In this document: in pieces, positions 1-64,000 of the stretch
Layout: every line of letters starts with the position of its first letter
Numbering within the stretch: the first letter of the stretch is position 1
Assembly (NCBI GenBank): GCA_015146655.1
Contig: VKHL01000006.1
Span: 1 to 64,000, forward strand
Direction: 5' to 3'
Length of the DNA: 64,000 nt
Source: Ochromonas danica
Taxonomy: Eukaryota > Sar > Chrysophyceae > Chromulinales > Chromulinaceae
Position numbers and translations under genes: made by a program
Notes under the pieces: model-generated
The model's database searches: none
What the model was told of the DNA's origin: nothing
The model's input: the letters and a program-made list of their open reading frames with translations, nothing else

Positions 1-251
1 CGGGTGTTTAATTGTGCAGTTGTGTGATGGAATGTTATCCAGGCCTACACACATTGGCAAGGATTGCTGTCACTTAGTTCTCCTTGAAGGGTCTGACTGG
101 TTGACTGGATCGACCAGACCCTCACTGACTCCAGCATGATGACTCTGTCATCGAGCGATCAAACAGGTGAACTAGTCAAGCTGCTGATGAGAAACCATTC
201 TGTGTATGCACATCATATGCACCAGTAGACATTATGGTTACCAAAACTTAC
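1..251 (+). repeat. Dispersed repeat, copy 1 (cut by window edge)
   Basis: This stretch is almost the same as 3680-3950 in the same orientation. The copies differ by scattered substitutions and two short indels (about 12 and 9 bases longer in the second copy). Both contain a GGGTCTG...CAGACCC inverted repeat (88-121 here) that could form a hairpin. The left end cannot be seen. Similarity stops abruptly after the shared CCAAAACTTAC. No coding capacity is seen. Confidence 0.85.
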
Positions 252-446
252 TCACTCCAAAACGCGATATCTATGGCTGGATCAGTCATCAGCAATCTCT
301 CCAAGTGAAACTTCAACACATAGTCTGCGCATGTTTACTAAATTAGAGTTACTCAATCCATTTAGCTGCATAAAATATTATTAAAAACAATTATTGGCAA
401 TAGCTGTATAAATTGGATCCAAAATGATTAAGATTGTTACTACAAA

Positions 447-2257
447 CTACCCACAAGTATCACCCATGGCATTGTTTCCAGAAGCTTGCTGGAGAACATT
501 ATCCCCGAAATACACAATATTCGGCAGTCGAAAATTGGGGTGAGCATGGTGATGCTGCAGATGCAGTCCAAAGAGGAAAGCTCGACTATTGGTGTTATCT
601 GTGTTGGAAAACTGAACCAAAAACTCATTCTGTCCCACAACCATCGCACTACTATTCACACGGAAAGTATGATAGCCACCGAGCGCTTCAAGTCCCGAAT
701 ACGCCTGTTTACCATTGATATACAACACCAAAGGGTCGTCATGAGACACAAAGAGATTCAAGGTACTCAACTGGTCAGCTTGCTTGACAATATAATGACC
801 TCTGGCCCAGACAAAGCAATCTTTGGGATAGCCTTCATTGGTTGCAAATCTGAAGAAATACTCTCCAACGCTGAGAAAACCAAATGTTGGAGCCAGTCGA
901 CGATAAGAAGTGTCAACGTTTTGAATATTACCAATCGCTGCAGCAAACCCACTGGAAGGAATGGTATACGATATATTCCACTCCGTCACGAAGCCTGTAG
1001 GAGGCGGGACTGCGAAATCTTCACTGACAGCTTCGCCTAAGCGCTGCGCCAATGGAGGAAGTCGCTTAGTGTTTGCCAGAGCTGGTCCATGTTGATACCA
1101 ATACATCACAGACTGTGTGAAATCCTGCAACGCACCATATTCAAAGCTGAAGTCGGATGCGAAGGGCAACTGAAACTCTTCGGTGAAAAAACGGTAAGCC
1201 GAGAAGTGGTTTTGATTGTCTCCGTACATGAAACCCCAGTCAGGGAAGTTATGGAACTTCTCGAACCAGCAGGAAGTTCCGAAGAAATCTTCACCTCCTG
1301 TGCCCTTCAAAACACGAGCATTTGTGGAAGGATCCAACAAAATCAGTTCAGCACCATTATGAAACCACTGATCGTGTCTATCAAGAATAGTGAGACCGAA
1401 AGTGACGCCTAGTAGATAGCCACTGCCACGAGCATGACCGACATGATAGGATCGTTTGAACTCATGTGGAAAACCATGGGGCCTCAACTGGCGACGGTCT
1501 TCCATTCGATAGCTTGCGTGAAAACGAAGTGGCTCTGGGAAAGGACAACGCGGATCATACATGTCATAGCTGATCTGAGACCACACACGCATCTTGATAT
1601 CTCTGGGATCCTCGTTGATCAAGGTGAACTTGATTCTCTTCGCAAAAGGAAGCGGTGCCACCAAAGTGAATGCACCGTTCTCCGAGATTTTGAACAAGTT
1701 ATTGTCTGCGCCATAACCAGACAAGGTGTTGCCCCACGAATCATCGTGATCATGATAGATCCCGAAGAAGGCACCCAGCGGAGCTTCCACGGCAGGAGTA
1801 GGCGAGTCATCATAGTAGATGCGCAACACCATCATCATGGCATCCTTCGTGCGAACACAGCGCTTAGGACGACTTGGTGATGCACCCATGCCCGTTACCA
1901 ACCAAAACAGCCTGTTTACAAACAAACAGAGAGGTAACCATCGTGAGTAAGGACATAAACTAGGATGAGGACTGAGAAGCGAGAGAAGACGTACTTTACG
2001 CATCCCGGCCCTTCTATATCAGCCAACACTGTCTCCTGGGTTCTGGAAATGCATGATCGAAAGGCGATCTTATTGGGGACGCGAAGTTTAGGCAAGGTCA
2101 GCATGCCATGGAAGGAGGCCACAGTCTCTGTGCTGGGGCAGGTGGTGGAGTTCCTCAAGCTGTTGTGGTCCAGATTGGAATAGACAGCAAGTGGAAGAAG
2201 GGCGAGAAGGAGGCCAAATAATGCCAATCTGCCACCGAAAGTTACGGAGAACATCAT
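447..2257 (-). CDS. Secreted GH172 (DUF2961) glycoside hydrolase-like protein
   Basis: Two exons, 2257-1995 and 1911-447, encode about 575 residues; the intron has donor GTACGT and an acceptor after AAACAG. The N-terminus (MMFSVTFGGRLALFGLLLAL...) is a clear signal peptide. The DUF2961 hallmarks follow in order: EGPGC at the end of exon 1, VLRIYYDDSPTPAVEAPLG then FFG, and GTGGEDFFGTS, where the Glu aligns with the GTEDYF motif of the family. GH172 enzymes characterised in bacteria act on fructofuranose- or arabinofuranose-containing glycans, so a secreted glycan hydrolase is likely; the substrate is unknown. The family is mainly bacterial, so old lateral gain is possible, but the intron and signal peptide show a settled eukaryotic gene. 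It lies between two copies of a direct repeat. Confidence 0.8.
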
Positions 2258-2281
2258 GTCAGGCAATGAGATAATTTTGGA

Positions 2282-2403
2282 CCAGATGATTGGATTTGAT
2301 TGGATTTGATTTGATTTGATTTGATTGGATTGGATTGGATTGGATTTGATTTGATTTGATTTGATTTGATTTGATTGGATTTGATTTGATTTGATTGGAT
2401 TTT
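2282..2403. repeat. Pentanucleotide array (TTGAT/TGGAT)n
   Basis: A run of about 24 five-base units mixing TTGAT and TGGAT starts roughly 25 bases upstream of the GH172 start codon, in its promoter or 5' leader. An open reading frame through the array on the minus strand (repeating SNQIK) is a by-product of the repeat. Confidence 0.95.
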
Positions 2404-3679
2404 GTTCCGTGTTGTTGTTTAGGAGAGGGTTGTCTGTGTCAGTCCCCGGAGTATCTCGAGTTTTCTTGCTCTGAAAACTCATATATTGCGACTTTCCTCA
2501 AGCCCAGCCGGCTACCAATCCGCTCTTCTTCTCCCGAGTGGATGTGTGGATCACAACTTGTAACCCCTAACTACCCTCAGATATCATAGAACTAGACGCC
2601 ATGATGGACTATTACAAAGACCTGGCTTCGCAGTATGGTCAGACCTATTGCCAAGGAAGAACATTCTCATATTAAAAGCTTTCTCTCACTCTGTTAAAAT
2701 GTCCTCTGCTGCTGTTGAACCTTCTTCTTGACCATTCTACTTGACCATTCTACTTGACCTTTCTACTTGACCATTCTACTTGACCATTCTACTTGACCAT
2801 TCTACTTGACCTTTCTTCTTGACCATTCTACTTGACCATTCTACTTGACCTTTCTACTTGACCATTCTACTTGACCTTTCTACTTGACCATTCTACTTGA
2901 CCATTCTACTTGACCTTTCCACTTCTGGCAAGATCGTTGGGATGGCGGTTATGGCCGTGTTGTACCAGAATACATGTCATTGACTTGAGTAGCAATCACG
3001 CTGGAAATAACAATGACAAGCAGCAACGATAACCTCAATCAAACTCTTTCCACCAAGGATAGGGAAAGAACGCGGTAGTGGGGGAGGGCAATAGAAATGA
3101 CGCAACGGAGCATAACGAATTGTATCCAAAACCATTTTTCACGATTGACAATGAGAATAGAGGGTAAGTAGGTTGGTGAACGAAAGTACTCACTCAGAAG
3201 GTACTTGTAATGACAACTCGAACTATTCGAGAGGGTGAATCTGAGCAGTTCAACAGATGAAATAAAGTCTTCCCTAGGCGGTGAATCTGTACATTGCTGG
3301 ATTTCATGTTGGGGTGGTGCGCTGATCGCTATCTTCGCGCGGCGTTGGCGAAAGGGTTGAAGGTCACGACAGACTCGAACGAGTACAATGATGCCAAAGT
3401 GGTGGTGATCATCACGAGATTTTGGACGAGCTGTTTTCTTGGATCAAGAAGCAGGTCGAGTTTGGCAACCTTTAGATTTAACAATTGGTTGATTGGTTTA
3501 GAAAGTAGTTATTGATCGCCTGTGATGATTATACTTGTAGTATATATTATCTGTATTGATTTGCAATTATATTATGCTGTTACAGCCTCTGAACCATCTA
3601 ATTATTCCATATCTGCAGTTATTCTTTGACTTGGTTATCAAGTACTGTAATAAGTATAATGTTAAGTGAAACTTGGTGG
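2404..3679. other. Intergenic, includes a 13-bp minisatellite
   Basis: No gene is seen. The main structure is a 13-bp minisatellite at about 2727-2927, with about 15 copies of CTTGACCATTCTA in which CCATT and CCTTT variants alternate. The remainder has only short, non-ATG frames and no recognisable domains. Confidence 0.8.
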
Positions 3680-3950
3680 CGGGTGTTTAATTGTGCAGTT
3701 GTGTGATGGAATGTTATCCAGGCCTACACACATTGGCAAGGATTGCTGTCACTTAGATCTCCTTGAAGGGTCTGACTGGTTGACTGGATCGATCAGACCC
3801 TTACTGACTCCAGCATGATGACTCTGTGATAACTCTGTCATCGATCAATCAAACAGGTGAAAACACTGGACTAGTCAAGCTGCTGATGAGAAACCATTCT
3901 GTGTATGCACATCACATGCACCAGTAGACATTATGGTTACCAAAACTTAC
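3680..3950 (+). repeat. Dispersed repeat, copy 2
   Basis: Second copy of the 1-251 repeat, in direct orientation and about 3.4 kb downstream of the first. Both copies end at the same CCAAAACTTAC, so that end looks like a real element boundary. No reverse transcriptase, integrase or transposase lies between the copies. Confidence 0.85.
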
Positions 3951-4338
3951 ACCACTTCTCTTCAGTAGTTTAGACAGCATTCAAATATCAGGACAACTTG
4001 GAAACTCTTCGAATAGTCAGCGATGAAGTCGATGAAGTTGGAAAAGCCGTTCTGATCATCAGCTAATTAATTTACAATTTACAGTTAATTTACAATTTTA
4101 ATGTTATGGACTGACGCTCTGATCGAGTCAATGGCAACTGCTGGCCTCACTCTCAAGAGAAAGATGAGCCACGACCCTCACAACTCTCAGATAAAGAGAG
4201 AGCAAGAAGAGAAGTCCCATATCACTGACTGTTAGCAATAGCAGCGCAATGAAGACACGCACAAAGACCAGCAACAAAACAGGGCCGTTGCCTTCACATA
4301 CAGTTTGTACAAGGAAGAGGAAGCAGCCGAGGTGAGGC
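3951..4338. other. Intergenic, no gene seen
   Basis: A-T-rich spacer between the repeat and the 3' end of the MPP6 gene. It includes short TTACAATTTACAGTTAATTTACAATTT repeats near 4068-4098. No supported coding region is present. Confidence 0.6.
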
Positions 4339-4911
4339 TCAGCGCTGCTTGGGCTTCTTCGCGCTGCTCTGACTCTTCTCATTCTCACGCTCACGCTTGT
4401 TCTTATTCTTGTTGTTATTCGCGGCGCTGACAGGTCGTTTGCCTTGGTTGGGGCCTCGGGGCAGTCCCACGAGCTGTTGGTACCTGCGCACCATTTCCTC
4501 GTCGTCGATGACGTCCTTGTCCGACTCCTTCTTCACCTTCTCCTTGTACTTGTCTGCCACCACAGACTGATAGTATCTCTCCATGGCCTTATTCGCACCA
4601 CCAAAAGAGCGTCTCCCGGGCAGTGCGGCGTAGAGGTCCGCGAAGTCTCGCACACAGTGCAGCCCTCCCGCGGAATGCACGGGGACACGCTCTGCAGTGC
4701 GAGAATCTTTCATCCAGTCCCCACCTTGAAGGTGCAAAAGACGATCACCCTCAGGCTGGTCCACACTTTCCTTGCGCTTCATAAACTTCATGCTCATCAC
4801 ACTTTTGGACAGCACAGGCGTGGTGGAAGAAGAAGAAGAGGAAGGGGCAGTAGCACCGCCACTTTTAGAGGGTGTGGTAGATGGTGCATTAGGCTTCAGA
4901 AACTTCACCAT
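4339..4911 (-). CDS. MPP6: M-phase phosphoprotein 6 homologue (nuclear exosome cofactor)
   Basis: One exon encodes 190 residues. The three short conserved blocks of the MPP6/MPHOSPH6 family occur in order: LSKSVMSMKFMKR near the N-terminus, GRRSFGGANKAMERYY in the middle, and DEEMVRRYQQLVG before a basic, lysine-rich tail. In animals and yeast MPP6 binds the exosome core and helps recruit Mtr4 for nuclear 3'-5' RNA decay and 5.8S rRNA processing. The ATG at 4911 is used because the frame upstream has only a TTG. The basic tail resembles a nuclear localisation signal. Low-complexity Ser/Thr/Pro residues separate the blocks, as is usual for this short disordered family. The gene is divergent from the cyclic-nucleotide-binding gene. 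Confidence 0.85.
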   Translation of the reverse strand: MVKFLKPNAPSTTPSKSGGATAPSSSSSSTTPVLSKSVMSMKFMKRKESVDQPEGDRLLHLQGGDWMKDSRTAERVPVHSAGGLHCVRDFADLYAALPGRRSFGGANKAMERYYQSVVADKYKEKVKKESDKDVIDDEEMVRRYQQLVGLPRGPNQGKRPVSAANNNKNKNKRERENEKSQSSAKKPKQR

Positions 4912-5145
4912 GACTTCAAAAAGCAATGAAATGGAATCCTATTGGAGGGGTTAACTAATCCGTCCAAATCCATTCACTGGCTGGAAGGAAGGCTACCGCA
5001 CGCACTACAACAATAATGAAGACTGTTAACTTAAGAGTGCAGAGTCAGTGCACCAGTTGTAGTTAGTATTGTATTGCGAGGGGCGGGCAGTTACTCTGCC
5101 TCTGTTGGCAAACAGGAAGAGCAAGGTCATCATACTGTGGTATTG
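4912..5145. promoter_or_regulatory. Short divergent promoter region
   Basis: Only about 230 bases separate the start codons of the divergent MPP6 and cyclic-nucleotide-binding genes, so both promoters must lie here or in the transcribed leaders. No TATA box is evident. This is inferred from gene layout. Confidence 0.4.
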
Positions 5146-7812
5146 ATGGCCGAGCAATCCTTTCGACCGTTTTCAGGTGACCAACCCGGACATTATCCTT
5201 TTCTTTCACAAGATGAGCCGGAGTATGAGGAAGATGATGACAGTTATGACTTTGAGATCGAGGAGGTAGAGAATGAGGACGAGGGAGGCGGGCAAGACCA
5301 AAACAACAACAACAACAGCAACAGCATCCCGTCCTTCACAGAGGGAGACTACAAGTCCTCGGAGATGCGCCGTCTGCTCACAATGCGTCAGAGCGAGGCT
5401 CGTCCTTTGGTGCAGACCTCGCAGCCGGTGGCCTACAAGTCCTCAGACGTCTTCCCCGACTGGATCCTCGCGGACTCCAACTGGCGACACGCTCCGCGGA
5501 CCACCGAGAAGGACAACGAGATCTCGGACATCCTCAAGATCCCCGCCTTGAAGCGCTCTACGGATCAAGACGCGACGCTAATAAAGTGGCTGATGTCTGT
5601 CTGGGGCCTCGCGGCGGCCATGGGCTTCAAGCGCTGCGCGTCCATGTTCAAGGAGTTCAAATACTCTGTCTACCAGCCGGGAGAGGATATCATTCGAGAG
5701 GGAGAGAGAGGTCTCACCTTCTACATCATCATCTCAGGCTCTACTCTGGTGCAGAAAGAGAGTCTCGGAGTCGTGGGACAGCTCGGCAAAGGCAAAAGTT
5801 TCGGCGAGATCGCTCTGACCCAAGGCAAAGACTTGCGCACAGCCACGGTGACGGCTCAGACTAGAGTGGAGGTGCTCTCCTTGCATAAGGATGACTACGA
5901 CTACTTCGTGCGTGACTTGCAAGAGATGGAGAGACGAGAGAACTTCCAGATCCTCTCGCAGTGCAAACTCTTCAAGGCCTGGCCCAAGGGAAAGGTGGAG
6001 AAGCTCTGCAATACTTGTGTGAGAAAGGTTTTCGAGCCTGGTGACTATATTTTCCGGCAAGGAGACAGTCCGGACGACTTGTTCGTGGTGGTGGAAGGCA
6101 GTGTGAACATCTTCAAAGAGCTCATCATCATCTCGAAGAATCGCTGGCCTGTTGCCACACACAAATGGAAACAACGCGTTCGCAAAGTCATTCAACCGAT
6201 CATGTTAAAGACATTGAACAGGTAATCATCACTCAACATCCCCACTGCATGTTGCTGTAGTCTAATGGATGGATGTGTGGGCAGGACGGATTTCTTCGGC
6301 GAAATGGCCATCTTGAAGAATCAAAGCAGATCAACCAGCGCCATCGCTGCTAGTCGCTGTGTTCTCATCGCTTTAGACAAATCAGAGTTCCTATTCTCTG
6401 TACAGCATTCTTCCTCCTCTCTGCAGTCCAATCGAGAAGACGACGAGGATGGATTCGAGTCTGCGGTCAGGAAGTATGTCGATGACGAGGACATCATCGA
6501 TCGCATTGGCGAAATTCATGGAGGACCCAACTCTACTGCCTTCGTGGGCAATGTCAAGTTGACCAAGCGAGAAAAGTCGCCCAATTCGTAAGTTGGATGG
6601 CAGTGTTTGATGGAAGTTCTCTGTATGTGATGAAAGCCTGTGGTGTGTGTGCATTGTGTAGGAGTCGCCCTTCCACGACGGGAACAAATCGACGAGCTGG
6701 TTCGCCGCCGTTCGTCTTTCCAGGCCAGCGCCCTCGATCAAGTCAACCTACAAATAATTTCTCGGAGGTCATGGTTGAAGTGCGGAAGGATGGATTGAGT
6801 GAGAAAATGAGATCTGCCGCGATGGTGCTGCCCGTCGATAGTCCTCAGTCTCGTCCATCCTCCTCCCCCGCCTTGCCACTACAGCAACAACAGGGATTTG
6901 ATTTCACTGCAGTTTTCAATGCAAAACACGAGAAAAGGGCCCTCTCTCGCTCCTCGACCACCCCCATTATCTCCAAACTTCCCTCCGCCTCCAGTCTCGA
7001 CAACAACAAGCCAAAGAAGATGGCGTCACACAGCAAGCTGATCCAGCCCAGCACTCCCAACACTCCCAGCAAGGCAGCCGCTGGATTGAGAAGAAAAATC
7101 GAAATATCCCGCAACCCGTGAGTTTCATTCAATGCCTTCCCATGCCATGTAATGACACAATGCTACTGTTTGTCTTGGCTTAGGTCCATGTCCTTCATCG
7201 CCTCGCCCACAGCGAGGAACAAACGCAACTCCTTGCAAGGCATTGACAATGAATCGGGTGCCTATGTCTTTGATCCTAATAAGATTGTCTTAAGAAGAAA
7301 CTCAGCCATTCGGATAGGAATGGTCTACGAACATATTTATCAAAAGCTGCAACACGAGACCATGCAGGTATCTTCCAGCACCATTCTTTGCGATTAACAC
7401 GATGAGTTTGATTATTAGAATTAATGCAAATCATGTGCTCTAGACACTTGAGAATGCTGAGAAGCCTAAACTGATCCGAAGGGCTTCGGCTATTCTCAGC
7501 GACGCTTTGAGCAAGTCTCGAGACGACGCCCCGCCCTCCCCAATCGCGGCGATGCGGAGCAGCTCGAACGATATGATAGATCCTATCGAGGGAAACCCTT
7601 TGCTTTCAAAATTGGCTCGAAAAGAGACTGCCAGGCGGTCGCTGTTGCTGCAACCAAGTCGCAGTGCCTCCTACTCACTCCACCAACAAGAAGAACAGAC
7701 AGTACCTGCCCCAGCTGCCTCTCCCTCATCTCGTCGACCATCTACATGGACCAGAGAGCGAAGGTTGCTTAGTAAGGCCAAGATCTCTTATCGCGATGCT
7801 ATCGAAGGCTGA
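5146..7812 (+). CDS. Protein with two cyclic-nucleotide-binding domains
   Basis: Five exons (5146-6221, 6285-6587, 6662-7117, 7184-7367, 7444-7812) give about 795 residues; every junction keeps frame and has GT-AG ends. Two cNMP-binding (CAP-family) domains lie in tandem at about 165-290 and 298-440. The first phosphate-binding cassette reads FGEIALTQGKDLRTATV, close to the PKA regulatory-subunit consensus with its key Glu and Arg. The second, FFGEMAILKNQSRSTSAIA and split by intron 1, keeps the Glu and an Arg. An acidic, Asn-rich N-terminus precedes them and a long Ser/Pro-rich tail follows. No kinase, channel or GEF domain is visible, so it looks like a PKA-R-like or free-standing cNMP sensor, possibly flagellar. 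The frame opens earlier at a TTG; the first ATG is used. Confidence 0.82.
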
Positions 7813-8520
7813 GAGATCACAAATGCAATTCGATGTGTTGGCGATCCCATCTGGAGCTCGTCATCTTTCTTCTTCTATTTACCAGATGCCTTTAACGATT
7901 GAAAATGCCATCCCTGTTGTCTTAGTCACTCTTAGTTTGCCCGTTTATTTGATGGTTGTGATTAGTTAGTTTTCCTTGAGATGGGTCTTGTTCGACTCAA
8001 CAGTAGCTTGTAGCAGAGGTGGCAAGCATTGAGACAATTTCAACGATGGCGCTGATGATGAATAACGACTTTAGTCTTAAGAGTGCTTACATGCTTGTAA
8101 ACAAAAGAAAATTGTGGTGTCAAGGTTTGCCAATGACCATCACATTGCAGACGAGGAAAGATAACAGCATGCATCAAGCATGCATCAAGCAGAGGAAGAA
8201 CCTCAAAATATGTGAGAATACATCATTCACTCTCCGCCCAGCATAACAAGACCTTGCTCACCGTGAAAGAAGGGCTAATAGCTTTCTTTGACTGGCAGAA
8301 CTTGTTAACGACGACGAAGGAGGTGACGTTGTATTGATATATATTTTCCACAAATCCAATTGTGGGGTTAGTCAATCTTGGAGACGACTTGATATACAAG
8401 ATATACAAAATAATGGGCGTGGAAGGAAATGAAAGTGATAAAGGAACAAGAGGACAAATGTAACGATGATGGATTATTGTCGAGTTGTGGATAAAAGAAA
8501 CAACGCCGTTATAGGTCGTT
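7813..8520. other. Intergenic, no gene seen
   Basis: About 700 bases between the 3' ends of two convergent genes. There is a short tandem AGCATGCATCA repeat near 8168-8195 and nothing else recognisable. The short frames here begin at non-ATG codons and lack domains. Confidence 0.6.
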
Positions 8521-9249
8521 TTAAACAGGGCAGATCACCAACTCGTCGTCGTAGCCATGACAGAAGGAGTCGAGAGAGGGAGTCAAGCCCCTTTCCTCGT
8601 CATAGAAACCAAAGTCTCCCAAGGTATCCTGCGAGTGGTTGTCTCTGGAACGGTAAAAGCTTTTCAGCTTGAAATCGCGCATGACATCAGTATCAGCACT
8701 GGTGCAGCTCAAACTTTCAGGCCTTTCGTAAATGGATTGAGATATGTCAGCTTCGTTCAGCTTGCATCCGCGCTTCACAGTCACAGGCAGAGTGGCAGTC
8801 TTGGAGCTGATGCCACTGGCCTTGAAGCGCACCGACTCTCCTGCACGAAGAGAGCAGGTTGCAGTGGATTCAGAGCGGAAAGAAGGAGACGGCTCGGAAG
8901 GAATAGGTTGATCAAGATACACCCTCTGGTCAATGCTCAGGTCGCAGCCAAGGTAAGGAGACTTCGAGGAAATGAGCAACAAGGTCTCCACCACATCCTG
9001 GCGAATGTGGAGCAAGACACGAGCTCTCCTCTGCCTAAGCATCACCATCGCATAGTGGAACTCGTGGAGCACAAGCGGCTGGCAGGATTTCTCCTTGGCA
9101 AGAAGGCTTCGAATCTTTTTCAAATGCCCCGCAATTTCGAATTCGAGTTGTTCTTCGCTTTTCTCACAGCCACAAGCTGTGGAAAAGATAATATTATTCA
9201 ATAGATGAAGGATCTTGTTGTCACTTCGATGACTCAAAGTGCAGCCCAT
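8521..9249 (-). CDS. Unknown protein with a possible N-myristoylation site
   Basis: A single-exon frame of 242 residues starting at an ATG. The first residues are MGCTLSHRS: Gly at position 2, Ser at 6 and an adjacent Cys, the classic pattern for N-myristoylation with palmitoylation, which would tether the protein to membranes. A leucine-rich, probably helical region follows (about 10-110), then a Ser-rich, probably disordered half. No known family is recognised. The opposite strand is also open over most of the gene (8557-9204), but the minus frame is preferred because it has a sensible start and helical composition. A soluble N-terminal tether followed by a regulatory tail is a guess. Confidence 0.55.
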   Translation of the reverse strand: MGCTLSHRSDNKILHLLNNIIFSTACGCEKSEEQLEFEIAGHLKKIRSLLAKEKSCQPLVLHEFHYAMVMLRQRRARVLLHIRQDVVETLLLISSKSPYLGCDLSIDQRVYLDQPIPSEPSPSFRSESTATCSLRAGESVRFKASGISSKTATLPVTVKRGCKLNEADISQSIYERPESLSCTSADTDVMRDFKLKSFYRSRDNHSQDTLGDFGFYDEERGLTPSLDSFCHGYDDELVICPV

Positions 9250-9840
9250 AAAACAAAGGAGTTCAAAGCGGAACTTCGCAAAACAGTAAAGAAGAAGAAG
9301 AAGAAGTAGTAGTAGAAGAAGAAGTCAAAGGTAAAACAGGGAATCCTATTGACTTTCTATTGTGCTCGAGGATGGCTTGGCTTCAATCCGAAGTGATGGG
9401 ATGGGATGGCTTGGGATGGCCTTCGAGGCTGTGGGAGGGCCTGGGCGGGGGGTCTGGTGGGGACCTTTCAGCCTTTGCATTCGTGCATCGCCTTGAAGTT
9501 CTCTCCCGCTTCTGGTTCAAGAACTCTGCTTGTCCTCAGCGAGAAGTCGTGGAAAAGGAGTTGAAAGTCATGCAAGCTGCTGACGCGTCCCTTCTGGCTG
9601 CGTTGTTCTGGCGTGCGCGCTTCAAGCACAGAATTTTCTGATCAGCCTCAACGGAACTCCACCCAACACAATTCCAAGTAATTCCATGGAATCGTTTCCA
9701 GCAAACCAAAGAGCTATCATCAAGCTCGCAGAGTAGATAAACATAACTGTTATAGCTTTATTGTTACCTCTTTCTAAAGGTTCATTCACACATAACACAC
9801 TTTGGATAATTTTGCTGATGGCTTAGTATACAGGGGAGAA
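9250..9840. other. Intergenic, simple repeats only
   Basis: Contains a GAA/GTA-rich tract at about 9290-9330 and G-rich GGGATGGGATGGC repeats near 9395-9420. No gene is supported. Confidence 0.6.
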
Positions 9841-12800
9841 TTAAATCGAAGTGGAGAGTAACATCGCGACTCCTCGTTTGGTCCAGAAGTCAGCAGAGAA
9901 CTTGCCAGCTCGAAGATCAACACTTACAACATATGAAGGTCGCTCGCGAGTACCGGAACGAATAGGATACATATAAAGAGGACAAGTGTAGAAGCCCTTG
10001 TTCGCTCTCTTCTTTCCTTCCACAGGTTTGAAATGAATGATTGGCATGGAGGAAATGAGTTCCATTGGCCGAGACTCTTCTAAATAACCTCCAGTATAAT
10101 TCCATGTGGCTCCCTCGAGATAAACACCAGAGACATAGACACCATCCTTGGGTGCACCAGTGATGCTGCTCTTCTCTCCCGACACAGTGACAGGAGTTTC
10201 GTAGGAGAGAGAGTCAATACTCACTCCATTGGCTCGCGCAGATACCTGCAACACAGCTGTCAGGAAGCCTGTGGGATAGGTCATCGCCGGAAGCCACCAA
10301 CAATTAGGCAACCCATCACCCACCCAAGCCTGGAAGAACTCAACACGCTGACCGAGATCGCGCACCCACGAACCAAGGGGCTTCAGTGAAGGATATGTGG
10401 AGCTCCACAGTTTTGGCACTTTGAGCTGGCCAAGTGCATTCATGACCTCCTCAAGCTCTGTGGAAGTGCTGGCGGTGCCTTGAGTGACCTTGATGATGGT
10501 CGCGAGGGTAGTACGCACCTTGGACAGCAGAGCGTTATAACGATCTAACTCTTGATAAAGAACAGTCTTCAGAGGGTCCGGGTCACCACGTGGCTCCAAT
10601 GTCTCTCGCACTGAGCGCATGTCAAACGGTTCGGCCACATGTTGAAGCAATTCATGACATTGAGCAGCAAGAGGATCGGCAGCTTCCTCGCTGACAGCAT
10701 GCTTGGCCACAGAAGGCTGCAAAGAGACTAGGGTATCGAGCAGAGTCGTAGCATCGTCAATACTGGCTGCCATGTCACTATTGGCATGCTGTCCGAAAGC
10801 TAATGGATGGTCTGTAGCAGGAAAGCCGCGGATAACCTCCTTGTAGTGCTTCAGATCACCTTCTTCGGAAATGAAATAGTCTGGTAAATCCGACAGCATA
10901 AACTTCTCTGACGTAATGCACTCGTCACAGAAGAGCTCGCCAATGTACACATTGACTAATCGACGATCCCAGTCATCAGTCACACGACCACCATAGTTCG
11001 CCTCCGCAATGAGGTACTTCATCGCATCAAAAGGCACACGATCAGGATACTCATCCAAGAACACAATAATGAGATCATGACAAATGGCGAAATCAGACTC
11101 ATTGAAATCATACGGGATGTTGAATCCCAGTGACTTAAACTTTCGCCTCTCCAGCAGAATGGCATGAAACCACGCCAGAGCAAACAGCAATCGCTTGTAT
11201 GCTGTTGGGTGACCACACCGAGTGAACTGATCATCAGAGATAGTGTTATAGAGCGTCAATAAGTTGGAACGCAATCCCTTAGGAGGTTCAGTGGTCATCT
11301 TAATTCCTCGCTGCAGGATAGTAATAGGGAAGTTTGGATCAGGAGACGAAGACAGCCAGAGACGGAACTTAGGATGAGGGTTGCCTTCTACAAGAGCTTC
11401 GATCATCTTCTCGAGAGTGGGCATCCACGAGAGCATGAGGTGACAGTTGGCTAAGAAGACCCAGTGACCCAGTGCAGCGCCCTCCTCGATCATCTTCACA
11501 GCCGTAGGAGCTTGACCCTGTCCGAGGGCACAGTTCTCCACTCTTTGACCGATGGACGCCGCCAACTGGAAGATACCAGCCGTCGGATCAACACCAGGAG
11601 AAAGCACGAAAATGAGTGGTGTTTTGTTGGAAGAAGTCTCATACACAGCTTTGAGGTCAAAAGAGGGAGGATCGATGAACTCTGGTCCAACATTTGCAGA
11701 AATAAATCTTGCTGCGGCAAACATGAGCCTGTCCAATCGCAACGCCTTGAGAATGCACAGCTTCTGTAGCTCTGAGCATCGGATAGACCAATCTCCAGGC
11801 ATCTGCTCAGCTTCAGGCTTCGAAGATGTAAACCATGCCTTCCAGTCACGGGCCATTTGCTCAAACGAAGAAACAATTCCTTGAAAACCTCCAATCTTAT
11901 CCATTTCGGTAATGTTGTCCCATGCGAGAGCAGGCAACCAGTCCTCAGCGGGATTCTTTCGTTGTAAGGCGCGGTCGGCGACATTTGCACCCAAAGAGAA
12001 GAAGGCGAATTCCTCCTGATTGATCTGTCCTTGTGCTTCCATAATCTTCAGACATAGCTGCAGTGAGAAGAGCAATTTGTGAGCTTCGAAAAGTCCTCTA
12101 CACGTATATCTGTAGACTGATAGCGTGTGCTCAGTGTTGATATCCTCACAGCGCTTGGAAACAGGAACATCCAATGAGCCAACACGAGAGTTATCGATCG
12201 ACTGGTTGAAGAGATCGACATACGCATCAAGACTGAACTGATACATAGGATCAACCCGAGACATGTCATCCAGCACGAAGTATGCTAAGGAAGCTCGTAT
12301 AGCAGCTGAACGATAGCCCATACGAGCTGCATCAATCTTCTTTTCTGTCTGCTCTGCATCTACTAGTTGCTGTGTGACGCTTTCAGAAGTAATTTTGCTC
12401 TGTTGCAAAGTGTTCACCAAGCCTTCGTCGTCCAAGAGACTGCCTTTGGATTCGCTCAGAAGACGTAGAATCTCATCCTCCAATTCCACCAGTTGACGCT
12501 TTCCCGCAGCGACACGAATAGTAAGCTCGGATTTCTGCTTTTCAAGGTTTGGTTCTTCTTTTTGCACGACAATGCCCAACAACTGAGCCTCTAAGCCATC
12601 CTTCTTCACAGCAAAGTTCACGACAGTAGCTTTGGTGGAGATTTCAGGAGTGTAATGTGGGTTGCCCAACTTGGTCGTGATGTACAGTTTGAAATCTGGG
12701 GAATAGTCCAACTCCTTGTCTCCCAATCGAAGGATTTCTCGATTACCAACCTTTAGGATAGACTTGGAGAGAACAGGCTCCAATGCTGGATCGATCTCTT

Positions 12801-15800
12801 CAAGGATGTCTTGCAAGAGAACTGGAAAGCCATATTGCACCGCGTTTTCAACTTCTCGAAGGAAACCAGACATCTTTAGATCAATAATGCGCAATCGAGA
12901 TCCTTCCATGTTGCGAATCCAACGATTGGCCTGACCTTGAGGGTCGATCATCAGTGGCCAACGCCGACCACGCGTGGAAATGACACCGTTCTCCGTCGAG
13001 AAGTCATCCTTTGGAAGTCCTTGAATGTTCCAGTCTCGTACATCGGTGGATTTAGCCAAGAATGTGGTGAAGTTGAAATGTTCGGTCGCCGGCAATTTGT
13101 GTGATACCACAGATTTATTCCATTGCTTCAAAAGAGTGGAGCGATAAGAGGTTTCAAAGGGTCCAGCATAAGAGAGGAAAGCTGCGGCCACCAGGGCATC
13201 GCCGGTCACTTTCACGAGAGAAGTATTGTATTCTCCTATACTGGCCTGCCAACGAGTGTATTCGCCAGCTAAACCTCGCACTAATTTGTCTGCACGATCT
13301 AATTTTGCTTGCAAATTCTCAGCTTCATCTCGAAGTCGATTCTTCTCATTGACTGAGGTGTCATACGAAACCTGCAATGCCGCTAACTTAGCTGTAACAA
13401 CAGCTAAAGCATCTTGTGCTTCCTTCAGCGCTGCTTGCTTGATGGCGAGAGACTCAGTGGCCTCCTTCAAACGTTGGCGTTTAGGAGCGACTTCTTTGGC
13501 GACATTAGCATAGATGTAAATGGCATGTACCCAGGTACACAGAGCTGCAGCAGCTCCCGACACTTTCTTGACCTCCGCGGGAGTGAATGTTGGCATTTCA
13601 ACATACTTTTTGATCTTATTGTTCGTACTTGCAGAGACATGATCCTTGTCAAAGGATTTGATTTGCTGCAAGAAGTTGGCTTCAGAGAGAATCTTCTTCG
13701 CTGTCGCCCAATCTGTTGGCTTGTTGAAGAGAATCATAACAGCCTGCAATACAGTCTCGACCAAGGCAGGAGGCTTGGTATAGGCCTTTACTTCTGAAAC
13801 AGCGCTCTTATCAAGTTTCTCGACTTCCTCCATGGCCTTTTCCAAGGCAGGCATTGCGATGGCTAGATCAGCTTCAGCATCGTCAGAGATGGCCTTGCAC
13901 TCCAAAGCTTCTTGGCCAATACGTTCGGAATCTGCCTCAACCTGGCGACGCTGTTCGTCCGCCACTCGACGCTCTGAAACAATTTGCACCAACAAGTCTT
14001 CACAATCCTTCTGAGATTGCGCAACAATGACTTTCTTTACTTCGAGCTCCTTAGACAAGGTCTCCACTTGTTGCTTTGCATCTTCCAGTTTGGCCAAACC
14101 ATTTGCTAACTTATTGGCTGCGGAGCCAAGCTCGGAGCTCTTCTCTTTGAGTAACATACGATAGCCCTTGACAAGCTCCAAATAGTTTGTCGGAGTGACG
14201 TAGTTGTAGCGTTTTAGCTCAACCAGCATACGATGAGACTCATTGATAACACTAATATGCATCTCAGCGAACACCGCTGCGATTTTGCCGCGATAATCCT
14301 CTTGAGCGAACTCTACGACAGCGAGGAACTTCATCGCCACCTCTTGCAACGCTTCGGCAGGCCAGGTGTGGAACCAATCTATTGTTGTGCAACTCACCAA
14401 ACTTGGATACATTCGACAACGATTGCGCAAACTATCACCAATGGGAGACATTGCCAAGACAACATGAAGATTGGAACGAACTTGTTCGATGAAGAACTGC
14501 CAAAGAGCATCTGCTGTCTCATCATAACCTGCTGACACTGCCGGCTTTCGAACAGCATCGAAGATAGCAGGCAATTCATCTTTACCGAACAGATTAGGGA
14601 CAACGCCAGAAGAGAGGATATTGTTGATATCTTCCAGGAAACTCTCCTCTTTGACCTGCGTGTCGTTGAATAGGAATACTACTTTACGATTCTCACAGCC
14701 TGCTTGCATATAAAGCTTTTTGATATCTTCGCGGAATTCAAATAAGCGATAGTTCTTGGTAATTTCAATGCTGAAGGTTGTCATTCCAGCAATAAAAGCA
14801 CTCAAGCGGGTGAGAGAAGATCTACCACTGCCACCCACTCCGACTAACATCATATTACCACGCGGTTGCACAATCACTCGATGAATGCGGCACACATGCA
14901 TAATGGCATCTTTAAACATGGATAAATCCATGGGGATGAGTTTCGGCTCCATGTTGTAGTCTTCCAACTTCTCCTCGATGATCGTGCGCACTCTCTTGTA
15001 GTCCGTCACCTCCTCATAAACTACTTCACCATTTTCTCCACTTTCTTGTAATAATCCGCAGAAGACAGGACCAACCTTAGGGTCGAGAGCATCAGACATG
15101 ATGGCTCCCCAGTCCTTACCCATGCACTCAGACATCTTAGCCATAAGAATCTCACGGAACTTGTTTTCATCTTGTGTCTTGGTTTGAAGGAAGCGGTCAG
15201 AAAAGACTCGCTGACTTTCATGAGCCCAAAGGCGAAGCATGCCTTCAGGAGAGATGACAGTCGAGCGATTGGCCATTAGGACACCTTGAATAACTTTGGC
15301 CACGTCTCGCACATTGCTATCATTTACAAGCACATAAGAAACAATGCAATTTAAAACAGTGAAGAAGAACGACACTTACAAAAGATAATGGAACTTTTCG
15401 GGAGTCGCCAAGAAGTCTGCGCTAACGACCTTGAACACATTGAGAGTGGCCGTGGCAATACTCACAGAGAGCTGCTTGATCTCATTGTCATATTCGACAA
15501 ATTTGGATTGCAAGATGGAATCAAATATCTTGATAATCTGAGAGTCATGTGGGAAAGTGAGATTGATCACAGCAAAGCGAGATTGTGTGCGGCCGCAAAT
15601 CTGATTGCGACCACCGCCGGGATGTCCCATGGCTGCGAGAATCTGACTATCCAGAACAAACTTCCAATTGCATTTATGGCGATCATACCATCCTTGATAG
15701 TCAATCCATAAGCGAATCAGCTCTAAGGCCGGCTGGAAAGGTGACTCAGCGGAAGTCTTCTTTGGCATGTTGAAGTCATCAATGAACACGACCAAATTCT

Positions 15801-18800
15801 TTCCACCCAATGGACCAAGTTTATCCTTAGAGCGCTTCTCCATGGGGCCTTCGATGATATCTTGTACAGCAGCAGAGGTCGTAGCAGCGGAAAAGTTGAT
15901 AACTAGACGTGAGAAGTTATCTGGCAAATCCTTGAGAAGGGACTGAGCCAAAATGGTCTTGCCTGTACCAGTTGCGCCCACCAAGAGAACGTTCTTCTTG
16001 ACCTTCATGAAGGTCTCAGATATGTAAGAGTTACGAACCGTATCAACAGTTGGCACGATCATATCATAGAAGGTCATAGTCTTGAGATGGCGCCAAACAG
16101 GAACACGATTGTCCCATGACACAATATCATTCTTTGCAATATCGATATAGTAGTCAAAAACAGTATTAGCAGGTGGGAAAATAGCCTCAATATCAGCGAG
16201 ACAAGTTGAAATCTTCTTACGACTTGGTTCATCCACTGCAGCTCCCACCGTCCAAGTCAAAGCGAAGATGAAAATCTTCTCCACCACGGCTGCATAATCC
16301 GCACCCAATACTTCCTTCTTTAAGCTTGCAGTCTCCACTAAGCAGATAGCCTCATAGAGTGTGCACAGATTCATCACACAGCTGAAATCAGAGACTTTCA
16401 CAGGCTCGTTACAGTTTCTTTCTTTGAATTTGAGAAGCTTGGGAAGGTACTTCTCAAAGAGATCACGATGCAGGTTCGTGTTCTCCTCATCACCGCGAAA
16501 TCTCGCAGTTAGCCAACTCTCCGTGTAAGTTCTCCATCCTAACTCAGACGCATCAATATAGATCATGCCCGCACGAGAGACAGTAGCAGGAGATGCCACA
16601 CGAAGATCTTGTGTCTCGAAGACCAAGCTCATTGTGTTGGTTAAAGGAATACGATCGCCATTGATCAACGTGAGAATCTTGTTGTCATCCATGACAGAGT
16701 TCATGCTCTCAATCCAAAGCGCATCGATTGGCCCATCAAACAGAACCCACTTCTCGATTGGCTTTTCATCCTCAGCGCATTGCTTGAAGATGGTTGACAA
16801 AATGCCATCTCTCCATTCAAAGGTAGCCAAATCATAGGCACCATAAAGTTCATCCAGTTCGATAGATTTGGGAGATATAACGAAAGGGGTAACAGCCAGA
16901 AACCCCTCCACATTGGCCTTGGCCAAGGACGATTGCGCATTGGCTAACATTTTCCACGCAGTGCTCTTGCCTCCAAGAGGATCGCCGACCAACATATTGC
17001 AATGGCGAGTCAAGCGAGAATCATAGAACTGGAAGATCTTGGAAATAAGGAAGTCATGTTTCTGGAGGTTAGCCTTCGCTAACTCGGCTTCAATCGCTGT
17101 CTGAAGAGTTCCGTACTCCGACACAGGGAGCTCCAGGCCAGGAAAGAGATCTCCCAAGAGAAGACGAAAGAGTCTCTCGTCATCTTTGATGAACTTAGGA
17201 AGGTTCATGTCTCTCAAAGCTCTCATTAGAATAGCTTCTTCGCTAAGTCCAGAGTCGTTGCGTTTCAACTGTCCTGCCATGTTCAGCACAGCCTTAAGAT
17301 TACGCAGACCATAGTCATAATGATCTTGCTTGGACAGTTGCTGAACCATGAGAGAGTAGAGAGTGACAGTCTTCTTGGCCATGACACGAGCTTCATTGAA
17401 ACCTTCTGATGCAAGCATCACCTCAGCAATCATTGTGAGATCCGGCGCCATCATGGCAACAGGACGCATAAGAGCTTTCAAGTTGTCTGGAAGCTCGGTA
17501 CGGCCAGCATAACCAGGATTCATAGTGATGAAGATACCACAGTTGGGGTTGCAAGGAATGTTATTACCCATAAAAGAGAAAGATGGTACTTTAGCAGAAA
17601 GAGCATTGAGGATGGACAAAATCTGCATGGCCACCACGGAAATAACTTCAATCTTGATGCGGTTGAACTCATCAAAACATCCCCATGAACCAGATTGAAC
17701 CAATCCAGAGAAAATTCTTCCCACTGACTTGTAGTCCATGCCGTCCGAGCAGTTGATAACGACGACATACTTGGCGAGATTCTTCCCCAAATCTTTCACA
17801 GTCTCTGTCTTGCCTGTTCCAGCAGGACCAAGAGGATTGCCTCCACGATTGAGATACATGGCAGTAATGAGAGTAAGAACACAACGATCTGTCAGAGGAG
17901 TGACAACAAGACGACCATTGTTTCCTTGATATTCATAAGAGTACTCCAGCACAGAGTTGGTCTGGCGGACTTCGCATTTGCCAAACTCACCGCTTTCTTT
18001 AACAAAAACAAAGCGAAGCTGTGACAGCCATTCAAAGTCCGAGATGGAGTTGCAATTTGCCTTGATCATTCTCTCGATAACATCACGATTATGGATTTCC
18101 ATGGTGATCAAAGCCACCACTTTATTGCGTTCAATTTTGGTCAAAGGAGAGCGAATCATAGCGGTCAATTTGTTCAAATACGATACTTGTTTCTTCTTTT
18201 GCTGTTTCAAAGCACCTTTTGTACCCGATGAGATTGCCAGCAGAGCTTTGGAGCAATCTGTTGTCCAGACAATCGCTCCCGTGGTGATGATCAGCTGACC
18301 CAAGGTATCTTTCACCCACTTCTCTTTCTTTCCCTTGAATGCCTGGATCGACACGTTCAATAGTTTGGAAATTGCTCGTCGCATGGCTTTCTCCACTTGC
18401 ACCAACCACAACTCCACAGCACCATCAATGATCAAATTCTCCACAAAGGGCGCCACCTCACCATCTGGCGCATTCATTTGTACCGCTTCAAATACACGCG
18501 AGGAACCAGCCGGAGGGTTCATCTTCAAGGTCTTAATTCCTTCGAAACACTTCTTGATATGCTTTTGCACAGCCATCGGGTCTTTACTTTGTCCCAGAAT
18601 CTCCAACAGATCGTCATCCGAAACAAAGTAGAAACGAGGGAAAACCATTCGCTTAGTTTCAAGATATTGATCCAAGCTCTTTTGAATCCTTTCCAACCCT
18701 TCATCCATTGAATTAATTCTAGCCAATAAACCATCTTGTGTGCATGTTCTCTTGGCATTGGGATCCTTGAAGAATCCTTCCATCACCTTCAAGAAGTCGT

Positions 18801-21800
18801 TGTTTACACTAACGAACAGACTATACTCATAAGGGAGCTGTTTGGCGATATCACCGCCTGACATGAAAATGCTCTCGAGATAGATCCACTTTCTCTGCAC
18901 AGCCAGCATGGATTCAATAACCTCCGAGACAGTTGAGAGACAAGACTCCCATTCATCAATTTTGTTTTGGAAAGACAGGTAGAACTTGGATGACTTCATG
19001 GTGGACAGAGCAACCGAATCGTCCTCCAAGAACTGAGAGACGTCATCTACAGAGCGTAACTTGTAATATTTGTCTTTGTACGTCGCTACGTCCAGCTGAA
19101 CATCCATCCAGCGCTTCTCAAGATCATTGAGAGCGACCTCAATGGCCAACTCTTTGTTCGCATTGGCAGAGAGCTCTCCAATGAACTCCGCATGACTATT
19201 CAAACCCAACTTCACGACTTCATTGAGAGTGAAGGTGGGACTCTTCGGATCAAACTCTGTCCCAACGCGTTCCTGCAAAGCAGCCCAATGTCTTGGACGC
19301 AAAGCCTTATTTCGTAAATCTTGAATAAGAGGGATGGTTTCACGGAAAGAGTCCAAGTCAGCTTTCATGCTTTCCCAGACCTTCCATCGCTTGATATCAC
19401 GACCCAACTTGCCCACTTTCTTAGCATAGGTGCCAGCAATATTTTCCATTTCTTCTACGTCAAGATCATTGAATTGACCGTTCTTCCAGGTATCCCAATA
19501 GTTCTTCCATTCTAATGTCACAGTCCAGATCTGCGAAAGGAAGTCTACATCCTTGGTCAACGCAGTCAACTCTTTGTGTTCCACGGAGGGTATTCCAAAG
19601 ATTGCCAAACCAGTGGCCAAGCCAACTTCTCTCTCCTTCGCCTTAGAAATCTTGTTTTTGTATGTCTCAATGACTTGCAATGCCGCTTCAGGTGAAGTCA
19701 TCTCATTGCTGAAAGGCAACTCAATCTGAGAAGTGGCACGCAGCTCAGTCATTTGGTTGGAGTAGTTGTCCATCTGCACTTCCAGATCTCTCTTCATGGA
19801 AACTTTGGACTTGTCCAGCTGCTTTTCTGCATCATGGATGAAATCTGTGAATTCAGTGAAAGCTGTGTCTATGGTATCCAATCGATGAATCTCTTCATCT
19901 GGTAATGCCACTTCGAACTTCTTCAACGTGTTGTAAATCTCACGAACAGGATCGAACTTCGCTTGAATGGTTGCCAAGCTCTCCTTGGTCTCTTTACAGA
20001 ACGCAATCTTGGCGCTGAGCTCATCCAAATTGTTGGGTGCGATATTCAACTTCTCTCGAGAATCATCGAGGAAGCTGTAAATAGCAGAAAGCTCCTGAGC
20101 ACCATTTTGGTTGAGAAGACCCGTGAGTTTGGATTGTGATTGCAAGCAATGATTGATTAATGCCTCCTTCATTGCATTGCAATCGATTCGCACGAAATTA
20201 ATCGCCTGGGTGGAATTCTCTCCGTTGATCTCAGCCTGCTGCGTCTTGTATCGCGTGATATCGATATCGAATTGTGCAGGCGAATTATTGGCCTTAGCAT
20301 AGCGGCGAATAGCACTGTCTTTCTCAGCTTCCCAGAGAGACTTGTATTTATCCCAATAGGACAGATGTTTCTGTAATTCAGTGGCTGTGGAAGACATACC
20401 GTTCATGATCTGCATGACCAGACGGAGGATGTCGCTGTCATCACTGATGATTTCATAATACGAGCGAAATTTACTGCTGTCCTCGACCATAACTTCTTTG
20501 ATCAAAGATCCATCCTCTTGCGCTGGTGCAGGCAGTGGATTGTTCCCGTTCAGAGTGGTATTTGCACTCGTAAGCGTCGAAGAAGCGGAATCAAATGTTT
20601 GTGTACGAACACGAGGGACGGCGGTGACAACACTAATAATGTCCTTGGCAACAATATTAACACTGTGCGTAAGGTCAATCATACTGGGTGAATACGATAC
20701 TCGCATCTCATCCAAGAGAATGTTTACAGTGAAGAGCACTTGTGGCTCTGTCTTGGAGTCACCGTTAATAGCTCGTGAAAGCTCTTGCAAAGACCGTTTG
20801 ACGGAGTGCTTTAATGCACCTTCCACATTACGATCAATCTATTCAACCATGAGGCATAAAATCAGACAACCACAACAAAAACCATATTACAACAAACAGA
20901 GAAGAAACGAACCGTTGCAATCTGACTTCTCCACTCACGCTGTACTTCAGAAGATCCCTCTTTAAAGTTCTTGAAGACGTTTCTCAATGCTGCCATTAGT
21001 TTCTGATAAGACGACTCGAACATGGAAAACATGGAATTGCGATGCTCTTGTTGTCGCTTCTCGAAGACACCGCCCTCGTAGATCTGATTCTTATCCACAC
21101 GAACCAACAAAGCCGTGGAGATCTTCTTCAATAACTTGTTAATCGTGTTTTTGCAGTCTTTGAACTCTTTTACAAGTCCATGGACTTCATGGCAATGTCC
21201 ACAGCAATCTTTGACATAGATGTCGATCATGTTACGATTCTGCCACGTGATCTTTGACATGCCTTGTCCAACACGACGGTCTAGCTTGCGAATATGATCG
21301 AGAAAGAGTCTTCGCTCATCATTATTAATGTCGCGAATGATATCGTTGTAGGCTCGCACAATGAGCATGACAGACTCTCGCATCGTCCTCAGTTGCTCCT
21401 TCTTGTTGCAGAGATCATGAGCCATGTAAGGGATGGAGAACTCCCCTTGAAACTTCTCCCAGTAAGAAACCTCTGAGAAAAGGCTTAATAGGTCTTCATC
21501 AAAGTTGCAGACGATCTCTGAACCAACTTTGTTAGCATTGCTCGAGCTCTCGTCCAAGCGTCTCAGCAGAGGTTTCTCCAGCCGCACTTGAAGACCGTTA
21601 TCCGCAGCTTTGACTTTGAGGTCTTCCATCCAAATGTTATACCGACTCTGCTTGAAATCTTGGATGACTCCTGTTAGATTGACAAAGGATTCTTTCGATT
21701 CGTTGAACTCTCTCTCAGAGAGGATGTACTGCAGCCGTACGAGGCAGTCGAAATCGATCTTTACCAAGACACTCAGTGAGTGTGCCCAAAGTGCCGAGCC

Positions 21801-23546
21801 TGCATATTGAGGCTCATGGAGTCGTAGAGGAGGATTTAATCTGGACATGTCAAACTCAGACCGCATAGTGCGGACCAGTTTAAGGAACATGCTGTTAATG
21901 TCCGAGGCCTTGCGTTCCACACAGCGCATGATGATGTCCCTCTTGGCCAAGTGATAGAAAGTCTCGACCAAGACAACACCTTCTCGTACAGTGGCATTGA
22001 CCTCAAAAGCAGCATTAATGACATTGGTAAACATCACTTCCAGGTCCTTGACGTCGCTCTTGAAGTGGTTATAATCGTCATGCCACTTGCTGATCTTCAC
22101 ATCCAAGACATCATAATCCAACTTGCGCAATCGATCAACATGATGCTCAAACGACTCCTGGATACCATAGATACCGTCAACAATTTCCTGTGCTTTCGTT
22201 CCTCCAAAATGCGGCACGACACCTGGCGAGCCTTTGGTCTCGGACGATTTCCTAACAAACTGCATTTGAGACTCACAGATTTCAATCAAATCACGGCATC
22301 TTTGGACAAAAGCATCAATCTGAGCAAAGATGGAGGCATCATCTATTTCCCAGACCTTGCCATAGCGATTCTTCTGTTTGAAGATCGCCTCCACTGTTTG
22401 ATGATACATCTCTTTCCATTTGATACCACAATGAATAGCATCTTTCAAGCGAACGATGGAAAACTCCACATCTCCATCTAATACTTCACGAATATCGATG
22501 TGTCCTCGAAAGCGACGGATAATCTCATTGGAAATCTTGCGCAACAGTCCCGAGATATGATCATTATCATTGTAGAAAGAGGAGAAAGACCAGATCAATC
22601 GAATTCGATTGAGCAAGTCAGGCAAGACTGACACAATCTTCTCTGGATCGATGTTACGTAAAGCAGTACATTGTGGACGAATGGATTCCAAGAACTTGAG
22701 GTTGTCGTTCGATTCTGCTGCTCGACTGACGATCTGCTGAGTCCAGCTTTGAAAAGGGCCAATATAATTGGATTTGGCATACTGTAAAACATCAATAATA
22801 CGCTTGACATTCTCTCCCTCGAGTTGTTTCTGAATCCCCAACAGATCCTGTGCGCGCACTTTCCAGAATTCGATTTCATCAAGTGGTCCTGTGCTCTCCG
22901 CGCTGCCACTTGAATCATGGTTATTTACTACATCCTTGATTTGTCGAGTCCAGTGGATGACAATAGATTCCATGATCTGCAGTCGTTCTTTGTCTTGTGC
23001 TGCCTCGGGGACAGAGGCGTAGTCGAACTGTGGGCAATAGAGCACAGTGCGACCATCTGAATAGTGAATGGCGTCTGTTAAAGTCGCCATGCAGCGATGA
23101 TAATGGCCCGTGAGTTCATTATTCTGAGACACGTGTCGCTCCACGAGGCCTTTCATGACACGCTCGAAGGCCAAGAGGGACAATCCTTTGCCTCCGATCA
23201 TTCCGTATTGCACCTCCTTCTGTACGTTATCTCGAGTGATCGCTACTGCATTAGGACGAAGGAAGTAGGCAAATAATCCACGGTCAATCACAAACTTGCT
23301 AATATCTTCGCAAACCAGGCGGTAGCCTCCCGCCTCTTCTGTCTTGAGAACACACAATGTCTTCGGCCCCAACCCCGTGATAAACTCTATTATAACGGAT
23401 GTTACCCCATCTTTCTCGTTGCTAGTCCACAAAGATTCGGGGATGCCCAGCAGAGACAAGCGGTTGGTCACCCAGCTCAGCAAGAAGTCGTAGTGAGCAG
23501 TCTTTTGTTCTTCTTCTGCATGTTGTGCATCGGTATCTTCCAGCAT
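9841..23546 (-). CDS. DNAH2: Axonemal inner-arm dynein heavy chain, DNAH2 type
   Basis: Three exons (23546-20913, 20838-15380, 15316-9841) encode about 4,522 residues, the full length for an axonemal heavy chain. The tail matches DNAH2 closely (HWTRQIKD, GPLDEIEFW, WHDDYNHFKSDVKDLEVMF). The motor has four Walker A loops in order: GPAGTGKTETVKDLGK (AAA1), GDPLGGKST (AAA2), GATGTGKT (AAA3) and GVGGSGRSS (AAA4, with Arg in place of the catalytic Lys). Then come the coiled-coil stalk, AAA5/6 and the dynein C-terminal domain ending near KRGVAMLLSTSI. DNAH2 is one of the two heavy chains of the two-headed I1/f inner arm, so the organism builds motile flagella. The introns are only 74 and 62 bases; the first has an unusual GTTCGT donor. 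The earliest frame start is a TTG, so the ATG at 23546 is used. Confidence 0.95.
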
Positions 23547-23637
23547 TACCAACAAGGATGAATCAAACAACAAATCAATAAAAGACTACAATTACTATTA
23601 TTTATTCTAAAGACGACAGGGCAGGTTGACTATTTGA
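23547..23637. promoter_or_regulatory. 91-bp divergent promoter, dynein / EF-hand gene
   Basis: The start codons of DNAH2 and the EF-hand gene lie only 91 bases apart on opposite strands, so both 5' leaders and core promoters are compressed or overlap. Shared control, for example during flagellar growth, is inferred from layout only. Confidence 0.4.
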
Positions 23638-25023
23638 ATGAGAAGCGCAACCCAACACACCCACACGACAGACAGACGGAAAGAAGAAACGGCTTTCCTC
23701 AACTCTGAAATTGTGAGTAAAATACCCTGTTTTAAGGGTTTTGAGGCTGTGTTTTGCCATCATTTCTCGTCGATGAGAAAGGATGACCTGCTGTTAGGTG
23801 AGAAGAACATGCAGACCAAAAGCTCCACTAGTGGTCAAGCCATTAATCCTCTAACTTCAATACAAGGTGGCACTAGTCATGGCGCGAATCGCAATGTTAA
23901 TGGGCCAAATACAGGGCCAGATTTCATGAGTCTGCCCGACCACGTGTGGACACCAAATTTTGATCCACAAAACTCCGACGACTCGGAGAAAGCTAACCAG
24001 CCTGCGTCAATCTCTTTCCTGAGCCCTAACGCAATAAGATGGATTAATAAACGACAACCTGCAATGGCTGGTCAAGCTGCACGAGCTCGTGTAATGCCAG
24101 CGCGCGCTTTGCAACTTCGCGAAATCTTCCAAGGCCTGGACTTTGACAACTCTGGCAGTATCGACATCAACGAGCTGAAGCTGGCAATTGAGTACGTATC
24201 CAAAGGGAGCACAACTGGTGACGGAGCTGTGATCAAAGACCCTCAGAAGCTCATGGATTTCTTCGTGGCAATGGACGCGAACCACGACGGCACAGTCGAC
24301 TTCAATGAATTCCTTATTGCCATGGCCTGCCAAAAGGATGGAGAAGATGCAGATGAGAATACTAATCGCTTGCGCGACGCGTTCTTTGAGTTCGCCAACC
24401 AGCATCGGCGGCAGCGCATCATCGACTACGTCAACGACACTCAGCGGTCCGACATCGAGAAATTCCAAGAAATGAAAGAATTGTTCAAAATACAGTATTT
24501 CAAAGAAGAACAGCTGGATTTGTCTACGGCAGAAAAGCTCTTACGAGCTAAGCAAGTCGTTCAAAAGCAGATGAAAGAGATTCACACGAAGGCATTCGTC
24601 GAGCAGAAGAAACAAGAACAAAATCGAGCACGACAAGCAGTGCTCTTCTTCCAGACTGACAAGGCACATAATCCTGCTAACAAGTTTACCAGTTATCCCC
24701 TGAGTGATCCTTATCCAAAGGAGCTTTTGTATCGAGAAGTTCCTGAGAATGAGAAAGCGATTAATCGCGCGGAGAAGGCCATTCGGGGACGATTTGCAGA
24801 CTTTGCTTTGCATATGGAGCACACATTTACTCCTGAGGCTGATGTTCTAATTGAAGCTGCGCATGAGAAACGTCGCGGAAAAGGCCAAGATGAAAGCAAG
24901 AGTTTGCGCGTAAGAGCGATGCGTGAAGCTACCCAAACACGCAAGGAGAAATACCAATTTACCAAACTGCCTCCCATCGCTCCTCCAGTCTCTGTTCGCA
25001 ACCGTGTCGTCCCTTCAGTCTGA
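23638..25023 (+). CDS. EF-hand calcium-binding protein, possibly flagellar
   Basis: A frame of 461 residues with a pair of canonical EF-hands: DFDNSGSIDINE (about 167-178) and DANHDGTVDFNE (about 212-223), both with all calcium-liganding positions. A Gly/Asn-rich disordered N-terminus precedes them. The C-terminal half is highly charged and helical, rich in Gln, Lys and Glu. The precise family is not recognised. Its divergent pairing with a dynein heavy chain suggests, but does not show, an axonemal role. The N-terminal ~60 residues are unlikely-looking: a GTGAGT donor near 23713 and a TTAG acceptor near 23796 could define an in-frame intron, or the true start could be a later Met. Confidence 0.75.
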   Translation: MRSATQHTHTTDRRKEETAFLNSEIVSKIPCFKGFEAVFCHHFSSMRKDDLLLGEKNMQTKSSTSGQAINPLTSIQGGTSHGANRNVNGPNTGPDFMSLPDHVWTPNFDPQNSDDSEKANQPASISFLSPNAIRWINKRQPAMAGQAARARVMPARALQLREIFQGLDFDNSGSIDINELKLAIEYVSKGSTTGDGAVIKDPQKLMDFFVAMDANHDGTVDFNEFLIAMACQKDGEDADENTNRLRDAFFEFANQHRRQRIIDYVNDTQRSDIEKFQEMKELFKIQYFKEEQLDLSTAEKLLRAKQVVQKQMKEIHTKAFVEQKKQEQNRARQAVLFFQTDKAHNPANKFTSYPLSDPYPKELLYREVPENEKAINRAEKAIRGRFADFALHMEHTFTPEADVLIEAAHEKRRGKGQDESKSLRVRAMREATQTRKEKYQFTKLPPIAPPVSVRNRVVPSV

Positions 25024-25623
25024 CAGCGGATTGCTCACTTTTGATTTTGGAAATGTATCGCGTCTGGTTTAGACCATGTCAATAACTGTTCACAGGGCGA
25101 AATTGGTATTTATCCGGTGGAAATCCCCTCTTTATATATGCCATTGTGGTATCTATAATGCACTGGAGGGTTTGTCAGAAGGGTTAATTATCAAGATTTG
25201 TGAGCTTGGAGATTGATTACAAGTCCACTCGCACTGTCCGCAGTTCTGATGCTGGAGACTAATCCAAACTCGATGATCAGCTGTTCCTCTTTAGACTACA
25301 GTAGTGTGTCAGAGGCATGCTTTGTGACGGCCAGCAGTGTATGGTTTTGATAAAATACATGAGTAGTGTTAGTAGTATGTGATTTCGTTCGCAAATTTCC
25401 TCGTTGGGTGCTTGTAAATGTAACTTTATCGTGTAGTTGATTGTTTATTAGCAGCAATAGTGTAGTTGACTGCTGCTACAGTGTCACGCAGCATAACGGA
25501 AGCAAGTCAATCGCAATACAATAGATTCCATCCCGGACGAGTTAGAATTACAAGTTTCTTTACAGACACCATCCGAAGACTGACGCTATGTAATAGCCCC
25601 TGTCCATCATATTCGTAAGGAAT
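25024..25623. other. Intergenic, no gene seen
   Basis: About 600 bases between the 3' ends of the EF-hand gene and the uS9 gene. It is A-T-rich, with no long frames or strong repeats, and probably holds both 3' UTRs. Confidence 0.6.
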
Positions 25624-26278
25624 TTAACGGTAGGACTTCTGGTAGCGGGCGCGGGCACCTGGACCGCCGAACTTCTTGGGCTCGCATCTGCGAGGATCGG
25701 CGACAAGGAGGGTGCGGTCATACTGGACGAGGATCTCCTTGATCTGGCGCTTGGAGGCCTCATCAACGTCTGTAAATAACAAGAAATCAGTCAGGATAAT
25801 GGCGGATTGGTGGCAGCGAAAGACTCACATTTCTGGTAGTAGGCGACGATGCCCTTGGCAATAGCCTGTCTGATAGCATAGATCTGAGAGGTGGTTCCAC
25901 CGCCCTTGACTCTGACTCTGATATCGATCTATTCAATGATAAAGCATCCCAGGTGAGATGATTCCATCCCAGACAAGAGCATTATAAGGCAAAAGACTTT
26001 TCCACTTACGTTGGCGAACTTGTCAGCACCGAGGAGAAGCATAGGCTCGTAGGTCTTCAAGCGAAGGATCTCAGGCTGAAGAAGGCTGATGGGGGCACCA
26101 TTGACCTTGATCAGACCAGTGCCCTTCTTGACGAAGGCCACGGCGGTGGCGGTTTTCTACAGAATCACCAAGACAATTCAATAAAAAAATCCTCTCTATA
26201 GGAAATCAACATAGCTAAATTAAAAGACAGCCTTACCTTTCTACCAAAGGTCTGGACGCTCTCGACTTGGCTGCTCAT
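25624..26278 (-). CDS. RPS16: Cytosolic 40S ribosomal protein uS9 (RPS16)
   Basis: Four exons (26278-26237, 26156-26010, 25928-25829, 25769-25624) encode 144 residues, against 146 in human RPS16. The splice assignment is secured by very strong conservation: [47 protein letters not shown], and the invariant C-terminal end [17 protein letters not shown]. uS9 sits in the small-subunit head, and its C-terminal tail reaches the P-site tRNA. Introns are 59-81 bases. It is head to head with a uL13 gene, so two ribosomal-protein genes share one promoter region. Confidence 0.97.
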
Positions 26279-26490
26279 ATTAACTCGTGGGATGGCTTTT
26301 GTGATGCCAAGTCGTCCAAGCCACAAAGCGCAGGCCACACAGTTTAAAAGCGACTTCTGCCAAAGTCGACTTTTCCGGTGGAGTGGGAAGTTAAAGGCAC
26401 CTGCTCTGCTCTTTCGATGGGATGATTGATGAGAAGACAAAGCTGTCAGTCTGTCAAAGCTCTGTAGTCTCAACTATCACACGAAAAGAT
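26279..26490. promoter_or_regulatory. Divergent promoter between two ribosomal-protein genes
   Basis: About 210 bases lie between uS9 and the preferred start of uL13. The interval must drive both. An in-frame ATG at 26422 would shorten it to 143 bases. No specific factor site is recognised. Confidence 0.4.
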
Positions 26491-27072
26491 ATGTCTAACG
26501 CACGCTTTGCTAATCCATTATGGCATCTGGTTGATGCTAAAGGTCAGGTGGTGGGTCGACTAGCAACTCAGATCGCTCATGTTCTCAAAGGCAAGCACAA
26601 GCCGACATTCACCCCCCATTACGACTGCGGAGATTATGTGGTCGTCATCAACGCCGAGCATGTCAAGTTTACAGGTGATAAGGTTAATCAGAAGTTTTAT
26701 AGATGGCACACTGGATATGCTGGTGGTCTGAAGGAGAGAAATGTCAAAGATCAGCTCAAGCACAAACCCGAAGAGGTAAGGGAGAGAGACAGAGAGGGGC
26801 GATTATTTTGATAACACTATGGGTGGAGGGATGTGAATTGACTAGTTGTAGGAGGGTGGCGTGTCTTCACTTCTCGCACTCACTCACTCACTCACTCACT
26901 GTCTGTGTGATGTTCTCATTCTCTCTTCTAGATTGTTAGAAACGCAGTCAAAGGCATGTTAGCTCGCAATAATCTGCGAGATCGCATGCTGCTCAAGCTA
27001 CGCGTCTTTCCCGGACCTGACCATCTTCACACGGACAAACTTCCCCCTGGCACGGCTCCAGTCAATGTTTAG
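26491..27072 (+). CDS. MRPL13: Ribosomal protein uL13, mitochondrial type
   Basis: Two exons (26491-26775 and 26932-27072) encode 141 residues. It matches bacterial L13 and MRPL13/Mrpl23 rather than cytosolic L13a: [41 protein letters not shown], and after the intron [16 protein letters not shown] followed by [12 protein letters not shown]. uL13 binds 23S-type rRNA early in large-subunit assembly. The start at 26491 gives the family length; an ATG at 26422 adds 23 residues. That extension has Asp and Glu early and is not a convincing presequence. A plastid location cannot be ruled out, but no signal peptide is seen. The intron holds a short CTCA tandem repeat (about 26877-26900). Confidence 0.88.
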
Positions 27073-27420
27073 AGTCTAGAGCGTGGCGAAAGTTCATTAA
27101 TCACAACGATTGATGCGATGAAGAGAATGAGCATCGACCACTAGACAGCTGCTCTTCTCCTTATCGCTGACTACCCTGTAAACATAATCACAACTTAGCT
27201 ATGCAAACAATTTCATACCAACACAAATGCTTTCTCTCGTTCCTAAACATCGTCTATGGCGTCCTAATCACTATTTGAGACCTTTTGCTTGTGGTTGCTT
27301 AGCACTGCTTTGAGATCTTAGCGACTATACGTTTTATCATAAAGACGGTCGATCAGCTGAGAACAAAGAAGAATAAGAAATTTATCATTTACAAACGAGT
27401 ACTTTACATCGAAACCTTCT
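27073..27420. other. Intergenic, convergent 3' ends
   Basis: About 350 bases between two convergent genes, probably both 3' UTRs. Nothing else is seen. Confidence 0.6.
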
Positions 27421-27900
27421 TTACTTAGTGGGCATAAGACCACCATAGAGGTTCTGCATCTTGGACACCATCAGGTTCTGAGATTTGGCGTGCGCATCAA
27501 TCAAAGCCTGGGTAGCCGCAGCGGAAGCTGCCTCTGCGCCCTGAGCAACCAAGGATTCACTCAGCTTGATGCTTACAGGAACTCCTACACCGTTGAAAGT
27601 TGCAACCGCTTGTCCGGTGGGATCTTGGCCCGCAACATTGGTGGCTTGCAATTCCTTTTGCAGAACCTCGGCTTGCTTGGCAAGCTCCTGGGCCTTCTTC
27701 ATGCTTTCCATCATATTTCCCATGCCACCAAAGAGTCCTCCATCCTTCTTGGCTGGAACTGGGGACTTGGGAGGCTCAGGACTGCCAAACAAGAACCTTC
27801 TGGTCACCAAGGAAGAATGGCGGAGACCTGCAGAGGTCTGAAAAGCAGTAGCAAGGGCAAGGAATGCAAGCAGAAGGCAGATTTTCAAAGAGGCGATCAT
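27421..27900 (-). CDS. Plastid YbaB/EbfC-family nucleoid-associated protein
   Basis: A single exon encodes 159 residues. The C-terminal ~100 residues match YbaB/EbfC: GGMGNMMESMKKAQELAKQ, an amphipathic helix, then the VAGQDPTGQAVATFNG strand region, and a last helix. Bacterial YbaB proteins are small dimeric DNA-binding proteins of the nucleoid; plant and algal homologues act in plastids. The N-terminus, MIASLKICLLLAFLALATAFQTSAG, is a signal peptide ending at an ATAF junction followed by a basic, Ser-rich stretch, the bipartite leader of complex plastids. The Phe after Ala is the diagnostic residue in ochrophytes. The frame extends upstream, but the ATG at 27900 gives the clean leader. A role in plastid DNA packaging is inferred. 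Confidence 0.85.
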   Translation of the reverse strand: MIASLKICLLLAFLALATAFQTSAGLRHSSLVTRRFLFGSPEPPKSPVPAKKDGGLFGGMGNMMESMKKAQELAKQAEVLQKELQATNVAGQDPTGQAVATFNGVGVPVSIKLSESLVAQGAEAASAAATQALIDAHAKSQNLMVSKMQNLYGGLMPTK

Positions 27901-29324
27901 CTTGCAAAGGGTTAATCTAGAGATGCAAAGGGTAGTGATGGTGGCAGTCTCCGTGCTGACGATTGAAGCCCCAGCCAACACACCAAGCAGACACACACCA
28001 CACAGAGAGTGCACAACAAAGAGAGACGTTAACTTGAAACAACCTTGGCTTTGTGGCCGGTGAATACCCGGTCTGCTGGCATGATCTTAGCTAATAGCTA
28101 ACCAAGTTATCAACTGATAGATGACTAAGCTGACATACGAAGGAGCTATTGGTCAATAGTAGTCAAATTGACCCAAACAAGTTGTATTTTCATGGAAACA
28201 CAGCAGCACACGCTAATCCTCTGTTTTCGTCAAAATTAGCATACAGTGGAAAAGTTCTTCAGGGGTAAGTTCTTCACGGCTTCTCTAGAGGTAGAAGTGA
28301 ATATTTAGAGGACAATGAGTATTAGACCAAACCTTTGGTCGATGGAAACGATTATTTATTAAGGGGATTATTTTCAAGGTATTCTTCAAAGTTGTAATGA
28401 AAATTGTAGCTCCTTGTCAATACTATCTATGATTAATTAATACTTCTGGTTTGTTTATTAGCCTCCTAGTTTGTTTATTACCATCACCATCACCATCACC
28501 TTCTTTCTTCGGCCGAATTGCTTCCATCGGAAACAACGAAATAGAACGTCACCCCAGGAAGTGGTGAATACGACGCAGACTTATAGCCAAAAGTGGCGTC
28601 ACCAAGCCACGTTGGTGGGAGAAAATCAGTGTTTAAGATTCGCGTCCCTTCTCATCCCCAACTTGCAACATGCACAGTTCAACGGTGCAAGCGATTTCGC
28701 CAGAAAGGTCTCCCTCTCGATCAAATCAGTCTTCTTCAATTTCCATTCTTAAAATGATTGCACTTCGACGAACGAAGGACGATACCACATGAACACACGA
28801 TAATGGCATGTCATTATTTGAACCTCAAGCCAAGACCAAGCGCTTTAAAAAGTCAAGGCCCATTTCCACTCTTTAACCTGACAAATACACAAGAATACAA
28901 TGACCAGGCTATGACAACATTTAACTGGTGAAGCAAGGCCCAGAATGGAAAACAACATTTAACAACCCAACTAAAGAGAAAGAGAATGATTGATGACTGA
29001 CATTCAAACTGGTCTGAAAAGTCTATAAAATGGAGTTAAAAGTCTCCAAGTTGTGAGTTGCGCTGCAATTGTCGAGGTTGTTGAGCCGATGGTGAAGCTC
29101 GACGTGCAGAGGACCTCATCATATCCCAGACAACAACAACAGACAACAATAACAACTGCTTGTGGACACAGACCACCTTCGCCTTCTTTCCCTCTCTACC
29201 CACTATCATGCCATATTATTAGATCACAGAATAATTATACAGATAAAGCGCGCTATTCACATTATTTTGTGGGATTGAAAGAAGCAAGAAATTGGAGAAG
29301 TAAGTCTTTCGATTTCGGGAACAA
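27901..29324. other. Intergenic, no gene seen
   Basis: About 1.4 kb between divergent genes. A short (CACCAT)n tract lies near 28482-28500. A 93-codon frame at 28471-28752 lacks a recognisable domain and is not called. Promoters of both neighbours must be here. Confidence 0.6.
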
Positions 29325-32300
29325 ATGTCTTCCAACAACAGCGATCCTGAAATCACACAACTAGAGCTAGAAGTTGACAAACTACTGGAGTTTATTAAAC
29401 CTTCCAATCTTGCAAATATTGTTCGATCAAAAGCTGCTGACTTTATTCGAAATGTGCTTCGCGATAAGCTCTCTCAGCAGGCAGTGATTGTCGAGTGTGG
29501 CTCCACCTGCTTGAGAACCTATCTGGCTGATAGTGATCTTGACTTGATCCTTATCACCAATAACTCCACCATATTGCACGATGACAAGCAGTTGTTGATC
29601 ACGATCTTCACTGCTTTGTGTGAGGAGATCTACAAGAAGGACAGTGTCTCGGGATATGCCACTCCTGCCCAGTTTACCATCCGCAACATAGACTTTATCA
29701 ACGCTCGGACAAAGCTCATCAACTGCTTGGTAAATAATATTGGAGTTGATATCACAGTCAATCAGGCCACTGCTATCTCCAGCCTCATCTTCTTGGAAGA
29801 AGCAGACAAACTGATCGGACACGACCATCTCTTCAAGCGATCAGTGCTGTTAATCAAGGTGAGAATGCAATAATTCTTTCCAGTGGTGGAAGTTTGTTTT
29901 ACAATTTTCTTTGTGTGTCTCTCTAGTGCTGGTGCAGCAGTGAAAGCTATCGACATTGTGGATTGCCAATTCTTGGTGCAAAAGAAGGGATGCTCTCATC
30001 TTATGCACTCTCTATCCTCGTCTTGCATCTATTCAATAAATATTCCAAATGTCTCTCTCATCCTTTTCATGCCCTCCATCTGTTTTTCTACTACTACTGT
30101 GGCTTCCCTTGGGGCACACACTTCGTGACGTTGACTGGTCCACAACCTCTTCCTGTCACTATCACAGGCAGCAACGCTGCCAACAACAGTAACGCAAAAG
30201 GTTCCTCAGCTAATGGGAAATTTGTGCATTTTGACAGCAAAAAGTACAAACATTGTTGCAATCGTTTTCAAGGAATTTTAGATGCTCTGCCACATCTAAC
30301 TGGGATGCCAGTACCTAGCTCAAATAGTCGATTTATCTATCGTTCTTGCAACATTCAAGATCCTGTGGATGAATTCAACAACCTTGGTATTAGTGTGACT
30401 GCTCATAACATTGCTTTGATTAATAATGCTTTGCACAGTGGACTCGTGCAAATAAATTCGATCCTCCAGCGGACAGCTGCCATGTTGAGAGGGAATTTGA
30501 CGAATAGTGGAGGTTTTACAACTCATTCCTTTCCAGCTGGCTGGAGCGCGCCTCAGATGTATACCAACACCTATCCTGCAAACCACAAGCGAAGTCCGTC
30601 TGTTGCCAACAACAACAACGGTGCCAACAATAACAATCGCAGACATTCCAAATCCTTCAATGAGCTTAATAATAATGCGCGGAGTAATGCTTCAGCGCTT
30701 CCATCATCTGTGCCGAGTCTCTTAATGTCATCGATATCGCCTGAGCCGTCAGATTCGGGCTCGACGGAGACCCAAGCACACCTCTCTTCTGCCAGGACAG
30801 AACAACGAGCCAGTCCTGAAAATGAAGTTTCTTCTAACAGTCCAACCAATTCTTCTATCAGCGTAGATCAGCCCATAAACGCGACTTTACCAATCATGCC
30901 GACCATGTCGCCGAGCAGTATTGGCCAATCTTATATTTCCGCACCCGTCTACCCACATCCCAACAATCTCAGCTACCCGTCGCCAAGTTCAGGTTTGCTA
31001 TTGAGAGAGTTTTTCCCTGTTAGTTTGGACAGGTATGCCTCGGGTCTCAGACGTGACCTGTGGGAGCATCCATTGCAGCATATGCGTGGTGTTGATAGCA
31101 TGGTTTACCACTCACTGATCCAGCAACATGGTGGCGTGGGAAATGAAACAACCTCGACCAGTGCAAAGCAGTCATCGTCGTCGAATGATGTAGACCCTCT
31201 CGTGAGTGATGTACAAGCGCTCATCGAAGCCTTGCACTTCTCTGTTGCGAAGAAGGAAGTGGCCGAACCAGGAGACACACCAAAAGAGGAAACGAAAGAG
31301 GAATATCCAGCAATGGTCGATAACTCCGATGTGCCCGTTGAGATAGACCGAGATCGAAGCACTCCTTGCTCGACTTCTTTGACCAACAGTCCTCGCAGCC
31401 TTTCTCCTTCTTTGTTGATCGAGGAAGAAAGCCACTTCTTTGAGAATATTCCACGTGATACTGTTGAGCAAACAATTGTCGCGCAAAATGATTGTTTTGA
31501 GGCTTCGGACGATCATCTCTCCATGAGCTCGCAAGCGACCACGGCAACAACATCCAGCAACGATCTGATTCATCCCTGCAGTCCTTCCCCTCTCCCGCCC
31601 CCTGCGACTCCTTTTCTCAACACTGCTACGAGCAAGAAGAAAAAGAGAAGTGACAGCAGTAAAGCAAACCGCAAAAGCTCCAAAGTGAATACATGTCGTG
31701 AGAATCAAGACGTTCAACGGGAAATTGTCGGTATCAATAGTGATCTGAGAACTCGATCGACATCGACCACTTCCCTATGCAATGCTAAAGATGAGGAATG
31801 CGATTTCGAAGAAGTTAACTCTCTCTTTGCTTTGTTTAATGACCAAATCCTTGAAGTAAAGGAACGTCTACAGAAGGTCATTGTTTGGCCTGTGGCGATT
31901 TGTGCGGTCTCATCAATCGTCCTGGCCATTCTCCTGCACAATCATTTACGACTGTTGAATGGCAGTCCCTCTACTGCTGGGCTAGCCTCCACCTCGGAGC
32001 CCTCCTTGTTGAATAATCAATTACAAAGTAGACCATTCAACAACAATTTGGAGAGAAGCCCTGCGAGTAGAATTAGTGGTTCAACCTTTTTGTTTGAGAG
32101 TAGTGACAATCGTCGGATTCATATCCATGTGATAGACGAGCAAGCCCTTCCGTTCACGACTGTATCATCATCTTCATCTTCTTCATCTGTTTCGTCTATG
32201 ACACCCTCAGCACATGAGGAGGAAGGCCATTCCAGACGATTGCAGACACGAGTAGTTACCCACTGGGTGCAGCTTGGAGATAGCATAACCTTTGGAGACT

Positions 32301-32958
32301 TTGGCAATGGAATAGACGACGAGAGTGGTCTGGTACTGGACCATCGATCGTCATTCTTACAAGATGAGCTATTTCTTTCCTCTTCTAGCCATTCTGTGAG
32401 CGGTGCACAATATTTGTGGAAGAAAGACAATCTGTCTCTCATGGTCTCCTCTCAGCCATTCTATACAATCGACCGAAGCTCACTGGCGGATGGTGGGCAT
32501 TATGCTTGTTTCCGACTGCCAGCTGGACTTGATTTGGATAGAAGCGCACATTTTCTTTCAGAAAAGGTCTCGGCGGAGGTTGAAAATAGTATGACTAAGG
32601 TCGCTGAGACCATTGTGAGGATCAGCAGTAAGTTGCTTTGTCTAGCCTTCCCTTGTTTTGCGTGTGCAGAGTAATGATTGTTGATTGTGTTTCGACAGAG
32701 AAACCTCGGGTTCGCAATCGTGCCAGTTATCAGGAGATTCCCAAGGGAAAGGAGATCTACCTGAAGTTAGAAGTGGATGCGTTGCCACCGCCGCGTTTCC
32801 AATGGTTTCGCAATGGTTATCCTCTCGCCGACCAACGCCTACAAGAGTTGCACATATTAGAAGCGCAGCCTGGAGACAGCGGCACCTACAGCTGCGAGGT
32901 GCGCAACATTGCAGGAGCGCAACTTTGGCTGGAAGCAACTTTTGTCGTCCTGGAATGA
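29325..32958 (+). CDS. PAP-like nucleotidyltransferase fused to TM segment and Ig-like domains
   Basis: Three exons (29325-29858, 29927-32627, 32699-32958) encode about 1,164 residues. Residues 1-280 form a non-canonical poly(A)-polymerase-like enzyme: GSTCLRTYLADSDLDL carries the GS motif and paired catalytic Asp, and VDITVNQ supplies the third Asp. It continues into the PAP/OAS1 helical domain (DKLIGHDHLFKRSVLLIKCW, then LGAKEGMLSSYAL), closest to a plant nucleotidyltransferase family. A long Ser/Asn-rich region follows, then one membrane helix at about 830-851 (VWPVAICAVSSIVLAILLH). The C-terminus has two Ig-like folds: WKKDNLSL with DGGHYACF, and FQWFRNGYPL with DSGTYSCEV. RNA or nucleotide transfer on one membrane face and adhesion on the other is inferred. 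The junctions are in frame, so this is not a mis-joined pair of genes. Confidence 0.8.
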
Positions 32959-33271
32959 GTGCGACCACAACGAGATGGTGGTGGTTATCTGGTACAGTAG
33001 TAGTGACTGTCGGCTATCCTCTTTGTCAATCTTCTGTGGTAACGAATTACTCTATCACCTCGAGAACACACGTAAGCTATGGATAAGCAGCGGTCTGTGT
33101 GTTTTGAGGATGTTTGTGTGTTGTAAATAGACTGATTATTTTCTCTACCATCCAGTTAATTAACTATCTTCTATTCATCAATATGAACGAGAAAGACATT
33201 AAACTCAGGTAATGAGTTAGTAGTTGACAAGGTTAGATTATCATAAATCATCAAAGCGACGCAATGGATAT
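32959..33271. other. Intergenic, convergent 3' ends
   Basis: About 310 bases between the convergent nucleotidyltransferase and serpin genes, probably 3' UTRs. Nothing else is seen. Confidence 0.6.
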
Positions 33272-34648
33272 CTACGCACAGTCAAAGTCAGCTAAGAAGA
33301 GAAGCGTGTTGGTAGGAAGGTGACGAAGATAGTAGACAAAAGTGTGATCAACTTGCATCAACATGACACCAGGCGTTGCTTTCTGTTTGTTTGCAACGCT
33401 GCTGGGCTGATTCGCGATGGTCGAAATGGATTTATTCTGCAATAATGCTGCAGCCTCTTTCTCACGTTTAATGAACTCATGAAGGGAGGTACGATCAGAA
33501 TTGAATCCCAATTCATCCAAGGTGACGATTATTTCATGAATAAACTCTGTGAGATAGATGGAACCATCGGATAGCAGAGGGAAAGACGACTTCTTCGCCT
33601 CAAATATCGCTTTGACACCAAGTTTACGAAGATTGCCAACAGAACGAATCATTCTCTTTTGCTTGAACTTTGGCAACACAACTTCCATGTTAGTCACTTT
33701 TAATCGTTGCCATTGATTTGACAAGTCAGAGAAGTTGAAGGAAGGCATTGACACTTTGCCATCAGAAGACAGCCGCTCCAACACAATGCCGAGCGCATAT
33801 TCTCCAGCAGGACCAACTGGCAACTCAACATGCTGCATCTCATTGCTTGCATAATATGGGAATGACCCTTTTCTTCGTAACATAGGCACAGCACAAGTGC
33901 TGCCCACGTATCGTGTGAAATTACCAAATCGGGTAGAGGTGGGAGGAAAAGCTTGTTTCCAGTTTGCCTGGAAGTACAAGGAGTTAATAAGCACAGAGGA
34001 AGTGGTGGGTCGAATGACCTTGGCCGCGGAGCTGATATGACCATTGGTTCTGGAGGAGAAGAGCGTGTTGATCTTGTGGATGGTCTTCATCGCATCGACG
34101 TGGTCGTCCAGCGAGACAACGCAGAGGCCGTCCACCTCGGACAAGAAAGATGTCTTCAATGGCTCATTGCCAAGCGCGGCAAGAGAGGAGTGGTTAGCGT
34201 TGATGGACCAGTAGGTGATGAGGTCCAGGAGGGTGGAGTTGTCGCTGCTGTCCCTGGGGGAGAGCGCCTGCTTCATAGAGCGCAACTCTTCTGATGTGTA
34301 CTGACCGAGAAGCAGGGAGGACAGTTCATCCCTTGCCGTGCCATTGCTGGCGAGTTGTAACACAGACAGTGTGTAGGCCAGACTCAACGGGGAGAAGACG
34401 CGATTCAAAGTCGTGAAAGTCTGGAAATACTGTGTCGAGAAATGGTTGGCATGCTCTGCTAAAGGATGAAGAAAGGATTTAAGGGATTTCTTGTTGTCAA
34501 CACTGGACACTATGACCTCTTCTCCTACAGACTCCACCCCTTGGAGGTTGTTGTTCTGCTGGGAGGGAGAAGAAGATCGCAGAAGAAACACGACCATCAA
34601 GGCCAGGACACCAGCGACTGTCAAGTAAATATAGACTGGACTACCCAT
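33272..34648 (-). CDS. Membrane-anchored serpin
   Basis: A single exon of 458 residues. A hydrophobic segment at about 7-24 acts as signal anchor. The serpin fold follows: RVFSPLSLAYTLSVLQLASNGTARDEL (helices B-C), INSLYFQANWKQAF (strand 3A), MPSFNFSD then MEVVLPKFK (helix F to strand 6A area), and the C-terminal VDHTFVYYLRHLPTNTLLFLADF, matching the family's DHPFLFFIRH block. The reactive-centre region is unusual: after LDELG, where inhibitors have EEGTEAAAAT, a long charged stretch with EKEAAALL intervenes before ATPGVMLMQVDH. That suggests altered target range or no inhibition. Several N-x-S/T sites fit a lumenal or extracellular domain. No partner protease is nearby. Confidence 0.85.
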   Translation of the reverse strand: MGSPVYIYLTVAGVLALMVVFLLRSSSPSQQNNNLQGVESVGEEVIVSSVDNKKSLKSFLHPLAEHANHFSTQYFQTFTTLNRVFSPLSLAYTLSVLQLASNGTARDELSSLLLGQYTSEELRSMKQALSPRDSSDNSTLLDLITYWSINANHSSLAALGNEPLKTSFLSEVDGLCVVSLDDHVDAMKTIHKINTLFSSRTNGHISSAAKVIRPTTSSVLINSLYFQANWKQAFPPTSTRFGNFTRYVGSTCAVPMLRRKGSFPYYASNEMQHVELPVGPAGEYALGIVLERLSSDGKVSMPSFNFSDLSNQWQRLKVTNMEVVLPKFKQKRMIRSVGNLRKLGVKAIFEAKKSSFPLLSDGSIYLTEFIHEIIVTLDELGFNSDRTSLHEFIKREKEAAALLQNKSISTIANQPSSVANKQKATPGVMLMQVDHTFVYYLRHLPTNTLLFLADFDCA

Positions 34649-35097
34649 CGTACTTTACTTCTGTATCACTCTATCACTTATGTTCTCTAATGGGTGGCGC
34701 AATCCAACCTCTTCTCAGTGACGGATTGCAATCCTATCCTGTTCTATCCGATCAGATTAGATCAGATTAGATCAGATTTAGATCAGATTTAGATCAGATC
34801 CCAATCACTCCCTGCTGGGCAACACAAACGCTGGAATGGCTGCCAGGTTTCACGGAAATACGACTTTTAACTACACTTTCCCGACTTCTTCGACGAAAAT
34901 CAAAATCACAGTGAATGCAAACATTATGTTACAAGCAGCACAGTCCCAAGCTGCCAATAGTCTTGGGACTAGAGAAGCAACTCTCCTCTCTTCATTGTGC
35001 TAAACTGACTTCGATGAGATGAAGGATAATGACTCACTAACTCACGACTTCCACTGGGTTCTTCTCTCTCACTATTATCAGAAGAATGCCATAGCCA
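34649..35097. other. Intergenic, includes AGATCAGATT repeats
   Basis: A tandem run of (A)GATCAGATT(T) units of 10-11 bases lies at 34750-34800, about 100 bases upstream of the serpin start. No gene is seen in the remainder. Confidence 0.8.
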
Positions 35098-35687
35098 CTA
35101 GATGGAGATGTTGTTCTTACTCAACGTGTCCAGCAAGAACTTGCGCAGACCTTCCTTGGGCAGAGCACCCATGTGGCTGGCCACCATAGTGCCCCCAAGA
35201 AAGATCCCGAACATGGGAAGGCCTTGCACGTTGTATGTCTCGATCGTCTCCTCCAAGACCTCCGTGTCCACCTTCACAAACTCCAGTTGGTCCGCAGAGT
35301 ATTCTTTGGAGAGCTCGTTAAAGATCGGACCCATGAGCTGTGGGAAGCATACAAATTCATCATATCACAGTGGGTGAGATGCGCGTGATTGAGTGTGTGT
35401 ATCACAAATGGCGGGACCTCCACACAAACACAGGGAAGGAGAGAGCTCACCTTACAGGGACCACACCAGTCGGCATAGAAGTCCACAAATACAGGTTTAC
35501 TTGACTGAAGAACTACCTTGTTGAAGTCCGCTGGAGGACATTCCGTCGCCCTAAGCGGTGCTAGGCTGCTGGCAGAAGGTCGAAGGGTGAAGGTCTTCCA
35601 CCTCAACGCATTCGAGGACTGCAGCAAGAGAAGGCAACAAAGCAGCAGACTGAGCACGTAACAAGGAGAGGAAGTGAGGCAAATCAT
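35098..35687 (-). CDS. Thioredoxin with secretory/plastid-type leader
   Basis: Two exons (35687-35451 and 35337-35098) encode 158 residues. The active site WCGPCK closes exon 1; exon 2 has LMGPIFNELSKEY, FVKVDTE, and GLPMFGIFLGG, where the cis-proline of the fold is present. Thioredoxins reduce protein disulfides. The N-terminus is a strong signal peptide (MICLTSSPCYVLSLLLCCLLLL, then SSNALRWKTF), so the protein enters the ER; with the following basic, Ser-rich stretch and the A-L junction a complex-plastid leader is likely, though a secretory protein is possible. The first ATG of the frame is used; earlier codons are non-ATG. It is divergent from the coiled-coil gene at 35877. Confidence 0.88.
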
Positions 35688-35876
35688 TCTCTCTTTCACG
35701 GGACGGAATATTATCTGTTGCAAGCTGCAGAATTCCCCTTGGTCGCTGATGTGGTGCAGCGGGAACGAATAGCGAAAACACGGAAATGCGAATTTCCGAA
35801 CACGAAACCTGAAATGAAACCGTTTGGTTAATCACCACTTGACGATGTTTTTGTTGTTGTCTGCTGTGATGAGAAG
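35688..35876. promoter_or_regulatory. Short divergent promoter region
   Basis: About 190 bases separate the thioredoxin start codon from that of the small coiled-coil gene on the other strand. A shared promoter region is inferred from layout. Confidence 0.35.
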
Positions 35877-36263
35877 ATGATGGAGAATAGCCAAATCACT
35901 CGTCTGAAGAGGTTAAAAGAGATTGAGAATAAATCTAATCAAGTAGCAAAAACACATGAAGAAATCCTCAAGTTGAACGATTCCATCTCCAAAATTAGCG
36001 CAACTTTAAAACATGCTCGAGAAAAGGAGAAAGACTTGCGCCTGACCACTGCACGCTTGGTCACCCGTCATAGTACTGTCAAGATCGACCAAGAGAAGCG
36101 GCCGTCGGACCGAGACTTTGGTGTGCGACCCTACTCGAAGATGGACCAAGACGTCTGGAGGTTCGACCAGTTACGCGGCTGGTTCAACGCCTATGCTGGC
36201 GATCAGGACACTAAGTATGAGCTGACTCCTGCACAAACAGGTTATATGCTCAAAATCGACTGA
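35877..36263 (+). CDS. Small coiled-coil protein, unknown
   Basis: A single-exon frame of 128 residues starting with two adjacent Met codons. The N-terminal half is a lysine- and glutamate-rich heptad-like helix (about 5-60). The C-terminal half (RDFGVRPYSKMDQDVWRFDQLRGWF) is aromatic-rich and could fold. No family is recognised. Composition and an ATG directly after the short divergent promoter argue for a real gene. Small coiled-coil proteins of this kind are common in flagella and centrosomes, but nothing here proves that. Confidence 0.6.
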   Translation: MMENSQITRLKRLKEIENKSNQVAKTHEEILKLNDSISKISATLKHAREKEKDLRLTTARLVTRHSTVKIDQEKRPSDRDFGVRPYSKMDQDVWRFDQLRGWFNAYAGDQDTKYELTPAQTGYMLKID

Positions 36264-36545
36264 GTTTGTGAAAATGGCAAACTTAGAGTGAAAATAGCAT
36301 ATTGTGAGAATAGACTAATTGTATAATATAATAATACCAACCTCACCCTGCTGAAACATGCTGGATCTGCTAATGATATATCCTTAGTAGCTTCTAATCC
36401 TAATTCCGCCATAAAGACACTCAATAACATGAACACTATACCAAACACACAGCCAGGCGACTCACCAAAAACCTACTTTTGGTAAAACGCATTTATTCTA
36501 AACAACGCGTTTCTTCTCTCCCCAGTGCCCTCGTTGTCAGATGCC

Positions 36546-37385
36546 ATGACTTTGAAGCCAGCGGCAGGATTGGCCTCTTTTGCTTGCAACACCAGAATCA
36601 AGATTCGAACACAAAGCCTGTTTTTACTCTTTACTGCACTAGCACTTAGCACGAAATCTCTTGCCATGTCTTCCTCCTCCTCCTCTCATCAACATGATGT
36701 CTTCACTCAGAGAAGACTCAACATGGTCACTCACCAAATACAAGCTCGCGGAATCACTGACGAAAGTGTTCTCAAGGCTATGAGAGAGGTTCCTCGTCAT
36801 CTATTCGTCCCTCCTGCCCTTGAAGACGCCGCCTATCGAGATCACGCCCTGCCCATTGGAAACGACCAAACCATCAGCCAGCCTTTCATTGTCGCGGCCA
36901 TGGCTGACTGTGCACTGATCAAACGCAGTGATAAAGTGCTGGAGATCGGCACTGGCTGTGGCTACTCCGCTGCTGTGCTATCGAGGCTGGCTGGCGAGGT
37001 GCACACCGTGGAGACCATCGCTGCTCTGCACCATGAGGCCACTGACAGGCTGAGGAGACTGGGCTACCAGAATGTCCACTGCTATCTAGGAGATGGGTCG
37101 ATGGGTCTGGCGGAAATGTCTCCCTATGATGTGATCATAGTGACTGCTGGAGCCCCGGCTATCCCGCCCTCCCTACAGGCTCAGCTGAACCTTGGTGGAC
37201 GACTAGTGATCCCTGTGAGAAGAGGAGGACTAGGAGAGGATCTCTTGCGTGTCACTCGAGAAGCTGGCCACGAGTTTGTGGAGGAGAAGCTGATGGACGT
37301 GTCTTTCGTGCCTCTGATTGGTCAAGAAGGCTGGCAGCAGCAGCACAGCCCCAGAAGAAGTCCTCCACCAGACAACAATAAATGA
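36546..37385 (+). CDS. PCMT: Protein-L-isoaspartate O-methyltransferase
   Basis: A single exon of 279 residues. The catalytic domain begins near MVTHQIQARGITDESVLKAM and has EVPRHLFVPP, the TISQPFIVA block, the SAM-binding motif VLEIGTGCGYSAAVL and the DVIIVTAGAP strand. The enzyme uses S-adenosylmethionine to methylate L-isoaspartyl residues in aged proteins, starting their repair. The sequence is closer to bacterial Pcm than to animal PCMT1. The N-terminal 40 residues contain a hydrophobic segment (TQSLFLLFTALALSTKSLA) after a basic stretch, so import into an organelle or the ER is possible; use of the Met at 36666 would give a cytosolic form. The frame opens at a GTG, so the ATG at 36546 is used. 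Confidence 0.9.
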   Translation: MTLKPAAGLASFACNTRIKIRTQSLFLLFTALALSTKSLAMSSSSSSHQHDVFTQRRLNMVTHQIQARGITDESVLKAMREVPRHLFVPPALEDAAYRDHALPIGNDQTISQPFIVAAMADCALIKRSDKVLEIGTGCGYSAAVLSRLAGEVHTVETIAALHHEATDRLRRLGYQNVHCYLGDGSMGLAEMSPYDVIIVTAGAPAIPPSLQAQLNLGGRLVIPVRRGGLGEDLLRVTREAGHEFVEEKLMDVSFVPLIGQEGWQQQHSPRRSPPPDNNK

Positions 37386-37476
37386 ATTGCTGTTTTGCGC
37401 TTATTACCTTTGTACATTATCACCACAGCATACTGTTCATAACATACTTAGGCTGGCTTTGCCTTGTCTGACTTTC

Positions 37477-37834
37477 ATGCCTCCCTCTCGAGTACAGTCT
37501 CAACCGCTATCAGCTCCAGATGGAGATTATGCTTCTTTGACAAGTTCAGCACCTTCCATATCATCCCTATCCTCGAATAGCTCCAGTCGTTACTTCGCTG
37601 CAAAGCCGCGACCATCTCATGCTCAAGTAAGCTGCTTATGGTTCATTGCCTTAATGGCTAATCTCATGCACTCCTTCCATTCAACCACTTACTCGTCTAG
37701 AAGGCGTCGCGACCTGTTATACCATCAGCACGAATTCGAAGTCCTCATTCACCACTGCCCATGCATCCTGGGATGAGATCCACGGTAATCAGATGATGTT
37801 CTTTTTGCAGGTGGCGTGTTATGACATTGGCTAA
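37477..37834 (+). CDS. Possible small three-exon gene, Ser/Pro-rich product
   Basis: Exons 37477-37626, 37701-37784 and 37811-37834 would give about 85 residues. The two introns have GTAAGC and GTAATC donors and TAG/CAG acceptors and are both in phase 0. The second is only 26 bases, too short for a normal intron; without it the frame runs four codons further to another stop. The product is Ser/Pro/Arg-rich (SSAPSISSLSSNSSSRYFAAKPRPSHAQ) with no known domain. It starts 92 bases after the methyltransferase stop codon on the same strand, so it could instead lie in that gene's 3' UTR. Confidence 0.3.
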
Positions 37835-38080
37835 TGAAGATCACGTTGTGTAAATCAGACGCTTGGTAGTGCAGCGCGGTCCAGCAGTCCAATCAGCAAA
37901 GAAAAAATACTGATCGAAGCAAGTAGTTGACCTGTTACATTACATTAATTAGTGAAGAGTTAAGGAGTGCCAGGGCATACATTTTTAAGAACTCAACCTA
38001 CAAATACACTGCCAGCACATACTATTCTTGCTCTTTCTATGCTTGTATTTGCACCTGTCGTGTGTTACTTCCCTAAACCT
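37835..38080. other. Intergenic, no gene seen
   Basis: A-T-rich spacer before the foldback element. Nothing is recognisable. Confidence 0.5.
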
Positions 38081-38205
38081 GCAACTAATTTTTTGGTTGG
38101 TTGGGTTTCAGTTCGCAGTTTAGAGTGCGTCTTGGATATTATATAAATATCTAAAACGCACTCTAAGCTGCGAACGGAAATCCAACCAACCAAAAAATTA
38201 GTTGC
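38081..38205. repeat. 125-bp near-perfect inverted repeat (foldback/MITE-like)
   Basis: Left arm 38081-38140 and right arm 38146-38205 are reverse complements at 55 of 60 positions, around a 5-base centre (ATATA). Three of the five differences would be G-U pairs in RNA, so a transcript would form a long hairpin. The ends read GCAACTAATT and AATTAGTTGC. No convincing target-site duplication is seen. It may be a miniature inverted-repeat transposable element, or a small-RNA precursor. Confidence 0.9.
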
Positions 38206-38830
38206 GGCTTATTAAAGTCCCTCTTGTATCCGAGCACCTGGTTTAGTCCTGCTTGGAAAACTGGTATAGCTCCGATTCTACAAAAATAGACATTAGAACA
38301 CAACTTCAATTATAGATTAGCAATTCAAGGAAGCATAACTAATTACCAAGTGTAAGTACGTCTAATTACCAATGAAAGTTGTTTTGGAATGTTTAGCCTC
38401 TATAGTGACGTTAGGACAAAAGAAATCACCAAAGGTGAATTACATTCTGACAGATCATCACCCTGGTGGTCATATGGTTGTATTTTCATTCACACAATCC
38501 TGCTGCTTCAAGTACTCGTCATTCGCATTCATGGCAACAATCCTATCCTCATCTCATCAAACAACATTTTGATCCATCTGTTCCCTTAACTTAACACTAT
38601 TGCGTTAAGTTAATATCTCTAGATGTCCAAATCTGGCTACGAATCTAAATCCCCAGACTACCCAGCCTGTTGGCGTGTGTGACGTGGGCAGAGTGGAAGG
38701 GGCAAGTTGCAGAAGAAGGGCAGCGAATCCAAGCCAAGGCCTCACCCGCCCGCCTTCTGCTGCACTGCCCTGGACTGCTTCTCGAAACATAATCAATCAA
38801 CTGATTTCAACTACACCTCATTAAGAAAAA
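38206..38830. other. Intergenic, contains FCP promoter
   Basis: About 620 bases upstream of the light-harvesting gene. No gene is seen; short frames lack domains. The promoter and 5' leader of the FCP gene must be in the 3' part. A CCTCATTAAG stretch directly precedes AAAAAATG at the start. Confidence 0.5.
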
Positions 38831-39421
38831 ATGTTCCGTGCTCTTGCTATCGTTGCTTCTCTCATTGGCGCTGCTGCCTTCTCTCCTTCTGCTCGTCCTG
38901 CCACCGGCTCTTCTGCTTTGAAGATGGCCTTCGAGAACGATGTCGGTGCCACGGCTCCTCTTGGCTTCTGGGACCCCCTCGGTCTCTCTAAGAGAGTGGA
39001 CGAGGCCACCTACCAGCAGTACCGCATCTCTGAGCTGAAGCACGGCCGTGTCGCTCAGTTGGCTGTCCTCGGCTACATCGTCCCTGAGCTCTTCAAGTTC
39101 CCTGGTGACATCGCTCCTGGCATCACCTTCGAGTCCATCCCCAACGGTGTCGCTGCTATCCAGGCTGTCCCTGCTCTTGGCTGGCTCCAGATCTTCTTCC
39201 TCATTGGTGCCGTGGACTACCGCGGAATCTTCGTTCCTGGTGACAAGGAGGGAAAGAACCTCACCCCTGCCGAGCTCACCAAGTTCCAGAATCAGGAGTT
39301 GAACCACGGTCGTCTTGCTATGTTGGCTATCCTGGAGCTCCTCCGCCACGACTCCCAGCAGCTGATCGGCGGCCTCTACCCTGGCGACCACCTCATCACT
39401 GGCCTTCCTTTCCTCTATTAA
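38831..39421 (+). CDS. Fucoxanthin-chlorophyll a/c light-harvesting protein
   Basis: A single exon of 196 residues, typical length for FCP/Lhcf. The leader MFRALAIVASLIGAAAFSPSARP is a signal peptide ending at an AAAF junction, the ochrophyte plastid motif. The mature part has FENDVGATAPLGFWDPLGLS, helix 1 with ELKHGRVAQLAVLGY, helix 2 with LGWLQIFFLIGAVDYRG, and helix 3 with NQELNHGRLAMLAILE; the Glu-His/Asn-His-Gly-Arg pairs bind chlorophyll and cross-link helices 1 and 3. It works in the thylakoid membrane antenna. Codon use is strongly C-ending, unlike neighbouring genes, which fits very high expression. The start follows a run of A, a good leader context. Confidence 0.95.
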   Translation: MFRALAIVASLIGAAAFSPSARPATGSSALKMAFENDVGATAPLGFWDPLGLSKRVDEATYQQYRISELKHGRVAQLAVLGYIVPELFKFPGDIAPGITFESIPNGVAAIQAVPALGWLQIFFLIGAVDYRGIFVPGDKEGKNLTPAELTKFQNQELNHGRLAMLAILELLRHDSQQLIGGLYPGDHLITGLPFLY

Positions 39422-39961
39422 ACAAACGCCCGGCCTTGTCATTGGGTAGCATTCTTCATGCTCTTAGCTTCCTAACTGACAGTTCTTGTACGTAGTATCC
39501 CTTCCCCCTCCCTTTAAGCGCTCAACTCTCTTTGCATGCAGATGTTAGTGCACCGCATCACCTAGCTAGAACAACCTAACTTAAGCAAAGCTACTTTGCA
39601 TCTCATCTTCACTTACTGTGTTCACTCGCCGTGCACCGCTGGGCCCTCATTGAAGTAATAGTCAAGACGAAAAGTGGAAGAACTTGACCAGGGGTGGTAG
39701 TTGTGCGATGAGAAGTGTTATGCTTTTACATAACCCCAAAATTATATTTGTATAGCCTGCTCACTATTGTGGCTACTAAAGCGGTTATTTAATAGTTTGT
39801 CAGCGTCCAATAGAGGTTATGGTCTTGTGACTGATAGTCCCTAATGTACCTGTTCTCAACAGCACCAACCACCAATTGCGCGGGGGAACAATAATCTTTG
39901 CGAGAAAGAAAACAATTGGTGGGGGGAATTATCTCATCTAACCTCGAATGATAAAGACATC
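39422..39961. other. Intergenic, no gene seen
   Basis: About 540 bases holding the FCP 3' UTR and the promoter of the RBM19 gene. Nothing else is recognisable. Confidence 0.6.
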
Positions 39962-42528
39962 ATGTCGCGTATCTGTGTGAAGAATATTGGCAAAAACACC
40001 AAAGAAGATGATCTGAAAGAACTCTTCAGCTCTAAGGGAGAGATCACTGACGTACGAGTCATGCGCACAAAAGACGGAAAATCAAGACAATTTGCCTTCA
40101 TTGGGTTTCGCAATGAAAGTCAAGCAGAGGAGGCGAGGAAGTTCTTCAACAACACTTTCATCGGTCTCTCGCGAATTTCCATTGAGATCGCCAAGAAGGT
40201 TGAAGGGAAAACTGAAAACACTTCACAGGCCAAACTGAAAGGCACGGAGGAGAAACTGAAAAGTCTTCGTCAGCAGCTTCTGCAGTCATCGAAAGACTCA
40301 CAATCGAATGAGAAGAAAGCTGGCTCTGGCTCTGCCGGGAAGACTCAAGGTGCAGGGCAGGAAGCCAGTCGACAGCCTGCGATGAGCAAGAAGAAGGCTG
40401 AGTTCCTCTCCGTGGCGAAGGGTCAGACAGACATGTTCCTTCAACAAGCTGCTATCGCGCCAGTGAATGAGAAGAAGGAGTCAGATAGTGATGACTCTGA
40501 GGATGAGGATGATGATGACGATGAGAGCGCTACGGAGATGGTGTCCGAGGAGGAGGAGGAGCAGGAAGGTCAGCAAGTCTCAAAGCCTCTGACCGACCTC
40601 GACTACCTTCGCTCCAAAGTGTCCAAGTCTGTTGAATTCGATGATGACGATGATAACGATAAAGAGAGCCTATCTTCTGGGGATGAAGAGGATGACGCTG
40701 AAGACGAGGACATAGAGGAGGGCTCTAACATGGAGGAGGAAGTCCCCCAGGACAACCTCTATGGCCAAGAAGAAGAAGAAGACGAGGAAGACGAACTAGA
40801 CGATTCTCGTCTTTTCATCAAGAACTTGCCCTTTGGATGCAGCGAAGAGGATTTGAAAGAATTGTGTGAGAAGTTCGGCACAGTATCAGAAGTGCATATC
40901 CCCATCACTGCCGAGAAGAAGGCCAAAGGATTTGGCTTCGTTCAGTTCCTTTTCCCTCAAGATGCTGATAAGGCGCTGAAGGATCTTGATGGCGATGCCT
41001 TCCAAGGTCGTATTCTTCATGTTCAGCAGGCATTACGACCCAAATCAGCTCAGAGCGGTGCCAATCTCTCTGACGTGCACGACAGACTGTCAGCCTTCAA
41101 GAAGAAGAAAGAAGAAGAGAGAAGAAAGATGGCCACTCGCAAGGATGGATGGAATGCTGCGTATGTCCGATCGGATACTGTTGTAGATGCGTTGGCTCAA
41201 AAGTAAGCATTGCTCTTTTTATGTTCTCGTGGGATGGTTTAACATTCTTTATTGTCGTCCTCAGGTATGGGGTAGAGAATGCCGATATCTTGGATGTTGA
41301 CCTGAAAGGTGGAGACTTGGCTGTGAGAATGGCCATTGGAGAGACACAAATCGTTCAGGAGAATCATGACTACCTGGCAGGACAAGGAGTCAATCTTGAT
41401 GCCTTAGAGTCTGCCAATTCGAGCAACAAAGGTGTGAAGCGCAGCCCAACAACGTTACTAGTGAAGAATCTCCCGCCAGACAGTCAAGTGGCGGAGTTGG
41501 AAAGCATGTTTTCAAAGTTTGGTGGCCTTGCAGCCTTCATAGTGCCCCCCAGCAAGACCTTGCTGGTGGTTGACTACACGGAACCCACCGAAGCTCGTGC
41601 AGCTCTCAAGGGATTGGCCTATAGGCGATATAAGAACAGCCCGCTCTACATCGAATATGCTCCCATGGGAGTACTGCAACCAGGCGCTGCATCCAAGGCA
41701 TCTGCCGGCAAGAAAGAAGTTAAAGAGCCTGAGAAGGAAAAGGAAGAGAAAACGGCTGTACAGCAGGAGAAAGTGGAGGAAGAAAGTGAGGACACGTCGA
41801 CGGTTTTCATCAAGAATTTGAGTTTCTCCACGACTGAGCAGCGCCTGGAGGAACACATCAACAACCTGCGGATACCGGGTCTTCGCACTGTGGTCATCCG
41901 CAAGAAACAGAAAGGACAGCAAATGCTGAGTATGGGCTATGGCTTTGCTGAGTTCTCCAGCACAGCTAACGCTACAATGGCTGTAGAGCGGTTGAACAGG
42001 AGTGTTCTGGACGAACATCAATTAGAGGTTAAGCCCTCCGAAAAGAAACTAACCACTTCAGTCTCAAGTGCTGGCGCTGCTTCGACGAAGCTGTTGGTTC
42101 GAAATATTGCGTTTCAAGCTAGTCGCGCTGAGGTCAAGGCATTACTGGAAGCATTTGGTTCTGTCAAAACAGTTCGCATGCCAAAGCAAATGAAATCTAC
42201 CCAACACCGCGGCTTCGCCTTTGTGGAGTTTCATACTAAGCAAGAAGCTGCACGGGCTATGATGGCACTACGTAATAGTCACTTTTATGGTCGCCACTTG
42301 GTGATCGAGTGGGCGCAGCAGGAAGATCTGGATCAACTTGAAGCTGAGGGAGAAGGAGGAGAAGCCCAAGAGGAGGCCAAGCGCCTCAAGTCCCTGCAGT
42401 CTCTCGAGGGTCTGCGTAAGAGAGCACGGAAGGATGAGCGAGTGTTGCAACAAGTTAAAGGCAGTAAGAAAGCTCGGCGCGAAGGAGAAGATGTTCTGGG
42501 CGATCCCTCTGTGCAGGATGTGGTCTAA
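39962..42528 (+). CDS. RBM19: Multiple-RRM ribosome-biogenesis factor RBM19/Mrd1
   Basis: Two exons (39962-41202 and 41265-42528) encode about 834 residues. Five RNA-recognition motifs are visible: ICVKNIGKN (about 3-80), LFIKNLPFG (282-358), LLVKNLPPD (477-550), VFIKNLSFS (592-675) and LLVRNIAFQ (688-765), with the spacing of yeast Mrd1. RRM1 and RRM2 are separated by a very acidic linker. After RRM2 comes the conserved WNAAYVRSD block found in this family. Mrd1/RBM19 acts in the nucleolus on the 35S/45S pre-rRNA and is needed for small-subunit processing. The intron splits a Lys codon and is 62 bases. A basic C-terminal tail ends the protein. The five-RRM form matches the fungal rather than the six-RRM animal architecture. 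Confidence 0.92.
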
Positions 42529-42775
42529 TAAAACATAATTTAAGTATCTCACCAAATGCTACTGCAGTACTAGCTACTGTAGGTATTGTGACCTCTTTCA
42601 TCTCTCATCACCTCAAACCAGAGACCTCGACAGACAAACTGTCGGAGTTGGGGAGTTCTAAACTTAGAGAAGAAGTTTAACTTCCATACCATGGGATAGG
42701 TACTGTACTTTAGTGTAGTGTACTGTAGATATTGTTATTTTGGTCTATGTCTACATTGTTTAACATCATCATCGG
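42529..42775. other. Intergenic spacer before satellite
   Basis: Probably the RBM19 3' UTR and flank; it includes CTACTGTAGGTA and TACTGTACTTTAGTGTAGTGTACTGTAG-like short motifs. No gene is seen. Confidence 0.5.
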
Positions 42776-43186
42776 TAGACTAGACAAGACTAGACTAGAC
42801 TAGACTAGACTAGACTAGACTAGACTAGACTAGACTAGACTAGACTAGACTAGACTAGACTAGACTGGACTAGACTAGACTAGACTAGACTAGACTAGAC
42901 TAGACTAGACTAGACTAGACTAGACTAGACTAGACTAGACTAGACTGGACTAGACTAGACTAGACTAGACTAGACTAGACTAGACTAGACTAGACTAGAC
43001 TAGACTAGACTAGACTAGACTAGACTGGACTAGACTAGACTAGACTAGACTAGACTAGACTAGACTAGACTAGACTAGACTAGACTAGACTAGACTAGAC
43101 TAGACTGGACTAGACTAGACTAGACTAGACTAGACTAGACTAGACTAGACTAGACTAGACTAGACTAGACTAGACTAGACTAGACC
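42776..43186. repeat. TAGAC pentanucleotide satellite with 80-bp higher-order unit
   Basis: About 80 tandem copies of TAGAC. A TGGAC variant occurs at about 42866, 42946, 43026 and 43106, exactly 80 bases apart, so the array is built from a higher-order unit of sixteen pentamers. A second, degraded patch of the same motif lies near 44262-44316. Confidence 0.97.
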
Positions 43187-43273
43187 TTACTAGTCTGGAT
43201 GCATGCATTCAAGCCTAGACTGTTTGTGTAATTCACTAAATAGGTCAGCAGACCTCCTCCACAAGGCGAAAAG

Positions 43274-43915
43274 ATGAATTCCGAGGAGCAACGCCTTCAT
43301 GCGGACTTGTGGCAAGCCAAACAAGAAAGCATAGGATGTGCTGATGATGCCTTGAACAAGGTCAGTGGAGTCACTCCTCCTCTTCTATCTCAGCTTGTCA
43401 TCATCCTTTTCTCCACACTTTGGTTACCTCAACACACTCACTCACTCACTGCAGATCTTCTGGCCTCAAGTTATGGAAGAGATCCGTCATATCGACGTTC
43501 ATCGAGAGAACTTCGCGGAGCAGGCCATCCCCATCGACCTCACCCACGAGGTCTTAGTGGAGGAAGGGCTCCACCAGTCCAACACCATTGTACTCACTCC
43601 TCCCCCTCCTACTACCCGCCCTCGCCTACACCATGCTAATGACATGTATGCTACCTCTTAGCCTGTTGATCCCTCGGCGTGCTGCACTCTCTCGAAGGCC
43701 TGTGAGGTGGTGGTCTTGGAACTCGCCCTGCTGGCCCTGCAGATGGGCAGAGCGGACAACAAGTGGAGAATCAAGGTCAGCCTGTCCTTTCTTGATGTCG
43801 TTAATGATCTTATCAATGATAGTTTAACACTGTTCTGGAGCAGAAGGAGGACGTCATCGCCGCGCTACGCAGTCACGAAGACTTCGACATCCTCATGGAC
43901 CATTCCTCATGCTGA
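43274..43915 (+). CDS. NF-YC-like histone-fold protein
   Basis: Four exons (43274-43360, 43455-43589, 43662-43775, 43844-43915), all in phase 0 with GT-AG ends, give 135 residues. The joined protein aligns along NF-YC/HAP5: IFWPQVMEEI for the FWAQRMQEI helix, NFAEQAIPIDLTHEVLVEEG for the LPLARIKKIMK helix, LSKACEVVVLELALLALQMG for the FAKACEMFILELTLRAW helix, and KKEDVIAALRSHEDFDILMD for the KNDIAAAITRTDIFDFLVD end. NF-YC pairs with NF-YB through the histone fold to bind CCAAT boxes with NF-YA. The positively charged residues in helix 1-loop 1 are weakly conserved, so a divergent or DRAP1/POLE-type relative is possible. The exons are too short to stand out singly as open frames. Confidence 0.7.
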
Positions 43916-44311
43916 CCTCCCCGTTACCACCCTTTACCCTCTCTATGCATTCTCCTCTGCTATGACTATGACTATAGACAGCGTCTCTCGCCACTGGTGA
44001 CTCAGAGCCATGGCTAACTCTTGTTTCTCTCTCTCTCATGTGCTTCAGAGAGATTTACCCTATTCAGCTTCTGTTCACTGTGTACTTCATACTTGATATT
44101 TGATACTGTACTTCATGTTTTGGAGGGAGAAATGGTCATTTCTTCTTAACGATAAGGTCATTCACCACACCACACTAACAACTTTAGACTACACAGACAC
44201 ACTGTCTAGTCCAGTACCTCCTGCCTCACTTCACTGACAAGACAGAGCTAGATATAGAGATCGACTAGACTAGCTGGACTAGACTAGCTGTACTGGACTG
44301 GCCTAGATCGA
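43916..44311. other. Intergenic, convergent 3' ends with TAGAC remnants
   Basis: Short degenerate TAGAC/CTGGAC repeats at about 44262-44316, related to the satellite at 42776-43186, run up to the stop codon of the next gene. No gene is seen. Confidence 0.6.
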
Positions 44312-44932
44312 CTAGACAGCTTCTGTAGAGGAGGGGAGGACAGTAGAGGAGACCTCCCCAGAGACAGAGACAGCACAGACAGAGCCTCCCTCGCCATTAC
44401 CACCAGTAGCACTAACACCACCACTAGCACTAGCATTAGCACTAACACCACTAGTAGCACAAGTGACAGTGAGAGGAGAGTCTTCCTGCTCGCTACTACC
44501 ATCATCATCATCACCATCATCACCATCATCGTCTTCTCCGTCCTCCTCAGACCCTGTCAGCTTCCTCCTTTTCTTCCTCATCTCCTTCTTCATCTTGAGC
44601 TTCTTGCGCTTCTCAGCATTGCGTCGTGTGCGTTCCTCAGCCTCCAGGCGATTGCGCTCGACTCGCTCAGCGAAGACTCTCTTCTCCTCCTCCTGCTTCG
44701 CAGACAGCTCCATCTCCTCCACACGCTCTTTCTCTCTGTTCCGAGCACCCAGGTACTTGTGGAACTCGCCAGAGCCGGCGCCAGCGCAGGAGCCCATCGT
44801 GAACTCCACCTTGTCCACCTTGACGCGGCCTGACTTGCCACCGCCACCTCCACCTCCAGGTCCACTGCCTCCATAGGCAGAGACCACTTTCGTGTTAGAG
44901 TCTGTAAAGACTTGATAACCTGAACGCGGCAT
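44312..44932 (-). CDS. PRKRIP1: PRKRIP1 homologue (spliceosome-associated)
   Basis: A single exon of 206 residues. The family signature MGSCAGAGSGEFHKYLGARNREKER, then a long charged helix (VERNRLEAEERTRRNAEKRKKLKMKKEM), matches human PRKRIP1, which has MGSSAGAGSGEFH followed by the same kind of helix. In human C* spliceosomes PRKRIP1 is a long helix bridging U2 and the active-site region, and it binds double-stranded RNA. A Gly-rich stretch precedes the signature; the C-terminus is acidic and then low-complexity Ser/Thr/Gly, less conserved. The ATG at 44932 is the first of the frame. Nuclear location is expected from the basic helix. Confidence 0.85.
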   Translation of the reverse strand: MPRSGYQVFTDSNTKVVSAYGGSGPGGGGGGGKSGRVKVDKVEFTMGSCAGAGSGEFHKYLGARNREKERVEEMELSAKQEEEKRVFAERVERNRLEAEERTRRNAEKRKKLKMKKEMRKKRRKLTGSEEDGEDDDGDDGDDDDGSSEQEDSPLTVTCATSGVSANASASGGVSATGGNGEGGSVCAVSVSGEVSSTVLPSSTEAV

Positions 44933-45458
44933 AGCAGTCTATATAACACAAGCAAGAAAATTATGTAATTGTGCTATTTGAATTAAGGAATTTCTTTATT
45001 TCTTGAACTTAACAAGTCATATCCAGTGCTTGTACTTGCAGTGAACAAGGTGTTAGACTGTACTCTGATATGGTAAATCTCATTATAGTTACGATATATT
45101 ACAATTAATTGATGATTGCTAAACAGAGCAAAAAGGCAGGGTAAGCGCTATTCAACTAAAGACAACTTAACTACTCAGCATATCATCCACACAGTCAAAA
45201 CCTCTTTAGCCTCCTCCTCCTCTCACCACCACACTCCCCTCATAATGTGGGGAAATGGAGTGGTGAGCAGACAAGGAGAAGTTGGAACCAAGAGCGTGCT
45301 AACCATCCTATTCAAAGAACCTGATCGACACAGTGCGGATGTAGAGCCCTGAGTTGCTCTCATTACTACTTTGGCCCAAACACATCTAAGCCATGTCAAA
45401 GGAGGGGGAAGGCAGGAAGAAGGAGATGGGATAAAACAGCGCGAGACAGGGCATACGA
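44933..45458. other. Intergenic, no gene seen
   Basis: About 525 bases between two minus-strand genes. A 78-codon plus-strand frame at 45116-45352 lacks an ATG start in good context and any domain, so it is not called. Confidence 0.5.
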
Positions 45459-46160
45459 CTAGAATACGTCAGGAGGAGGGGGTGGAGGGGGGAAGAACCC
45501 CGACCCTCCTCCCAAAGCGCTACCTCCTCGCAAGATATTGACTTCATATTGGAGACTTCGATTGACTTGCTCATAGGCAGCAATCTTTTCAAGCGCCAGG
45601 CGCAGACAGTCCTGCAGCTGAGCATTCTGACTGAGCAGTTCCCGCTGCCGGCCGTCCTGGATGGCCACTGCCTTCTTCAGTAGGCGCCCTTCTTGCTGAG
45701 AGGCCTCTTTCTCGCTTTGTAAACGCTGAATGTCAGCGATGAGCTTGAGCTTAGAGGCCGCGAGGTCGGTGAGCGCGGCTTCCCTCTGCGTCATCTCGAC
45801 CTGGTGGCTCGCCTTGAGAGAGGCCAGCTGGCTCTCGAGGTATCGTGTCTGTTGCTCGAGGAACTGATATGACGTCTGAAAAGCAGGCTTGTTTGTAGCG
45901 GATGCCTCGCTCTCAAGAGTTGTTGTGAGGTCATCTCTGCGCATCTTGGCAGAAGAAGAAGAGGTCTGTGGGCAACTATTTTCTGCATCAGGAAGTTCAA
46001 AGCGACAAGGAGAATCTTGTGCTCGGATTCTAATTTTCTTGAAGGACTGGTCGAATGCAGCGGCGAGGTCATTGCCGGCAGTGGAGGTTATTTGCTCACC
46101 GAAATCGGAAGGCCGGCGCTTGCCGAGAAAAGGCGCAGGTGATGCCATCGCTTTGGCCAT
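45459..46160 (-). CDS. Coiled-coil protein with poly-Pro tail, unknown
   Basis: A single exon of 233 residues from the first ATG (the frame itself opens with a GTG further upstream). The N-terminus has short basic and aromatic patches (FLGKRRPSDFG, QSFKKIRIRAQDSPCRFELPD). Residues about 100-205 form a strong Gln/Leu/Glu-rich coiled coil. The C-terminus is glycine-rich and ends in FFPPPPPPPDVF, a poly-proline run that could bind profilin, SH3 or EVH1 domains. No family is recognised. A KKIRI-type patch could be a nuclear signal. Confidence 0.6.
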   Translation of the reverse strand: MAKAMASPAPFLGKRRPSDFGEQITSTAGNDLAAAFDQSFKKIRIRAQDSPCRFELPDAENSCPQTSSSSAKMRRDDLTTTLESEASATNKPAFQTSYQFLEQQTRYLESQLASLKASHQVEMTQREAALTDLAASKLKLIADIQRLQSEKEASQQEGRLLKKAVAIQDGRQRELLSQNAQLQDCLRLALEKIAAYEQVNRSLQYEVNILRGGSALGGGSGFFPPPPPPPDVF

Positions 46161-46699
46161 AATATCTGGACGTGGATAGAAGAGGAAAACGAAGCTGAAG
46201 GGTTGATAAACAGCAGCAGAAGGAAGTTCTTCTGCTGTCTTTCTTTGGCCAAGACCGCGGCGACACAACACAGAGACAGAGACAGCAGCAGACAGTGGGA
46301 CAGCTGACAGACCGGCGGAACCCCGAAACCCAAAACGAAAACGAAAAACACACGCACAGCCCACGATCTAACCCCGCGCAGGCAACAATTGTCTAGTACA
46401 GTTCCGGGCCCTTGAGTTCCGCCCCCCCTCCTCCCAGACTCCCAGATTCCTATATTTAGTCAATTACTTTAATAATTATGAAAATGACTAAAATGATTAT
46501 AGTTACATTCGTCAATGAAAAGCCAAAGAAGAACAGAAAGAATCATCTTTGAGAAAAAGAAAGATGTTTTAAGCAAACCAAGCGTTTTCCTTTGTAGATA
46601 GGCAAGGTTTTCGCACCAAGAGAACAATAAAAAGCAAGTGAAGGACAAAGTAACAATAATAAATTGCTCTCCATATAGGGAATCCTCTGTCTTCCTCTT
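46161..46699. other. Intergenic, no gene seen
   Basis: About 540 bases upstream of the coiled-coil gene: a CAGAGACAGAGACAGCAGCAGACAG-type simple stretch near 46266-46297, then A-T-rich DNA. The promoter of the coiled-coil gene is presumably here. Confidence 0.5.
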
Positions 46700-47220
46700 C
46701 TAAAACACACTGAATTGTTCGTTTTCCCCGTCGCTACAATCAGTACTTTCGTAGTACCTAGAGAATTGCAACATGATAGTCCACAAGTGTATGAGAGCTT
46801 TGGGTTTCTTCTGCTCCCTTCTTCGCAACAAATAAGTTGCGTTGGGAAGACGTTGATAAAACAAGCTGGTTTCGTCTATATTAAAAATGTTCTCCGGTTC
46901 ATAAACTTGCAGTGCTGTCCTTAAAGCCTCTATTTCTGGAGTGTGATCGACTCGACTATACCCACCAGCCTCGCCATGAAGATTAGTGAAATCGATATCG
47001 TATCTTCGACTAAACTTTGCTAACTGTTTACAATCGAGCGGTACTTTTGAATTGGTGCGACTGTTACTGCTTTCTTCGAGGATAGTTTTCGTCTTTGCAA
47101 AACAAAGTTCTTTCGTCACTGACATTCCAGTACGAAACAAGCTTTCTCGGGCAGTTCCGATGAACTCAAGGGGGCCTCGGACTGTAGTTGGGTGTGTTTG
47201 TTCGTAAAGACAATCAATCT
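46700..47220 (-). mobile_element. Pogo/Tigger-type DNA transposase remnant
   Basis: A minus-strand frame of about 170 codons resembles the middle of Tc1/mariner-superfamily pogo/Tigger transposases. It has the end of the CENP-B-type DNA-binding region (FSRRYDIDFTNLHGEAGGYSRV, like the rFk.R..i....l.GEa block) and the start of the DDE domain (YEPENIFNIDETSLFYQRLPNATYL, matching ..iyN.DEtgLfyk.lP..T). The sequence after this quickly loses similarity and stops. The N-terminal helix-turn-helix, the rest of the catalytic domain and terminal inverted repeats are not seen, so this is a truncated, inactive copy. Confidence 0.75.
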
Positions 47221-47228
47221 ATAAATAA

Positions 47229-48116
47229 CTAGAGACAAATGTACAAAAACAAGTCCTGATGCCGCAGTAGTGTCCATAATGTATAGGCAGGTGAATCTTT
47301 GGAGATAGAGATCCCTTGGATGAACAGCTCCTCCTCCTCCTCTTGCAGCTCTTCTTCCATCCCAAAATCTTCACGTAGTACCTCTCTTAGAGACCTCTCA
47401 GATCCGTCCTCGCGGAGCACACGCGATGGCTTCTGTACTACTACTCCATCGCGTCGGACGACCCGCAACGGTAGCAGCTTGACTGCTTCAGGGCCAGAGG
47501 GTAGCACAGGGTCGAATAGGTGTGCCACGCGATCAAAGTCGCTCTGTGGCTTTTCCGCTGCAGCCACTTCCCATAAATCTCTCTGTTGTTCGGAGGTGAG
47601 TTCATAGAACTTGGTGGTGCGGCCGTGGAGAAGATGCAGCGCTTGCTTGATCTGATGAAAGAAAAGCAGGCGCAGGGAGGTCAAGTCCATCGCCTTGTCC
47701 GTGCCTCCGCGGAGAGGCTGAAAGTGCGCCGTGATCACCCATGGCAGCGGGGCTGATCGTGCGTGATGGTCGAAGAGTACACCCAGAGGCCAATGGCTGA
47801 AGAGGGAGGAGGGAGGGAGATCGAGTTATCTCTCGAGATTTCATGGTTTGAGAAGAGACAGACCTTACCTTTTCAGCACTTCGCCTTCATAGTCAAACCA
47901 AACCTCAGAGTCAAACTGCACCGCAATAGATCGAAAGTGGGCTATGGCTTCCGCTGTGGCTTTGGCCAGATAAGAGTAGCGGGTGAGGAGGAGGAAGACC
48001 TTGGTGGTGGTATGGTAGGAGGAGGTTATATCGACATCTGCTAAGCGCAACTCCACAGGAATTGATCCTTGCAGAGCTTCTACTCGGCATTGTTGATAGA
48101 GATCCTGCTCTGTCAT
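47229..48116 (-). CDS. ATG5: Autophagy protein ATG5
   Basis: Two exons (48116-47869 and 47796-47229) encode 271 residues, against 275 in human. Conserved blocks lie in order: GSIPVELRLA, LLLTRYSYLAKAT, VWFDYEGEVLK then SHWPLGVLFDHHA across the junction (human [22 protein letters not shown]), ITAHFQPL, FFHQIKQALHLLHG, LLPLRVV, and the C-terminal IQGISISKDSPAYTLWTLL. Lys133 in HQIKQ aligns with the lysine that receives ATG12. ATG12-ATG5 with ATG16 acts as the E3-like factor for ATG8 lipidation in autophagosome formation. An acidic poly-Glu insertion sits near the C-terminus. The ATG at 48116 is the first real one in the frame. It is divergent from the kinesin gene. Confidence 0.92.
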
Positions 48117-48324
48117 GATGCCATGGGATGAAAACAATGATTTGAGAACAGAGAGCCTGTCCTCTTAAGTTAAAGAAACAGTTTTTGTTGATGTGAGAGT
48201 GCGTTTCTTCTCCCAGGGAGTGCTCCATCTTGCCCCTGTTGAAATCAAAACCAAATCCATTCTGTCGAGGAAGAATCAATCAGTGCCAGTCACGGGCACT
48301 GAGGTGAACTGAGAAATCTGAAGA
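48117..48324. promoter_or_regulatory. Short divergent promoter region
   Basis: About 210 bases separate the start codons of ATG5 and the F-box kinesin gene on opposite strands. Shared regulatory DNA is inferred from layout. Confidence 0.35.
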
Positions 48325-50720
48325 ATGGGAAATCTTTCAAATAAACTGCTTCGTCATTTACCCCACCATGTTGGAGGAGGTCATGGTAACAATACAGATT
48401 CAACGGATATGCCCCTCTGGCTGCTTGTCGTGCTCGAGTACTGCGACTGGCCAGTGCGCTTCAGAGTAGCCATGCTGTCTAGACAGTGGAGAAGTAACAC
48501 CAACACGCTGGCCTTCTATCGCTTCTTGTGTCAGCGTCTGGCTGCTGACCATGGCCTGTACGTCCCACTCACGTTACCAGCTCGCATGGATTGGAAAGCT
48601 CTCTTCGCCCAGCTCTATCCTCTGAGAGATCTCTGGGGATTAGATGAGCATCCTGCTAGCAAGGAGGAAGCGCAGCGCTGTCGCAAAGAGACCTCGAAGA
48701 TCCAAGTCTTCGCTCGCTTCCGTCCAGCGCTGCTGTCTGAGGAGCAGGAGGAGGAGGAAGGGGTCTGTGCTGGGGTAGTCTTACCTCTCCACCAACGATT
48801 GGCTATGATCCGATTGAACCATAAGCTGAGGAAGCACCAATCAGCGCTGAAGATCCTCACAGAGCAGGGCGGATGGTTCCAGGCCAAGTGGCAGTCACTT
48901 TCACTTTCTGAAGAGAAGGGACACGACGAGGAGGAAGAAGAAGAGAATGGCTCACTAGCTAACAAGGAGAACAATCGCTCCTTTTATGCAGACATGAACA
49001 AGCATCAACGAGCTATTCCTGAGAAGCTGAAGCAGAGGCTACGAGGCCAGCAGCAAGACCAAGAAGATGCCAAGATGGTCTCCAAAATTGTATCCTGTGA
49101 TGGTCTTTTTGGTCGAGTAGTCATGATGACGCCAGACACTGGTCTACGTGAGTTCTCTTATGATGGAGTGCTTACGGCAAATATCTCTCAGAAAGTGGCG
49201 TATGACACTTGTGTCAAACCGCTGGTCATCGACCTGCTCAATGGTTACAATGCCACCGCCTTGGTCTACGGACAGACAGGTAATGTAACCATTCTCGTCT
49301 TCCACTCCGCGCGTCCTGATTACATTGATTGTGTGTGTTAGGCTCGGGCAAGACCTACAGTATGTTTGGTCGAGATGAACTGACTGATCGAAAGGCAGAG
49401 AGTCGTGGAGTTATTCCCCGCGCCTGCGAGGAGATCCTCTCTGCGATTAGTCAGCGTCAGCATAACAATGGTATCATCACCACCTTGAAAGTATCCTATG
49501 TGGAGATCTATGGTGACCAAGTGACTGACCTGCTCAAATATGGTGCTCGCTGTGGACACAGCAAAGTAGCCGCTCAGAGGTATGTCCTCAACGGTGCTGC
49601 TGAGTATGTCGTTGATGACATGGAAGGAATATATGACTTGCTCACACGTGGTGATGCCCAAAAACGTCGTGCTGCGACTGCGATGAATGATCGCTCCACT
49701 CGCGCTCACTCGCTATTCATTGTGACGCTGGAGCAAACCCATCCGACTAGTGTCACAACCATTCGTTCTCGCCTGTTCCTCGCCGATCTTGGAGGCTCTG
49801 AACAAGTGAAGAAGTCTCTGGTTGAGGCTGGCGGAGCACGTGAAGGTGCGGAAAACAACTTCTCTGTGGGCTTTGAGTTGGGACAGCGCATGAGAGAAGC
49901 GGTTTATATCAATTTGGGTCTATTGGCACTGAAGAAATGTGTGGGGGCGTTGAACAATGGCTCCCCCTATGTGCCCTATCAAGACTCCAAGCTGACCATG
50001 TTGCTGTCTGAGGGGTTGGGAGGCAACTCGAAGACCTCCATCATCATTTGCAACAACCTTAATCCTAGACATGCACAAGAGACACTAGCAACACTGCGCT
50101 TTGGTGAAAGGTGTGCTAAGATCGAGCTTTCTGCTCGCAACAACGCCACCATGCTGGCCAGTGTGATTGCCAATCTCGATCATGACATCGCCGCCTTAGA
50201 GGCCGCTATCCTGAAGAAAGAGAGATGGGTGGTGCAAGAACGTCGACGTGAAGATGTCTTGGCGGAGGAAGGAACGCTGGAGAAGGCGTCAGGTGCCACG
50301 GAGGTGATGAAGGTCTCCATCGTCACGGGCGCTGAGGCTGAGCGCAAGGAACTCGTGAGACTCCTGCGCCAGCGCACCGCTTTGTTGGGCTCGACCACTC
50401 AAAGTGACGAGGAGGAAGAGATGGACAGCAACCTCGCTGGTGAGAAGAAGAAGAAGGTGTTGGGCTTCGGCAAGGAATACGCGGAGATGTACGGCCTGGG
50501 CAGCAAATTCGACGAGAAGGTTGAGGAGGGGGAGGACAACTCGCGTTTCCAGGCAGGTGCCAAACTGGAAGAACTGCCATCTGTTTTAAGAGCAAGGAAA
50601 GGTGCGAAATCATGGGCTATGGGCGAACCCGTGGCTCAGTCAGAGGAGGAGGTGAAGAAGGAAGCTGCCAAAGCCAATCGCAAGCGCTCGAAGCTCGCCT
50701 ATTCGGGTATCTCAGCCTAA
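48325..50720 (+). CDS. F-box and kinesin-motor fusion protein
   Basis: Two exons (48325-49279 and 49342-50720) encode about 777 residues. An F-box-like motif lies at about 28-75 (MPLWLLVVLEYCDWPVRFRVAMLSRQW, in the LP..LL..IL.Y....R...VS..W pattern) and is followed by WKALFAQLY. The kinesin motor begins at KIQVFARFRP (about 124). It has the P-loop GQTGSGKTYSMFG, split by the intron, switch I NDRSTRAHSLF, switch II DLGGSEQ (Gly for the usual Ala), and the VPYQDSKLTMLLSEGLGGNSKT block. A highly acidic insertion (about 215-235) interrupts the N-terminal part of the motor. A short coiled coil and basic tail follow. Kinesins walk on microtubules with ATP; an F-box could recruit SCF ubiquitin ligase. 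That link is inference. Confidence 0.82.
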
Positions 50721-51124
50721 ATTGCAACAAACACCCTGTATATCATTGTCCGTACTATATCTCTTGAAGCTATAGAGAGATGAGATAAACCTCTGCTTCC
50801 AGTAGGCAGATACTCTACAGTACCGAGTAATTGTAGACAGTCTACAGTACAGTACAGTACAGTACAGTAGCCTAATGAACATTGAAGTTAACTTTATCTG
50901 ATGTGTGATATTCCTCGATAAGTCATGCACTCATTTATCAATGACTTAAGAACTCCGAGTGCATCCCCTAGACAAGTCTCATTCAGAGTAGAGATCTACA
51001 GACTAATAGAGTGTACTACTACTGCTATATGTTGTACTGGTAGTGCTGTGTAAGTCTAGCTCAGATTTCCAGACTTTAGATATCTGGCTGAAAATGGCAA
51101 TCCAGCAGAGAGGAAGACGAAGAA
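50721..51124. other. Intergenic with (ACAGT)n array
   Basis: An ACAGT array of about five units at 50844-50869, flanked by TCTACAGTA-type inverted motifs. No gene is seen. Confidence 0.7.
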
Positions 51125-52227
51125 ATGGGAGCGAGCAGCGTATGGTCTCGTGAGGCACACCTTCTTCTCTCCTCTTTCGCTGCTGCCTCCTTTGTCCTTG
51201 TCCTCTATCTCATTCCCTCTAGAATCCGTGCTCTGCCTCGGGATGATCTGCTTCATGTAGATAAGATAGTTGGCAGTGCGGTCTCCCTCCCTCTCATTGT
51301 CTTGTTGTGCTGTGTATGTGTGTGTTTACTGTACTGTAGGTGAAGTACCGCCTCACAGCCGCCACGTTCTCCACAGTGCTGTCACTCACTCTGCTTCATG
51401 TGCTGGTCCCTGTGCGCGAGTCTCTCGGAGTCTCTCTGCTGCAGGCGCTGGGCCTGGTGATGGATTGGAGAACTCTGCAGGCCATCTTGCTCACCTCCTT
51501 CCTCATAGCAGTCTTCTACCTAGGTCCCATTGTCAACTATGCCGCTAGTATAGTCCACAGTGCTAGGCCGAAGTCGTTCAGTGCACTGTGTGCAGTGCTG
51601 TGGAGAGACCTCGAGATGTAAGCCAATGTTGCCACTGTTGCTGCCTCTGCTGTCCTCTCCGCCAACAAGAGTCTTCGCCTCCCTTGGTTGTTGTGTAGCT
51701 ATCGTGACAGCCAGCACCCTCTGCTTCTATTGAGAGCTCTGGTCTTCGCACCTGTCTTGGAGGAAGTGGTCTATCGCGCGGTCATCATTCTTTCTCAGAC
51801 TGTCTTCATCGTCCAGTTGGAAGGACGAGACAACGTGGCGAGTTATGTTTGGTCAATGGCTGTCTACACCCCCTTGTGGTTCGGAGCTGCCCATCTGCAC
51901 CACCTCTTCGAGAAGCTGCGACTGGGTCAGTCGGTCATGGTGGCGGTGCTTTCGACCGTCTTACAAGTGACCTATACCACGATCTTTGGATGCATGGCTG
52001 CGTTACTCTATATGAGGTGCGGTACACTACTTGCTGCCATAACCAGCCACTGCATTTGCAATTTCGTGGGTCTGCCAGACGTCTCTTTCCTCTCCCAGAA
52101 GGGAAACAGCCTCGTTTGGAAGACTTTCCTTGTTTTACTGCATTTGCTAGGTTTGGCAGGTTTCGCTGTATTGCTCTATCCCACGACTGAGTCCCTCTCG
52201 AAGGGCTCTTTCTTCTATTCTGTTTGA
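51125..52227 (+). CDS. RCE1: CAAX prenyl endoprotease RCE1
   Basis: Three exons (51125-51268, 51340-51617, 51699-52227) encode about 316 residues, similar to RCE1 elsewhere. The CPBP/RCE1 motifs are complete: APVLEEVVYRA (Glu162, Glu163, Arg167), FGAAHLHH (His206) and SHCICNFVGLPDV (His258, Asn262). PRDDLLHVDKI followed by VKYRL across intron 1 matches the conserved RDDP..IK.R region. At least seven hydrophobic helices are visible. RCE1 sits in the ER membrane and cuts the last three residues from prenylated CAAX proteins such as Ras and Rho GTPases. Intron 1 has an unusual GTTGGC donor and contains TGTGTGTT repeats, so its exact edge is less sure than the others. Confidence 0.88.
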
Positions 52228-53460
52228 AAGCTGCTACACTATCTCATACAACACTCTGAGATCTGCTTCAGAGTATGGTGGCGCTAATCTAAAGACGACA
52301 ATGGTGCCGATTTTGTTGGCGTGAAGACATAACATGTGAACTTAAGGCAGTTAATTGCATTGTTTGAACCCTCATTTAGGTCAAAGGTAGCAAGGATTCT
52401 CCTGTGGGATGAACACTTTGTCATAGCCCACTCAATAGACATTATTGAAAGATGCGCTCCATCTCTATTTCTGTATATCTAAAGCACTTTCTTGCATATT
52501 TAAGCATGCATGCGAGATAAGGATGGTATTCTGCTCAGGGCCTCAGGGACACTCTTTAATGCTTTAGAAGGGGTAGTCGCTGTGGCTTCTTACATATGTT
52601 TTGGCTTCACCCCAAGATTTGGCTCGATCCGGTTAAATAGGTAAAACCTCAGTGGCAACAAGTTCATCACCGTGATGAAAGATGTCTTCCAGAGTCTGAC
52701 TCTGCTCTCAGTGCGGTGTCTTCCGTTACTGGATTCCCAATAGTGTCATTGGATTAGCACAGACAGTGGTGTTCAAGATCTAGCAGATTGTACCACTAGA
52801 TCTTAGGGCTAATTACCTCTCTCTTGCCTTCTTTATCATTTTGAGCGAAACTGAATAATTCATCCTCTGCACTGAAAGATCTCGTTGTTAACTAGATCTG
52901 CAGTCCCTTTGTTCTTCTCTCGAGCTTGGAAGTGAGAACTTGAAAGAGCTCCGTCAGAAGGTGAGAGAACTGGGTGAGATCTGGAAGGTGAGAACCGACT
53001 GGGTGAGGGTCCACAATATCTCCATCCTGGAAAAGTACTTGACCTTTTCTAAAGAGAGCAATGCGGAGGTGCTGAGCTTCAATAGGCAGCTTCAGCTCCT
53101 ATCATCAAGGCTTCTATGTAATGCGAACGCCTCATTGTGCTAAGCAAGCTTCCCTTTCTCTCTCCTTCTCGGTTTCTCAACCGTAAATTTACCATACCCA
53201 GATACTGTACCTGCTCACCAACGACCCAATAACGCGTTTTCAGGGCTAGAAACACGTAACGGCTGACATAGACTAGACTGCTGTGCTGTACCTCATTTGG
53301 TCTCCATGGGACTAATCTGCAGCTGTGTGTCCTTCTTACTTCGTTGCTTTGGAGGATAAATAAAATCGCATCAATTCTCTGATGTACTTAGGAATAGTTC
53401 GCCTTCACAGAGATAAGATACAAAGGACTAGTTGGTAATATTCATCAGACTACAATTATA
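52228..53460. other. Gene-poor stretch with a coiled-coil-like frame
   Basis: About 1.2 kb with no firm gene. A plus-strand frame at about 52925-53143 reads like a charged coiled coil (ENLKELRQKVRELGEIWK, ILEKYLTF) but has no ATG or partner exons, so it may be a remnant of a lost gene or the 3' end of one. The rest shows nothing. Confidence 0.45.
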
Positions 53461-54735
53461 ATGCCCAGAAGCGTGGACGACATTGAGGCTGATATTGCTG
53501 CGATCAAGAGAGCCAATCCACGTTGGGCTGTTGAGGCTGGAGACAAAGCTTTGATCACGGCGTTAATAACAGAGAAGAATCAACTTCTCCAAGGTACTGC
53601 TGCTGGTGGGTCAGGCACAGATACTATTGTGATTCAGCGGCTCAAAAACATTGAAAGTCAGCTTCAATTTGTTGCTAATATGGGAATTCAGCTTGATCAT
53701 GTTGTTGCGGAGTTGGTGGAGAGAAAGACTAGCTTGACTTCCTCCAAAAAAGATGGAAGTCAAGCTAGTGCTGGAGACTTCAGCAGATTCTTTTCGTTCT
53801 CAATCTTTCCAGCTGAGACGTGGCTGACTTCTTCTCCAAATACCGAATTCAGAGAGTCTGCTCGCAAGTTGATCCATTCGCACCAGTCAGCCATGAAGAC
53901 CAAGTGCGATGCAGGATTGGTGAAGGAAGTGGAACATGTCCAAGGTGACTCTAAAGAGCTCCTGCAGAAGCTGATGGATATCTTTTTCTTTAACGAGCAA
54001 GTTGAAATCGTTCCAGAAAGACCGTATTCCTGTAAAGTCACGAACCGCTCCCTGGAGTCGATCAGGTACAGTGGGAAGACTGACGCAGTGATCAAGAGCT
54101 CTGAGTACGATGTTGCTGTACTTTGTTGGGAGATAAAGAACCAGTTTATTAACTTGGAAGCCAAAGGAGAGATTGCTCAAACGGCTGCGGAAGTCGCTGG
54201 AGAATTGGAAGCCATGTCTGACAGGTTCGACATCAAGCCGAGAAGATATGCGGCTGTTCTCACCAACGGCGTGACATTCCTCTTCGTTATGGCAGCAATG
54301 GTCAATGGCGTATATTCTTGGAGACACTCTCCTTTGGTCACCAACGCTGCAAGTGCTGCTGCAATGATAGAAGGCTGCTTTGCCGTTGCTGTCGAAGTCC
54401 TTCGACTGTTCAATAAGTCGTTTGATGTTCCTTTGGAGCGGCTGCAGTTGGAAGACAATGGTGATAATGATGGCAGTGATCGTGATGGTGACCGCACTGA
54501 GAGTAGCGGGGCAGGTGGTAACGCCAAGTCTCGTTCTTCCCTAGGCGCGTCATTAGGCGGAATCAGTCGGGTTCTCAGAAGTGCTATTGGCGGTGCTGTG
54601 GCGACCAAGACTTCTGGTGGAGCCAACAAGACGATAAAGAAAGACGCTGATTCACAGGACCACCGATATGCACCTCTCACAATGTCCAATCTCGATCTGT
54701 TTAATAGAATGCGGGGTGGTTTGTTTAGTTTCTAG
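53461..54735 (+). CDS. PD-(D/E)XK nuclease-like protein of Crinkler type
   Basis: A single exon of 424 residues. The N-terminus (DDIEADIAAIKRANP, about 1-50) and 55-90 are helical. The centre has the restriction-endonuclease-like core: YSGKTDAVI (Asp near 209), then CWEIKNQ (Glu and Lys near 223-226), followed by a helix, AQTAAEVAGELEAM, and a strand with a conserved-looking LTNGVTFLFVMA. This order (D, E-x-K, Q...E, T-N-G) is that of eukaryotic Crinkler-RHS-type and related REase-fold effectors, common in stramenopiles, often in variable gene-poor DNA as here. No signal peptide is visible. The C-terminal 100 residues are Asp/Gly/Ser-rich. It looks intact. The role could be intragenomic conflict or defence; this is inferred. 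Confidence 0.6.
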   Translation: MPRSVDDIEADIAAIKRANPRWAVEAGDKALITALITEKNQLLQGTAAGGSGTDTIVIQRLKNIESQLQFVANMGIQLDHVVAELVERKTSLTSSKKDGSQASAGDFSRFFSFSIFPAETWLTSSPNTEFRESARKLIHSHQSAMKTKCDAGLVKEVEHVQGDSKELLQKLMDIFFFNEQVEIVPERPYSCKVTNRSLESIRYSGKTDAVIKSSEYDVAVLCWEIKNQFINLEAKGEIAQTAAEVAGELEAMSDRFDIKPRRYAAVLTNGVTFLFVMAAMVNGVYSWRHSPLVTNAASAAAMIEGCFAVAVEVLRLFNKSFDVPLERLQLEDNGDNDGSDRDGDRTESSGAGGNAKSRSSLGASLGGISRVLRSAIGGAVATKTSGGANKTIKKDADSQDHRYAPLTMSNLDLFNRMRGGLFSF

Positions 54736-54920
54736 TATCAAAACACTCATCATGTCTGTGGTGGAGAGACTTGAGTGCTTTAACTTATATCTGATCTTAA
54801 TCGTAACATTACCAATTGTTAGGGTTTATCGCACAATTAGTTCCACAAGAAGTACATCGACTATCATTTTCATGATCTCAGAGTTCGTTGTAGTCTATCT
54901 CTTCTCTGGAAGAACGATCG
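54736..54920. other. Intergenic, convergent 3' ends
   Basis: Short spacer between the nuclease-like gene and the convergent membrane-protein gene. Nothing else is seen. Confidence 0.5.
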
Positions 54921-55660
54921 CTAGAGAGAACGACTGCAATGATAATCCCAATAACCATCGCGAGGCTCCGAGGGATTGACATGGTCCACCACAGCTATCA
55001 AGTCATTGATATTCTCACGTTGATCAAGAAAGCGCTGCAGCTTGCTTTCGTGACCTTTCCACTCAGAGTTGAGAGCTTGATCGTCCATATTCGTGATGAT
55101 CCTCCGCTTGTCAGCCTCCCTCAGCCCTTGGCCCTCTTGCATGTTGAGCTGCTGCATAAGAGACTTTGTCTCGAAGATCGCTCTCTTGAGGTTATTTGCA
55201 TGCCTCTTCGCACGTCGATACATGAAATTCGAGGCTCTGATGACGAGTTCAACGCAGATGACCACGCAGATGAAGAGGAAGAAGAAGGACAGCGCCGCGG
55301 TCGTGGAGAAAGCAATTATGAGCCACTCAGCTGTGCCTGGTGGCAAGGTGCCGTCAACAATAGCTGTGCTGAGACCTGTGAACATCACAGAAGAGGCGAG
55401 GATCATGGTCTGGAACGATTGGTTTCGCTGGTCGAACATGTCCCGCTCTGACTCGTTGCCACTGGCAATGAGATCGGCGTTGAGCTGCTGGAAGTGCTGC
55501 TCGAGGTCATAGAGTAGTTCGAGCAGGTAGCAACGCTTTGCCTCTGCAATGTAACGTTAATGGACTGCGACGAGGGCATTCTTCCACTCTTTTCGTATCT
55601 GTTTCATCTCTTTTATCCAATCATTAGGATCGGCAGGCACAGCCGGATGATCAATGCCAA
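54921..55660 (-). pseudogene. Two-helix membrane protein gene, disrupted or unresolved
   Basis: The clean part is a minus-strand frame whose coding look extends from about 55660 to the stop at 54921. It includes LLYDLEQHFQQLNADL, then two membrane helices (TMILASSVMFTGLSTAIV and WLIIAFSTTAALSFFFLFICVVICVELVI), a basic MYRRAKRHANNLKR stretch and a coiled-coil tail. The two-helix region with its ASSVMFTG and IAFSTT blocks faintly recalls Orai-type calcium channels of algae; this is weak. Upstream, IDHPAVPADPNDWIKEMKQ continues in the same frame but a single TAA near 55558 divides it, and no normal-sized intron removes it. The first ATG after the stop is at 55439. Either the gene is decayed, or the upstream exon belongs elsewhere. 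Confidence 0.45.
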
Positions 55661-56044
55661 GCTCTCAGCATCAACTGCGCAAATAGCAAATACAAACTCA
55701 ACCATCTTCCAGCAGTCAGACTCAAGAGAGCTTCTCTAATTGGTGTCGATAAGAACTCATCCACTTCATTCTGATTCTTCTTCCAACTAGTCTAGTAAGG
55801 TATTTCCTTAATTTTTTATGTAATTGCTCTGTAGTTATGTAAATACGCAGGATGGGTTGATCCCTTTCCCACCACTGGCACTGCTCAAACCTCATCATAT
55901 CATCATATCATCATATCATCATATCATCATATCATCATATCATCATATTATTATATTATTATATTATCATATCATCATATTATTATCACCATTGTTGATT
56001 ATTATGTATTATTAACTTATTCTGAATAAACTAAAGCGTCAATA
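55661..56044. other. Intergenic with ATCATATC microsatellite
   Basis: Contains an 8-bp tandem array, ATCATATC, at about 55892-55985, breaking up into ATTATATT units. On the minus strand near 55665-55790 a coding-like stretch (NEVDEFLSTPIREALLSL) may be a further exon of the neighbouring membrane-protein gene; its splicing cannot be settled. Confidence 0.6.
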
Positions 56045-56673
56045 ATGTTAAGAATCAATTCTTCATTAATCAAGTCTCTCAATATTAATCATCCTCGTTG
56101 TGGTATTTCTCGACTAATAACTACCACAAGTGGTCTGATCTCACCAGATGTGACAGTCTCAATGTCTCCCAGTGAGATTCTCTTAACTCCACTAGACTAT
56201 CCTGAGACATTTCGAGGAAGACAACCTGGGACAAAACTCTACGCCCATCCAACAGACTATCAAACAGATTCACAGCCAATCATTCCAGAATTGTTTCTCT
56301 ACAAGGAAGGGGCAAGGACCAGATTCTTCCTGCGTACTTCATTTAAGCTCTTGAACGGAAACTATACAGCTGCTACATTCCTCGTTGATTCTGGTTGCTG
56401 CCCGCATTTTAACATTTGTCAGGAATTACGTCTCAAGCTACAGGGTCTGATATTGGATCTGATTACATCACCACAACTATTGGTGATATTAAGGCCAATT
56501 GTTCTGTGGAGTATAATAAGATGACTCCTAAGCCAGCCAACATAATCGGCTTCCCAATGCTCCTATTGCTTGGCTTGAGATTTAATCAATCACGTCTAGA
56601 AGGTCTTATTTATGACACAGAGAATGTTGCTCGAGAAGTGTGTACCTTCTCCACTCCATTTGAACACTTGTAA
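56045..56673 (+). mobile_element. Retropepsin-like protease fragment, probable retroelement fossil
   Basis: The stretch encodes a protease-like region with an ATFLVDSG active-site motif and, further on, a hydrophobic IIGFPMLLLLGLRF block where retropepsins have their second conserved strand. This fits the protease part of an LTR-type retroelement, though a domesticated retropepsin-like gene is possible. No reverse transcriptase, integrase or terminal repeats are found nearby. It looks broken, with about one break. Age cannot be judged. Confidence 0.4.
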
Positions 56674-57640
56674 AACAATGCATTACTAATAATCATGGGA
56701 AATGATATTCACTTAACACACTGCTGAAAACTAATTGAAGTGTTGAATGGGTTGACTTGGTCGTACAAACTACTCTTTGCACTATATATTGTGGTATAAC
56801 ATCATCAAGTGCTGATGAAAGAGAAAAGTGTTGATATGGATCGAAAAGGAAAAAGGGTTTGGGTTTGACCATTTAATGCCCTTCTTCTTTCTCCGCAGCT
56901 CCTCTAATAGTCTATTCGGATCATCTCGTTGAATTTTCTTTTCCCAAAGAAGCATCACTGTTGTCTTTCCACTTCAACACTTGCTTCATCCAATAGACTA
57001 GCTTTAGCTGATGATAGTGGTGTCTGTGTGATAGTAGATTGGAGTGAGACTACTGCTTCATTCTTTCTCTGTTGTTGAGCTCTCCTTCTTGCAAACATCC
57101 AGTCATCAGTACCTACTGTAGATAACAGCTAATACCAAGACAGAAGAAGAGGATATTGCACGCTTATCCAATAAGCTTGGGAAAAGGTTTTGTTTGAGTC
57201 TTTATCATCCCCGAACAAGAAATGGAAGAAAGGAAACATGTAAAAGACAGCAGACAGCTACTGTATTAGACTATATTACGCTCTGCTTGAACATCATCAA
57301 AACATCATACGAAATAATCATAATCTGCAATAATGGTAATAGTAGAGGAGGAGGATCAAGACGATAGTTTTCTATAATAATAATATCCATCTTCTCTAAT
57401 CGTATACTATTATCGTATTATCTTCCATAGACTAGCAAAAGGAGGTTTAGACGTAGTCTACATCTTTTCATTATAGCATCATGCCACCTTCTAATCCAAC
57501 AGTCTCAATACAAGATATTCGCAGGTTACTCTCCGCATAGCATATTGAGAGACAGTACAAGTTACAGTACCAACAATCATCTCTGCCATCACAGAGAAAT
57601 AGACTAACTCTGCTCGTAACTGTCATTTCTTTCTTTGTGA
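56674..57640. other. Gene-poor stretch, no gene seen
   Basis: About 1 kb of A-T-rich DNA without domains, long frames or strong repeats. Confidence 0.6.
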
Positions 57641-57649
57641 CATTATTCA

Positions 57650-58104
57650 ATACCCCATCCAGATCTGACTGACCCATAAAAGTTTTAGACGCAAAGCTAT
57701 GCAATCCAAAAGATATGTTTTTTCAACAGTGAGTGTCTGATCTTCAAAAAGAGATGGAAGTTTGGCTTCATTTGTATGGATTCCAAGTAGAGTTTGCCGA
57801 TTTTTGACTACAAGAGTGACATGTCCAACGCCCAAACTCAAAGCTTCAAAGCCCATCGCACCTGTACTGTACCCGAGAACTAATCTAGAAGAAGAGCACC
57901 TTGCAGTTTATCTGACCAGATATTGAACACAGCCAGCCTGATTATTAATGAAGTCGTTGGACGTCCAGGTATGGTCATTCCTCTCCATTCACCAGATAAA
58001 ACTCGCTGCACACTATCCCCCTCGGCTACTATTATATTATTGCTTTGAAAGGAGGTCATGCTGAGTGCTTGTTTTGAAAGGTACGCTGATGGCTGCTTCA
58101 CCAT
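57650..58104 (-). pseudogene. rsmD: Decayed rsmD-type rRNA methyltransferase
   Basis: Two minus-strand pieces match the N-terminal part of RsmD, which methylates guanine-966 of 16S-type rRNA. The first (58104-57880) has VLSGEWRGMTIPGRPTTS then IRLAVFNIWSDKLQGALLLD. The second has TGAMGFEALSLGVGHVTLVVKNR. They line up with the family's RIISG.yrGr...p..RPTt and LDLFaGsGalGfEaLSRGA..V.lVekd. At the junction a TAG replaces the Leu/Phe codon after LLLD, and a five-base tandem duplication (GTACA) shifts the frame. The C-terminal catalytic NPPY/DPPY region is not seen. The gene probably once served plastid or mitochondrial rRNA; a working copy would be expected elsewhere in the genome. Confidence 0.55.
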
Positions 58105-58361
58105 TGACAACCACCAACTGCCGCTGCTTAGTCTATTGGTTTGTTAGCTTGTTGGGTGTGATGTAGTAGTATTACTAGTATTGTATCAGGCTGTCAAGCT
58201 GTCAGGCTGTGGTTGATGTCTTAGAAGATCTCCCCTTAGACTAGTTACTGTAGACGTCTACAGTAGATGATGACATCTTCTTCACTTCAAAATATCAGTA
58301 GAAAACAACAAACAACAACAACAACAACAACAACAACAAGCCTTATTTAAAAGGAAATACT
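58105..58361. other. Intergenic with (CAA)n microsatellite
   Basis: A CAA trinucleotide array of about 11 units lies at 58305-58340, just beyond the stop codon of the next minus-strand gene. Nothing else is seen. Confidence 0.7.
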
Positions 58362-58700
58362 TTAAAGTTTTTCTTCTTCTTCTTCTTCTAGAAGCAAAGC
58401 TCTAACGGCGTCTATAGCTGCTGTTTTTAAATCCCTAGCCTCGGCAGCAAAGGCTTCATCTCCTCTTCTTCCACTCAATTGCAATTCTTTTAGCTGTCTA
58501 AGAGCCACAGGAACTTCAATACCTTTTGATTGCAGCGCTTCCACAGCAAGTCGAATGGAATCTGGTGTATTTATATCAAGTTCACGCAGAGCATCATAGA
58601 CCGCTGAGTTTCTCACACTTGAGCTTTTTTTAATTTCACATCTTGCAGGAGCCTTAGAACCTCTTCCTAATCCAAACAAGTTAAAATTGTCTCTAATCAT
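58362..58700 (-). CDS. Small acidic-tailed protein, unknown
   Basis: A single-exon frame of 112 residues from an ATG. It is helical throughout: SSVRNSAVYDALRELDINTPDSI, then LAVEALQSKGIEVPVALRQL, and ends with an EEEEEEKL run. The two consecutive 'residue-pair' helices resemble small regulatory or scaffold domains, but no family is recognised. Composition is protein-like and the frame is fully open, so it is probably real. It sits between a CAA array and a CTTAA array. Confidence 0.5.
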   Translation of the reverse strand: MIRDNFNLFGLGRGSKAPARCEIKKSSSVRNSAVYDALRELDINTPDSIRLAVEALQSKGIEVPVALRQLKELQLSGRRGDEAFAAEARDLKTAAIDAVRALLLEEEEEEKL

Positions 58701-58758
58701 CGAATCTTATCAATAGACCACTTGGCACTGTATGTCCAAAGTTAATGCGGGGAACGGG

Positions 58759-58811
58759 TTAACTTAACTTAACTTAACTTAACTTAACTTAACTTAACTT
58801 AACTTAACTTA
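58759..58811. repeat. (TTAAC)n pentanucleotide array
   Basis: About ten TTAAC units in the gap between the small acidic-tailed gene and the PHD-finger gene. Confidence 0.95.
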
Positions 58812-58896
58812 AACGTGTTTTTAATGGAGTTGTTTGTTGTTTCTTGTCCTCCCCACTCATCCACAACAAGAGCCTCTGCATTGTACAGTATTGGCC

Positions 58897-61800
58897 ATGT
58901 ATGAAGGATCTGGTATCGTGGAGGGGAAGAGGTCGAGGAAACCAAAGGTGCGCTATTTGCCAGAGGACTACACGATGCACAAGCCCAGGCCTCGCAAGAT
59001 CTCACCCAATCAGAATAACAACAACAACCGCAACCAAGCTGTCGCAGGCTCTGTCAATAAATGGGCGATCTACTACAACGTCATCAAAAAGGCCGTCGCT
59101 CTCATCGTGAGAGAGCAACACTGCCTTGAAGTGCGCGCACTGACTCGCCCTACCCCTTCCTCCACTGCCGAGGAGGTGTCGCCTGAAGACAAGAAGAGCT
59201 ACCTCAAGATAGTCGCGGCCAAGAAGACCATCGTGGCCACACTGGAGGCGATTGTCAATGAGAACAGTAACGACAAGGCTTGGCCTCAGCTGGCAGTCCC
59301 CGACGAGGACGACATGGTGGACGTGCTTGACATCCTCTGCAGCCGCTGCGGCGGGGAGGAAGAGGACGGCAACGACATTCTCTTCTGCGACCACAAGGAC
59401 TGCTGCAGAGCGTATCACCAGAAGTGTCTTGACCCGCCCTTGGATGCCGACAAGTTAGAGTTGGAGAAGGACTGGTTCTGCTGGCAGTGCGAGTGTTTGG
59501 ATGACTGCCTGGACCTCATCGGAGAGAGACTCGGTGGGTAGCCATTGTACACTACTGTACACAACTTTACACTACTGTACACTACTTTACACTACTGTAC
59601 ACTACTGTGCGCTGCTGTACACTACTGTACACTACTGTGCGCTGCTGTACACTACTTTACACTACTGTACACTACTGTACACGTTAAGTGGTGTGTGTGT
59701 GTGTGTGCTCATGCTATGTGTGTGTCTGTTGTGTGTGTGCTGTAGGGTTAGAGTGCACAGACTGGAAGGAAGTCTTCGCAGATGTTCGCGAGGAATTGGC
59801 GGGACCTCGTCCAGACTCAATCAATGCCTTGCTGTTAGACGATGAAGAGGAAGATGACGGAGAGTTCAATCCAGATGAACAACTAGACGATGATGAAGAG
59901 GAGGAGGAGGAGGAGGTAGAAGAGAGTGACGGTGCAGCAGATGTTGTCGTGGGAGATGATGAAGAACAACAAACAAACAACAATCCCTCTGAAGAAGAAG
60001 AAGAAGAAGAAGAAGAAGAGCAGGTGATGGAGGAGGTGATTGAGAAGGAGGAGGAGGAGGAGATGATGTTTGTGGATGATGGAGATGGTTCGGAGAATGG
60101 CGAAGTGATTAGTTTGGATGGACTAGAGAACGACGAGATGGCTTGGCTAATGCAGGATATCGACGAAGAGCAGATGCTGGACACTGTGAGAGCTGCTAGC
60201 AATGGCAAGAGATGGCGAACACGAGGGGTAACAGGTAACAAGACGAGGAAGACGAGGGAGGAGGAGGAGGAGGAGGTGGAGGTGTTGGGAGGAGAGAGAG
60301 ATGTGGGCAGAGCAGTGGCCAAGGTGCATCGAGGCATCGTCATGCTGGGAGAGATCATTGCCTTTCGTCAAGACTCGTCGGCTAAGGAAGGTCTGAAGGA
60401 GGAGGAGGAGCAGCAGGTGGAGGAGGAGGAGGAGAGAGGATTGGTAGAGGCTGCTCTGGAAGTGTTTGAAGAAGAAGACACTGCATTACCTCCTCCTCCT
60501 CCTCCTCCTGTTGCTCCCCATGCTACTGTTGCTATTGCTGTTGATGACGAAGAAGAGAAGGCTAACACTCTTCTAATACCACCTCATGCCTCACAGTCTG
60601 CTGGACAATTACCATTACCATTACCATTACCATTACCATTACCATTGAAGCAACAACAACAACAACAACAACAACAACAAGAAGAAGAAGAAGAAGTAGT
60701 AGAACAGGTACAGCAGCAGCAGCAGCAGCAGTCACTGGATGAGAAAGAAGCACAAGACAATAACAGTAACAACAATAACAGTAACAACAACAACAATACC
60801 AACAACAATAAGAACAATAGCAGTAATAGTAACAATAACAATAACAACGAGATGGTCTGGGTGGTGCGATTCATTGACGGAAGCACTGCTGACTTCTCCT
60901 TTAATCAAATACGGTGAGTTACTACAACAATAACAACAATAACCGCTACTGTCATGTTGTCTTATGGTCATGTTGTTTAGTGCTGCACTTCGTCTGTATG
61001 AAGAATACGAGAAACAACGAGAAGGCCTAGCGAAGAGAGAAGAAGCCAAGCAGTTGATGAAACAATTGGGAGCACTGAGCACAGAGAATGTGGTGAAGAC
61101 GAAGAGAGAGCACAAGGCCATTGACTACCGCACACTCAGTCTGCAACTCTTTGGCACTTTGTACGATGAGAGCGATATCGTCGTGGATGATGACGATGAC
61201 CAAATAGCAGGAGGAGGAGGGGTGGTGGTAGATGACGATGACAATGACTTGTTGATTCGTCAAAAGCCCAAACGAAAGCGTGGCAGGCCATCCAAAGCAC
61301 AAGTTGAGGCTGAGGCTGAGCACGAGTCGTGGCCTGAGGAGAGCGACAGTGAGGATGAGTACCGACCAACAAGCAGTCGTGGCCGTCGGTCATCATCAAA
61401 AGGAAGTGTTGCTCGTGGTCGTCCTAAGAAAGCAGCCAAGAAGAAGAAGAAGACCTCCTCCTCCTCCTCCTCCTCCACTAGTAGACTAAAGGGTAAGAGA
61501 AGATCGGTCACGAAGAGGAAGAAGTTTGTTGACGATGACGAGGACGACTCAGAGGATGACGAGGAAGAGCCAGAGCTGTTCGATAGTGATGATGATGATG
61601 AAGACGATGTTGTTGATGTCGAGGAGGAAGAAGAAGTCATCAAGTCTAAGTCTGAAGGAGGAGGAGGAGGAGGAGAGGGTGTTGTGAAGAGAAAGCGTGG
61701 TCATCCTCCAAAGAATCCTCCCGCAACAGCAAAAGAAGTGAAAGAGACGTCATCATCATCATCATCGTCATCGTCATTATTGTTGTCATCTGTCCCTCCA

Positions 61801-61998
61801 CCTTCAGTAGAGTCTCAACAACAGCATCAACTAGTGCAGCAACAAGGACAACAAGGAGAGAATGTCGTGACACAAGCAACAGAAGCAAAGTCTACACAAC
61901 CACTATTACCACTACCAACACTACCACAGCCAATACCAACAGTGGCAGTGATGGAGAATGGTGACACAGAAGACCTGCTCTTGTCTGACTTACACTAA
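58897..61998 (+). CDS. PHD-finger protein with AT-hooks, HAT3.1-like
   Basis: Three exons (58897-59533, 59746-60913, 60981-61998) encode about 940 residues. A PHD finger at about 147-205 is complete (CSRCGG, FCDHKDCCRAYHQKC, WFCWQCEC) and continues into LDDCLDLIGERLG and, across intron 1, WKEVFADVREEL. That is the extended PHD arrangement of plant HAT3.1/PRHA. The homeodomain found in those proteins is absent. Long acidic, poly-Gln and poly-Asn tracts follow, then basic AT-hook motifs (KRKRGRPSKAQ, RGRPKKAAKKKKK, KRKRGHPPK). It is likely a chromatin or histone-tail reader bound to A-T-rich DNA in the nucleus. Intron 1 contains a minisatellite. The earlier frame start is a TTG; the ATG at 58897 is used. 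Confidence 0.82.
59546..59682. repeat. Intronic minisatellite, TGTACACTACT units
   Basis: About 11 units of TGTACACTACT and the variants TTTACACTACT and TGTGCGCTGCT lie inside intron 1 of the PHD-finger gene, followed by a GTGTGT tract up to the acceptor site. A TGCGCTGC variant pair recurs with regular spacing. Confidence 0.9.
60600..60736 (+). repeat. Coding microsatellites (CCATTA, CAA, GAA, CAG)
   Basis: Tandem CCATTA, CAA, GAA and CAG/CAGCAG runs lie inside exon 2 of the PHD-finger gene and give Pro-Leu, poly-Gln, poly-Glu and poly-Gln tracts. All are in frame and are likely to vary in length between strains. Confidence 0.9.
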
Positions 61999-62050
61999 AC
62001 AACAGCTAGTCTAACCTAATTTATGCTAAAGAGAGACAGAGAGAAGAACT

Positions 62051-62090
62051 ATGACTAACTATGACTAACTATGACTAACTATGACTAACT
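62051..62090. repeat. Tandem ATGACTAACT units
   Basis: Four perfect copies of a 10-bp unit in the spacer between the convergent PHD-finger and p44 genes. Confidence 0.95.
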
Positions 62091-62197
62091 AACCTCAGTT
62101 AGAGAGAAAGAGAGAGAGAGAGACGACTATGTTTACAGTAGCTATTACAACAGTAGCTATTACAACAGTAGCTACTGTAGTGTAGACTAGGTGTAGA

Positions 62198-62260
62198 CTA
62201 GGTTAGGTTAGGTTAGGTTAGGTTAGGTTAGGTTAGGTTAGGTTAGGTTAGGGTAGGTTA
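62198..62260. repeat. Interstitial (TTAGG)n array
   Basis: About twelve units of GGTTA (TTAGG), one of them GGGTA, run directly into the stop codon of the p44 gene. The unit equals the arthropod-type telomere repeat, but the array is short and internal. Confidence 0.95.
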
Positions 62261-63577
62261 GCAACCAGGGCAGTTATGTAATGAGTCGTGAATAAAGAGA
62301 TCACAATCTACACAAAAGAAATGCTGGCATGCAGGACATTGTAAGAGAAAGGCTCTATCTCGTTCCAGAGAGAGGAAGCAGCCTCTGCATCGTCTGTGTT
62401 CCATTGACAAACCGCCCAGCTCGACACCTCCTCGTTGCTTCGCCTCCTCCTCAGACATGTTTTCGTCTTTTGATGATGAAGATGAAGATGATCTCTCCTC
62501 CTCGTCTTGCTCTTGTAGACAAGGTAGAGCATAGAACTTCTTCTTCATCTCTTCTTGCTCGTCACTAGAGGAACTAGATTGGACAAGACGGAGAGTGTAT
62601 TCCTTGAAAGAAGGGACAGGGAAGAGATGGTGATAAGACCTCGCGATGTGCGACGAGCTGTTCAACTGTAAGTGACAGACATTGCATTGGGTGGGCAGAT
62701 CTGTCGTGCGAGTTGTACAACGAGGACACAGATAACTCTCCTGTGCTAATACAAGTCTCTTCCCTTCATAACCCAACACAGCATTGTCTTCGTGTGCTCT
62801 TTTGGGAAAGCCCATGTAGACGAAGTCAGTGACCAGGGCAGCGGGATTCGAGAGGATCTCAGGTGGAGGCACTGTATGAGCAGATAAGAGTTGGAGGAGA
62901 TGGTTCTGATCTAATGCTACTGCGAAGCTTCCTCCTGTCTGCTCGGCAATCTGTTTGCAGATGAAAAGTTCCGCTGCCAGGCAGATGACTGAGATGCGCA
63001 GCTTGTGCTCCTTGGCAGCCTCTATAGCTGCATAGATATTACCTGGATCAGCTGTGGAGAGAGAAGAGTAGACGATCAAGAGCTCTCGATGGCCATAGTT
63101 GGGCACGTGTCTGAGGATGGAGATGGAGATGTTGACGAGGTTCTGCAAGGAAGCCAAGCCTTTGCATTCCATGATACGATCTAAGGCATGAATATGCAGC
63201 TTACTATTTCCTGAGAGGTCAGAGAGCTTCTCCGCTACACGATCTCTTGTCATAGCTAGACTAATCTGACTGATGGGGTTTTGGTCGAAAAACTGCGGCA
63301 CGAAATGTTTCAGCGCTTTGCGACAGACTTCTATCCGACTAGGCCGATAGTCCTTCTCCATGGCAGAGAGAGAGGCATCAATGGCGATGACGAGGAAGCG
63401 GATGAGTCCTCGTCGGATGGACTGAGTCAAACGACTGCGCTTGGCGTGAAGGGAACGTTCTCGCTCACTGACCTGTGCAATGATTCGACCCTGTGCGTCT
63501 TCTTGCACACTGTCCCAGCTGGCCTGCACACCTTGCTCCCATTTGTAGGAAGTCGTTTGGTCATCTTCCACCTCCAT
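62258..63577 (-). CDS. SSL1: TFIIH core subunit p44 / SSL1
   Basis: A single exon of 439 residues, against 395 in human GTF2H2. The Ssl1-like von Willebrand A fold has RFLVIAIDASLSAMEKDYRPSR, FVPQFFDQNPISQISLAMTRD, LSDLSGNSKLHI and ADPGNIYAAIEAAKEHKLRISVI. It is followed by the zinc-binding CPRCTTRT/CNVC pair, the AHxARSYHHLFP-like HIARSYHHLFPVP, and a C-terminal RING-like C4C4 module (CRGCFLSL, CPACQHFFCVDCDLFIHDSLHNCPGC). p44 activates the XPD helicase in transcription initiation and nucleotide-excision repair. An acidic, serine-rich insertion lies between the two zinc regions. The frame starts with a GTG upstream; the first ATG gives a start at MEVEDDQ, matching the human MDEEPER type. Confidence 0.93.
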   Translation of the reverse strand: MEVEDDQTTSYKWEQGVQASWDSVQEDAQGRIIAQVSERERSLHAKRSRLTQSIRRGLIRFLVIAIDASLSAMEKDYRPSRIEVCRKALKHFVPQFFDQNPISQISLAMTRDRVAEKLSDLSGNSKLHIHALDRIMECKGLASLQNLVNISISILRHVPNYGHRELLIVYSSLSTADPGNIYAAIEAAKEHKLRISVICLAAELFICKQIAEQTGGSFAVALDQNHLLQLLSAHTVPPPEILSNPAALVTDFVYMGFPKRAHEDNAVLGYEGKRLVLAQESYLCPRCTTRTTDLPTQCNVCHLQLNSSSHIARSYHHLFPVPSFKEYTLRLVQSSSSSDEQEEMKKKFYALPCLQEQDEEERSSSSSSSKDENMSEEEAKQRGGVELGGLSMEHRRCRGCFLSLERDRAFLLQCPACQHFFCVDCDLFIHDSLHNCPGC

Positions 63578-64000
63578 TCTTGTCAATTCTCTGCCAGGGA
63601 AGGAGTCAGACAGTGCAGAGGACCACTTCCATCTGATCCCATCCTGCTGCCACAATGACAAAAACACTTCAAATGAACGCGTTTTGAATTATTGCGTTGC
63701 GAGGGAGTCTCCATTCCTGCTGAGCTGTACAGTGACATCTCTGAAGGAATTCCTAGTTAATGTTACTGTAGTTAATGTTACTGTAGTTAATGTTACTGTT
63801 CAGTAATATTGTTGCTAAGTAACCAATGTCTTGTATGACTGCGCATCCAATTGATTGGAGGATGGATAGTGCCGGGATCTGCGATCCAAGGGGTTCTTTG
63901 CTCATCACAAGCGATAACGCAAGCAAATACAGTTGCTGTGTGGTGTTGTTTGCAAGGAGTGTAAGAATTCACAGACAAAAAGGAGAGGGCAAGGAGAGGA
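63578..64000. other. Upstream region of p44 with a 15-bp tandem repeat
   Basis: Three copies of GTTAATGTTACTGTA lie at 63756-63800. Promoter elements for p44 are presumably here. No gene is seen to the window's end. Confidence 0.7.

Follow-up and report, generated by a model that had tools for sequence, protein, structure and literature searches.

A gene at positions 29325-32958 on the forward strand of the Ochromonas danica DNA analysed here (a stretch of 64,000 nucleotides, the window) contains, in this order, a nucleotidyltransferase (NTase) palm, a poly(A)-polymerase (PAP)-like helical part, a linker, a transmembrane (TM) helix, an Ig-like domain and an Ig domain. In its best reading, to which we give a probability of about 0.45, the product would be a type II RNA-tailing enzyme anchored in the ER or another endomembrane, comparable to TENT5 with FNDC3 but made as one chain. 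The features of the gene are as follows.

29325-29858 (+): exon 1, residues 1-178, with the start codon and the NTase palm
29367-29780 (+): NTase palm, residues 15-152, match to MTPAP-like_central (PF22600)
29499-29504 (+): G59-S60, motif position of the NTase signature
29535-29543 (+): D71-x-D73, first two putative catalytic aspartates, by family motif
29748-29750 (+): D142, third putative catalytic aspartate, by motif
29859-29926 (+): predicted intron 1, 68 bp, GT-AG
29927-32627 (+): exon 2, with the helical/PAP-associated part, linker, TM helix and first Ig-like domain
30074-30175 (+): PAP_assoc-like stretch below threshold, PF03828 17.7 bits, E 0.0045, cut-off 22.6
30347-30469 (+): DPVDEFNNLG stretch, residues 319-359, where the enzyme core ends; aligned with paralogues
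30470-31876 (+): Ser/Asn/Pro-rich linker, residues 360-828; S 16%, N 8%, P 8%
31877-31939 (+): membrane helix, residues 829-849, the most hydrophobic part of the protein (mean Kyte-Doolittle 2.65 over 19 residues)
31940-32212 (+): Ser-rich stem, residues 850-940, 25% S, one N-x-S sequon at 856
32213-32626 (+): tentative first Ig-like domain, residues 941-1078
32628-32698 (+): predicted intron 2, 71 bp, GT-AG, phase 1
32699-32958 (+): exon 3; codes for the second Ig domain and includes the stop codon
32701-32907 (+): second Ig domain, residues 1080-1148, Ig_3 match

Gene structure and neighbourhood

The three exons, when spliced, gave a protein of 1164 amino acids with no internal stop, which bore out the start and end of the gene in the first-pass annotation and its claim of one continuous reading frame from the enzyme to the Ig part. 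In exon 2 the reading frame stays open over 915 codons, and a chance open frame was ruled out, as the longest frame in 500 dinucleotide shuffles of positions 29000-33300 had 237 codons, with an average of 130. The true frame had the highest codon bias of the six frames in 11 of 15 exon-2 windows, and by synonymous choice alone it was best in 6 of 11; codon bias, which is low in this region of the genome, lends weak support to the frame.

Downstream, a serpin gene on the reverse strand (33272-34654; PF00079, 153.1 bits) lies tail-to-tail with the gene at a distance of about 310 bp. Its product has a strong membrane helix at the N-terminus (Kyte-Doolittle 2.58 at residue 7) and would be a membrane-anchored serpin in an alga. 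Also on the reverse strand, positions 27421-28086 encode a YbaB/EbfC protein (PF02575, 44 bits) whose hydrophobic N-terminus, together with an AFQ motif, we take to be like an ochrophyte plastid targeting sequence, and positions 9841-23585 hold open reading frames of 1844, 1820 and 907 amino acids that by eye are like axonemal dynein heavy chains and suggest a flagellated stage. Elsewhere in the genome the light-harvesting profile gave 47 match rows, and the PDB matches of one of them include fucoxanthin-chlorophyll proteins, which would fit a photosynthetic ochrophyte. On a short contig (L027, C224 8673-16382) four equal-scoring light-harvesting genes about 2.4 kb apart form a tandem array.

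The nucleotidyltransferase part and its paralogues

The palm model PF22600 matched exon 1 scanned alone at 28.5 bits and the palm in the genome scan at 27.7 bits, both over the Pfam cut-off of 27, but the full protein at 24.1 bits, under it. The poly(A)-polymerase-like domain described previously thus stands for exon 1, which passes the cut-off and holds the G-S and the three aspartates, and less firmly for the protein as a whole. PF01909 reached 14.6 bits on exon 1 alone (cut-off 21). The G-S with three aspartates (D-x-D plus D), all present here, is what we take to be the motif of the non-canonical poly(A) polymerases and TUTases, and the LFKRS-LLIK-W and DPVDxxNNLG stretches presumably resemble those of the Arabidopsis group 1 NTPs. 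The domain may thus be of the plant type, as noted earlier.

A search of the genome with the full protein found four paralogous places, one on contig C22, two on C52 and one on C90. The C22 paralogue is the closest (E 2.2e-32, 32% identity over query residues 17-250); the C52 copies and C90 matched at E 1.5e-10 to 9.7e-10. The alignment with the enzyme part of the paralogues extends to residue 359, and P324 is invariant in all five members of the group (the window member and the four paralogues). A PDB search with the profile of these five gave 16 rows at E 10 or below (best E 0.0082), 15 of which are TUT4, Trf4-type Pap2, Cid1 and poly(A) polymerases, the remaining one being SMYD2. Used as single queries against the PDB, the window NTase matched no NTase and its closest paralogue matched nothing. 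By hhalign against four other NTases of the genome the motifs fell in register at E 0.00085, with a probability of only 23.8%. AlphaFold2 run on exon 1 as a single sequence without an alignment reached a pLDDT of 34.4, too poor for a fold search. Motif, palm profile and group profile jointly underlie the NTase assignment. PF22600 and the group profile with its weak PDB matches give a weak indication of an RNA-tailing identity, and the N-terminal part is probably active as a non-canonical nucleotidyltransferase like the TUTases and poly(A) polymerases, whichever nucleotide it may add.

At residues 59, 60, 71, 73 and 142 the window protein has G, S, D, D and D. The corresponding residues are G, S, G, D and T in C22; G, M, P, R and E in the first C52 copy; G, L, I, R and E in the second; and G, L, Q, D and S in C90. 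All three aspartates are kept in none of the four paralogues, and among the five the whole GS-DDD set occurs only in the window member.

In the C22 paralogue a PX domain (69.2 bits) and the NTase belong to a single spliced reading frame of 848 amino acids that has no internal stop; the hydrophobicity maximum of this product, 1.46, corresponds to no TM helix of comparable strength, and no Ig domain was matched. This nearest relative thus differs from the window protein by its PX domain, by the loss of two of the three catalytic aspartates and by the lack of an Ig match. Since PX and NTase stand in one spliced frame in C22, the group would also have membrane attachment by another means. Among the other three paralogues, one C52 piece gave a PX match of 15.1 bits (cut-off 21.6) and two gave none, and the winged-helix model wHTH_TTC3 was detected below its cut-off in two paralogues (21.9 and 13 bits). 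None of the 23 PX matches in the genome lies on contig C6, which carries the gene described here, and an overlooked PX exon in the gene's neighbourhood was therefore rejected.

The C22 locus (L020 1302-5423, reverse strand) reads as one gene comprising a PX domain, an NTase that has lost catalytic residues, and a further open reading frame downstream, and together with three further paralogues (L021, L022 and L023) it makes up a PX-NTase pseudoenzyme group. A hydrophobic stretch at L021 3705-5593 was rejected, as two open reading frames of different frames had been read as one.

Membrane helix and Ig-like domains

The low-complexity region, previously put at about 550 residues, is 469 residues long and starts only after about residue 359, which the enzyme alignment with the paralogues reaches. 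It leads to the single membrane segment already noted by the first-pass annotation. The 15-residue flanks of the helix hold three K/R on the N side versus one on the C side; their net charge is 0 on the N side and +1 on the C side and does not support an N-inside topology. Beyond the helix there are two N-glycosylation sequons, the one in the stem and one at 1013.

In the scan of the full protein the second Ig domain scored over the cut-off with three models, Ig_3 (47.4 bits, cut-off 30), Ig_2 (46, cut-off 27) and I-set (37.5, cut-off 23.7), each covering residues 1080-1153 or part thereof; in the genome scan it scored 45.1 bits with Ig_3 (cut-off 30). Its PDB matches include titin (E 1.6e-15) and cell-adhesion proteins, and it also matches a phage tail protein family (PHROG 3995, E 7.7e-8). 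The first Ig-like domain has the W and a Y-A-C, but its Ig_2 score of 16.2 bits (E 0.013) is below the cut-off of 27, so that of the two Ig folds with W and Y-x-C signatures proposed earlier the last is confirmed and the first stays tentative. AlphaFold2 on the first Ig-like domain, again with one sequence and no alignment, gave a pLDDT of 32.1, too poor for a fold search. In the whole genome (31.2 Mb) there was one I-set match (E up to 1) and one Ig_3 match (E up to 10), both being the second Ig domain, in scans that would miss domains split by introns and that likewise did not report the first Ig-like stretch.

The only cysteines beyond the TM helix are 1039 and 1144, each inside a Y-x-C, and the B-strand cysteine is absent from both Ig-like domains. 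C1144, on the F strand of the second Ig domain, thus has no second cysteine for a B-F disulphide pair, and in the alignment with titin a leucine takes the B-strand cysteine position. The absence of these cysteines would also fit a reducing compartment.

The kept catalytic residues, the TM helix, the confident Ig domain and the unbroken frame support a membrane-tethered NTase, as had been proposed. The further suggestion that it responds to an outside ligand found no support of its own, and with the B-strand cysteine absent in both Ig-like domains a role at an intracellular membrane fits equally well.

Function and comparison with known systems

FNDC3 proteins carry beta-sandwich fibronectin III domains. 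The endomembrane-tethered tailing enzyme with a lumenal Ig part is favoured because of the TENT5/FNDC3 precedent and the presumed resemblance to NTPs. The product would be a single-pass type II protein with the enzyme in the cytosol and the Ig beta-sandwiches across the membrane, in the lumen or outside, a topology and a location that we infer. The long flexible linker and the TM helix would hold the NTase close to the membrane, and nucleotides would be added to RNA 3' ends at the membrane surface, probably that of the ER or another endomembrane. Membrane-bound RNAs, such as secretory mRNAs, or decay intermediates might then be picked by place and not by sequence, and the Ig end may keep the enzyme in position through a lumenal partner or by self-pairing.

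According to PMC13291444, transmembrane FNDC3 proteins recruit TENT5 enzymes to the ER, where these raise secretory mRNAs, and the choice of mRNA comes from the tethering. In the system of TENT5 (FAM46) and FNDC3A/B a TM partner keeps a non-canonical poly(A) polymerase at the ER, with two proteins versus the one chain here. Neither FAM46 nor a fibronectin family was among the six Pfam families found in the full protein at E up to 1. The Arabidopsis group 1 NTPs (NTP2, NTP6, NTP7 and NTP8) also have a PAP/OAS1-like domain after the NTase core, as well as disordered regions; pre-miRNA cytidylation is reported for NTP6 and NTP7, and a P-body location for NTP8 (PMC13030794, accessible text). Unlike in the window protein, a TM helix or an Ig domain is not mentioned for the group 1 NTPs in that portion of the same source (PMC13030794). 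Titin, cell-adhesion and phage tail proteins with I-set/Ig_3 share the profile of the second Ig domain, which here has the B-strand cysteine replaced and an enzyme and a TM helix attached.

Literature searches aimed at the order of parts found no open-access paper describing it. Among viral contigs the five-NTase profile gave 34 pattern matches and the second Ig domain 21, and among prokaryotic genome contigs the second Ig domain gave 115; none of these was confirmed, and such collections are uninformative on other algae. Each part is already known, and the combination, seen in one gene of one assembly, is new as far as the open-access literature was searched.

An unlikely but not negligible alternative is that alternative splicing or an inner promoter yields two products at the locus, the enzyme in soluble form and the TM-Ig part as another protein, with the fused chain as a minor form. 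Strong donor-like GTRAG[TA] sites are present in exon 2 at 31202 and 31698, although two such sites in 2.7 kb may be chance, and if intron 2 is left unspliced the frame stops at 32674, before the clear Ig domain. Against this, there is no stop between the enzyme and the TM helix, so that any unspliced enzyme mRNA includes the TM part.

That the protein is a degenerate or pseudo-enzyme, anchored in the membrane as an RNA-binding protein or scaffold like the four inactive-looking paralogues, is rather improbable. The incomplete aspartate set of every paralogue and the marginal palm and PAP_assoc scores speak for it, but the G-S and all three aspartates are kept in register in the window member, which would be unexpected if the activity were not under selection.

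We judge just as improbable the receptor-enzyme of the first-pass annotation, in which an Ig part outside the cell would bind a ligand or a neighbour and alter RNA tailing inside. The order of parts, an I-set type Ig domain resembling those of titin and cell-adhesion proteins in the PDB, and the Ser-rich stem with the two sequons after the helix agree with it. The plasma-membrane location is an assumption, however; a disordered linker of 469 residues would be a poor transmitter of a signal, and the absent B-strand cysteines, unusual for an extracellular Ig domain, weaken the case for a receptor of an outside ligand. A little less probable again is a single-chain TM receptor with RNA 3'-end modification as its output, in which the Ig ectodomain would detect a partner beyond the membrane and so switch local RNA tailing on or off.

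An artefact of assembly or gene modelling that joined two genes is very improbable, for although the joined chain is known as a single copy from a single assembly, with no relative seen in the collections searched, the join lies inside the long exon-2 frame, where a random join would stay in frame only by luck.

If the chain is made as predicted, one protein would do what TENT5 and FNDC3 do as two in mammals, and membrane-located RNA tailing would seem to have arisen more than once. With a removable anchor in one gene, it may serve as a model for asking if location by itself determines the choice of RNAs for tailing. The gene also stands out for its I-set domain, a rarity in an alga and the only one found in this genome.
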